A stretch of 41,404 bases of DNA from a virus, in IMG/VR virus record IMGVR_UViG_3300032770_000047, positions 1 to 41,404 of that record; one strand, 5' to 3'. The notes under the pieces were generated by a model. That model worked only from the letters and a program-made list of their open reading frames with translations, was not told the DNA's origin and did no database searches. Shown in pieces: positions 1 through 41,404 of the stretch (within the stretch, counting starts at the first letter, position 1; each line of letters opens with the position of its first letter). The position numbers and the translations under genes were made by a program.

Positions 1-33
1 TACCGAGCCATTACTTATTAAATCTAAAGACTG

Positions 34-1056
34 TTATTGCTGAGTAAGAAGCACGGTTGAGCTACCGTCTATGCTTTGTCCTGCCGTAACTCCGATAAGC
101 ACGCTGCTGACTGCAGTATTCTTTACGGTGTAAAGATTGTTGTTTCCGATAGCGGTAGGAAGCGTAAACTGAAGTCCGGCGTTAGCAAGATACACATAAT
201 CCACTCCTGTGGTGTTTCCTCCAGTGGTGTTAGCAGTAATTATGGAAGTGGTTCGGGAAATTCCGGTAACCGAACCGCCGCCACCTGATGAAGTTATAGT
301 AACCGAGTTATTTCCGGCATTGGTTGTTAAAGTGATGTTGCTTCCTGCCACCAGAGTCAGAACATCATCCGGCATTCCGGCGACAACACTGCTTTGTCCC
401 GATACGGAGATAGTCCCAAAACTCGGACCACCCAAACTTCCTGGTATTTCGATATTCACTCTTTTATTTACATTGTCTACGGAAGTCAAGACGGATGATG
501 AAGCTCCATAGATATTTATATCAGTATACTTTGTCAGGACATCCACTCCCTCAACTTTAATCTGGCGATTCATCGAGCCTCCGCCTCTCTGGGTGCGAGA
601 GATAACCTCAGCTCTTATCTCACGAAACTGCTTGTCTAATTCCAGTCGGTCAAGAGTAGTTTCTTTGTTGTTGGAGATGATAAAATCTGAGAGTTTCTGG
701 TCAACCGTTTTCAGAATATCTTTGTTCTCATTCTGTAGGGCTTTGAGTTTTTTTTCAAAAGCAGACTGTAAAGTGGAAACTTCTTTGCTTAAATCCGGAG
801 TCTTGGGGATTGAGTTAATCTTTTCCTGAAGTTCGTCCCTTAACTGCTGTTCGGATTCGTCTAAAGACTTGGCCAAAGATGCGATAGATTCTTTTATCGG
901 AGCAAGATTATCAGTGAATTTCGAAAGTTGAGAATCAAGATTAGTAAAAAAATCAGGTGAGACAATCTGAAAAGACTCGTTTTTAACCGAGGGTTTTCCC
1001 AAATTGTCAAGTTGGGCAAGCAGGGCTTTAAGTTGTGCCTGTTTCGTTGGGTTCAT
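34..1056 (-). CDS. Tail fibre-like protein, coiled-coil N-terminus and beta-rich C-terminus
   Basis: 340 residues. Roughly residues 1-155 are charged, heptad-like coiled coil. After a Gly-rich hinge (RGGGSMNRQ) the rest is Ser/Thr/Gly/Asn-rich beta sequence with fibre-type phrases such as VAGSNITLTTNAGNNSVTI. The C-terminus (LPTAIGNNNLYTVKNT, then GQSIDGSS) matches a head domain common at the ends of phage fibres. The TAA stop falls inside that motif: the same frame continues QSLDLISNGSV, the usual next segment, so the C-terminus looks cut by a nonsense codon. The start overlaps the end of the preceding gene. Probably host recognition. Fibre role well supported; receptor unknown. Confidence 0.75.
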   Translation of the reverse strand: MNPTKQAQLKALLAQLDNLGKPSVKNESFQIVSPDFFTNLDSQLSKFTDNLAPIKESIASLAKSLDESEQQLRDELQEKINSIPKTPDLSKEVSTLQSAFEKKLKALQNENKDILKTVDQKLSDFIISNNKETTLDRLELDKQFREIRAEVISRTQRGGGSMNRQIKVEGVDVLTKYTDINIYGASSSVLTSVDNVNKRVNIEIPGSLGGPSFGTISVSGQSSVVAGMPDDVLTLVAGSNITLTTNAGNNSVTITSSGGGGSVTGISRTTSIITANTTGGNTTGVDYVYLANAGLQFTLPTAIGNNNLYTVKNTAVSSVLIGVTAGQSIDGSSTVLLTQQ

Positions 1057-1381
1057 TTAGGACTTCGTTAATTTTCGCTTTTAACTCTTCAATCTGTTCA
1101 TTCTCGGTTTTGGGGGTTCTTGACAAAACCTCCTTAATATTCTCCAATTCTTTCATAAACTTCGTTTCTAGACTCTTTAAACCTGTGTTGATAGTTTCCT
1201 CTATCTGGGGAGTTTGCGTCTGTTGTGGGGCATTTTGTGGCGTTTGGGACGGTGTTTTAGGGGGTAACAGAAAAGTCCTAAGCAGGGAGGATACTCCGAG
1301 TCCTGCTTTTAACCGGTTCATTGTCAACGGAGGGTGGCTGGGTTGGCCTTTATCGTTTTGGATTAGTTGACTTTTAATCAT
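1028..1381 (-). CDS. Small coiled-coil protein upstream of fibre
   Basis: 117 residues, family not recognised. The N-terminus is basic. A central Pro/Gln/Thr-rich linker (around residues 40-58) is followed by a charged helical segment that likely forms a coiled coil. It overlaps the fibre gene by 29 bases in the same late region, suggesting coupled translation and a virion or fibre-attachment role. That role is inferred from position only. Confidence 0.55.
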   Translation of the reverse strand: MIKSQLIQNDKGQPSHPPLTMNRLKAGLGVSSLLRTFLLPPKTPSQTPQNAPQQTQTPQIEETINTGLKSLETKFMKELENIKEVLSRTPKTENEQIEELKAKINEVLNEPNETGTT

Positions 1382-1394
1382 AGATTTAGTATAC

Positions 1395-1423
1395 TTTATT
1401 TGCTGCTGAAACCAGCTTATAAT
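1395..1423 (+). promoter_or_regulatory. Possible sigma70-type promoter of the plus-strand HNH island
   Basis: A perfect TATAAT lies at 1418-1423, with a weak -35 (TTTATT) 17 bases upstream. It points into the HNH gene at 1484. The HNH gene is on the opposite strand to all neighbouring late genes, so it needs its own promoter. The -10 falls inside the left part of the predicted pseudoknot loop. Confidence 0.4.
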
Positions 1424-1473
1424 ATTAGGTGCTTATCCCGTGGATACTAGGTTTCAGCTAGTTGAAGCGGGAT
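1405..1473 (+). ncRNA. Predicted H-type pseudoknot in the HNH gene leader
   Basis: Stem 1 is GCTGAAACC (1405-1413) with GGTTTCAGC (1450-1458), nine perfect pairs. Stem 2 is ATCCCG (1435-1440, in the stem 1 loop) with CGGGAT (1468-1473), six perfect pairs. The two stems interleave. Stem 2 ends ten bases before the ATG at 1484, where a ribosome site would lie, and no Shine-Dalgarno is visible. A competing hairpin ACTAG/CTAGT (1447-1462) could form instead. If the -10 at 1418 is used, the RNA would start within this element, so either a promoter further upstream is needed or the function is at DNA level. Confidence 0.45.
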
Positions 1474-1483
1474 TTTAAATTGT

Positions 1484-1972
1484 ATGGAAAAAATTTGTGA
1501 TAAATGTTTTATAAAATACAATACAGAGGATAAAAGACAAAAATATTGTTCCAAAAAATGTAGTATCTTAGCTCATAGTAGAGAAGGTCATCCAATGTGG
1601 AAAGATAATAATATCGGTTACGGGGGTATTCACGATTGGTTACAAGATAATTTTCCTAAACCTGAAAAATGTGAAAATTGTGGGAAAAGAGGAGAAAAAA
1701 ATAATGGTAAATGGAATATAGAATGGGCAAAACTTAAAAATAAAGAATATGAACGAAAACGGGAAAATTTTTGGAAATTATGTCATAAATGTCATTCAAA
1801 ATATGATGGATTAGGAAATAAAAAGGGTCACATATTTTCAGAAGAAACTAAAAGAAAAATTGGAGAAGCTAATAAAATTTCACTTTTAGGTAAAATTCCT
1901 TGGAATAAAGGAATGAAATTCCCTTACAAACCTCGTTCTAATCAGAAAAGAATTAAATTATTAATTACATAA
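1484..1972 (+). CDS. HNH homing-type endonuclease with C-terminal NUMOD3-like motif
   Basis: 162 residues. An N-terminal zinc finger (CDKC...CSKKC) is followed by HPMWKDNNIGYGGIHDWL and a CENCGKRG...CHKCHSKYD core typical of small phage HNH nucleases. A C-terminal FSEETKRKIGEANK segment resembles the NUMOD3 DNA-binding motif. It is clearly related to the HNH protein at 19944-20390, but there the NUMOD3-like segment precedes the nuclease core. The gene is visibly AT-rich and on the opposite strand to the surrounding late genes, consistent with a mobile free-standing nuclease. Confidence 0.8.
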   Translation: MEKICDKCFIKYNTEDKRQKYCSKKCSILAHSREGHPMWKDNNIGYGGIHDWLQDNFPKPEKCENCGKRGEKNNGKWNIEWAKLKNKEYERKRENFWKLCHKCHSKYDGLGNKKGHIFSEETKRKIGEANKISLLGKIPWNKGMKFPYKPRSNQKRIKLLIT

Positions 1973-1976
1973 ATTT

Positions 1977-2129
1977 ATGGTAGATTTATTGTTTGAACAT
2001 TGGATTATCTCAACGATTGTATTCTTCATACTTTTAAGTTTAATCGGGTATTTAATAGGAGCCATTATGATTGCTTTAGGAGTTCCGGCAATTATTGTAG
2101 TTATCTTTGGAGTAGCTTTATTACTTTAA
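1977..2129 (+). CDS. Small two-helix membrane protein
   Basis: 50 residues starting MVDLLFEHWI. Two hydrophobic segments (about residues 9-31 and 33-50) are separated by a short GA turn. It begins four bases after the HNH stop and its last bases overlap the stop of the convergent gene at 2121. There is no clear ribosome site, so it may be translated by reinitiation after the HNH gene. Hydrophobicity and the lack of an open frame on the other strand support it. A holin-like or other membrane role is only a guess. Confidence 0.5.
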   Translation: MVDLLFEHWIISTIVFFILLSLIGYLIGAIMIALGVPAIIVVIFGVALLL

Positions 2130-3602
2130 AGCTTTGGTCTTTGGCTTGGTGCCTCCAAGTATCTTTCTTGCTGCTGCTTCCGCCAAAGGCAAACCGGCAG
2201 CAGTTGCTCCCACAGTAAGAGGTATGGAAACTGCTCTTCTGGCAAGTTGGCGTTTAATGAATTTTACGGACGAATGTTGCTGTTCAAATCGGGAAACCTT
2301 ATTTCCAGCTTCAGCGCGAGCTTTTTCATCCAAAACATCCTTGGCACGATATAAATTAGTCTGCTTATTCAGAGAAGCTTGAGTATCGATATTATTTGTA
2401 GAACCTTTTAAGTCCTTATTTATTTCGTTTCTAATATCTGTATGAGTTTCATCAAGAGTATTTCCTGAATCACCCTGAAAGGCAAGCTTACCACGATTCT
2501 CTTTATAAATATCGTCTAACTTTTGCCGTAAATCTAATTTACCTTCCCTCGTTCCGTTATAATCAGCGACTGCTTCATTTACCTGATTAACATATCTACC
2601 CATTGCTGTTTTTGAACTTTGGCCACTTTCAAACTTCTCCTGCTCCTCTGGGTCAAGATTCTTGGTTACATAATTGGTAACCTTAGCTCGTTCCGCTTTT
2701 GTATCAAGCGGGTCTGATTTATCTTCTGCCGCAATTTGCGAACGCATATTTTCGGCCTCTTTGCCGATAGCTTCTCCTGTTGCCAAACTTTTTTCCAAAT
2801 TTGTTCCTTTATCTGGATAGTCTTTTATATTGTTTAACTCCTGCCCTGCTTTATATTCAGAGGCACTGGTGGTTACAGGTCTGGTTCCGGTAAATCCGGT
2901 ATTCTCTTCGGCAATTCTTGGAACAATTTTATCTTCCTGTGTTATTACATTTTGTCCTATCATTTTCTTGTTATAAGAGGGAGTAGCGTCGGAAATTCTT
3001 GACTGCAAAGTATCTTCTGTAGTAATAGGAGGCTCTTTAGTTTCTGGTAGAATTTTTTGTAAAGCCTCCGGAGCGTATTTTGCGGCTATTCCCAAACCTG
3101 CACCTCCGGCAACGCCTAAAGCAGCCGCTCCTCCAACCTGTCCTGCGGTAGCATTGGGATTTTCCGCTGTCTGACCTCCTGCTTGCAATCCTCCCGCCAT
3201 AGCTCCTCCTGGTATCGGCCCAAGTTCGGTAGCCGGAACCAATAAAGAGGCGGTTTGCGCTACAGTTCCCAAATTTTGAGTATTAGACGACCCCTGCAGT
3301 GTTGGTTGTGGTCCTGAATTCAATCCCATATTTAAAGGTTCCTGCATTATTTTCTGCGCTCCCTGAATATTTCCCGAAAGAATATCTGGCGTGGCTTGTA
3401 TTGAACGAACTCCACTTGCGACCCCTTTAAGAGCAGGAGAAAGCACTCCTTCACCTAGACTTGCCATATACGTGGAAAGATTGGTAAAAAAGTTATTGGC
3501 CGCATTTAAGGTTTGGTGTCCGTATCCTACGGGTGCGGGAGTATTCGGTATTATATTTTTTGCATTTGAGGCGTTAAGAGCCGCCCAAGTTTGTAGAGCC
3601 AT
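2121..3602 (-). CDS. Putative internal virion / ejection protein
   Basis: 493 residues, no family recognised. The N-terminal half is Ala/Asn/Gln-rich. A Gly/Ala-rich hydrophobic stretch (about residues 130-175) could insert in a membrane. The middle is charged and helical, and a second Ala-rich hydrophobic segment lies near the C-terminus before a basic tail (TKPKTKALK). It lies three bases after a 584-residue Gln/Ala-rich gene. Such pairs downstream of tail genes in short-tailed phages are often internal virion proteins ejected into the cell. No lysozyme motif is visible. Confidence 0.5.
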   Translation of the reverse strand: MALQTWAALNASNAKNIIPNTPAPVGYGHQTLNAANNFFTNLSTYMASLGEGVLSPALKGVASGVRSIQATPDILSGNIQGAQKIMQEPLNMGLNSGPQPTLQGSSNTQNLGTVAQTASLLVPATELGPIPGGAMAGGLQAGGQTAENPNATAGQVGGAAALGVAGGAGLGIAAKYAPEALQKILPETKEPPITTEDTLQSRISDATPSYNKKMIGQNVITQEDKIVPRIAEENTGFTGTRPVTTSASEYKAGQELNNIKDYPDKGTNLEKSLATGEAIGKEAENMRSQIAAEDKSDPLDTKAERAKVTNYVTKNLDPEEQEKFESGQSSKTAMGRYVNQVNEAVADYNGTREGKLDLRQKLDDIYKENRGKLAFQGDSGNTLDETHTDIRNEINKDLKGSTNNIDTQASLNKQTNLYRAKDVLDEKARAEAGNKVSRFEQQHSSVKFIKRQLARRAVSIPLTVGATAAGLPLAEAAARKILGGTKPKTKALK

Positions 3603-3604
3603 AA

Positions 3605-5359
3605 TTAACCTCCATATTTACTTCTATATTCCGTTGCATTTAATGCATTATCTATTGTTTCAGTGGAAGCTTGGGGAAATTCAGCGTGTAATTGATTCCA
3701 AGCCGTATTCCAGTCAATTGTCTTATTTACCATATTCCCGATAAGAGTTGCCGCGTCCAATTGAAATTTTTGGACTTGAGCATCTTCGGCAACCTTTTGC
3801 GCTTCTACTTCAGCCTGTGTCATCCCTCCATTGGCATTTTCAAAAGCTAAATCTGCAGCGGTTTTTGCGGCACTTTCTTCGGAACTGGATGCGCTTGCGT
3901 TACTCGCATTTATGGAAGCATTTTTAGACTGTAAATCTTCCTGATAAGTAGGACTTGCGTTTAATTTTTGCTGAGCAACCTGCAAACTGTCAGTAGGCAA
4001 TATTCCTGCATCGGGATAGCTTTTCATCATATCAGTAACCGAAGTTGTAATTGCATTAGTCTGTGATAAACTTGACGACTGATTTGCCAATTGTTCCAAT
4101 CCTCCAGGTGGATACCCTAAAATCTGGCTTGCTAAATCAACGCTATTTTGGCCTCCAGTTTGAAGCAAAGCCTGATATAGCCCTGCATAACCCACGCTGG
4201 AAATTACTGCATTGTAGTCTTCCTGCTGGTTCTGGATAAACTTTTGCTGGTAGCTTGCTTCCTGCTCGGCGATTGATAAGTCATTATTAGCCTGTGTCTG
4301 GGCAAACTGTCTGTCCTGAGAAGCCAGGCCTATCATCGTATTAATTGTGTTCATTGCATCAGTTTTGGTAGCCAATAAAGTATTATAATTCTGAATTATA
4401 GTTTTATCTCTGGCAGCAGCTAACGCGTCTACCTGAGATTGCGTGACAAATCCTCCCGAAGCTTTTACTTCGTTCTCAATATCGGTATCGGTGCCGTTGA
4501 TAATCGCTTGGTCATTTATCATTTCAGTGTTAATCTGGGGGATATTGTATTGATTCATCAAATCACTAAATTGCTGCTCCAGAGTTTCGCTCTGTGCTTG
4601 GCTTGACTGTGCCGTCTGAGCAGCGGCAAGTATTTTCTGATACCCAGGGTCTTGAGCCAGAGCCTGCGCTATCGTGGCGGGAACGTTGCTTATCGGCGCA
4701 ATCTGAGAAGCAGCAGGCTGTTGAGAAGTTGGCGGCGGCGGACTTCCTGCTTGGACGTTGCTAAAATCCGGTTTCCCTCCTTGGGCGATGTATTGGTCGT
4801 AAGTTAAAGGCTGTCCTTGGGCGTTAAAAACCGTCTGGGGATTAAATCCTGGAACCGGAGTTGTGGGTTTGTAAAAAGTGGGATTAACGGGGAGAGCTTG
4901 GTTAACCGCACTGGCTGCCTCGGCGGCTGTTTGCGGAGCGGCACCGCTGGCCTGTAACTGAGTAACGGCAGTTGCGGCAGGTGTAGCAGTCGCAGGTGGT
5001 GTAAGAGGGGCGGTGGGTGCGGGAGTCGTTGCAGGAGTGGGCGTAGTTTGGGTAGTGGTTACAGGCACGCTGGCTGTTCCGGCAGGACTGGGATTAAGCA
5101 ATTGCCCCTGTTCTCCGTATTGAGGAGGGTTGGCGGCATTGGCAGCCACTCCCGCGCTATAACTTAATCCGGTTGAGGTGGTAGCCGGAGTTGGAGTAGC
5201 GGTACGCGTTGTTGAAGTACCCGTCGTATTGGACTGAGTAGCCGTGGGAACCTGCGAACCCACTCCGTTAGGTTGGGACAGGTCTACGTTATAAGTCGTC
5301 GGGGCTTCTCCGGTTGCGGGATTGCCTCCGAACGATAAAGTTGTGGGTGTTGTAGCCAT
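3605..5359 (-). CDS. Large Pro/Thr/Ala/Gln-rich virion protein, probably internal
   Basis: 584 residues. The first roughly 230 are low-complexity Thr/Pro/Ala/Gln. The remainder is Gln/Ala/Asn-rich helix, likely long coiled coils. No enzyme motif was seen. Its position between the tail genes and the 493-residue membrane-active candidate suggests an internal virion or ejection protein. Family not recognised; the role is inferred from composition and order. Confidence 0.5.
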   Translation of the reverse strand: MATTPTTLSFGGNPATGEAPTTYNVDLSQPNGVGSQVPTATQSNTTGTSTTRTATPTPATTSTGLSYSAGVAANAANPPQYGEQGQLLNPSPAGTASVPVTTTQTTPTPATTPAPTAPLTPPATATPAATAVTQLQASGAAPQTAAEAASAVNQALPVNPTFYKPTTPVPGFNPQTVFNAQGQPLTYDQYIAQGGKPDFSNVQAGSPPPPTSQQPAASQIAPISNVPATIAQALAQDPGYQKILAAAQTAQSSQAQSETLEQQFSDLMNQYNIPQINTEMINDQAIINGTDTDIENEVKASGGFVTQSQVDALAAARDKTIIQNYNTLLATKTDAMNTINTMIGLASQDRQFAQTQANNDLSIAEQEASYQQKFIQNQQEDYNAVISSVGYAGLYQALLQTGGQNSVDLASQILGYPPGGLEQLANQSSSLSQTNAITTSVTDMMKSYPDAGILPTDSLQVAQQKLNASPTYQEDLQSKNASINASNASASSSEESAAKTAADLAFENANGGMTQAEVEAQKVAEDAQVQKFQLDAATLIGNMVNKTIDWNTAWNQLHAEFPQASTETIDNALNATEYRSKYGG

Positions 5360-5362
5360 AAA

Positions 5363-5626
5363 TTAGCGGATACTTCCTGCCGCGTCCGTCCATACCGATG
5401 AATTAGGATTAAAGAAAATCGGACGGTTAATTGTGGTGTCAAAATACTGTTGGGCTTTGCTTGCTATTGAGGGCCTTTGAGAGGTAGTGCCATAAAGATT
5501 TACATACTTTCTGTTGACAACCATTAAGTCGTCTGTCGGGGTGTCTGTAACTTTACGCGTATGGAAAGCCCCGTTTTTCAGGTAGATGTCAATAACTCTT
5601 TTTACTTCATCTTCAAAATCAGCCAT
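5363..5626 (-). CDS. Small conserved-looking tail-region protein
   Basis: 87 residues with an acidic helical start (MADFEDEVKRVIDIYL) and an Asn/Ser/Thr-rich C-terminus. The start overlaps the stop of the upstream 558-residue tail gene, so the two are probably translationally coupled. Not recognised. It may be a tail assembly or connector subunit, by position only. Confidence 0.55.
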   Translation of the reverse strand: MADFEDEVKRVIDIYLKNGAFHTRKVTDTPTDDLMVVNRKYVNLYGTTSQRPSIASKAQQYFDTTINRPIFFNPNSSVWTDAAGSIR

Positions 5627-7302
5627 TATATTCCAGCCTCCGTATAATCAAGTTCCATTTTAATTCCCACCCAGTTAGGTAAATCTCCCTGCGGCATATT
5701 AGTTATCCTGACTCCCACCGAGTAAGTTGGAGCGTGGGCCGCGGTATACCAAAAATAATCCTGTCCGGCGGTGCAGTTCGTTCCCTCAAGAAAAGTGCAG
5801 CTCCCTCCATTCATCGGATTGCCGTCCGAGCCGATTAAGTCTATTTTAAATCCCACTCCCGAAACTATCGGTTCGGTATAAAACCTGACTGAGGTTATCT
5901 TAAACTTCTTGCTGACGATGCTATGAAAAAGTTTAAATGAGGTTTCCTGCTGGGTTTCATAAACGCTTTGGAAAGTACTTCCCAGTCCCGTAGGAAATAA
6001 ATCAAACTTATACAAAGCCACCGCCGGATTTCCATTAAAAGTTCCTGCTCCGATTGCGGAAAAATAAATCTTGGCGGAACTAACCACGTTATCCGAATAA
6101 GTTGAAAGAGCGTTGTTGGTATATAACAAGTTGCTCACAGGTATGCACATCGGAACTTGGACCACTTCAGCGTTTACCAGTTGGTCGCCTCCACTGTCGC
6201 CGAAAGTTAAAGGCCCTCTAAAATTCCTATAAAGTCCGGCTTTAAATTCGTCATCATACGCCCCAAAAGCAAATAGAGAGTCGTGCATTACAGGCTGGTT
6301 TTGGTGCGGATAAGACCGTTCCACGCTTTCGGGGTTCATAAAGTAAACCATACTTCCTCCGGCGAAAGTCGAATTGAAAATTGGAGCCAAAGTATTGGGA
6401 AGGGTCAGAATTTTTTTCTGATTGTAATAAACCGCGCTGCCTCCGGTATCGTAGCCAAACTCGTAACTCGCAGGCCCGAAAGTCTGGTTGGCGGTTAAAA
6501 CGTGGCTGCCGTAAAAAGTATAAGAAGTAGGATTTTGGTCGATTCCGTTCCACAAAAATAAATAAGAATCCGATACAGCGGCCGAGTTGGTATCTTGTGT
6601 AATCGCGGTTAAGTCCGGCGGAAGAGTCTGGGAAACGGTTATCTGCATATACACCCCGTCGGGAGATACATCCAAATCGCGAACGTAAGTATTTACGCCC
6701 AATGCTGCAGGAAAAACTTGATAATTGGTAATCGTTAAACTTGAATCTAAACTTAGAATGTTATCGCCATTGCCAAAATACAATATTTTACCAAACTGCA
6801 CCGATGGACGAGGTGCAAAAATATATTGTCCTGTATCACCGATAAAAGATTCCCCACTGCCGTCAAAGTTTACCTGTGTTACCCCGATGTCGTGGCCGAT
6901 GTATATTCTTGGAGTAGAACCGTAAAACTGTATCGAAGCCCCTAAAGTGAAAGTCGGAGAGTTTATAGTTAAAGTGGTGAGCAATACCGGAGTATCGTAG
7001 TTCGGCTGGCTCCCCGAAGGATTATTGACCTGTATTTTGTAAAGCCTGCCCTTGGAACCTATGGCATAAACGTAAGTTACGCCCCCCTCCAGCCTTACTT
7101 TTCCAGCCATAATCAAATCTGTTACCACTGTGTAACTAGGGTCAATCTGCAAAGGGGCCTCAAACCACGTTAAATTGCCAATCTTTACAAAAGGATTGTT
7201 TCCGAAAGTTTTGGCAAACTTTGCAAATCCCGAATTCATATCCCCTACGGGATTGCGGGTAAGTTTGCCGCTCCAGTTGTCGATTATTTTGGTTCCTGGC
7301 AT
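5626..7302 (-). CDS. Beta-rich, propeller-like tail protein
   Basis: 558 residues, almost entirely short beta strands with recurring aromatic/Gly turns (for example YVYAIGSKGRLYKI, YIGHDIGVTQVNFDG, DLDVSPDGVYMQI). This resembles beta-propeller tail hub or needle-stabilising proteins of short-tailed phages. It lies between the fibre-like pair at 7302-8578 and the small gene at 5363. Assignment rests on fold-like patterning rather than a named family. Confidence 0.5.
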   Translation of the reverse strand: MPGTKIIDNWSGKLTRNPVGDMNSGFAKFAKTFGNNPFVKIGNLTWFEAPLQIDPSYTVVTDLIMAGKVRLEGGVTYVYAIGSKGRLYKIQVNNPSGSQPNYDTPVLLTTLTINSPTFTLGASIQFYGSTPRIYIGHDIGVTQVNFDGSGESFIGDTGQYIFAPRPSVQFGKILYFGNGDNILSLDSSLTITNYQVFPAALGVNTYVRDLDVSPDGVYMQITVSQTLPPDLTAITQDTNSAAVSDSYLFLWNGIDQNPTSYTFYGSHVLTANQTFGPASYEFGYDTGGSAVYYNQKKILTLPNTLAPIFNSTFAGGSMVYFMNPESVERSYPHQNQPVMHDSLFAFGAYDDEFKAGLYRNFRGPLTFGDSGGDQLVNAEVVQVPMCIPVSNLLYTNNALSTYSDNVVSSAKIYFSAIGAGTFNGNPAVALYKFDLFPTGLGSTFQSVYETQQETSFKLFHSIVSKKFKITSVRFYTEPIVSGVGFKIDLIGSDGNPMNGGSCTFLEGTNCTAGQDYFWYTAAHAPTYSVGVRITNMPQGDLPNWVGIKMELDYTEAGI

Positions 7303-7934
7303 TAGCCTGTTCTTAATAAAGATAAACTGGACTTGCCTGAAGAGGTTGCTGGGGCAAAAGAAACTATAATACCACCCGAATTTCCGTAAGATAAGGCTGA
7401 ACCGCTAGCGTTTAAACTCTGACTTCCTGTTCCGACTGTCCCGTTACTGTCATAAACCTGTATATCAAAATCTGAAGTATGGCCTCTTTGCAAAGAAGTT
7501 CCCGATGACCACGAACTGGTTACTCCCAAAGAAAGTCCCATTGTTAGCCAACAACCTGAATTAACAACGCTTGATGATAAAGTTATACTGGTGGAATTTC
7601 CCGTGCCGGTATTTTGTGAATCTGGAAAACTGGACTGTGATACTCCAGTATAAGAGATAGCAAATGAGTCAACGGAATTAACATCACAAACAACAGTATT
7701 ACTTCCCGTAGCCGGATTAAGTAAATAAAAAGCATCAAGCCATCTGCTGGAACTATTAGCAAGAATAGAAGCGAACTTAGTCATACTTACTCCGTTATAA
7801 CTGCAGCTAGTTACAAGGTCCGAGCCTCCTTGTGCGCCCTGAAGAAAAACAAGCAAAAGCAGGTTACTGCCTGTACAAGTGTAACTAAAACTTAACCCTG
7901 AACCTGTCGCCGAATTATCATATGCTATCGCCAT
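7302..7934 (-). CDS. Fibre/adhesin-like beta protein, paralogue of 39639-40319
   Basis: 210 residues, Ser/Gly/Thr-rich. Shared landmarks with the protein at 39639-40319 include an MAIA start, a CSYNGVSMTKFA versus VSYAGVAMTQIA segment, NPATGSNTVV versus SPATGANNVV, AISYTGV versus AISYSGA, and a closing SLSLLRTG versus NLSLLGVG. Both follow a gene of the same second family, so the whole two-gene unit appears duplicated. Probably a receptor-binding or decoration domain; ligand unknown. Confidence 0.6.
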   Translation of the reverse strand: MAIAYDNSATGSGLSFSYTCTGSNLLLLVFLQGAQGGSDLVTSCSYNGVSMTKFASILANSSSRWLDAFYLLNPATGSNTVVCDVNSVDSFAISYTGVSQSSFPDSQNTGTGNSTSITLSSSVVNSGCWLTMGLSLGVTSSWSSGTSLQRGHTSDFDIQVYDSNGTVGTGSQSLNASGSALSYGNSGGIIVSFAPATSSGKSSLSLLRTG

Positions 7935-7936
7935 AA

Positions 7937-8578
7937 CTAAATCTTACTTATAAATCCCTGAAAAGAAAGAAATACTGAGGCTACGCCCGACACGGAAGCA
8001 GAGAACGCCCCATTAGCGTTGGTTTTCCAGCCATTAGGCATTAAAGGCAACGCTCCGCTGTTAGCCGGTAAGGGAATATACCCGATAACCGAAGAAGTCG
8101 CTCCGAACATCGTCAGATAAACGTTATTTCCCGAAGCATTGGCCACCTGTCCCGAAGTGATATAAGTAAACACAGAAGCGCCTTGAGCTGGAATAATCGT
8201 GGTTAAAGGTCCTCCACCGCTTAATACTGAAGCTGTGCCTTGCACCCACTTTGTCAGAGGAGCATTGGCCGTGATAACTTCCCCGCTGGGGCCTACACTC
8301 TGAGCCGAGTAATCTCCGTCAGTTGAGGTCACGGATGAAAGTGTATCGTTTCTGACTGACAAACCAAACAATCCAGGAGCGCCAGAGGAAGCCGGAGCGT
8401 CTTCCGTTTGCGTTCCTAAAATAGAGCCTGTTACTGATATTCCCAAAACAGAACCGGTATTTATGGAAACATTTATCACATCGGGGATTTTGACAATCGG
8501 ATAATTGACTCCCCCGATAACCGAGGAAGCGGCGGTCTGAACCGAAGCCGAGGCATCTAGAAACGTGTAATTTGCCAT
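7937..8578 (-). CDS. Fibre-like beta protein, paralogue of the C-terminal half of 40319-41386
   Basis: 213 residues. It shares with the 355-residue protein at 40319-41386 the NDTL(A/S)S segment, a VLG/VIG-containing beta strand, and an ending of hydrophobic-SVxLxLKGY type (SVFLSFQGF here). It lacks the Gly/Ser/Val repeats of the larger paralogue. It is followed directly by the MAIA-type gene, as at the other locus. Likely a virion surface protein. Confidence 0.55.
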   Translation of the reverse strand: MANYTFLDASASVQTAASSVIGGVNYPIVKIPDVINVSINTGSVLGISVTGSILGTQTEDAPASSGAPGLFGLSVRNDTLSSVTSTDGDYSAQSVGPSGEVITANAPLTKWVQGTASVLSGGGPLTTIIPAQGASVFTYITSGQVANASGNNVYLTMFGATSSVIGYIPLPANSGALPLMPNGWKTNANGAFSASVSGVASVFLSFQGFISKI

Positions 8579-8581
8579 AAA

Positions 8582-9493
8582 TTAAGAGGGTTTAGGAATA
8601 TTTGTCCACGAACCCGTGGAGGGTTTATTTACTATTGTATAGTTATTTCCTTTTTTCATTGTAACCGCATAAGTGGGAGGGCAGAGAAGTCCGGTTGCCA
8701 TTCCTGCGTAAAGCGTAAATCCGAGCTGGGGTTTGTTTAACAGTGTCCAATTAGGGCCGGAGGGACTTGGCGCAGGAGTAATTTGCATATCTACTCCGGT
8801 AAGGTATCCGGTAAATGGCCCAGGTCCAGGCGGAATTCCAAACTGAGTATCAACGATTATATCTCCGTAAAAATAAATATTTTGATATGAGGAGAGGGCG
8901 GTAAAAGTAAGGGAATAAATCTGCCCTGTTCCGTTTCCTGAAACCGTATCAATCGTGCTTGCGGTGGATTCCGTGGCCCCCATTTTAATTACAATCTTTG
9001 GTACATTTTGGTTTGCTCCGATTAAGGCATAATTGAAACTTAATACATAATTACTGCCGGTTTGTAAAGTTATAGGCTGCGATAGAGATTCCGTATAAAG
9101 GTCTGTGATAGTAAAGGTGGCTCCGGCTCCGGTTCCTCCGGTTGTAGCGGTAGCACTGCCATCGCCAGGAGCGGTATAGTTTGTTCCATTCTGAATCACC
9201 GAATAAGTTTGAATATGTCCCCCACTGGCGGTCAAAACTTTAATTAAACAATCGCTGTTACCCCCAGTAAGAGTAAGCACATCATTGACTGAATAACTTG
9301 AGCCGTTATTTGAAAGAACTAATCCGTCGCTTTTTACAATTCCTGTAAGAGTGCTAAAAATAAAACTTTCCCTTGCGTAACCGTTTGTCCAGCCTGTTCC
9401 AACGCTCCAATCCGCATCCGTTGGACTAAAATTTCCATTGGAAATAATCTGTTGGGTAATAACACTGACCGGATTTGCAACATTAGTCCACAT
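8582..9493 (-). CDS. Beta-sandwich tail or fibre protein
   Basis: 303 residues. The N-terminal NGNFSPTDADWSVGTGW and later QPITLQTGSNYVLSFNYAL resemble carbohydrate-binding-module-like jelly-roll domains often found in phage tail proteins. A Gly-rich middle (DGSATATTGGTGAGATF) matches a short beta-repeat seen in structural proteins. Spacing to both neighbours is only a few bases. Glycan binding is a hypothesis. Confidence 0.5.
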   Translation of the reverse strand: MWTNVANPVSVITQQIISNGNFSPTDADWSVGTGWTNGYARESFIFSTLTGIVKSDGLVLSNNGSSYSVNDVLTLTGGNSDCLIKVLTASGGHIQTYSVIQNGTNYTAPGDGSATATTGGTGAGATFTITDLYTESLSQPITLQTGSNYVLSFNYALIGANQNVPKIVIKMGATESTASTIDTVSGNGTGQIYSLTFTALSSYQNIYFYGDIIVDTQFGIPPGPGPFTGYLTGVDMQITPAPSPSGPNWTLLNKPQLGFTLYAGMATGLLCPPTYAVTMKKGNNYTIVNKPSTGSWTNIPKPS

Positions 9494-9495
9494 AA

Positions 9496-10188
9496 TTAAA
9501 ATTCGTAGCCATTCCAGGGAATAGGCTGAGCCTGTATCGGCTGCTGGCTACCCCGTCCCAAGGTGGCGATATATTGTTGAACTCTTTCTTCATACTTGGC
9601 GTTAAACTTGTCCCCGTCAGGTATTCTGGCGGTTCCCAAAGAATAAAGGAAAGAAGCCGCTATTCTCCAGCCCAACAGAGAGGTGTCAAGATTTTCAGGA
9701 TAGTTTACGGTATCCGAAGTCGTGGCGTATAAAGTCGGTTGCAAAAAATAAAATATGCGTATCAGCTGTGTAAGATTGTTCGCCGCTGTAGGAGTGGGGA
9801 AAATCTCAAACCAATCTCCGTGGTCGTCAAACTGCGGAGTCTGGACGTTAGCGTTTTGCCTGAGATAACTGAATGAAGACCCTCCCGAAATGTTGGCGAT
9901 GTCTACCTGAGTGGCCTGCTTGTAATTCTGCTGTACAGTGTCGGTGTAATTAAGTTCTATGGTCTTAAGCGCAATCATATTGGTCGGATAGGCGTAAGTT
10001 CCCTGATTTGCAGTTCCGTCCATATAGCTTTCCTGAATCTGGGAAGCGTCCACGCCGCGTTCTACCAGCTGGCGGTGAAAATCCTGCAGGGCTTCATTGG
10101 CAAAAATAATACCGTTTGCGTCCGTCAAACCATTACTATCGGTCTGAACTTGCGCCCTGACGTATGTAAGAATATCGGATAATACCAT
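9496..10188 (-). CDS. Putative head-tail adaptor/connector protein
   Basis: 230 residues. The helical N-terminus (MVLSDILTYVRAQVQTDSNG, then FANEALQDFHRQL) and a long C-terminal helix (SLLGWRIAASFLYSLGTAR) resemble adaptor proteins that sit under the portal. It is the first gene after the major capsid protein, the usual place for a connector. A hairpin separates it from the capsid gene. Confidence 0.55.
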   Translation of the reverse strand: MVLSDILTYVRAQVQTDSNGLTDANGIIFANEALQDFHRQLVERGVDASQIQESYMDGTANQGTYAYPTNMIALKTIELNYTDTVQQNYKQATQVDIANISGGSSFSYLRQNANVQTPQFDDHGDWFEIFPTPTAANNLTQLIRIFYFLQPTLYATTSDTVNYPENLDTSLLGWRIAASFLYSLGTARIPDGDKFNAKYEERVQQYIATLGRGSQQPIQAQPIPWNGYEF

Positions 10189-10193
10189 ATAGT

Positions 10194-10239
10194 TTGTTTA
10201 TCCTTGCCTCCCCCAATCGTAGAGAGGCAAGAGAAACAA
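10194..10239 (-). terminator. Hairpin between capsid and adaptor genes
   Basis: CTTGCCTC (10203-10210) pairs perfectly with GAGGCAAG (10224-10231). An outer TTGTTT/AAACAA (10194-10199 and 10234-10239) extends the stem. It lies just after the capsid stop on the minus strand, with no long T tract. It is probably a partial terminator or mRNA-stabilising hairpin that sets capsid expression above downstream genes. Confidence 0.55.
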
Positions 10240-10248
10240 GCTATCTCA

Positions 10249-11358
10249 CTAGTTAGAGATTGCTGATTCAACGCGCTGGATACGCTGAGTTCCAGGAGAG
10301 TCTTCGAAACGGGTCACACCCAAAGTTACCTTGCCACCAATCGAGGTGTAAAGGTTCAACGGGTTGTTGCTGTCCGGAGTAGACACGATAATCGGAGTCG
10401 GCGGCTGGAAATATCCCCAACCGAACGACTCATCACCCATAACAGTGGTCGGGAAGACGTTGGTGGTGGAATTAAAGTAGTTAACCCACGCACTTCGCAA
10501 ATAACGGATACCACGGAAATCACCCAAAGCACCGGCTAAGAGTTCATCCACACTGGTATACCGTCCTGCGTCCATCCACGAACCCGAACCGGTAGCAGCC
10601 ATTAAGTCAGCCTCTACCTGCGGGTGAATGACCGCGACGTAATATTTGCCTTCAAACGGACGCAAACCTGCGGCGTTAGCCGAAGCCAGCATCTTATAAG
10701 CGCGTCCCATTTCGGTCTGCGTGCAGGTATCGCCTGCAGCCAGTCCTGAACGGGAAGTTTTGCCGCCGGCATAAATTACGCCATTAGCGCCTGAGTTGAC
10801 CACGTTCTGAATAGCAGAGTCCACCAAACGGGCAAGGGCATTCCGCACCTGCATAGAAGCCGAGTCTACGACTTCAATCGCACTATTGTGGACTAACAAA
10901 TCGGAAACCTGAACCAAGATACCAAATTGGTTCGGACCCGCTGAGTAAGCGGTAGCACCCCAAGTCACGGCTGTCGGATTAGTGCCTTCGGTAATAGCCG
11001 CCACACCTTCAGTTGAAGACACAGGGAATCCAGGAGCAGTCGCGGTTGCGCCGCCCTGAATGGAAGCACCGGCTCCCCAGACCGAGCCGCTTAATACGGA
11101 GTTGGTAGTGGTGACCGAGCCTGCACCACTGACATAAGTGCCGGCACCCATACCAAGGTTAATCTTAACCGGAATCTGGTTAGTCTGAGGGAACAAAATT
11201 CTATCAAACCCTTTGGGAGCATCCCTCTTTTTTCCCAAACGGGCAAACTGCAGTTGGGGTTCCAAAACCCTGACTTCTTCGTTGATATAAGAAACCAGAA
11301 GTTCGGATTGGTTGTTTGACGCACCGCCCCAGGAACTATTTCGAACTGTTGCTGCCAT
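10249..11358 (-). CDS. Major capsid protein (N4-gp56-like)
   Basis: 369 residues. The pattern fits N4-gp56-type capsid proteins: an EGVAAITEGTNPT segment, a following ILVQVSDLLVHNSAIEV region, the long helix NALARLVDSAIQNVVNSG, and YYVAVIHPQVEADL near the middle. It is preceded by a scaffold-like gene and has a strong AAAAGGAG ribosome site before the ATG. It forms the icosahedral shell. The gene is less AT-biased and more regular than its neighbours, as expected for a highly expressed gene. Confidence 0.85.
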   Translation of the reverse strand: MAATVRNSSWGGASNNQSELLVSYINEEVRVLEPQLQFARLGKKRDAPKGFDRILFPQTNQIPVKINLGMGAGTYVSGAGSVTTTNSVLSGSVWGAGASIQGGATATAPGFPVSSTEGVAAITEGTNPTAVTWGATAYSAGPNQFGILVQVSDLLVHNSAIEVVDSASMQVRNALARLVDSAIQNVVNSGANGVIYAGGKTSRSGLAAGDTCTQTEMGRAYKMLASANAAGLRPFEGKYYVAVIHPQVEADLMAATGSGSWMDAGRYTSVDELLAGALGDFRGIRYLRSAWVNYFNSTTNVFPTTVMGDESFGWGYFQPPTPIIVSTPDSNNPLNLYTSIGGKVTLGVTRFEDSPGTQRIQRVESAISN

Positions 11359-11371
11359 AAAATCTCCTTTT

Positions 11372-11887
11372 TTATCCGCCGTAGTTCATTCCGCGAAGAG
11401 TTTTGGCAAGGCTGCCTGGTTCTTCCATATCGCTGTCAAGCAATGCCTGACGTCGTTCAGCTTGAGTCATCTCGCCAGCGGATTTTTCTCCGCCGCTTCT
11501 CATAGCCGTAGTCGCGCTGCCGCCTGCGGGAGAATCCCGCCTGACGGGAGGTGGCATCTGGTTAAGTTTTCCGGCTTTGGCGAGGACGGAGATGGCCGCA
11601 TCTTCCATATCATAACCGGCCATAACTTTTTCTTTAATTTTTTCCTGATACTCCAAAGCATCGGGATACTTAAGCTTGGAAAAACTTTTATAAAACTCCA
11701 CTTCTTTTTCAGCCGCAGCCGCTTTTGCCGCGGCTTCATCTCTCTCTTTCGCGGTTAACTCTACCTTATCGGATAAATCCTTAAAACGGTTATCGGAACG
11801 TGCAGGCTTTTTATCATCAACTTGCTGATTATCTTGTTGCTGATTATCTTGATTATCCTGCTCGTTATCGGTTGTTAAATCTGGCAT
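11372..11887 (-). CDS. Putative scaffolding protein
   Basis: 171 residues: an acidic Asp/Gln-rich N-terminus, a central charged coiled coil (ELTAKERDEAAAKAAAAEKE) and a helical basic C-terminus (MTQAERRQALLDSD). This composition and its place immediately upstream of the capsid gene are typical of phage scaffolds, which fill the prohead and leave before packaging. The assignment is by composition and order; scaffolds are too divergent to name from sequence alone. Confidence 0.65.
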   Translation of the reverse strand: MPDLTTDNEQDNQDNQQQDNQQVDDKKPARSDNRFKDLSDKVELTAKERDEAAAKAAAAEKEVEFYKSFSKLKYPDALEYQEKIKEKVMAGYDMEDAAISVLAKAGKLNQMPPPVRRDSPAGGSATTAMRSGGEKSAGEMTQAERRQALLDSDMEEPGSLAKTLRGMNYGG

Positions 11888-11954
11888 ATCAGCCCTTTCT
11901 ACATCAACCCAGGCGGCGAACCCTGGGCGAGATTAGTTGTTAATACATCAATCC

Positions 11955-11975
11955 TTAAAGGGGACAAACCTTTAA
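11955..11975 (-). terminator. Hairpin upstream of scaffold-capsid genes
   Basis: TTAAAGG (11955-11961) and CCTTTAA (11969-11975) form a perfect seven-pair hairpin just after the zinc-binding gene on the minus strand. A second small hairpin (CCCAGG/CCTGGG, about 11909-11927) follows. This roughly 95-base gap may end one transcript and host a new promoter for scaffold and capsid, but no clean -35/-10 pair was found. Confidence 0.4.
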
Positions 11976-11983
11976 AGCGAGAG

Positions 11984-12331
11984 TTAATTCTTTTTAAAAC
12001 GTTGTAAATGCTTTTGAGAACAGTTATACGAGTCGCACACTGCGAGTAGCTGATTAGGACGGTCAGGATGTTCGTGAACCGTAATTCTGGCCCGCTTAAC
12101 CACTTCTATCGGGTCGGCGTTATCGGGACAGTAAGAACATCTGATAATTCCCGGCGTGCCGCCGATTGCCGCGTAAGGACAATTAGCAACATGAGTAATC
12201 CTATATTGTTCCTCGGCAGGAGCATTGCTGTTGACTATTCCGCAAAATTCACACACTCCCCCGACAATATCGGGGTATTTTCTGACGTAGACCTCAGAGC
12301 GGCTCCCTTGACGTTCAAATTGCATTGGCAT
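11984..12331 (-). CDS. Zinc-ribbon protein of the head module
   Basis: 115 residues with CEFCG (about residues 27-31), CPYAA, CSYCP (about 65-69) and a late C...C pair (CDSYNC), suggesting two zinc sites. Family not recognised. The start overlaps the end of the preceding coiled-coil gene by 17 bases. The role in head assembly is unknown. Confidence 0.6.
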   Translation of the reverse strand: MPMQFERQGSRSEVYVRKYPDIVGGVCEFCGIVNSNAPAEEQYRITHVANCPYAAIGGTPGIIRCSYCPDNADPIEVVKRARITVHEHPDRPNQLLAVCDSYNCSQKHLQRFKKN

Positions 12332-12701
12332 TTTCGTTAGGTTTCTGTGGAGAAACTTCGGTAAGTTTCCGCGTTAAATTTTCTAACTCCTGTTTATAAG
12401 TTTCGGCCAGCTTATAAAAGTTACTGTATCTCTTGGCCCAGGCCAGTTGCCCCTGCAGCCGATAAATTTCAGGGCCATTGAGTTCATTCTTTAAGCTTTC
12501 ACTCTTAATCCTTTTCTCGATTTCCTGAACCATTTTATCAAACACCATTTCTTTCAGCACTGAAAACTCCGGCATTTTTACTATCTCATTAAGCGACTTT
12601 AAAATCTCCACCAAAGCAGTCTGCTTTTCCCGCAGGGCGATAATCGTGGCGCTGTTGTCGGACGAGTCTAATTCTTCCAATTCTAAAAATCCGTTATTCA
12701 T
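12315..12701 (-). CDS. Coiled-coil protein of the head module
   Basis: 128 residues, almost wholly charged helix, for example ALREKQTALVEILKSL and YKQELENLTRKLTEV, with a polar C-terminus. The start overlaps the stop of the upstream structural gene (TAATG), so translation is coupled. Not recognised. It could be a small assembly chaperone, by composition only. Confidence 0.55.
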   Translation of the reverse strand: MNNGFLELEELDSSDNSATIIALREKQTALVEILKSLNEIVKMPEFSVLKEMVFDKMVQEIEKRIKSESLKNELNGPEIYRLQGQLAWAKRYSNFYKLAETYKQELENLTRKLTEVSPQKPNENANAI

Positions 12702-13207
12702 TAGGAGCGATTGGATTGCTGGTTAACTTTTACATCGCACTGAGTAAGAGTGTTGGCTGACACGGCCGCAGTGTATTGCAGGAAAATACGGTTAAACTGG
12801 CTCAAAATCGGCAAACCGGATACCTGCCTGGAACCTAAAGTCGAAGCCGCTGCAGAACCGATAGTCGCGCCAAAACCGATAACGCTTCCGGTGGCAACTA
12901 CGCTGGATATTCCGGCAAGACCCATATTATCGGTAGGAATAGACAACCACTGGGCCGTGGTGTTGTTGGCGTTTGAAACCACGCTTGTCCTTGCAACATC
13001 ATACCAAGTCGTGCCGCCATCATCGGTAGTCTGGAAACAGGCACTTACTCCGCCGCCGACAATGGAAGCCTGAAGTTTGACTACCACATTATCCGTATCC
13101 TGTGGCAAAGTGAAAGTCTTGGCGACTCCGCCAGCGACAGAGCCTGCGCCCACATCTCCAGTGTCGGTGATGCTTGTAACTACGTAAAGAGGATTTCTTA
13201 TACTCAT
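12701..13207 (-). CDS. Beta-rich structural protein, possible capsid decoration
   Basis: 168 residues from MSIRNPLYVVTS. The longer upstream frame is rejected because it would overlap the preceding gene by over 100 bases, whereas this ATG sits just after that gene's stop. It contains alternating hydrophobic strands with TTDDGGTTWYDV and Ala/Gly/Ser-rich loops, like phage surface or decoration proteins. Resemblance to the protein at 14139-14555 in style and position suggests related roles. Confidence 0.55.
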   Translation of the reverse strand: MSIRNPLYVVTSITDTGDVGAGSVAGGVAKTFTLPQDTDNVVVKLQASIVGGGVSACFQTTDDGGTTWYDVARTSVVSNANNTTAQWLSIPTDNMGLAGISSVVATGSVIGFGATIGSAAASTLGSRQVSGLPILSQFNRIFLQYTAAVSANTLTQCDVKVNQQSNRS

Positions 13208-13208
13208 A

Positions 13209-13439
13209 TTATTTGGATTGTTTACTGTTAAAGAATAATTTACTTGCAGCGGTATTGAGCCTCGACCTTGTGCCTTTACCGTTGTGGTGATTTGGCAAAC
13301 CTTTTTCCTTCGTGGAAGCAAAATCGTGCAACTGTTGGTGAGTCATCTTTTTCAGTCCCTTATTCCGCACATACAATTTGGAGGGTTCGTGCTCAGCAAT
13401 AGCCATAGCGACTCTTTGTGCTTTTGATACTGCGGGCAT
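13209..13439 (-). CDS. DUF3008-like small basic protein
   Basis: 76 residues. The MPAVSKAQRVAM start and later LHDFASTKEKGLP resemble the DUF3008 family of small phage proteins, function unknown. Very basic. The start overlaps the previous stop (TGATG). It is one of four consecutive small basic genes between portal and scaffold, which may bind DNA or the capsid interior. Confidence 0.6.
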   Translation of the reverse strand: MPAVSKAQRVAMAIAEHEPSKLYVRNKGLKKMTHQQLHDFASTKEKGLPNHHNGKGTRSRLNTAASKLFFNSKQSK

Positions 13440-13660
13440 CAGCTTCTCCCTCCGAAAACCTTTTGTGCGGCTTTACCTATATCGGGATACTTTTTATGGA
13501 CTTTGGCACGCACGCGGGCTTTTAACGCAGGTGTTCCGTATTGCGAAACTCTGGCCAGTGCATTGCGGGCGTGATTCTTGTCCTGTATCGGATAGCTTCT
13601 ATCGGGACCGGCAAAGTTTTTCGTTGGAATAGCTTTGCGGGCTTTGGTGGTAAGTTTCAT
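13439..13660 (-). CDS. Small basic protein (DUF6582-like)
   Basis: 73 residues: KARKAIPTKNFAGPDRSYPI then HARNALARVSQYGTPALKAR. This FAGPxRSYPI...ARNALARVSQ pattern is recurrent in small phage-associated proteins that I associate with DUF6582; function unknown. Highly basic. It overlaps the next gene in TGATG fashion. Confidence 0.6.
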   Translation of the reverse strand: MKLTTKARKAIPTKNFAGPDRSYPIQDKNHARNALARVSQYGTPALKARVRAKVHKKYPDIGKAAQKVFGGRS

Positions 13661-13661
13661 A

Positions 13662-13841
13662 TTATTTGGAATACTTGTTACCTGTAAACATTTTCTCTGC
13701 TGCTTTGTTCATCCGCGCAGCGGACTTATTGCTTTTGGAGGGCTTGTGGAATTTGACCTTTAACTTTAAAGATTTGACGGGAGCCATTTTCTCGCCTTTG
13801 CCCATCACATCCTTAACCAGGCCTGCGACTTTTTTATCCAT
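13662..13841 (-). CDS. Small lysine-rich protein
   Basis: 59 residues (MDKKVAGLVKDVMGKG... ending KMFTGNKYSK), strongly basic. It lies in frame between two similar small basic genes, with its ATG just inside the end of the upstream one. Not recognised. It may bind packaged DNA or act as a minor head component, by charge and position only. Confidence 0.5.
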   Translation of the reverse strand: MDKKVAGLVKDVMGKGEKMAPVKSLKLKVKFHKPSKSNKSAARMNKAAEKMFTGNKYSK

Positions 13842-14049
13842 ATTGTTTCTCCAGTTCCTTAGCAGCTTTTTTCAGGGCTTTTTGATGTTCCTTCATATGC
13901 TGCTCGTTATACTTAATCGACTTTTTAAGCTTCTCTTTGGAGTTTGGCATGGCCTTAATCTCCGCGCGGTGGGCAAGATGTCTTTTGCTCATCACTTTAT
14001 CCCGTGCAAGCACGGGCTTGCTTTCGTGTTGTTTACCTAAGCCTGACAT
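13834..14049 (-). CDS. Small basic coiled-coil protein
   Basis: 71 residues, Lys/His-rich helix (KEKLKKSIKYNEQHMKEHQKAL). The start is close behind the acidic 28-residue gene and the end overlaps the next basic gene by eight bases. Not recognised. Likely a minor head-module protein. Confidence 0.5.
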   Translation of the reverse strand: MSGLGKQHESKPVLARDKVMSKRHLAHRAEIKAMPNSKEKLKKSIKYNEQHMKEHQKALKKAAKELEKQYG

Positions 14050-14050
14050 A

Positions 14051-14137
14051 TTACTCCTCTGCCGGCTCCTCGCCGCAAGGCGGGTCTAACTCCGGCCTTA
14101 ATACTTCATCCGGTGGAATTTGGGTATCTTCAGACAT
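14051..14137 (-). CDS. Very short acidic peptide
   Basis: 28 residues beginning MSEDTQIPPDEVL, rich in Asp/Glu/Pro, with one Cys. It fills the gap between two structural genes and starts two bases before the upstream stop region. The tight fit argues that it is translated. Function unknown. Confidence 0.35.
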   Translation of the reverse strand: MSEDTQIPPDEVLRPELDPPCGEEPAEE

Positions 14138-14138
14138 A

Positions 14139-14555
14139 TTACGGATATTGGGCAAGATACACGCTACAAGGCGGTGTGCCGTGGGCGATTACCGCCACAC
14201 GCTTATAAAGCCCGTTTAAAACATTGGCACCGACTATGCTTCCTGATACTCCGGTAGTTTCTTGCGGCACGGCAAAAGTCCTAAAGTAGTTCGGAGGAAT
14301 GGCGTTGTCAAAATTTCCGCTGGTTACAGAAGCCTGAGTATCCGCAGTCGGAACCCACCTAAGCAGTAACCCTGAACCTCCCACACCGCTCATCGCCGCT
14401 ACTTCAATGGTTGTGGTGTTATCGGTCAAAGTAATCACTGAAGACGTAGCCGCATACCCAGAAGTCACCGAAGCGGCTTTCTTCGGGGTGGCCAGGTTTT
14501 GCATCGGCTCATTCGTGCCGTCTACCGGAAGTTGTGAATAAATATTCTTGCCCAT
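14139..14555 (-). CDS. Beta-rich structural protein of the head module
   Basis: 138 residues with Ser/Thr/Val-rich strands (YAATSSVITLTDNTTTIEV, RWVPTADTQASV). Not recognised. It sits between portal and the small basic genes, where head decoration or minor capsid proteins are expected. Confidence 0.5.
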   Translation of the reverse strand: MGKNIYSQLPVDGTNEPMQNLATPKKAASVTSGYAATSSVITLTDNTTTIEVAAMSGVGGSGLLLRWVPTADTQASVTSGNFDNAIPPNYFRTFAVPQETTGVSGSIVGANVLNGLYKRVAVIAHGTPPCSVYLAQYP

Positions 14556-14558
14556 AAG

Positions 14559-14723
14559 TTAAAAAGTTACTGTTTCGGAAGGTGGTGTCGTTACTTGGGG
14601 AACGTAAACTACCGTGCTGCCGCCTGCGACTAAAGCGGCGTTAAAACCTGTTTGTGCAACATAAGCAGCAAAAGCGGCCTGCATTGCAGCCGGAAGTCCG
14701 GCTTGAAATTCTTGGTCTGTCAT
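14559..14723 (-). CDS. Small Ala-rich protein after portal
   Basis: 54 residues (MTDQEFQAGLPAAMQAAF...). It occupies almost the whole gap between the portal stop and the next structural gene, in the same strand. One amphipathic helix and a beta tail. Not recognised; a minor structural or assembly role is possible. Confidence 0.5.
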   Translation of the reverse strand: MTDQEFQAGLPAAMQAAFAAYVAQTGFNAALVAGGSTVVYVPQVTTPPSETVTF

Positions 14724-14726
14724 AGA

Positions 14727-16841
14727 TTATTGTTGGTTGTTAGTTATTAAATTATCGGAAGGATTCATCGCTCCCTGTAAGGGAACCGCCGCGGCAAGCG
14801 GAGAACGTTTGCCTAAAGCGACTTTACCGCCACCGACCTTCGGCGGTTGATTTTGTTGAGGAGGTTTTCCAAATGGCTGAGGTTCCTGAGATATTTGTGA
14901 GGGGTCAAGCTTGATTCCCGCCTGTGCCGCCATTTGCACTTGTCCTTCGGGAGGGAGATTTTGGAAGTTAATCGTCTCAGAGACCTTATTCTGTCCCGCT
15001 TGCGTTCCCCCCATAGCCTGTTGCTGTTGTTTCTGCTGTGCCAGAGCCTGTTCGTGTTGCGCTTTATGCACCCACAATGACCACGTTCTCTGTCCTGGAG
15101 GTATCATCATATGAGTGTAGATATGGGTTGTATGGTCATCGGTAGGCTGGATTTCCACGACTTCATCGTCAATTAATCTCTGGTTTTCTTCTTCGGCCTT
15201 AATCTCATCGAGAGTCTTTGGGAACATTATATCAATCAAAGACGGGTCGGACAAAAACTTAGGGAAGAATACAAATTTATTGAAGTTTCTCAGTCCGTCT
15301 GGGTCTAAAGTCTGGGCAAGTTGGGGATAGAGTTGCATTAAATCGCGCCTTAAAACCAATTCTTTGTATTCGGCTTCCTTCGCCGAGTAAACTAACACTC
15401 CAGGAGGATAATCGGTGTTAAAATTCTTAAAATCCACAATCTCGGAAGTAATGCCTTTTACTCCTACGATATTGGCCATTTTATCTCCAAGCTCAGGACC
15501 GTATTTGGCGTAACGGTGAAACCAATGCGACCAAAACTCTGATTCCCCAAATTGAATAACTTTAGACTGTAATGATTGCGCCATATCGTTCAGCTGCTGG
15601 TCTATGGCGGCCTCTGTTGCGGTATTGTTACCTTTTTTCTGCTGGGGTTGTTGGGCTGTTCCCGTTCCGATAGGTTCGTTGGCTTCTGTGGTAAGAATAG
15701 AAATGAACTGTAAAAGTCCAGGACTCATCGGGTCTTGAGTAGAGAGAGGACCGACTGACTGTTCTCCCGTTGAAGTTCCTTCAAGTTTTATGTGCTGGTC
15801 AACCTGCCGGCTCATTAACTGAGTAACATCCGAAACATTGGAGTTATACCAGTAAATCGGGTTAGCTTGGTCTTTGGCGGCGATAAACGCTAAGTTAAGC
15901 AAAACGCTTTTGGCACGGTGCTTATCCTCCAATAAATCGGCCAAAGAGAACGGAACCGAGGAGTGCGGCTCGCGAAATGCCTGCTTTACCACAATCGGCC
16001 ATTTGCTTCCCTTTTTACCGTCTCCGTAATCAAGGTCTTCAAAATCCAGCACTTCTTCATACAGAACTTTAGAGAAACTTCTGTCCAACCAGAAACAACA
16101 TTTTTCTCCTTTCTCGTTATAACCGTAGTATTCAAGTATCTGATACACGCTTGAACCTAAAGAGTTGGGAGGAGGTTCAATGGCTTTCTGCGCCCTGTCC
16201 CTCAGGATTTTATAATTCCACAAATACTCATCCACACCTGCGGGGATTTCGTTTGGGGATTTAATCGAAGTAATAGTACCGTTATCAATCAATCTCTGCA
16301 TTTCGTATTCACTTTTGGTAATCCATTTCCAGTAGTATCTCCAGTCCTGGACTTCTTCAAAGTAAGGGTCATATCCGAATACTAAAGGGTTAATGACACA
16401 AGGCTCCATTATCTTTCTTTGCTTGTTGAATTTATAGGTTTCGCAGTATCCTTGCCCGAAGAACAAAGTATCCCATATCCAGTCGTAATCTATCTTGGCT
16501 TTGTTCATTTCGATATAGTCACTCTGGGCCAGGATATTATAAGCATTAAGCTGCTCCTGAGTAATGCCTTGAGAAGGAAGAAATTTAATTTGTATCTTAT
16601 CGTCATAAAGAGAAGACATTACGCGATTAAAAAGCGTCAGCAAAAGCGTTGACGCTATGTTTTGGTCGCCTCGTTGTAGGTTATTCAATAAAACTAACTG
16701 CCTGACTTGTCTTTTCTTCCTGGCCTGGAGGAAGTTAAAAGACTCCATATAATGGTCTTGGATGTATTTCAACCGTTTAAAATCCCCGCTCTGGTTCTCC
16801 TGGAGTGCTACATTTGAGTTTTGGATTTTCTGGTTAACCAT
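14727..16841 (-). CDS. Portal protein
   Basis: 704 residues, the size of podovirus-type portals. The N-terminal third is helical and aromatic (YMESFNFLQARKKRQVRQL, WIWDTLFFGQGYCETYKF), typical of portal wing and stem regions. The C-terminal about 120 residues are Gln/Pro/Gly-rich (QQKQQQQAMGG), possibly a barrel extension or disordered tail. It lies two small genes after the terminase, the standard order. It would form the dodecameric channel for DNA entry and exit. The start overlaps the previous gene by 34 bases. Confidence 0.75.
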   Translation of the reverse strand: MVNQKIQNSNVALQENQSGDFKRLKYIQDHYMESFNFLQARKKRQVRQLVLLNNLQRGDQNIASTLLLTLFNRVMSSLYDDKIQIKFLPSQGITQEQLNAYNILAQSDYIEMNKAKIDYDWIWDTLFFGQGYCETYKFNKQRKIMEPCVINPLVFGYDPYFEEVQDWRYYWKWITKSEYEMQRLIDNGTITSIKSPNEIPAGVDEYLWNYKILRDRAQKAIEPPPNSLGSSVYQILEYYGYNEKGEKCCFWLDRSFSKVLYEEVLDFEDLDYGDGKKGSKWPIVVKQAFREPHSSVPFSLADLLEDKHRAKSVLLNLAFIAAKDQANPIYWYNSNVSDVTQLMSRQVDQHIKLEGTSTGEQSVGPLSTQDPMSPGLLQFISILTTEANEPIGTGTAQQPQQKKGNNTATEAAIDQQLNDMAQSLQSKVIQFGESEFWSHWFHRYAKYGPELGDKMANIVGVKGITSEIVDFKNFNTDYPPGVLVYSAKEAEYKELVLRRDLMQLYPQLAQTLDPDGLRNFNKFVFFPKFLSDPSLIDIMFPKTLDEIKAEEENQRLIDDEVVEIQPTDDHTTHIYTHMMIPPGQRTWSLWVHKAQHEQALAQQKQQQQAMGGTQAGQNKVSETINFQNLPPEGQVQMAAQAGIKLDPSQISQEPQPFGKPPQQNQPPKVGGGKVALGKRSPLAAAVPLQGAMNPSDNLITNNQQ

Positions 16842-16996
16842 TTAAAAAAAGACTTAACATGCTCCAGCATACGCCGCCACCACGAAACAGGTTCGCTGTG
16901 GACACGAAACTTGGGCATCCTTAGTCTTTTGTCGTGCAATATCCGATTATAAATTCGCCGCAACCGCCTCTGTCTTTTTGCTTCTTGTATATCCAT
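16808..16996 (-). CDS. Small Arg-rich protein between terminase and portal
   Basis: 62 residues from MDIQEAKRQRRLRR. This ATG lies four bases after the upstream gene's stop, so the longer frame is not used. Extremely basic, with SWWRRMLEHVKSFFKWL near the C-terminus, an amphipathic helix. It could bind DNA or membrane. Not recognised. Confidence 0.5.
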   Translation of the reverse strand: MDIQEAKRQRRLRRIYNRILHDKRLRMPKFRVHSEPVSWWRRMLEHVKSFFKWLTRKSKTQM

Positions 16997-17000
16997 TGTA

Positions 17001-17372
17001 TTACTTTTTAATATTTTTGTCAAAAACTTGCTGTAAGGTGCGCGGTTTATCAACAACAATATTTCTGAACTTCGGTTCGCATAAGATAAAGATGCGATAG
17101 CGTTTCTTGCCGATAATCACACGAGGGTCGACCTGTTCGTTGGCCACCAATCCGTCTCCCCATATCTGCATCTTTATCTGCGGCCAGTGAGTATTAAATA
17201 TCTCCTGTTTGGAAACGATTATTCCTTTTTCTTTTAATTCTTTGACTTTAACAGGGTTAATGGCGAACTCAAACACTCTTAAGATAAGCGGCTTACCTAC
17301 GCCTGCATCCACCAAAGGGATGCCTTCCACTCCAAGTTGTGCGCCGTGCCATTTATCCTTCGTATCGTTCAT
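17001..17372 (-). CDS. Unknown protein of packaging module
   Basis: 123 residues, mixed alpha/beta, with no motif recognised (for example GIPLVDAGVGKPLILRVFEF, ILCEPKFRNIVV). Its start overlaps the terminase end by 20 bases. The position between large terminase and portal suggests a packaging or head-assembly accessory. Confidence 0.6.
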   Translation of the reverse strand: MNDTKDKWHGAQLGVEGIPLVDAGVGKPLILRVFEFAINPVKVKELKEKGIIVSKQEIFNTHWPQIKMQIWGDGLVANEQVDPRVIIGKKRYRIFILCEPKFRNIVVDKPRTLQQVFDKNIKK

Positions 17373-18750
17373 AGCGTTCTTCTCCGTTATTCCATACTGT
17401 TTCCATTTTATCGTAAAAAGGTCTGCCCGTATTGGCCTTGGCTATTCGTTGGGATTTAACCATAGTGTCCGTAATAACCATTGTCAGCACCGCGGCATCT
17501 ACGCAATTTGGACTCATAATGCCCTCCCTGAACAAGTCTTCTTTGGGCTGGATGATAATCTTGCCGTCCTTATTTTTATACTTTACATATTCAAATTCAT
17601 TCCAGCCCACATTGGCAAGCAGTCTGCCTCCCGACAATAGCCATTTCCTTAATCTAAAATGCCATTCGGCTTTAAGATTCTGATACTGTTCGTCGTCGCT
17701 TTTCTCCCCGAAACTCACGCCTCTTAAAGGATAATCCATTTCCCTTAACCTGTCATACACTCCCTGTCCTACGCCTGTCCTGTCCACCACGATATAATCA
17801 CATTTATAATCCCTGAACTTCTCAACCACCTGCCCAACCAAGTCCATAGTATTCTGGAGTTTGCGGTTAAAAAGAATCTCTAAAAGATTTCCTGATTTTA
17901 AAACTATAGCACTATTGTCCCCTCCTGCTGCGGGGTCTATTCCCAGTATCTTATAACCGCTGTGTTCTCCAGTTTGAACTATCGAAGCTTGTAATTCCCT
18001 GTCAGTAATCAATCTAATATATCCTTTTTCATCGAGTCCCTCGTCAAACGCGTCCCAGTTCCCTTCCAAATAAGCTTTCCGTTGATTTTCAGGCAGGCTT
18101 TCAAGTGATTTATAATACTCCGCCGGGAGATGGGGATTGTCTGTTGGCAACGCTGGCACGAAAACGAATTCATATTGCTCCTTTTCATCTGGCGGAAACA
18201 TCCGCTTGACCCATATATTCTTAACCCACGCTTCGCCTAAGGGATTACAGCCAGCTATGAAACGTACATCACTAATCCCAGGCCAACGGTGGCGAGAACG
18301 CAGCATATCAAATACAGTTTTGGGATTGCGATTAATCTCATCGATGGCAATAACTGCAAACTCGACACTAAGATATTTACTAGGGTCATCCAAATTGCGA
18401 AAAGCAATAATTCCGTTGCCATATTCAGCCGCCAATGTAAATTCGTGCTTGGCCTCATTGAATTTACCCAACCACGAAGGAAATTCATATTTAATCTTTG
18501 TTAAGTGCCTATCGTTTAAAGAAACGTAATCCTCACAAAAAAGTCCTGCTCGTACTCCTTTAATCTTGTATCTGGCATAGTAATCCATCAACCAATAAAT
18601 ACACATCCATCTCAACCATCTTGATTTACCACTGCCTACGCTGCCACCGAACAATGTAAACTTAAAACGCTTGGAGGCTAATTTAGCCTCATTTTGTTTA
18701 GGGAAAAATCCACTAAGTTCGGTAAAAGAGATTTCTTCGTCATTATTCAC
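17353..18750 (-). CDS. terL: Terminase large subunit
   Basis: 465 residues. ATPase Walker A GGSVGSGKS at residues 35-43, Walker B-like AVIAIDEINR, and an RNase H-like nuclease with GIDPAAGGDNSAIVL, DYIVVDRTGVG and a late CVDAAVL acidic site. It cuts and pumps DNA into proheads. The GTG at 18750 is preferred over the upstream ATG at 18771: it has GAGGAG four bases before it and overlaps the 41-residue upstream gene by only eight bases. Confidence 0.88.
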   Translation of the reverse strand: MNNDEEISFTELSGFFPKQNEAKLASKRFKFTLFGGSVGSGKSRWLRWMCIYWLMDYYARYKIKGVRAGLFCEDYVSLNDRHLTKIKYEFPSWLGKFNEAKHEFTLAAEYGNGIIAFRNLDDPSKYLSVEFAVIAIDEINRNPKTVFDMLRSRHRWPGISDVRFIAGCNPLGEAWVKNIWVKRMFPPDEKEQYEFVFVPALPTDNPHLPAEYYKSLESLPENQRKAYLEGNWDAFDEGLDEKGYIRLITDRELQASIVQTGEHSGYKILGIDPAAGGDNSAIVLKSGNLLEILFNRKLQNTMDLVGQVVEKFRDYKCDYIVVDRTGVGQGVYDRLREMDYPLRGVSFGEKSDDEQYQNLKAEWHFRLRKWLLSGGRLLANVGWNEFEYVKYKNKDGKIIIQPKEDLFREGIMSPNCVDAAVLTMVITDTMVKSQRIAKANTGRPFYDKMETVWNNGEERYERYEG

Positions 18751-18868
18751 AACACTCCTCACAAAAACCACCTACAAATTGCTTACTTTTTGGTTTATTA
18801 CATCCATTGCAAATAAACCAATTACCATCCCCTAAATTTAATAGTTGTTTATAAATAAACTTATTCAT
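18743..18868 (-). CDS. Mini zinc-ribbon protein upstream of terminase
   Basis: 41 residues (MNKFIYKQLLNLGDG...). CNGC and CEECC pairs suggest a single zinc ribbon. It starts inside the end of the DUF5681-like gene and ends overlapping the terminase GTG start, so it fills an otherwise empty gap and is probably translated. Role unknown; possibly DNA or terminase contact. Confidence 0.5.
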   Translation of the reverse strand: MNKFIYKQLLNLGDGNWFICNGCNKPKSKQFVGGFCEECCE

Positions 18869-19163
18869 CCAATTTAACTATCTTAGATTTTACTTCACCG
18901 CTTAATTCCACGTCTTGCTTGGCTTTTCCTTCGCACATCTCCCACGCAAATCCTGGACGTTTTTCTTCTAAATTTTCCAAATACTTTTTTTTCTCTTCGT
19001 CGGTTTTATTCAAATACCAATTACGGGCAAATTCTTTAAGTGTTTGCCCTTTTGGTCTTCCAGCTGGATTACCTGAAACGCCAGGCATAAACCCTTTACC
19101 TGTAATTCCACCTAATTTGTTGCTCTCTCGTTGTTTAACAACAATCTCTTGACTTTCTTCCAT
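18861..19163 (-). CDS. DUF5681-like protein, candidate small terminase
   Basis: 100 residues. The FMPGVSGNPAGRPKG motif (about residues 25-39) is the hallmark of DUF5681 proteins, which commonly lie beside phage terminases. It is followed by a helical charged region. Located directly upstream of the large terminase, it is the best candidate for the small subunit that recognises the packaging site. The family link is strong; the terminase role is inferred. Confidence 0.7.
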   Translation of the reverse strand: MEESQEIVVKQRESNKLGGITGKGFMPGVSGNPAGRPKGQTLKEFARNWYLNKTDEEKKKYLENLEEKRPGFAWEMCEGKAKQDVELSGEVKSKIVKLDE

Positions 19164-19165
19164 AA

Positions 19166-19957
19166 TTATGGTTTAAGTAAATGTTTATACTTTTCCCTGT
19201 TCTTTTTAAGATAATCAGGCCACTGGCTCTCATCGACTTTATAAGTAAAATTTCTTCCCAAAAAGTCTTTATCGTTCTTAATATTCTCATCGATATTATC
19301 CAAAATCTCTTCTGTTGCGTAATCGTCTGCCGAATAACTGTCCTGTAGCTTTTGCTTTAAACTCTTTGCCATACTTGTGAAATGCCAGCCACCGCTTTCT
19401 ATAAAATTCTTAATATTAGTTCGTAAATGATTTAAGCAATTATCTCTTATTATCCCATAAATAGTTACCAAAGTGCCTTTCCAATTTTCCGAGCTTCTTT
19501 GATTCAAATAATATACATAAACTAATTGTTCTAACTTATAAGTCAAGTTTGCTGAATAAGCTTCTTTTCCTGCTTCTGGATTCCAAATTTCATCGCAATC
19601 CCCTATAAATATTATATCATCATCTTTACAATCTTTCAAACAATCTTTGATTGACTCTTTTTGCGCAAATTCGCGTTTCCAGTGTTCCGCGCCTTGAGTG
19701 TTAGGGCTTTGCCCTGCCATTTGCCAATATTTTTGCCAGTCTTTTTCCTGAATATAATATACTTGTATGCGTTTATCATTATAATAATTTAATAATTCTT
19801 CAGTAAACAGTCTTTGTTTTGATTTTCCACTGAATGTCTTGTCAAATTCAACAATAATAAATCTGTCTACGTAATTTTTGAGAACATTATAACGAATATC
19901 AAAAAGCTCTTGTTCTCCGTTATAAGTTATGCAATCGTAAATTTTACTTTTTGTCAT
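19166..19957 (-). CDS. Glycosyltransferase, GT17-like
   Basis: 263 residues from MTKSKIYDC. Pattern IYDCITYNGEQELFDIRYNVL, VDRFIIVEFDKTFSGK, IFIGDCDEIWNP and GGWHFTSM matches family GT17 (N-acetylglucosaminyltransferase III-like), including the acidic metal/nucleotide-sugar site DCDE. The start at 19957 is favoured over 19978 because family members begin with this K-IYDC strand and it overlaps the HNH stop tightly. It is the last gene of the glycan island, just before the packaging genes. Confidence 0.75.
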   Translation of the reverse strand: MTKSKIYDCITYNGEQELFDIRYNVLKNYVDRFIIVEFDKTFSGKSKQRLFTEELLNYYNDKRIQVYYIQEKDWQKYWQMAGQSPNTQGAEHWKREFAQKESIKDCLKDCKDDDIIFIGDCDEIWNPEAGKEAYSANLTYKLEQLVYVYYLNQRSSENWKGTLVTIYGIIRDNCLNHLRTNIKNFIESGGWHFTSMAKSLKQKLQDSYSADDYATEEILDNIDENIKNDKDFLGRNFTYKVDESQWPDYLKKNREKYKHLLKP

Positions 19958-20390
19958 ATTCTTTATGGCATTTAGCACAAAGTCTTAACCAATCATTCAA
20001 ATCTCGTTTATATTCGTGAGATTTATTAGCCCAAACAATAAATTTACCACTTAAACCTGTTTTGCCGCAATGTTCACAAATTGTTGGTTTGCCAAGTTTT
20101 CTAACTACCCAATAATGTAAACCTGAATAACTGACTTTATTCCCCTTCCAATTAGGATGCTTTTCATTTTCCATTCCTTTATGCCCTTTAGTAGAATAAG
20201 GAAACTTTTTTTTAGTTTCAGAAATCTTACGCTTTGTTTCCAAACTTCTTTTTTTACCAAACCAATACCCTACCGTTCCTCTCCTAGCTTCCCAATAACA
20301 TTGTTTACTACAAAACTTTCTTTCCTTAATATCAAAAGGATAAAAAGCAAACTTCTTATTACATTTCTCACAGTTTTTATATATAGGCAT
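19944..20390 (-). CDS. HNH endonuclease with N-terminal NUMOD3-like motif
   Basis: 148 residues: zinc finger CEKCNKKF...CSKQC, then SLETKRKISETKKKF (NUMOD3-like), then HPNWKGNKVSYSGLHYWV with CEHCGKTG...CAKCHKEYDKK nuclease core. It shares most blocks with the HNH at 1484-1972 but in a different order. Strongly AT-rich. It ends overlapping the GT17 gene by 14 bases, so it is embedded in the operon without breaking a gene. Confidence 0.78.
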   Translation of the reverse strand: MPIYKNCEKCNKKFAFYPFDIKERKFCSKQCYWEARRGTVGYWFGKKRSLETKRKISETKKKFPYSTKGHKGMENEKHPNWKGNKVSYSGLHYWVVRKLGKPTICEHCGKTGLSGKFIVWANKSHEYKRDLNDWLRLCAKCHKEYDKK

Positions 20391-20414
20391 ACACCTATTA
20401 TATATTACTCTCCA

Positions 20415-20588
20415 TTATAAGTCAACGCCATACACTTTAGTAAATTGTTTAATTTCCTTTAGCGTTCCCGATACCCACCAATCTTTCATAATATCTTTCT
20501 GTCCGCAATGACAGGTAAAAACATAAAAACTATCTTTTTGCGCTTTCTGCGACATTATTCTTTTACAATTTGGACATTCTATCTCCAT
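20415..20588 (-). CDS. Small zinc-ribbon protein
   Basis: 57 residues from MEIECPNCKRIM. CPNC and CHCG form a likely zinc ribbon. The ATG lies in the final codons of the upstream DUF3431-like gene (ATGGAGATAG overlap), which is why the longer frame is rejected. Not recognised beyond the zinc motif; it may be an accessory of the glycan cluster. Confidence 0.55.
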   Translation of the reverse strand: MEIECPNCKRIMSQKAQKDSFYVFTCHCGQKDIMKDWWVSGTLKEIKQFTKVYGVDL

Positions 20589-21166
20589 AAATAATACAAA
20601 TTCCTTTCCATAAGCTGGCACTCCGCTGGATAAATATCGTAGTCTATCCAACTTCTTAATAATTTATAATCCTCTAAATGTGTCCGTAATATGCTTTCAC
20701 AAGGAAGTATATAATTAGAGCCAGGAGCAAAAACATTATATGTACGCTCCGACATTTTAAAATACTCGATAATTTCTTTGGCATATTTTAATGGTTGTCC
20801 TTGTAAATACCAAAAATCATTCCGTTCACAATATATTCCATTTTGGTCATAACCGCATATGGGATAATAAACTTTATGGTGCTGGGTTAAAAGTGGAGTA
20901 AAAACTTTATTGTCTTTGACTTTTTCAAATTCTTGGGGGGTTATAAACTTAAACAGATTCCCTTTGCATAAACAAACTACTTCAGGTAAAGAGTTGTAAT
21001 TATCAATAATCCAGCTGAACTTATCGCATATATCGGAGCCACGATGAGACACTTGAACGACTTTCGAATCATTTAATGGTTCTCCTTGGTTATAAATTAT
21101 ATAATCATCGGTGTATTTTGGAACCCAGGATAAATCGTTATTGTAATTGCTTATAATGTATTTCAT
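20579..21166 (-). CDS. DUF3431-like glycan-cluster protein
   Basis: 195 residues. The SNYNNDLSWVPKY start, YNQGEPL, SWIIDNYNSLPEVVCLCKG and the C-terminal YILPCESILRTHLEDY then LMERNLYYLW follow the DUF3431 pattern, a family found with sugar-transfer genes and suspected to be glycosyltransferase-related. It sits between two short genes in the island with overlapping ends. Activity unproven. Confidence 0.6.
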   Translation of the reverse strand: MKYIISNYNNDLSWVPKYTDDYIIYNQGEPLNDSKVVQVSHRGSDICDKFSWIIDNYNSLPEVVCLCKGNLFKFITPQEFEKVKDNKVFTPLLTQHHKVYYPICGYDQNGIYCERNDFWYLQGQPLKYAKEIIEYFKMSERTYNVFAPGSNYILPCESILRTHLEDYKLLRSWIDYDIYPAECQLMERNLYYLWR

Positions 21167-21360
21167 TTAACTTTAATAATTTGATATAAATCTTTTATTA
21201 CATTCAATAATTGTGATTTATTCATATCAGCAAAATGAATATTTCCAAATCTTCTACTTCGCCATAAATAAGCTTGTTTGTTATTTTTACCAAATACTTT
21301 ATCCATTAATCTATGTGCTTTAAATCTTAAACCATAGATTATTTTTTCTTCATTATACAT
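21163..21360 (-). CDS. Small basic protein of glycan island
   Basis: 65 residues from MYNEEKIIYGLRF. This ATG overlaps the stop of the upstream GT11-like gene by eight bases, a far tighter fit than the longer frame. Lys/Arg-rich helix, not recognised. It overlaps the next gene start by four bases. Confidence 0.5.
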   Translation of the reverse strand: MYNEEKIIYGLRFKAHRLMDKVFGKNNKQAYLWRSRRFGNIHFADMNKSQLLNVIKDLYQIIKVK

Positions 21361-22129
21361 AGGTAAATTTTTTGTAATAATTCTGCGGCAAAGCCCAAAC
21401 TTTCGTATTGTGTCTAGCCCAATACTTAGGCGCAATAATTTCTTTTACGTTTTCGTTCAACAAACTCGGCAAAATTGCGAATGATGAATTACTTAAAATC
21501 AAATACTTCGCATATCTGATTGAACGCCAATTTATCTCCATATCCTGAGTAATCGGACAATCGGCAAACAAGCTTCTGGCATAAATCTTATCATCGGTAT
21601 GAACTTCAAACTTATTTATTCCTTTTTCCTGAATAACTTTAACTGCCCGTTCCCAATACTCAGGCGGTAAAATCAAATCAGGATTGCTTAAATATTCCCC
21701 TCCTCGCACGTTTATCACACAAACATTATTAGGCATTTCCAAAGATTTAACTTTCAGCCATTCCCGAATTTCTGGCAAACGGTGTGCAAAATATTTTTCA
21801 TCCTGAAACTCGCCATCAATAATCGTATTGTCCTGGACAAAATTTATTTCAGGGTCGTAACCTCGAATATCCACTCCATTTTCAATAATCTTTTTTTCCA
21901 TAAATTCAGATAAGGGCAAACCATTTTGCTGGTCTTTCCCAGTCAAAGCTTCGGTTTTTGCCGATAGCGATTTGCCCATATCCAAATTCATAAAATCTTT
22001 ACCTTTAAAATTACCAGTTCCTACCATTCCCCACTCATAACCTTTGTCCAAAGCTAAAATCCGCGTCATCACATAACGATGTAACTGATTTCCTAACCCG
22101 CTTCCTGAATGGAAAATTCCTGCGACCAT
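21353..22129 (-). CDS. GT11-like fucosyltransferase family protein
   Basis: 258 residues. The GSGLGNQLHRYVMTRILA start, EFQDEKYF, CVINVRGGEYL, and YLILSNSSFAILPSLLN follow the order of motifs in GT11 alpha-1,2-fucosyltransferases (GLGNQ start, HxRRxD-type site, SNSSFSWW-type site). The usual HxRR is INVRGG here, so donor use may differ. One of two GT11-like genes in the island. Confidence 0.68.
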   Translation of the reverse strand: MVAGIFHSGSGLGNQLHRYVMTRILALDKGYEWGMVGTGNFKGKDFMNLDMGKSLSAKTEALTGKDQQNGLPLSEFMEKKIIENGVDIRGYDPEINFVQDNTIIDGEFQDEKYFAHRLPEIREWLKVKSLEMPNNVCVINVRGGEYLSNPDLILPPEYWERAVKVIQEKGINKFEVHTDDKIYARSLFADCPITQDMEINWRSIRYAKYLILSNSSFAILPSLLNENVKEIIAPKYWARHNTKVWALPQNYYKKFTYV

Positions 22130-22130
22130 A

Positions 22131-22724
22131 TTAAAAAGGTGAATGATAACAAAAAGTTTTTAAATCTTTATTCTCCGGTAGATCATGTTCCTTGCCGAAT
22201 TTCAAAGCCTGTTCAAAAGTGGCGAACTTACAACCGTGCTGTTCAAGTATCGTGCGCCATTCCACACACAATTTGCCGTCCTCGTTAGTGTTTCCGTAGA
22301 AAGGCTTGAACTCCAAGTTAAGCTCTGTTGGTAGCTTAAGTAATTTGCGGCTTCTAAGTCCGACAGAATTTCCCACTCTTTGTATCTTTCCATAAATATC
22401 GCGATAAGAATAATCATCTTGAGGTAACGGCCACGGCGAGCCGATATAATCTAACTTCAGCCATTCGTCATTCCATAACTCCGGATGAATGATGTAGCCA
22501 TCCGGATGGAACAAAAAACAATGTGTAGTATCAAAATATTTCCATAAGTCAAAACAAATCTTGTAATTCCAGTCATCAATCGTTTTTATCTGTCCATCCC
22601 AAATAACTTTCACTGCACCAAAGACAATCTCTTTTTGCATTTGAATTGCCAAAGCGGACATCGTTTCTGCATCCGTATCCCTACCAGTCAAGCCAATAAG
22701 AGTTACATCGGAAAGTTTTATCAT
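22131..22724 (-). CDS. DUF5672-like protein
   Basis: 197 residues. CFLFHPDGYIIHPELWNDEWLKLDYIGSPWP, split here as FHPDGYIIHPELW and DYIGSPWP, plus VGNSVGLRSRKLL and a late EQALKFGKE helix match DUF5672. That family occurs in glycan clusters and is presumed to be a glycosyltransferase-like fold. It overlaps the upstream epimerase by four bases. Confidence 0.68.
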   Translation of the reverse strand: MIKLSDVTLIGLTGRDTDAETMSALAIQMQKEIVFGAVKVIWDGQIKTIDDWNYKICFDLWKYFDTTHCFLFHPDGYIIHPELWNDEWLKLDYIGSPWPLPQDDYSYRDIYGKIQRVGNSVGLRSRKLLKLPTELNLEFKPFYGNTNEDGKLCVEWRTILEQHGCKFATFEQALKFGKEHDLPENKDLKTFCYHSPF

Positions 22725-23329
22725 TTTGAAATAATTATTCCTTTTTTATCGTTTTTACTGTTTGCCTTAACATCGACTTTGGTTTCTCTGGCCAAGTCCA
22801 GCATAGATTTTTCTCCTCGTCCATCCCCGACATAAATCAACCCACTGTCTTTTCTGTTCCAATCCTGAATCGCTTTGTCGATTAAAGGCGCTACATTCTC
22901 CACATACCCTCCCAAAGTAAACACGTCATTGAACGCATATTCGTATTTCCAGGGTCTCGATTTAAATAAAGTCCTGATAATCAAATAATTCGGATGAGTA
23001 GTAACAAGTTGTTCAGCCAAACTTTTGGTTAAAGAATAAAAGTTTGCGGGATTTTTGGCATACTCCGTCGAGATAAACACAAAAGGCGTATTGGGATAAG
23101 CGATTAAAAGATTCAAAGTTCCCCTGACATTCACATCAAAACATTCGAGCCTATCAGTTTCCGACCTGATTGTATCTGTAAAAGCTGCAGCGTGGATTAT
23201 CAAGTCGTAAGGTTTCGAGTCTATGGAATATAAAATATTCAAATCGGAATGAGTAGGTCGGTCAGCTTCAATCTTTAAATTTCGTCCGAGGAGACCACTT
23301 CCTCCGGTCATTAAGATTCGCATAACCAT
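22721..23329 (-). CDS. Short NAD-dependent sugar reductase/epimerase, RmlD-like
   Basis: 202 residues. NAD-binding TGGSGLLG (8-15), HAAAFTD, and active-site Y98-SLT-K102 with upstream FISTEY identify an extended short-chain dehydrogenase similar to RmlD (dTDP-4-dehydrorhamnose reductase). It is shorter than the usual roughly 290 residues, with a reduced C-terminal substrate domain. With the RmlC-like gene two positions upstream it could complete a deoxysugar, but the first two rhamnose-pathway genes (RmlA, RmlB) are absent and would have to come from the host. Confidence 0.72.
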   Translation of the reverse strand: MVMRILMTGGSGLLGRNLKIEADRPTHSDLNILYSIDSKPYDLIIHAAAFTDTIRSETDRLECFDVNVRGTLNLLIAYPNTPFVFISTEYAKNPANFYSLTKSLAEQLVTTHPNYLIIRTLFKSRPWKYEYAFNDVFTLGGYVENVAPLIDKAIQDWNRKDSGLIYVGDGRGEKSMLDLARETKVDVKANSKNDKKGIIISK

Positions 23330-23949
23330 TTTATTTCTTTTAATTTTTCTTCATCGCTTAACTTGGAAGTAGTCTGATGCTCTCCGGTATAAATTGTTAC
23401 ATTGTTTGTATTTAAAACCACCGGTAACCCATAACGCTTGTAAAGCCTGATGTAATACTCACAATCAATCACCCATTGTAAATTCTCGTTAAACAACAAC
23501 GGTTTGTCGTTTCGGATAGCCAACACCGAGGGAGAACCGATAGTATTATTTCCTTTTTTAATATCTGCCGAGTAATACGGAAACATATGATTGGAACATC
23601 CCGTTACCAGCCAGTCAAAATCAAAAGTTTGGGCTATCTCCTGCAAGGAGTTCTCGTCAGTCAGATAGTCATCCTGAAACAAAAACTTGATATAATCTCC
23701 CTGACATTTGGAGATTGCATTATTGATATTCCCTCCCATATTTTTTCGTCCCTCGTTCTTATTGTAACAAACTTGGAATCCCCATCCCATTAAAGCGATT
23801 TTTTTCAATTTATCGTCTTGAGAATTATCCGAAATAACAACTTCAAAATCCTGGAAAGTTTGCTTTTCCAACATTTCCAAAGACCGTTCCAAAAACTGAA
23901 CGCCTTTGCCATTCATATCATAAACCGGAATTGCGACGGAAATCTTCAT
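23311..23949 (-). CDS. Glycosyltransferase family 2
   Basis: 212 residues. GT2 fold start MKISVAIPVYDMNGKG, LEKQTFQDFEVVISDNSQDD, and the acidic site FLFQDDYLTD. It lacks membrane segments, so it is a soluble sugar transferase. It overlaps the RmlC-like gene and the RmlD-like gene at its two ends, tying sugar synthesis and transfer into one transcript. Confidence 0.82.
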   Translation of the reverse strand: MKISVAIPVYDMNGKGVQFLERSLEMLEKQTFQDFEVVISDNSQDDKLKKIALMGWGFQVCYNKNEGRKNMGGNINNAISKCQGDYIKFLFQDDYLTDENSLQEIAQTFDFDWLVTGCSNHMFPYYSADIKKGNNTIGSPSVLAIRNDKPLLFNENLQWVIDCEYYIRLYKRYGLPVVLNTNNVTIYTGEHQTTSKLSDEEKLKEIKWLCES

Positions 23950-24367
23950 AAGTTGGATGAGTTTTATCCCGTTCGGAAAGCATGGGCGAAACGGGAAGAA
24001 TAAATCCGAATGAATCCCATTTTATGCCGCCTTCTTCCTGCGGGTTATAAGCTTTTGATTGCTGGTAATGGACTACCGAATCGGTCAAGGAATAAAATCC
24101 ATGGGCATAACCTTTGGGGATTACAATTCCCTTATTATGCAGATAAACTTTCCCCCATTCTCCGGTTTTTAAATTCAGCCAAACATCCAGAATATTTCCT
24201 TTGGAAGCGTAGACGAATTTAGCCGTGTCTTTTTGGTAGTGCATCCCACGGAATACTCCAGCTTTGTTGGTGGAATAAAAAGATTCTCCCACTTCAAAAG
24301 GGCAGTCAAACTTTGTCAGTTTGCCGCGAAAATCCTCGAATACTTTAGGTTTTATAATTTTAACCAT
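23918..24367 (-). CDS. rmlC: dTDP-4-dehydrorhamnose 3,5-epimerase-like cupin
   Basis: 149 residues. RmlC hallmarks: FRGMHYQ with catalytic-type His43, ILDVWLNLKTGEWGKV, IPKGYAHGFYSLTD, and the SKAYNPQEEGGIKWD segment carrying the Tyr. It epimerises a 4-keto-6-deoxy nucleotide sugar at C3 and C5, or only C3. Slightly shorter than most bacterial RmlC. Neighbours are a GT11-like transferase and a GT2. Confidence 0.82.
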   Translation of the reverse strand: MVKIIKPKVFEDFRGKLTKFDCPFEVGESFYSTNKAGVFRGMHYQKDTAKFVYASKGNILDVWLNLKTGEWGKVYLHNKGIVIPKGYAHGFYSLTDSVVHYQQSKAYNPQEEGGIKWDSFGFILPVSPMLSERDKTHPTYEDFRRNSGL

Positions 24368-24954
24368 TCGCTGGGAAATCCTACCCGTTGAATTTTATCG
24401 GTAAACCATTCTGAGGGATAAACTGTTTTACCTCCTCCCAAATAAGCGGCCATATATGAAAAAGAAGAATTGGCGATAATATGCCCTACGCAATAAGCCA
24501 TATCATAAAAATCTTCTTCTTCGGTTTGATTCTCTGAAAAATAAAATTTCGGTTTGCCAAATCCGATAATAAATTCCATATCTCCAAAAAATCGCTTACA
24601 CCACTCAATATCATCACTGAATATCAAAAAATCTTTATCCGGAAATTCTTTTATTGCTTTTTCGTAATATCCCGTTTTAGCCAGATTTATATAAAAAGGA
24701 TTTTCTGAATAATTTGGCTCATCAGGATTGGAAGGATTCCCTTTACGGCGGACGTGAATTGAGACTCGTTCGTCATAATCGGTAAGATTACCACCAAACG
24801 CCATTTTCATTAATTCCGAACGGTATTTATCAAAATACTTACAATCTTGTAAAAAAATATCCGGTATATTCCCTTCTCTCATTTGGGCATACAAATAAAA
24901 ACTCTGAAACATCCTGTTTCCGGCACGACCAAAATTTTTATCCAAGAATTTCAA
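24352..24954 (-). CDS. GT11-like alpha-1,2-fucosyltransferase
   Basis: 200 residues. GRAGNRMFQSFYLYAQ, VSIHVRRKG, TGYYEKAIKEF, FLIFSDDIEWCK and HIIANSSFSYMAAYLGGG are the GT11 motifs in order. It is shorter than typical members but keeps all motif blocks. Predicted to add a deoxy sugar such as fucose. The gene overlaps both neighbours. Confidence 0.8.
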   Translation of the reverse strand: MKFLDKNFGRAGNRMFQSFYLYAQMREGNIPDIFLQDCKYFDKYRSELMKMAFGGNLTDYDERVSIHVRRKGNPSNPDEPNYSENPFYINLAKTGYYEKAIKEFPDKDFLIFSDDIEWCKRFFGDMEFIIGFGKPKFYFSENQTEEEDFYDMAYCVGHIIANSSFSYMAAYLGGGKTVYPSEWFTDKIQRVGFPSEWLKL

Positions 24955-25259
24955 GTAAGTTCATCGTTAATATCAAAAGGCATCGTTGAAGCTTCCAAAA
25001 CTACTGCTCCTTTTTTAAGCTGAAAAGTATGGCGTTTCTTTTTGGGAATTAAAGTCGCAATTTCCATCGGTTTAAATTTCCCATTCCCCAACTTATAAAA
25101 TCCTTCCCCGCTTAACAGATAAAAAATATCTTCTTTATTGTTATGATAATGTCCCCCTATTTCCGTATCTTCATTAGCAATAATTACTTTACAGCTACGG
25201 ATAGGATAATCCCGAATCCATTCAATTATGGTTCTTCGATTATCTTTATGAATAAACAT
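24951..25259 (-). CDS. Small cupin, possible sugar isomerase
   Basis: 102 residues with cupin motifs GGHYHNNKEDIFYLLSGEG and a second His near PKKKRHTF. Single-domain cupins in glycan clusters can be nucleotide-sugar isomerases or regulators. The overlap with the downstream GT11 gene (four bases) and the upstream HNH gene (14 bases) places it in the operon. Substrate not predictable. Confidence 0.65.
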   Translation of the reverse strand: MFIHKDNRRTIIEWIRDYPIRSCKVIIANEDTEIGGHYHNNKEDIFYLLSGEGFYKLGNGKFKPMEIATLIPKKKRHTFQLKKGAVVLEASTMPFDINDELT

Positions 25260-25809
25260 TAGGGAAGTCTCTTTTAATTTGTGCCATATAATCTAACTCT
25301 GTCTTATCTTTTTTCTTTGAATTACAACTAATACAAGCAGGAACTAAATTATCAATATTATTAGTTCCACCTTTTGACAATGGAATTTTATGGTCAATAC
25401 TATTGGATTTATTTATTTTACAATAATAACAAAAAGGAAATTTAAGATATAAAGATTTTACTTGTTCAAAATTAACTTTGCCTAAAGCAAACTTTTCTCG
25501 ATAATGGCGTAAATTAGAATAAAATCTCATCTTATCTCTATTTTTTAACACCCAACGCCGCTGAATCTCTTTTCTTTTTTCTGGATTTTTTTTACACCAT
25601 TCTTTTTGCCTATTATTTATATAATCTTTTCTTTTTAAATAATACGCTCTTAAACGCTTTCTTTTGGCTTCAGGTGTAGTTCTTCTTCCCAAATCTGAAC
25701 ATTCTCTCGAACAATACTTAGCCAATAATACACGACATTCGGGAACATAAAATTCCTTTTTACAAAATGCACAATTCAAATTTTTACCATTATTTGGTTG
25801 CCATTTCAT
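25246..25809 (-). CDS. HNH endonuclease
   Basis: 187 residues. N-terminal zinc finger (CAFCKKEF...CSREC), a Lys/Arg-rich helical linker, then a classic HNH core: CYYC, SIDHKIPLSKGG, NNIDNLVPACISCNSKK. It differs from the two NUMOD3-type HNH proteins elsewhere in the window. Notably AT-rich relative to the glycan genes. It overlaps the upstream GT2 gene by 20 bases and the cupin by 14. Confidence 0.82.
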   Translation of the reverse strand: MKWQPNNGKNLNCAFCKKEFYVPECRVLLAKYCSRECSDLGRRTTPEAKRKRLRAYYLKRKDYINNRQKEWCKKNPEKRKEIQRRWVLKNRDKMRFYSNLRHYREKFALGKVNFEQVKSLYLKFPFCYYCKINKSNSIDHKIPLSKGGTNNIDNLVPACISCNSKKKDKTELDYMAQIKRDFPNVYS

Positions 25810-31403: not shown

Positions 31404-31537
31404 ACTCAATCAAAATAAAGTACCAAAATAAAGTCGCCGACAAGTTAAAAGTACGCGTGATGGAAGAACTAGAAAAGGAGAAGTGGGAAGAAAACTTTAA
31501 GCAGGACGTTCAAAAACCATTAAGCCTTGAACACTAA
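31400..31537 (+). CDS. Small charged helical protein
   Basis: 45 residues (MNSIKIKYQNKVADKLKV...), rich in Lys/Glu, likely helical. It overlaps the upstream stop by four bases (ATGA). Not recognised. Confidence 0.5.
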   Translation: MNSIKIKYQNKVADKLKVRVMEELEKEKWEENFKQDVQKPLSLEH

Positions 31538-31539
31538 AT

Positions 31540-31731
31540 ATGCACAATCTTACACTCGGAGAACAATCTTTTCTAACCGAACGGATAGTCAAACTCTTCC
31601 CTGCTTACAAAGCCGAAGCCTATGAATTGGCCGGCAAGTTTACCAGGGAGCAAAGGGGACAATTCCTGAAATACGATTACAATAGCGATATAGAAAACGC
31701 CCTCAAAGTTTTGGAGGAAGTAGCAGAATAA
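31540..31731 (+). CDS. Small early protein
   Basis: 63 residues (MHNLTLGEQSFLTERIVKLF...), predicted helical. It begins three bases after the upstream gene. Its end enters the left arm of a 14-bp inverted repeat. Not recognised. Confidence 0.55.
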   Translation: MHNLTLGEQSFLTERIVKLFPAYKAEAYELAGKFTREQRGQFLKYDYNSDIENALKVLEEVAE

Positions 31732-31796
31732 TCCCGTTTTTAGAAGAGGAGAATGCCGGATAACTACGGCGGACGACAGACGCTAAAAACGGGATT
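31730..31796 (+). repeat. 14-bp inverted repeat with inner hairpin before ERF gene
   Basis: AATCCCGTTTTTAG (31730-31743) and CTAAAAACGGGATT (31783-31796) are perfectly complementary over 14 bases, enclosing GCCG/CGGC (31755-31758, 31767-31770). It can form a cruciform or a strong RNA stem. It sits 24 bases before the ERF start codon. Confidence 0.65.
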
Positions 31797-31820
31797 AACT
31801 TATAAACTAACTTAACTCAT

Positions 31821-32702
31821 ATGCCACGCACAAAAAAAGAAACGACCTCTACCGAAATAGAAGTCGTTCCCAATCAAAGCAACGAAAGCAACTCAATCAT
31901 ACCACAAGATAAGCAAATTGTAAACTTTAACGCTGAGACTTTAATCAGCCAAGCCATTGATAAGAACGTGCCGGTAGAAACAATGGAAAAACTTTTGGCG
32001 ATGCGCCGTGAGTTAAAAGCAGAATGGGCGAAAGGGCAATTTGATAAAGCAATGGCTGCATTTCAGGCCGAATGCCCAACCATCGTAAAAACTAAAGTTG
32101 TGCATACCAAGTCTGGGGCGTTAGCTTATAAATATGCTCCGATTGAAAGTATTGTTGAACAGGTCAAACCTTATTTACAGCGAAACGGTTTTAGCTATTC
32201 TACCACGATGCAAGTATTGCCAGCTGGAGTAAAAGTAGCTTGTAAAGTTACTCATACGGATGGACACAATGAAATTACCGAAATGGAAGTGCCATTAGGC
32301 GAACGCACCCAAATTATGTCAGCTTCTCAAGTTACGGCGGCTGCTTCCACTTTTGCAAAACGCTACGCCTTCTGTAACGCTTTTGGGATTTTAACCGGCG
32401 ATGAGGACAATGACGGAGCCAACCTACCTAAAGAGACCGAATCTCCCGCCCAAACCCCGAATTTTGCGCCTAGGAAGCCCTATAACTACCAAGAGCAGAT
32501 TAAACCACAACCCAGCGAACACTATCTTCCTTTATCCGCCAGAATCGCCGAAGCTACTACCGAAGCGGAATTGGACCTGATTGCCAACGAGTGCCGCATA
32601 GCTTTTACGGGCAAGAAACTTACCCAGCAAGATTTTACTTCTTTGGCTTCGGCTTCCGTGGCCAAAAGAAAAGAACTTAAAAATGGACATCCAACAAATT
32701 GA
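31821..32702 (+). CDS. erf: ERF-family single-strand annealing recombinase
   Basis: 293 residues. After a polar N-terminus (about 30 residues), AAFQAECPTIVKTKVV, LAYKYAPIESIVEQVKPYL, GFSYSTT, THTDGHNEITEMEVP and TAAASTFAKRYAFCNAFGIL then GDEDNDGA form the ERF superfamily core. ERF proteins anneal complementary strands and help circularise or recombine phage DNA. The C-terminal Pro/Gln linker ends in a helical segment. With the NinG-like nuclease downstream it forms a recombination module. Confidence 0.85.
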   Translation: MPRTKKETTSTEIEVVPNQSNESNSIIPQDKQIVNFNAETLISQAIDKNVPVETMEKLLAMRRELKAEWAKGQFDKAMAAFQAECPTIVKTKVVHTKSGALAYKYAPIESIVEQVKPYLQRNGFSYSTTMQVLPAGVKVACKVTHTDGHNEITEMEVPLGERTQIMSASQVTAAASTFAKRYAFCNAFGILTGDEDNDGANLPKETESPAQTPNFAPRKPYNYQEQIKPQPSEHYLPLSARIAEATTEAELDLIANECRIAFTGKKLTQQDFTSLASASVAKRKELKNGHPTN

Positions 32703-32853
32703 CAGCCAAATAGTCAGACAAAACAGGGAGAAAGCCTACGAACTGGAAAAACGGAAAACTTTGGAAAATCTTAATCGGTTAATGGACGAAGTATGGACAA
32801 ATCCAATTTACGCAAAGGAGCTAGATGAAGACGAAATCAATCTCTCAACTTAA
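32683..32853 (+). CDS. Small coiled-coil protein between ERF and NinG
   Basis: 56 residues (MDIQQIDSQIVRQNREKAYE...), Glu/Lys/Arg-rich helix. It starts inside the ERF end and finishes inside the NinG start, so all three are coupled. Not recognised. Confidence 0.5.
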   Translation: MDIQQIDSQIVRQNREKAYELEKRKTLENLNRLMDEVWTNPIYAKELDEDEINLST

Positions 32854-33175
32854 GAAAAAAGCCGACTCGGTTTTTTCAAAATGGATTCGGAATCGGGACA
32901 AAAGATGTTATACCTGCAAAAAAGGCTTGGCAGAACAGTGCGGACACTATATCTCCCGCTCTTATCTTTATCTCCGGTATGACGAAACCAATTGCCACGG
33001 ACAATGCGTTTCCTGTAATGTCTTTAAAAACGGAAATCTTCCTGTTTATGCTTTAAGGCTGATTGACGATTACGGAATGGAGCTCTTGGAGCTTTGGGAA
33101 CAAACGAAATATAAAAAAATCCCCAATCCGCGGCAATATTATCTAGATATAATCAAAAAATATGGAACTTCCTGA
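32825..33175 (+). CDS. ninG: NinG/Rap-like recombination nuclease
   Basis: 116 residues, shorter than lambda NinG (about 200). VFSKWIRNRDKRCYTCKKGL, CGHYISRSYLYLRYDETNCH and CVSCNVFKNGN match the NinG HNH-like zinc core. In lambda, NinG (Rap) cuts branched intermediates and aids Red recombination. AAAGGAG precedes the ATG. Its place after ERF supports a recombination role. Confidence 0.82.
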   Translation: MKTKSISQLKKKADSVFSKWIRNRDKRCYTCKKGLAEQCGHYISRSYLYLRYDETNCHGQCVSCNVFKNGNLPVYALRLIDDYGMELLELWEQTKYKKIPNPRQYYLDIIKKYGTS

Positions 33176-33512
33176 ATTATTAAAAATCGCCGGACAACCG
33201 CACCTTATCGCCTCGGCTGAAACCGCCAATCTTTATCTTGCCGAACTACAAGGTTACATCTCGGCTCTACGGCTGGAAGTAAACGAAGCAGAATTAAAGA
33301 GTGATTTGCTTTTAAATAAACTTTTAAAAGAAGGCAAAGGTGTAGAGTTACAGAAGTCTAACTGGAAAGTCAGCCCCGAATATCTGGAATGGCGGGAGAA
33401 AAAAGGATTGCTCTCCGATATTCGCGCAGTTCGCAGAATGTTAGAGCGCCATTCTTCTTTACTTGAACAGCAACAAAAATTTACTCCAAAAACATATGAC
33501 AGAGTTATCTAG
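33162..33512 (+). CDS. Early coiled-coil protein
   Basis: 116 residues, Leu/Glu-rich helices (LYLAELQGYISALRLEVNEAEL; GLLSDIRAVRRMLERHSSLL), resembling small phage proteins that sit beside recombinases. It overlaps both neighbours by about 14-17 bases. Not recognised. Confidence 0.6.
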   Translation: MELPELLKIAGQPHLIASAETANLYLAELQGYISALRLEVNEAELKSDLLLNKLLKEGKGVELQKSNWKVSPEYLEWREKKGLLSDIRAVRRMLERHSSLLEQQQKFTPKTYDRVI

Positions 33513-33813
33513 CCAAGCCCAAAAAATTTTAGATATTCTATCAGACAGACAATGGCATTGCCCTATCGACTGGAACTGGGGCGACGGTCACGGGAAAAGA
33601 ATTACAGACATCATCAGGTATCTTGAACCTTTTAATAAAACCATTGAAAACGATTGGTGCGACTGTGGCAGGCATTCTGCAAGGATACTCAAGCGCAGGA
33701 TAGTATCTGTAACGCCTAAGTTTGCCCCTACAGCCCCGCAAAACTCCGTAGTGGCACAGTTCCTTGAACGTTGGAAAACTAAGCCCATAAAGGCAGAAAA
33801 TACACTATTTTAA
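33496..33813 (+). CDS. Winged-helix-like early protein
   Basis: 105 residues from MTELSSQAQKIL. SQAQKILDILSDRQWHCPIDW then RITDIIRYLEPFNK resembles a winged helix, with a CDCGRH metal-like patch. The ATG lies in the end of the upstream gene, so the longer frame is not preferred. Possible regulator; family not named. Confidence 0.55.
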   Translation: MTELSSQAQKILDILSDRQWHCPIDWNWGDGHGKRITDIIRYLEPFNKTIENDWCDCGRHSARILKRRIVSVTPKFAPTAPQNSVVAQFLERWKTKPIKAENTLF

Positions 33814-34031
33814 TGAGTTATAAAATTCCAGTAAAAATTGTTTCAGAAAAACCGAGTATAAGAAATTGTATGCGTATAGAATCTCTGGCCGAAAAGTTTG
33901 ACGGGATTAAGTTACACTGGACTTGTTTGCACGGTGCGTGGCACGAAATCGGATGCAGATGTGTGGCTTCTAAAGGAATTTTAATTTATGGTGCTTATCC
34001 TAAAGGAACTTTGACTTATACGAAGTTATGA
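33813..34031 (+). CDS. Small Cys-containing early protein
   Basis: 72 residues with WTCLHGAWHEIGCRCVASKG, a possible zinc site. It overlaps upstream and downstream stops by one and four bases. Not recognised. Confidence 0.5.
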   Translation: MSYKIPVKIVSEKPSIRNCMRIESLAEKFDGIKLHWTCLHGAWHEIGCRCVASKGILIYGAYPKGTLTYTKL

Positions 34032-34420
34032 CCAAACTCGATAAATTCCTATTCTTACTCTTAATCTTGGTAGCCCTGATGTGGTGGTTTTGGATATTTA
34101 ACCTGGTGGAAAGTAAAGTAACTATTCCCGTAGTAAAGACTTCCGAAATTCAGTTAAGCCCGTGGACTCCGAGTCCGAATACGGGAATCTCCACGCTCCC
34201 CGCGCCGACAAATCCCGTACCACCTAAATACCAGCCTTGGTGTGCCAATAATATGCCAATTCCTAAAAGTTTTAAAATTATAGCTATCTGTCTTTTTGTT
34301 TTTACAATAAGTTTACTACTATTCACTGATATATTTTTACCATTTACTGACACTCTAAGAGGTGTAATATTTTATGGAATAATTTTGCTTCTTTTATATA
34401 TAGGTTTAATAATTTTTTAG
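34028..34420 (+). CDS. Multi-pass membrane protein
   Basis: 130 residues. Membrane helices at about 7-28, 82-102 and 108-129, separated by a Pro/Ser/Thr-rich stretch (PWTPSPNTGISTLPAPTNP). A membrane protein in the early region could alter the envelope or exclude other phages. Not recognised. Confidence 0.6.
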   Translation: MTKLDKFLFLLLILVALMWWFWIFNLVESKVTIPVVKTSEIQLSPWTPSPNTGISTLPAPTNPVPPKYQPWCANNMPIPKSFKIIAICLFVFTISLLLFTDIFLPFTDTLRGVIFYGIILLLLYIGLIIF

Positions 34421-34427
34421 GAATAAT

Positions 34428-34682
34428 ATGCCCAACACCATACGCGAAGAATTTCAAATGCAATTTCCAACAGGAGCATTCACTGATATGCAGCGAGCTT
34501 ATATGAGAGAAATTTTTAACTTCTTCTCCACTCGCCATAATGAGGTGATTGGGAGGTTAAAAATGGAAAGTCGTGAAATAAATGGCACAGTGAATTCTAA
34601 AGTTTATTACATTAAAAATATCGGTTTTAATTCCGCCGCCGACATAATTAACGGCAAATTAGAGGAGGAAAAATGGAATTAG
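34428..34682 (+). CDS. Small early protein
   Basis: 84 residues, helical (FTDMQRAYMREIFNFFSTRHNEVIGRL). Not recognised. Its stop overlaps the next gene start by ten bases, whose ribosome site AGGAGG lies inside this gene. Confidence 0.55.
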   Translation: MPNTIREEFQMQFPTGAFTDMQRAYMREIFNFFSTRHNEVIGRLKMESREINGTVNSKVYYIKNIGFNSAADIINGKLEEEKWN

Positions 34683-35107
34683 AAAAACAATGCGTAAGTT
34701 TAGAACTTGCCAAAAAGTTAAAGGAGTTGGGAGTGAAGCAGGAGAGCGCATACTACTGGGTGTTTTCCAAAGATTATGGAATATGTTTAGTAGTTAATGC
34801 TGATAACCACTTCGTTATGGAAACCAGTAATGGCAGTATCTATCAGCAGGATTTACATAATGCTGGAATGTGGACAATGGATGATGAAGAAGAAAGATTT
34901 TCCGCCTTCACCGTTGCCGAGCTGGGAGAATTATTAAAAGGTGAAGAATCCCATACTGTCTTTGTAAATGCAGATAAAGGTATGGAATGGCTATGCGTAA
35001 GTAGTTATTATGCAAAAAGGTTTTATGCCGAAACCGAAGCCGATGCGCGGGCATTGCTCTTGATTTATTTGCTGGAAAATAAACTTATCTCTTTGGTAAA
35101 CAATTAA
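34673..35107 (+). CDS. Unknown early protein
   Basis: 144 residues, mixed alpha/beta: CVSLELAKKLKELGVKQESAYYWVF, then FTVAELGELLKGEE, and a C-terminal ARALLLIYLLENKLI. This layout (SLELAKKLKELG...TVAELGELL...ADARAKMLIYLLENKL) recurs in small phage proteins of unknown function. Strong AGGAGG site upstream. Confidence 0.6.
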   Translation: MELEKQCVSLELAKKLKELGVKQESAYYWVFSKDYGICLVVNADNHFVMETSNGSIYQQDLHNAGMWTMDDEEERFSAFTVAELGELLKGEESHTVFVNADKGMEWLCVSSYYAKRFYAETEADARALLLIYLLENKLISLVNN

Positions 35108-35117
35108 CTTATTAAAT

Positions 35118-35477
35118 ATGATTAGGGAAATAAAATTTAGACAAAAAACAATAGACAAAAATGGCAACAAGGTTTTTCATTACTGGGGTTTTATGGATAA
35201 CGGTTCGTTCATCAGGCCGATACAGTCCAATAATGGTACATATTGGACAGCCTTAGAGAATAGCGAGCAATACACTGGCCTCAAGGATAAAAACGGCAAA
35301 GAGATTTACGAGGGGGATATTTGTAAACAATATAGTTATGGGCACTATCTTTTTAAAGGTATGAAAGTAATTAAATGGAGCCACGGTAATAAACATTTAG
35401 GCTGGAATATCACTAACGGAAGTGCGTATGAAGTCATTGGCAACATTTATTCTAACCCAGAATTGCTAAAATCTTAA
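35118..35477 (+). CDS. YopX-like protein
   Basis: 119 residues. IKFRQKTIDKNGNKVFHYWGF, YTGLKDKNGKEIYEGDICK and the final YEVIGNIYSNPELL are the standard YopX pattern, a family widespread in phages and prophages with unknown molecular function. It lies in the run of tiny early genes. Confidence 0.85.
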   Translation: MIREIKFRQKTIDKNGNKVFHYWGFMDNGSFIRPIQSNNGTYWTALENSEQYTGLKDKNGKEIYEGDICKQYSYGHYLFKGMKVIKWSHGNKHLGWNITNGSAYEVIGNIYSNPELLKS

Positions 35478-35497
35478 CAATTAACCTATTAAGGAGT

Positions 35498-35641
35498 ATG
35501 CTAATTTTAATTCTTACAAAAGAAGAGGCAATTCAACAGGCTAAAAATTTAGATTGGACTTATGCTAACGAAGTAAGTGATGCTTTATACGACAGAATAA
35601 CAGCCGAAATAGATGACATTGAAAGGGATAATCAACATTAA
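35498..35641 (+). CDS. Small acidic helical protein
   Basis: 47 residues (MLILILTKEEAIQQAKNLDW...). AAGGAG lies only one base before the ATG, too close for ideal initiation; a non-ATG start a few codons later is possible. Composition is protein-like. Not recognised. Confidence 0.4.
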   Translation: MLILILTKEEAIQQAKNLDWTYANEVSDALYDRITAEIDDIERDNQH

Positions 35642-35665
35642 TCCTTCTCACCCCCGTGATTATTA

Positions 35666-35682
35666 AGAACGTAGAACGTTCT
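35666..35682 (+). promoter_or_regulatory. Palindrome with half-site repeat
   Basis: AGAACGTTCT (35673-35682) is a perfect 10-base palindrome, directly preceded by another AGAACGT (35666-35672). It lies 18 bases before the ATG at 35700. A regulator site is possible; no promoter boxes of good match were found around it. Confidence 0.35.
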
Positions 35683-35699
35683 AAAGTAGAAAGGACAAT

Positions 35700-35900
35700 A
35701 TGAAAAAGGAAATTTATTATGCAGCGATGTTTAGCCAAGATTTAGTGGATAGTATGGTGGCTCAAGATAACGGAAAATTGTGGAATCCCGTTGCGGTTTT
35801 TAAAGACCCATTAGAAGCGGCAAGATGGCGAGCAGAAAAATATCTTGGTGAATTAGATAAAAGTTTAATTAAAAAAGTTAAAATAACAATTTTGGAATAA
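35700..35900 (+). CDS. Small early protein
   Basis: 66 residues (MKKEIYYAAMFSQDLVDSMV...). GAAAGGA lies six bases upstream. FKDPLEAARWRAEKYLGELD is helical. Not recognised. Confidence 0.58.
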   Translation: MKKEIYYAAMFSQDLVDSMVAQDNGKLWNPVAVFKDPLEAARWRAEKYLGELDKSLIKKVKITILE

Positions 35901-35904
35901 TCCT

Positions 35905-36378
35905 ATGCCCCCAAATCCAAATCAGTGCAAACACACAAATATAATTACCAAAGACGACTATACTTTTTGTGATGGTTGTGGCTTGCTTAAAAGCACCATT
36001 GAGGCTATGGAAAAACCCTCCGTCGAATCTTCTAAACTGGAATGGCGGTTAAATTTACACAAGACAATTGTTGAGGCTTTAATAAACACTGATTCTGATT
36101 ATAAAATCCCTCAAATAGTTATTGACGCAATAGACGCAGCGTATGTGGCTGGGTTAGATAACAAAGAATCCTCTAGACTGGAATTAGAGTGGCTAGGACA
36201 TTTAATTAAAGCTAACAGTGTTTTACGTTCTGCCCACGAGATTGCTTTGCGAAAAGGTAAAGACACAAATTGGGATGCTTTTTTGAAGACGGTTGAGAAA
36301 GAATTAACTAGAGAACACAAATTGATTTATCCAAATAAGGCTGGCCTTGAGGATGGACGAAAGGAGAATTTAAAATGA
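35905..36378 (+). CDS. Zinc-finger-containing early protein
   Basis: 157 residues. The N-terminal CKHTNIITKDDYTFCDGCG is a likely zinc finger; the rest is helical. Not recognised. Its TGA stop overlaps the next ATG (ATGA). Confidence 0.6.
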   Translation: MPPNPNQCKHTNIITKDDYTFCDGCGLLKSTIEAMEKPSVESSKLEWRLNLHKTIVEALINTDSDYKIPQIVIDAIDAAYVAGLDNKESSRLELEWLGHLIKANSVLRSAHEIALRKGKDTNWDAFLKTVEKELTREHKLIYPNKAGLEDGRKENLK

Positions 36379-36506
36379 GTAAATATTTAAAAGCAATTTT
36401 AGTTTTAATTTTTTATCCGATTTGGATAATTCCAGCGATTGTTTTAACAATTTACAAGGACGCTGATGAATTAATTACACCTTGGTTTAATGATGATAAG
36501 GATTAA
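36375..36506 (+). CDS. Small membrane protein
   Basis: 43 residues with a central hydrophobic helix (ILVLIFYPIWIIPAIVLTIY) and an acidic tail. AGGAGAA upstream lies inside the previous gene. Not recognised. Confidence 0.55.
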   Translation: MSKYLKAILVLIFYPIWIIPAIVLTIYKDADELITPWFNDDKD

Positions 36507-36510
36507 CTTT

Positions 36511-36837
36511 ATGCCCAACTTTATCGACAAAACCCTTGAGGAGTTTGATGAGGAATTTAAAGAAGTTTATTACGGAAAGGATAATGATGGACAGCCTATT
36601 TATCCAACCTTGGAAATGTGTGAAGCATTTAAGTCTTTTTTATTATCTCGTATTTCTCAATCCGTTTCCCAAGCCAGAGATGAGTTAAAGAAAGAAATTT
36701 TGCGGAAGTTGCCGGAGACTAAACCCCAAGTCCACGACAAAACCCATACTGATAAAGGAGTGTGTTTAAATTGTTGGAACGATGTTGGCTATAACCAAGC
36801 CATTAACGAAATTAGGAAGATTATTTCCAAATTGTAA
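36511..36837 (+). CDS. Unknown early protein
   Basis: 108 residues from MPNFIDKTLEEF; the ATG at 36490 is less likely because it overlaps the membrane gene. It is helical, with a C-terminal CLNCWNDVGYNQAINEI that could hold half a metal site. Not recognised. Confidence 0.58.
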   Translation: MPNFIDKTLEEFDEEFKEVYYGKDNDGQPIYPTLEMCEAFKSFLLSRISQSVSQARDELKKEILRKLPETKPQVHDKTHTDKGVCLNCWNDVGYNQAINEIRKIISKL

Positions 36838-36868
36838 TTAAGCCCGCTTAGGGCAAAAAAGGAACAAA

Positions 36869-37210
36869 ATGAACGACAAGATTTTAACAAAGTTGCTGGA
36901 ACTTGCTGTGCAAGACAGCTCAAAAACCAGCGATGAATGTGCTTTTGAAGTCGGAGAGAGTTATTTTATCAGGACAGTAAGTTACTTTTTTGTTGGCACT
37001 GTGGATAACATTAAAGGCGGCTTTCTAATTATGAAAGATGTATCCTGCGTGTTCGACACCGGCCGTTATTCCGATAGCGTAAAAGATGGAAAGCTGGAAG
37101 AATTATCTTCCAGTGAAATTGAACCATTACCAAATGGGACAGGCGTGGCTATCGAATCTATAACCGATTTTAGTCCTTGGGCATACAAATTACCCAAGAA
37201 ACAAAAATAA
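36869..37210 (+). CDS. Unknown protein partnered with Ser-repeat gene
   Basis: 113 residues. YFIRTVSYFFVGTVDNIKGG, FLIMKDVSCVFDTGRYSD and FSPWAYKLPKKQ form an SH3- or LSm-like beta pattern. I recall similar short proteins (IRTVT...G.V......L.LEDASWVADTGR) next to Gly/Ser/Tyr dipeptide-repeat genes in other phage genomes, but cannot verify this here. The repeat gene follows by nine bases with its own AAGGAG, so the two are likely made together. Confidence 0.6.
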   Translation: MNDKILTKLLELAVQDSSKTSDECAFEVGESYFIRTVSYFFVGTVDNIKGGFLIMKDVSCVFDTGRYSDSVKDGKLEELSSSEIEPLPNGTGVAIESITDFSPWAYKLPKKQK

Positions 37211-37219
37211 GGAGATAAA

Positions 37220-37447
37220 ATGAACCTCTTTACTCAAAAAAATTATATCAGGAGCGGGAGCGGGAGCTGGAGCGGGAGCGGGAGCTGGAGCTGGAGCGGG
37301 AGCGGGAGCTGGAGCTGGAGCGGGAGCGGGAGCGGGAGCTGGAGCGGGAGCGGGAGCTGGAGCGGGAGCGGGAGCGGGAGCAGGAGCAGGAGCTGGAGCG
37401 GGAGCAGGAGCAGGAGCTGGAGCGGGAGCTGGAGCTGGATTTATTAA
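37220..37447 (+). CDS. Ser-(Gly/Trp/Arg) dipeptide-repeat protein
   Basis: 75 residues: leader MNLFTQKNYIR, then 31 perfect Ser-X dipeptides, then IY. X is Gly 16 times, Trp 11, Arg 4. AAGGAG lies seven bases before the ATG, so translation is likely. Every repeat is AGC-NGG with N = G, T or A, never C, so only one base varies per unit. Trp at nearly every third or fourth dipeptide could make an amphipathic, membrane-active or aggregating ribbon. Function unknown. Confidence 0.7.
   Translation: MNLFTQKNYIRSGSGSWSGSGSWSWSGSGSWSWSGSGSGSWSGSGSWSGSGSGSRSRSWSGSRSRSWSGSWSWIY
37253..37438 (+). repeat. 31 tandem AGCNGG hexamers
   Basis: 186 bases without a single departure from AGCNGG. Only the fourth base varies: G in 16 units, T in 11, A in 4. 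Repeated GGG runs three bases apart (for example near 37322-37340) could form G-quadruplexes. Copy number changes would preserve the reading frame. Confidence 0.9.
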
Positions 37448-37477
37448 TTTATTCCCTTAACCCTTTAATTGTTTAAG

Positions 37478-37635
37478 GCGAGGCGGTGTGAAATACAGAA
37501 CTCCTGCCTTATATGGATAGCAGCAAAGCGCAGGGTAGTAAGCTAATTATATGCTTCATATTTTTAGCCGAAGTATCCCCGATGAATTTTCTGAGGGAAG
37601 GACTGCTATGTGCCAATCCATCGCCTCACATTAGC
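37478..37635. ncRNA. Structured element 1 of a tandem pair
   Basis: Stem GCGAGGCGGTG (37478-37488) with CATCGCCTCAC (37619-37629), one mismatch and one G-U. Inner helices CCTGC/GCAGG and ATAGCAG/CTGCTAT interleave. GCTAAT (37542-37547) can pair with ATTAGC (37630-37635) just outside the stem. Ends match element 2 (GTTTAARGCGAGRCGGTG ... CGCCTCACWTTAGCCC, each side separately). Strand uncertain. Confidence 0.4.
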
Positions 37636-37652
37636 CCATTAGAATAATAGTT

Positions 37653-37756
37653 TAAAGCGAGACGGTGGTGCCGAAAAAATCGCAGCAGATAACTGGCCTC
37701 TACTGCTAAGAATAGCCAGAAGACCACCGCCTCACTTTAGCCCGTTATTGGCTATT
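37653..37756. ncRNA. Structured element 2 of a tandem pair
   Basis: Stem TAAAGCGAGACGGTGGT (37653-37669) with ACCACCGCCTCACTTTA (37723-37739): 15 of 17 Watson-Crick pairs. The two exceptions are G-U wobbles if transcribed from the minus strand but mismatches from the plus strand. Loop: AGCAG/CTGCT (37684-37688, 37703-37707) interleaves with CTGGC/GCCAG (37693-37697, 37715-37719). Alternatively AATAGCC (37711-37717) pairs with GGCTATT (37750-37756) beyond the stem. Confidence 0.45.
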
Positions 37757-37782
37757 GCACCGAGTTTAATGAAGAAATTAAA

Positions 37783-37812
37783 ACTAGCCGTGGATAGGGA
37801 GCCACGGCTAGT
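37783..37812 (-). terminator. Rho-independent-type terminator of minus-strand cassette
   Basis: ACTAGCCGTGG (37783-37793) and CCACGGCTAGT (37802-37812), 11 perfect pairs around an 8-base loop. On the minus strand the hairpin is followed by TTTTAATTT, fitting a terminator for the zinc-ribbon genes at 37862-38425. Confidence 0.65.
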
Positions 37813-37861
37813 CAAGTGGCGTGGGGGTGCTACGCCGGAGCAAGTGAGGATAGGATAGCGG

Positions 37862-38056
37862 TTAAGGTGCCGTGAATTGGATTGCCCGTCTCTCCGAGCC
37901 GTCAGTAATCATTTTCACCTCTCTTTTCGGAACGATTACCAGCTTACTTTCCGGCCAAAGTATTCCGAGCCCCCTAAGCCGGATGCTGTCCGTCCAGTCG
38001 AAGCTGGGCAGTGGCCTTAATAACGGCGGGCGCAATGGAATAAACTTTCGGCGCAT
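37862..38056 (-). CDS. Possible small protein of minus-strand cassette
   Basis: 64 residues. GLGILWPESKLVIVPKREV looks protein-like, and AGGTGA precedes the ATG by four bases. It overlaps the upstream zinc-ribbon gene by 83 bases, which lowers confidence; a shorter product from a later ATG (after GAGAGGTG) is another option. Not recognised. Confidence 0.35.
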   Translation of the reverse strand: MRRKFIPLRPPLLRPLPSFDWTDSIRLRGLGILWPESKLVIVPKREVKMITDGSERRAIQFTAP

Positions 38057-38228
38057 TGTTCACCTGTTTCAAATGGCAGCATTTTATCCGGCTGCAATAC
38101 TGCCGGAGTTTTTGGCCGTTGAACGACGGCTTGTTCAGCCCGCAGCGGTAGCCCGTAAAGGTAAAGTCGCAATGGGCGCACTCGGTAAAATCCTTGTGGG
38201 TTTTACCATGGCAGTTAGGGCATTTCAT
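37974..38228 (-). CDS. Zinc-ribbon protein
   Basis: 84 residues from MKCPNCHGKTHK. CPNC, CAHC, and later CSRIKCC pairs imply one or two zinc sites. The start overlaps the upstream stop (TGATG), with GGAGGGCGAC just before it. GC-richer than the early genes beside it. Not recognised beyond zinc binding. Confidence 0.6.
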   Translation of the reverse strand: MKCPNCHGKTHKDFTECAHCDFTFTGYRCGLNKPSFNGQKLRQYCSRIKCCHLKQVNNAPKVYSIAPAVIKATAQLRLDGQHPA

Positions 38229-38425
38229 CAGTCGCCCTCCGGAAATGCTCCCGCGTCGTGAGCCCGTCTTGCCTCCGGTAATTCGAGGCAGGCCTGCTGC
38301 TTGGCCATCTCCACCAGAGGGTGGCATTTGAGACAGATGGTGGCGCAGCAGTTGTCGCCCTTGACTTTATAATGAATGGTTGGTCCATGCTTAGGGCAAT
38401 CTTTGACTACCGTTTCATATTTCAC
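38228..38425 (-). CDS. Zinc-ribbon protein, first gene of minus-strand cassette
   Basis: 65 residues: CPKHGPTIHY then CCATICLKCHPLVEM, a Cys/His zinc ribbon, and a charged helical tail. A strong AAGGAGGA ribosome site precedes the ATG. It is coupled by TGATG to the next gene. The cassette differs in base composition from neighbours and may have been acquired. Confidence 0.62.
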   Translation of the reverse strand: MKYETVVKDCPKHGPTIHYKVKGDNCCATICLKCHPLVEMAKQQACLELPEARRAHDAGAFPEGD

Positions 38426-38450
38426 TTTTAGTCCTCCTTGGATACAAATT

Positions 38451-38498
38451 AAGACTTGCTAACACTCCCCAATATTTAATGCGGAAGTAGCAAGTCTT
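38451..38498. terminator. 10-bp inverted repeat between lysis genes and zinc-ribbon cassette
   Basis: AAGACTTGCT (38451-38460) and AGCAAGTCTT (38489-38498) pair perfectly around 28 bases; ACAAAT/ATTTGT extend the stem outside a short bulge. It lies after the last lysis gene on the minus strand and before the cassette. TTTT follows on the plus strand. A weak terminator or promoter-proximal structure. It shares CAAGTCTTTT with the two direct repeats near 29466 and 29683. Confidence 0.5.
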
Positions 38499-38557
38499 TT
38501 ATTTGTCCCCAAAGCTTCCCTAACGTGGGGAAACGGGTAGAGAAGGTATTGGTAAAA

Positions 38558-38719
38558 TTATTGTTTGGCTGGCACGACTTCATACACCACATAGGCTATC
38601 ACGCCTAACAGTCCGCAAAGGCAGCCGACAACATAGTTGTGTGTAGAAAACTGTTCAACGGCCGCGCCTAGGCAGACGGTAGCCAAACTTTGTAAAGTAA
38701 CTGCTGTAGTTGAATTCAT
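38558..38719 (-). CDS. Holin-like small membrane protein
   Basis: 53 residues (MNSTTAVTLQSLATVCLGAA...). Two hydrophobic stretches (about residues 10-21 and 29-49) separated by a short polar turn. Near the endolysin, so a holin-type role in releasing it is likely. Not matched to a named family. Confidence 0.5.
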   Translation of the reverse strand: MNSTTAVTLQSLATVCLGAAVEQFSTHNYVVGCLCGLLGVIAYVVYEVVPAKQ

Positions 38720-38720
38720 T

Positions 38721-38882
38721 TTAAGTTTCAGGTATTAAGACTTCAGCAGGACCGACCACTTCCTGCTTTTGTAAATCAATCAATATCTTATTTCCCTCGC
38801 TGACATTACCGGTAACAATATAAATATTCCCCTGAGCATCTTTGAACTCATTACCCATTGTCAATACATCGGTGCTTAACAT
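38721..38882 (-). CDS. Small protein downstream of endolysin
   Basis: 53 residues (MLSTDVLTMGNEFKDAQGNI...), a compact beta-like sequence. It overlaps neither neighbour but fills the gap between endolysin and the small membrane gene. Not recognised. Confidence 0.5.
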   Translation of the reverse strand: MLSTDVLTMGNEFKDAQGNIYIVTGNVSEGNKILIDLQKQEVVGPAEVLIPET

Positions 38883-38883
38883 T

Positions 38884-39327
38884 TCAAATCCTTTTAAAAT
38901 AAGCCGCTCCGGTTATGTCATTTTTGTATCTCTGCATATCTGCAAAATCTCCCAACCAAGGGTCGGCTATTTTATAAATATTAAAAAACGTCTTTCCCGT
39001 GCAGACAACCCAGTGTGAACCGCTTGCTACGTTCAAAATAACGGCCCTGTTAGGGTCTTTTAAGACAGACTGGATATTTGTATCATTTCTGCCATATTCG
39101 CGCCTCTCAAAGCCAAAACTCGCAAACTTACAGGACTGCCACAAAATAAGCCCGTCAGGAGTGTATTTAATCGTTTCTACTGCCTGTAAAGGAGTGAAAC
39201 TATTGCCGAAATAAGTCGATAAATCAGCTATACACGTTGTAGTACATCCATATCTGCCCATAGTCAAATTGCTTTGTCCTAGTTTAACGTTGGCCCATTT
39301 TGGGTCGCGTTGAGAGTAAGATGTCAT
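38884..39327 (-). CDS. C39-like peptidase, probable endolysin
   Basis: 147 residues. YSQRDPKWANVKLG, then GRYGCTTTCIADL with Cys28, GSHWVVCTG with His105, and IADPWLGDF with Asp122 form the papain-like triad of C39-like proteins. Phage members cut cell-wall peptide bridges. No signal peptide, so export would depend on a holin. It lies between membrane-protein genes in the lysis segment. Confidence 0.78.
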   Translation of the reverse strand: MTSYSQRDPKWANVKLGQSNLTMGRYGCTTTCIADLSTYFGNSFTPLQAVETIKYTPDGLILWQSCKFASFGFERREYGRNDTNIQSVLKDPNRAVILNVASGSHWVVCTGKTFFNIYKIADPWLGDFADMQRYKNDITGAAYFKRI

Positions 39328-39331
39328 ATGG

Positions 39332-39637
39332 TTATTTCTTCATTGAATTTAATATCTCTGTGGTTACTGCTAACTGCTGTTGAATGTTTTGTATTTGGGA
39401 TAACTGGTCTTTTTCTGATTGATTAATGGCCGTTATCTCCAATTCGATATGTGTGATGTCGTTATTTTTAAAATCGTTAAATTCCTGGGCTTGAACTGCT
39501 ATGCTTGTCTGAATAGCGGCAATATATAAAACTATAGCCACTGTTCCAGCTAAAATAGGGAAAAATACAATAGCCAAAAAGCCCAGTTTAGTCTCGTACC
39601 ATTTTTCTACTTTACCTGAAAAATCATCTGTAGACAT
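39332..39637 (-). CDS. Single-pass membrane protein with coiled coil, lysis segment
   Basis: 101 residues from MSTDDFSGKVEKW; the ATG at 39649 is less likely, because this one follows the upstream stop directly. One membrane helix (about 20-42, FLAIVFFPILAGTVAIVLYI) and a C-terminal coiled coil (QSEKDQLSQIQNIQQQL). It resembles class III holins or spanin-like proteins. It precedes the endolysin by four bases. Confidence 0.6.
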   Translation of the reverse strand: MSTDDFSGKVEKWYETKLGFLAIVFFPILAGTVAIVLYIAAIQTSIAVQAQEFNDFKNNDITHIELEITAINQSEKDQLSQIQNIQQQLAVTTEILNSMKK

Positions 39638-39638
39638 A

Positions 39639-40319
39639 TTAAGTCCCAACCCCTAACAGGGATAAATTATTTGTAACAATAGTAGCAGATGGTGAACTTC
39701 CAGCTGGAGTCAACGCCAGCAAAAATCCGTCATAAGCCCTGCTTGGGCCGTCACCGGGGTTAGTAATGGTGATGGTATAAGTTCCTGCCGTAGTAGTGAG
39801 ATTATCGGAGACGTCAGGAGCCGTACCACTTAACTGATTTGTTCCTCCAGTAACCGTCCCAGCGGGGTTATCATCGCCAGTCTTAGAAAATAGCACCATC
39901 ATCGCATTGTTCGTGGCAGTAGTAATGCTTTGGCTGGCTGCAGTGTTGCCTCCAATATTTCCCGTAGTTGTTACTGGAGTCACATCCGGCTGGCCGGAAG
40001 TGGCCGCGCCACTGTAAGAGATGGCATTAACGCGGTAAGTAGTGCCGCCTGCGGCCGTCACTACCACGTTATTGGCTCCGGTGGCCGGACTGCCTGTTCC
40101 CCAGCCACCGCCTAAAGCATAAACCTGCAAATCGCCAACGTATGTTATGTGGGCAATCTGCGTCATCGCTACTCCGGCATAAGATACCCCGCTGACGGTT
40201 GCGTTAATCGCATAAATGCTAACAAACAAAATATTGCCGCCCGTATTGGTAAAACTGACGGTATAGGAAGTGCTGCCGGAACTGGATAAGTCCGATTTGC
40301 TGTCTAAGGCGATGGCCAT
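39639..40319 (-). CDS. Fibre/adhesin-like beta protein, paralogue of 7302-7934
   Basis: 226 residues, Ser/Thr/Gly-rich, starting MAIALDSKS. It contains VSYAGVAMTQIA, SPATGANNVVV, AISYSGA and the closing NLSLLGVG, all matched in the protein at 7302-7934. It overlaps the upstream repeat-containing fibre gene by one base. Likely a receptor-binding component; specificity may differ from its paralogue. Confidence 0.6.
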   Translation of the reverse strand: MAIALDSKSDLSSSGSTSYTVSFTNTGGNILFVSIYAINATVSGVSYAGVAMTQIAHITYVGDLQVYALGGGWGTGSPATGANNVVVTAAGGTTYRVNAISYSGAATSGQPDVTPVTTTGNIGGNTAASQSITTATNNAMMVLFSKTGDDNPAGTVTGGTNQLSGTAPDVSDNLTTTAGTYTITITNPGDGPSRAYDGFLLALTPAGSSPSATIVTNNLSLLGVGT

Positions 40320-41386
40320 TATTGTGCTTGATAACCCTTAAGAGTTAGATATAAAACAGAAGTTGAAGGATTTACTGTAAAAGCCAAATCCTGTGATGCC
40401 GTAGTTTTTAAAGGAAGGGCAAGCCCTGGAGAACTCATACCTCCTCCGCTAGGAGCGATAAATTTTCCTAAGACCGAAGTATCACCTCCCTGTATTGTCA
40501 CCAGCGTAGTGACTGAACCCGTATTACCTATCCAAAAATCCGTAACGTAACTTTTAAGTCCCACAGCAGAAGCCTGGATAAGCTGCACGCTTCCTGAAAC
40601 CAATGAGCCGGTATATGAGATTATGGTTGCGTCTTCCGAAGCAAAAGGTTTTATAATCGTGCGTCCTGCAGCGTCTCCGGTTTGCAGTCGAGAAGTCAGA
40701 TTAGCCCCGGCTATAGAGGCAAGAGTATCATTTCTGGTTACCTCGTTGACGCTGATTACCGAACCTACCTGAACGGCGAATATTGAAGAATTCTGAAAAT
40801 TTACTATCCAAGGAGAAGTTCCCTGAAACCCTACTACCGAACCTCCGACATTAACATTTGGATAACCAATAATTGAAGAACCCGTAACTCCCGACACTGA
40901 CTGGTTAGCCGGAGGGTTAAAAGTCGCGGCAATACTTCCTGAAACGATAGCAACAGCCACCGAACCCTGTGGGACGGAAATTACCGAAGCGTTGCTTGAT
41001 AAAAGATTTGCTCCGACAGTTCCTGAAACGGACTGATTTGCTGGAGGGTTGAATGAGGCCGCTATTGAACCGCCGATAATTACGGTGGCTACCGAACCCT
41101 GCGAAATACTGATGAGTGAACTGTTGTTGGGAGCGACCACCCACGGGGAGGTTCCCTGAAACGCCACTACGGAACCGGCCGCGTTTACCGGAACTGTGCC
41201 ATTTACAAAAGCCGCCACCGAACCGGATACATTCTGGGTAACGGGAAAGTTTCCTACATTAACCGTTCCTGATACAGACGGGATGTTTGTAACATTTATA
41301 TTACCTGCCACTGAAGCGGTAACCTGAAGTTTAGTCGGGTCTGATTGGAAAGCGACTACTGACCCCGTTGGAGGAAAATAACTCAT
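40319..41386 (-). CDS. Repeat-containing fibre-like protein
   Basis: 355 residues. The N-terminal half has repeated blocks: VVAFQGTSPW twice (once as VVGFQGTSPW), GSVA..I..GSIAA.FNPPANQSVSG twice, and NVGNFPVTQNVSG, a collagen- or helix-like fibre pattern common in phage tail proteins. The C-terminal domain (NDTLASIAG ... SVLYLTLKGYQ) is related to the protein at 7937-8578. AAGGAG lies upstream at the window edge (41395-41404 joined to base 1), consistent with circular continuity from the fibre gene at 34-1056. Confidence 0.65.
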   Translation of the reverse strand: MSYFPPTGSVVAFQSDPTKLQVTASVAGNINVTNIPSVSGTVNVGNFPVTQNVSGSVAAFVNGTVPVNAAGSVVAFQGTSPWVVAPNNSSLISISQGSVATVIIGGSIAASFNPPANQSVSGTVGANLLSSNASVISVPQGSVAVAIVSGSIAATFNPPANQSVSGVTGSSIIGYPNVNVGGSVVGFQGTSPWIVNFQNSSIFAVQVGSVISVNEVTRNDTLASIAGANLTSRLQTGDAAGRTIIKPFASEDATIISYTGSLVSGSVQLIQASAVGLKSYVTDFWIGNTGSVTTLVTIQGGDTSVLGKFIAPSGGGMSSPGLALPLKTTASQDLAFTVNPSTSVLYLTLKGYQAQ

Positions 41387-41404
41387 AGATTAGTTCTCCT
41401 TATT

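Follow-up and report, generated by a model that had tools for sequence, protein, structure and literature searches.

The run of AGCNGG hexamers in the window, by which we mean the whole 41,404-nt stretch of viral DNA analysed here (IMG/VR record IMGVR_UViG_3300032770_000047), belongs to a real, paired, protein-coding and fast-evolving module, the function of which is not established. Its downstream gene encodes a protein in which Ser alternates with Gly, Trp or Arg, and the upstream partner encodes a small acidic protein with a predicted LSm-like fold. Relatives of the latter are present at more than 500 viral loci and, in the loci that we read, lie nearly always beside a Ser-[Arg/Trp/Gly] protein. 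The components of the module in the window are as follows:

36869-37210, plus strand: upstream partner gene (family A), 113 aa, net charge -5 (acidic), predicted small beta-rich domain
37210-37214, plus strand: Shine-Dalgarno-like AGGAG, read from the sequence; it overlaps the stop codon of the partner and ends five bases short of the ATG
37220-37447, plus strand: Ser-X repeat gene, a 75-codon ORF with an ATG start (75 aa), net charge +6 (basic)
37220-37252, plus strand: leader MNLFTQKNYIR, 11 residues; leaders of similar length precede the arrays in relatives
37253-37438, plus strand: 31 perfect AGCNGG units, or (Ser-[Gly/Trp/Arg])31, uninterrupted

The repeat gene starts 9 nt past the stop codon of its partner, and the array is followed by two more codons and a stop. 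The variable bases of consecutive units read GGTGGTTGGTTGGGTGGTGGGAATGAATGTT, comprising 16 G, 11 T, 4 A and no C. The preliminary description, made without any comparison, had reported 31 units with one variable base that is never C, preceded by a ribosome site and a start codon, and all of this holds in the window. The array is not a chance occurrence, as it scores 273 (period 6) and 315 (period 24) in Tandem Repeats Finder, while no other array in the window scores above 60. Rfam gave no match at the repeat site.

Relatives of the array and its association with the upstream gene

A search of viral contigs for runs of six AGCNGG units yielded 119 stretches; ordinary low-complexity sequence accounted for many of these, and a subset combined mixed bases at N with a Ser-X ORF possessing a start codon and a Gly-Ala frame without one. 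The ORFs immediately upstream of the arrays in this subset formed two sets, family A, which includes the upstream gene of the window, and family B. Profile searches of viral contigs returned 385 relatives of family A and 121 of family B, and the family A profile also matched 12 bacterial or archaeal MAG contigs. The best 80 of the 385 and the best 80 of the 121 loci from viral contigs were read. An ORF consisting of a leader and a (Ser-X)n array adjoins the upstream gene in 142 of the 173 loci read, window included, representing 135 distinct arrays. For family A, such an ORF adjoins 70 of 93 genes, again with the window included; four of the 23 loci lacking it are contig ends, and ten more contain Ser-X sequence elsewhere. 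For family B, it adjoins 72 of the 75 untruncated genes. In a control comprising 614 kb of related phage loci, only 4 of 6376 ORFs reached the same score, and none was of the W/R/G kind. These proportions apply to the present set only and not to all phages, the sampling having been anchored on relatives of array-bearing loci.

In 44 arrays the start codon of the repeat gene overlaps the stop codon of its partner by 4 nt, and in 15 the overlap is 1 nt; in most other arrays the start codon lies within about a dozen bases of that stop; no case of the two genes being fused in one ORF was found. At the sequence level, the two-gene pairing is established. The preliminary description had suspected a two-gene system with an upstream “IRTV...DTGR” gene, and had considered the idea refutable if that gene were not conserved; the suspicion held in both families, and the idea was not refuted, as the pairing is kept in most loci. 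The relatives could be reached only with a profile derived from array-anchored loci. As the sole query, the window partner was insufficient, finding nothing in viral contigs or plasmids and giving a single weak phage match. Similarly, a search for the AGCNGG pattern in 24 related phage records found no array, missing the array-bearing relative because its units use AGT.

The selected reading frame and the turnover of the arrays

The single variable base cannot by itself identify the frame under selection, because two other frames are equally invariant in the window: shifted by one base, the array reads GGA-GCN, an unvarying (Gly-Ala)n with N at a silent wobble position, and on the reverse strand it reads (Pro-Ala)n, with N again in the wobble. 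From the window alone the Gly-Ala frame seemed the better explanation; it was then tested by comparison between arrays and rejected. Among the 135 distinct arrays, none has a stop in the Ser-X frame, while stops occur in frame +1 in 13 and in frame +2 in 57. The main Ser codon is AGC in 24 arrays, AGT in 4, TCA in 12, TCG in 49 and TCT in 46, with the dominant codon accounting on average for 96% of Ser codons within an array, and a switch between AGY and TCN requires two changes. Because the Ser codon differs between arrays, the dipeptide encoded in the alternate frame differs between phages, being Gly-Ala, Gly-Val, Gly-Leu or Gly-Arg, and only the Ser-X reading is constant. Genome G015, the terminase of which is related to that of the window phage, has a (AGTNGG)n array with Gly-Val in the alternate frame, yet still encodes Ser-[Gly/Arg/Trp]; locus L316 maintains the same alternation with Tyr TAC, Arg CGC and Gly GGC; and at L268 Thr is mixed in for Ser. 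Trp, Arg and Gly are found together in 125 of the 135 arrays.

Since the Ser-X frame remains constant and free of stops while the alternate frames change, it is under selection at the protein level, and the repeat is a real gene. The preliminary description had proposed, as one of two possibilities, selection on a protein with Ser at every second residue, accompanied by Trp, Arg and Gly, and had named random stops or frameshifts as grounds for refutation; the former held, and the latter, when checked, did not materialize. A Gly-Ala (or Gly-Val, Gly-Leu) coding frame is all but excluded: in its favour, N in the window is the wobble base of Ala, as expected for silent variation, but this frame has no start codon in the window, is interrupted by stops in the 13 arrays mentioned and changes its dipeptide among phages, while Ser-X is constant and has both a start codon and a leader. 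A non-coding satellite, which would keep neither the frame nor the partner gene, is excluded to the same degree.

Selection on the protein does not account for all of the constraint. The X codons are nearly all NGG: Gly is encoded by GGG in 96% of array codons, compared with 20% in background ORFs, and Arg by AGG or CGG in 98%, compared with 30%, which is a tighter restriction on codons than selection on the protein would produce by itself. The Arg codon is exclusively AGG or exclusively CGG in 107 of 116 arrays, so that the absence of C at N, noted in the window, is not a general rule across related arrays. Arrays with AGG lie in AT-richer loci (median GC 0.417) and those with CGG in GC-richer ones (0.511; p = 6e-6). 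Random hypermutation at N, which corresponds to the mutation process acting on one base proposed earlier, is disfavoured by the mutual exclusion of A and C and by the way the codon set follows GC content. Duplication and reshuffling of a few founder units, combined with selection for three residue types, fits better. Also not borne out was Asp as a regular residue at X, and Tyr is dominant in one array only (L316).

The order of units is near random and slightly anti-clustered (lag 1 z -2.5), and significant block repeats occur in 16 of the 63 longer arrays; on these grounds simple single-unit slippage was rejected. Partner genes identical over their last 225 bases may be followed by arrays differing by whole units (e.g. 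L315 and L318). The arrays permit a direct test of how a low-complexity protein retains its composition during sequence turnover, which is feasible because switches between Ser codon families and gains or losses of units can be counted. The variation is not that of a diversity-generating retroelement target, in which template adenines change to any base and a reverse transcriptase is encoded close by: N has only three states with A and C mutually exclusive, and no reverse transcriptase was present among 25 of the 74 neighbour families.

In as many as 31 loci, at least two Ser-X-like ORFs share a strand. Inspection of 16 of them revealed one second ORF that is an unrelated Ser-Asp stretch (L306); tandem copies have the leader, and often the C-terminus, in common, and differ in the array. 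Several arrangements are worth mentioning as separate observations. Positions 1029-2895 of L268 contain two tandem groups that together comprise five Ser-X genes; these have a common MNAxxxRxGF-like leader, and some of the copies are strongly degenerate, with Thr for Ser. L356 (G015:36000-40866) and L357 contain a tandem module at a contig end, in the order partner C-terminus, array, partner, array. On the reverse strand of L044, near position 1678, an array in a Glu-X frame comes right after an apparent family B N-terminus (MKKVVTVTEVEGEGFE), as if a deletion had joined the N-terminus of the partner to the array.

The partner protein, its predicted fold and its distribution

When their profiles are compared, family A proves homologous to family B (hhalign probability 94%, E 8.6e-8). 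The model of a family B member (pLDDT 94.1) found only Sm/LSm structures among its top 50 Foldseek matches in PDB (50/50, best E 8.5e-4, probability 1.00), with TM up to 0.79 by target and an rmsd as low as 1.4 angstrom across some 72 residues. The model of the window partner, from family A (pLDDT 87.6), also matched mostly Sm/LSm folds in PDB, and only weakly (best E 0.086, none below 1e-3). An Sm/LSm-like fold, a small and strongly bent barrel of five strands, is a prediction from single-chain models, better supported for the family B member than for the protein of the window. The likeness to the Sm/LSm/Hfq superfamily extends to size and to part of the Sm1 motif (G.L...D..MN..L.[DE]). Judging the consensus by eye, its G and L are kept, Asp is replaced by Asn in family B, the Asn is not kept, and the turn between beta2 and beta3 is one residue shorter. 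Unlike the superfamily, both families lack the Sm2 motif ([IV]RG), the corresponding place, again by eye, reading IESFG in the consensus of family B and SI.D in that of family A; there is no significant sequence match in PDB; and the mate is a separate repeat gene. Canonical Sm-type RNA binding is thus unsupported, and we do not call the protein a canonical Sm protein, given the absence of the Sm2 Arg-Gly and an Sm1 motif kept only in part.

Two further similarities were noted. The MM0924 family (NF041655) was matched weakly by 37 of 50 family B members (best E 3.3e-5), but a member scoring 21.9 bits against the curated cutoff of 45 does not qualify for that family. DUF6948 phage proteins were among the best viral fold matches (E 0.017-0.067); this similarity is at the level of the fold and not significant, no paper on it was found, and the link was rejected.

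The two products carry opposite charges, as their sequences show directly: the partner is acidic in 89% of family A and 99% of family B (median pI about 5), and the repeat protein is basic in 100% and 99%, respectively (median pI 12 and a net charge averaging about +10). Arg takes the place of Lys, the ratio of the two being 748:44 in the repeat proteins of family A. The charges of the two do not covary across loci. Leaders are mostly hydrophobic or neutral in family A and Lys/Arg-rich in family B; such family-specific leaders would fit a matched partner, which is no more than a possibility, as they may reflect descent only.

Family A is present in two of 25 related phage records (window included; many are fragments) and family B in none, and the module is accessory and sometimes duplicated. 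Among 50,697 phage records each family has a single relative, and both come from Manatee Spring (spring metagenome): in MW202573 both genes are annotated as hypothetical proteins, and in MW202825 both the partner and the adjoining ORF are unannotated. The module is almost absent from sequenced isolate phages, and its hundreds of relatives belong to uncultured ones. There is no fixed gene neighbourhood, and the neighbours are diverse; DNA methyltransferases, RecT/Erf annealing proteins and YopX-type proteins recur among them, which suggests early regions. Neither gene is represented in the family databases scanned, with no match in Pfam, PHROGs or NCBIfam (the last for family B only) at curated or usual thresholds, and no description of the pair was found in the open-access literature that was word-searched, preprints not included. 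Any claim of novelty is limited by the limits of these searches.

Possible functions of the pair

The best reading of the module, which in our judgement falls a little short of probable and rests on an inferred mechanism, is that of an LSm-fold adaptor acting with a fast-changing, disordered, multivalent Arg/Trp polymer that would bind nucleic acid and may condense it. The first gene supplies the small acidic protein of predicted Sm/LSm-like fold, and the second is probably translationally coupled to it, because the two often overlap. The product of the second gene consists of a short leader and a long basic low-complexity chain. Every second residue of this chain is Ser, and the others are Arg, Gly or an aromatic residue, which is Trp and only rarely Tyr; inferring from composition only, the chain may be disordered and behave as a “sticker and spacer” polymer. 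Its Arg and aromatic residues would bind nucleic acid, most likely RNA, and could condense it; the LSm-fold protein, by analogy with EDC3 and LSM14, may bind the chain, perhaps via the leader, and control its activity or target. Whole units are gained, lost and reshuffled, and in this way the repeat rapidly alters its length and order, with composition held. Disorder, nucleic-acid binding, condensation and direct binding between the two proteins are all inferred, without experiment. Counting against this reading are the weak Sm matches of the window partner, the incomplete Sm motifs, the excess of NGG codons and the lack of charge covariation noted above.

The analogy draws on divergent LSm domains found in the P-body scaffolds EDC3, LSM14 and Trailer hitch, which appear among the fold matches of the partner. 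In EDC3 and LSM14 the domain recognises short motifs of disordered proteins. Unlike the phage protein, these scaffolds are eukaryotic and multi-domain, and for the phage protein nothing in the present data points to a role in RNA decay or to binding. The repeat protein resembles SR, RGG and FUS-type low-complexity proteins in its Ser/Arg dipeptides and in having Arg and aromatics spaced by Ser and Gly; it differs in its strict period-2 alternation, in the use of Trp rather than Tyr, in being nearly all repeat and in its phage context, and common descent is not claimed. Low-complexity proteins in phages are themselves known from a survey of such regions in prokaryotes and phages (PMC6821194). 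A bolder version, possible but less likely than not, is a dedicated condensate of uncultured phages or RNP system analogous to eukaryotic LSm and SR/FUS-like proteins, in which the adaptor and the Ser-Arg/Trp/Gly polymer might remodel RNA or host functions during infection. If the condensate or RNP reading is true, phages would have their own version of an arrangement familiar from eukaryotic RNA bodies; should the function instead be toxic or translational, a widespread unannotated module would still have been explained.

Among the rivals, an effector-antidote pair remains possible. The basic Arg/Trp chain would be toxic, either membrane-active or jamming nucleic acids, with the host or rival phages as its target, and the acidic partner, made just ahead of it, would neutralise or chaperone it. 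The layout, with a small acidic gene first and a basic one second, overlapping by 4 nt in the 44 arrays noted above, is the usual one of toxin-antitoxin modules, and the module is accessory, duplicated and fast-changing, like arms-race genes. Antimicrobial peptides built of Arg/Trp repeats are known. Against this, neither a signal peptide nor a membrane-spanning segment is obvious to the eye in the repeat protein, its amphipathicity is diluted by Ser and Gly, and toxicity is only hypothesised, with no data behind it.

A translation device is unlikely. Under this hypothesis the run of NGG codons (AGG, CGG, TGG, GGG), and not the peptide, would matter, causing ribosome stalling or peptidyl-tRNA drop-off and, as a result, tRNA drain or operon regulation. 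The NGG excess for Gly and Arg over background speaks for it, and NGG codons near the 5′ end are reported to be suppressive via peptidyl-tRNA drop-off (PMC12204400). However, the published effect is seen at the very start of a gene, and the arrays begin at about codon 10-15; L316 keeps aromatic, Arg and Gly residues with TAC, CGC and GGC; GGA and AGA occur in L338 and L268; Ser persists across both of its codon families; and leaders are conserved between paralogues.

Other features of the window may be recorded for completeness. A run of seven A at 37236-37242 lies shortly before the array, and loss of one A would bring the ATG into the Gly-Ala frame. On the 3′ side of the repeat gene, a 97-nt stretch at 37652-37748 has a folding z of -3.6, with none of 200 shuffles as good; the stretch at 37468-37645, which has a GCGAGRCGGTG start and a similar end in common with it, folds barely better than its shuffles (z -1.05), and neither had a match in Rfam. 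A 12-pair hairpin with a T-rich tail at 37782-37813, terminator-like on the minus strand, lies between convergent gene blocks. Elsewhere, the phage genome encodes an SPFH/Band 7 protein (28043-28834, E 5e-36), and a tRNA-Met gene is located at 29744-29818, close to a switch in gene direction.
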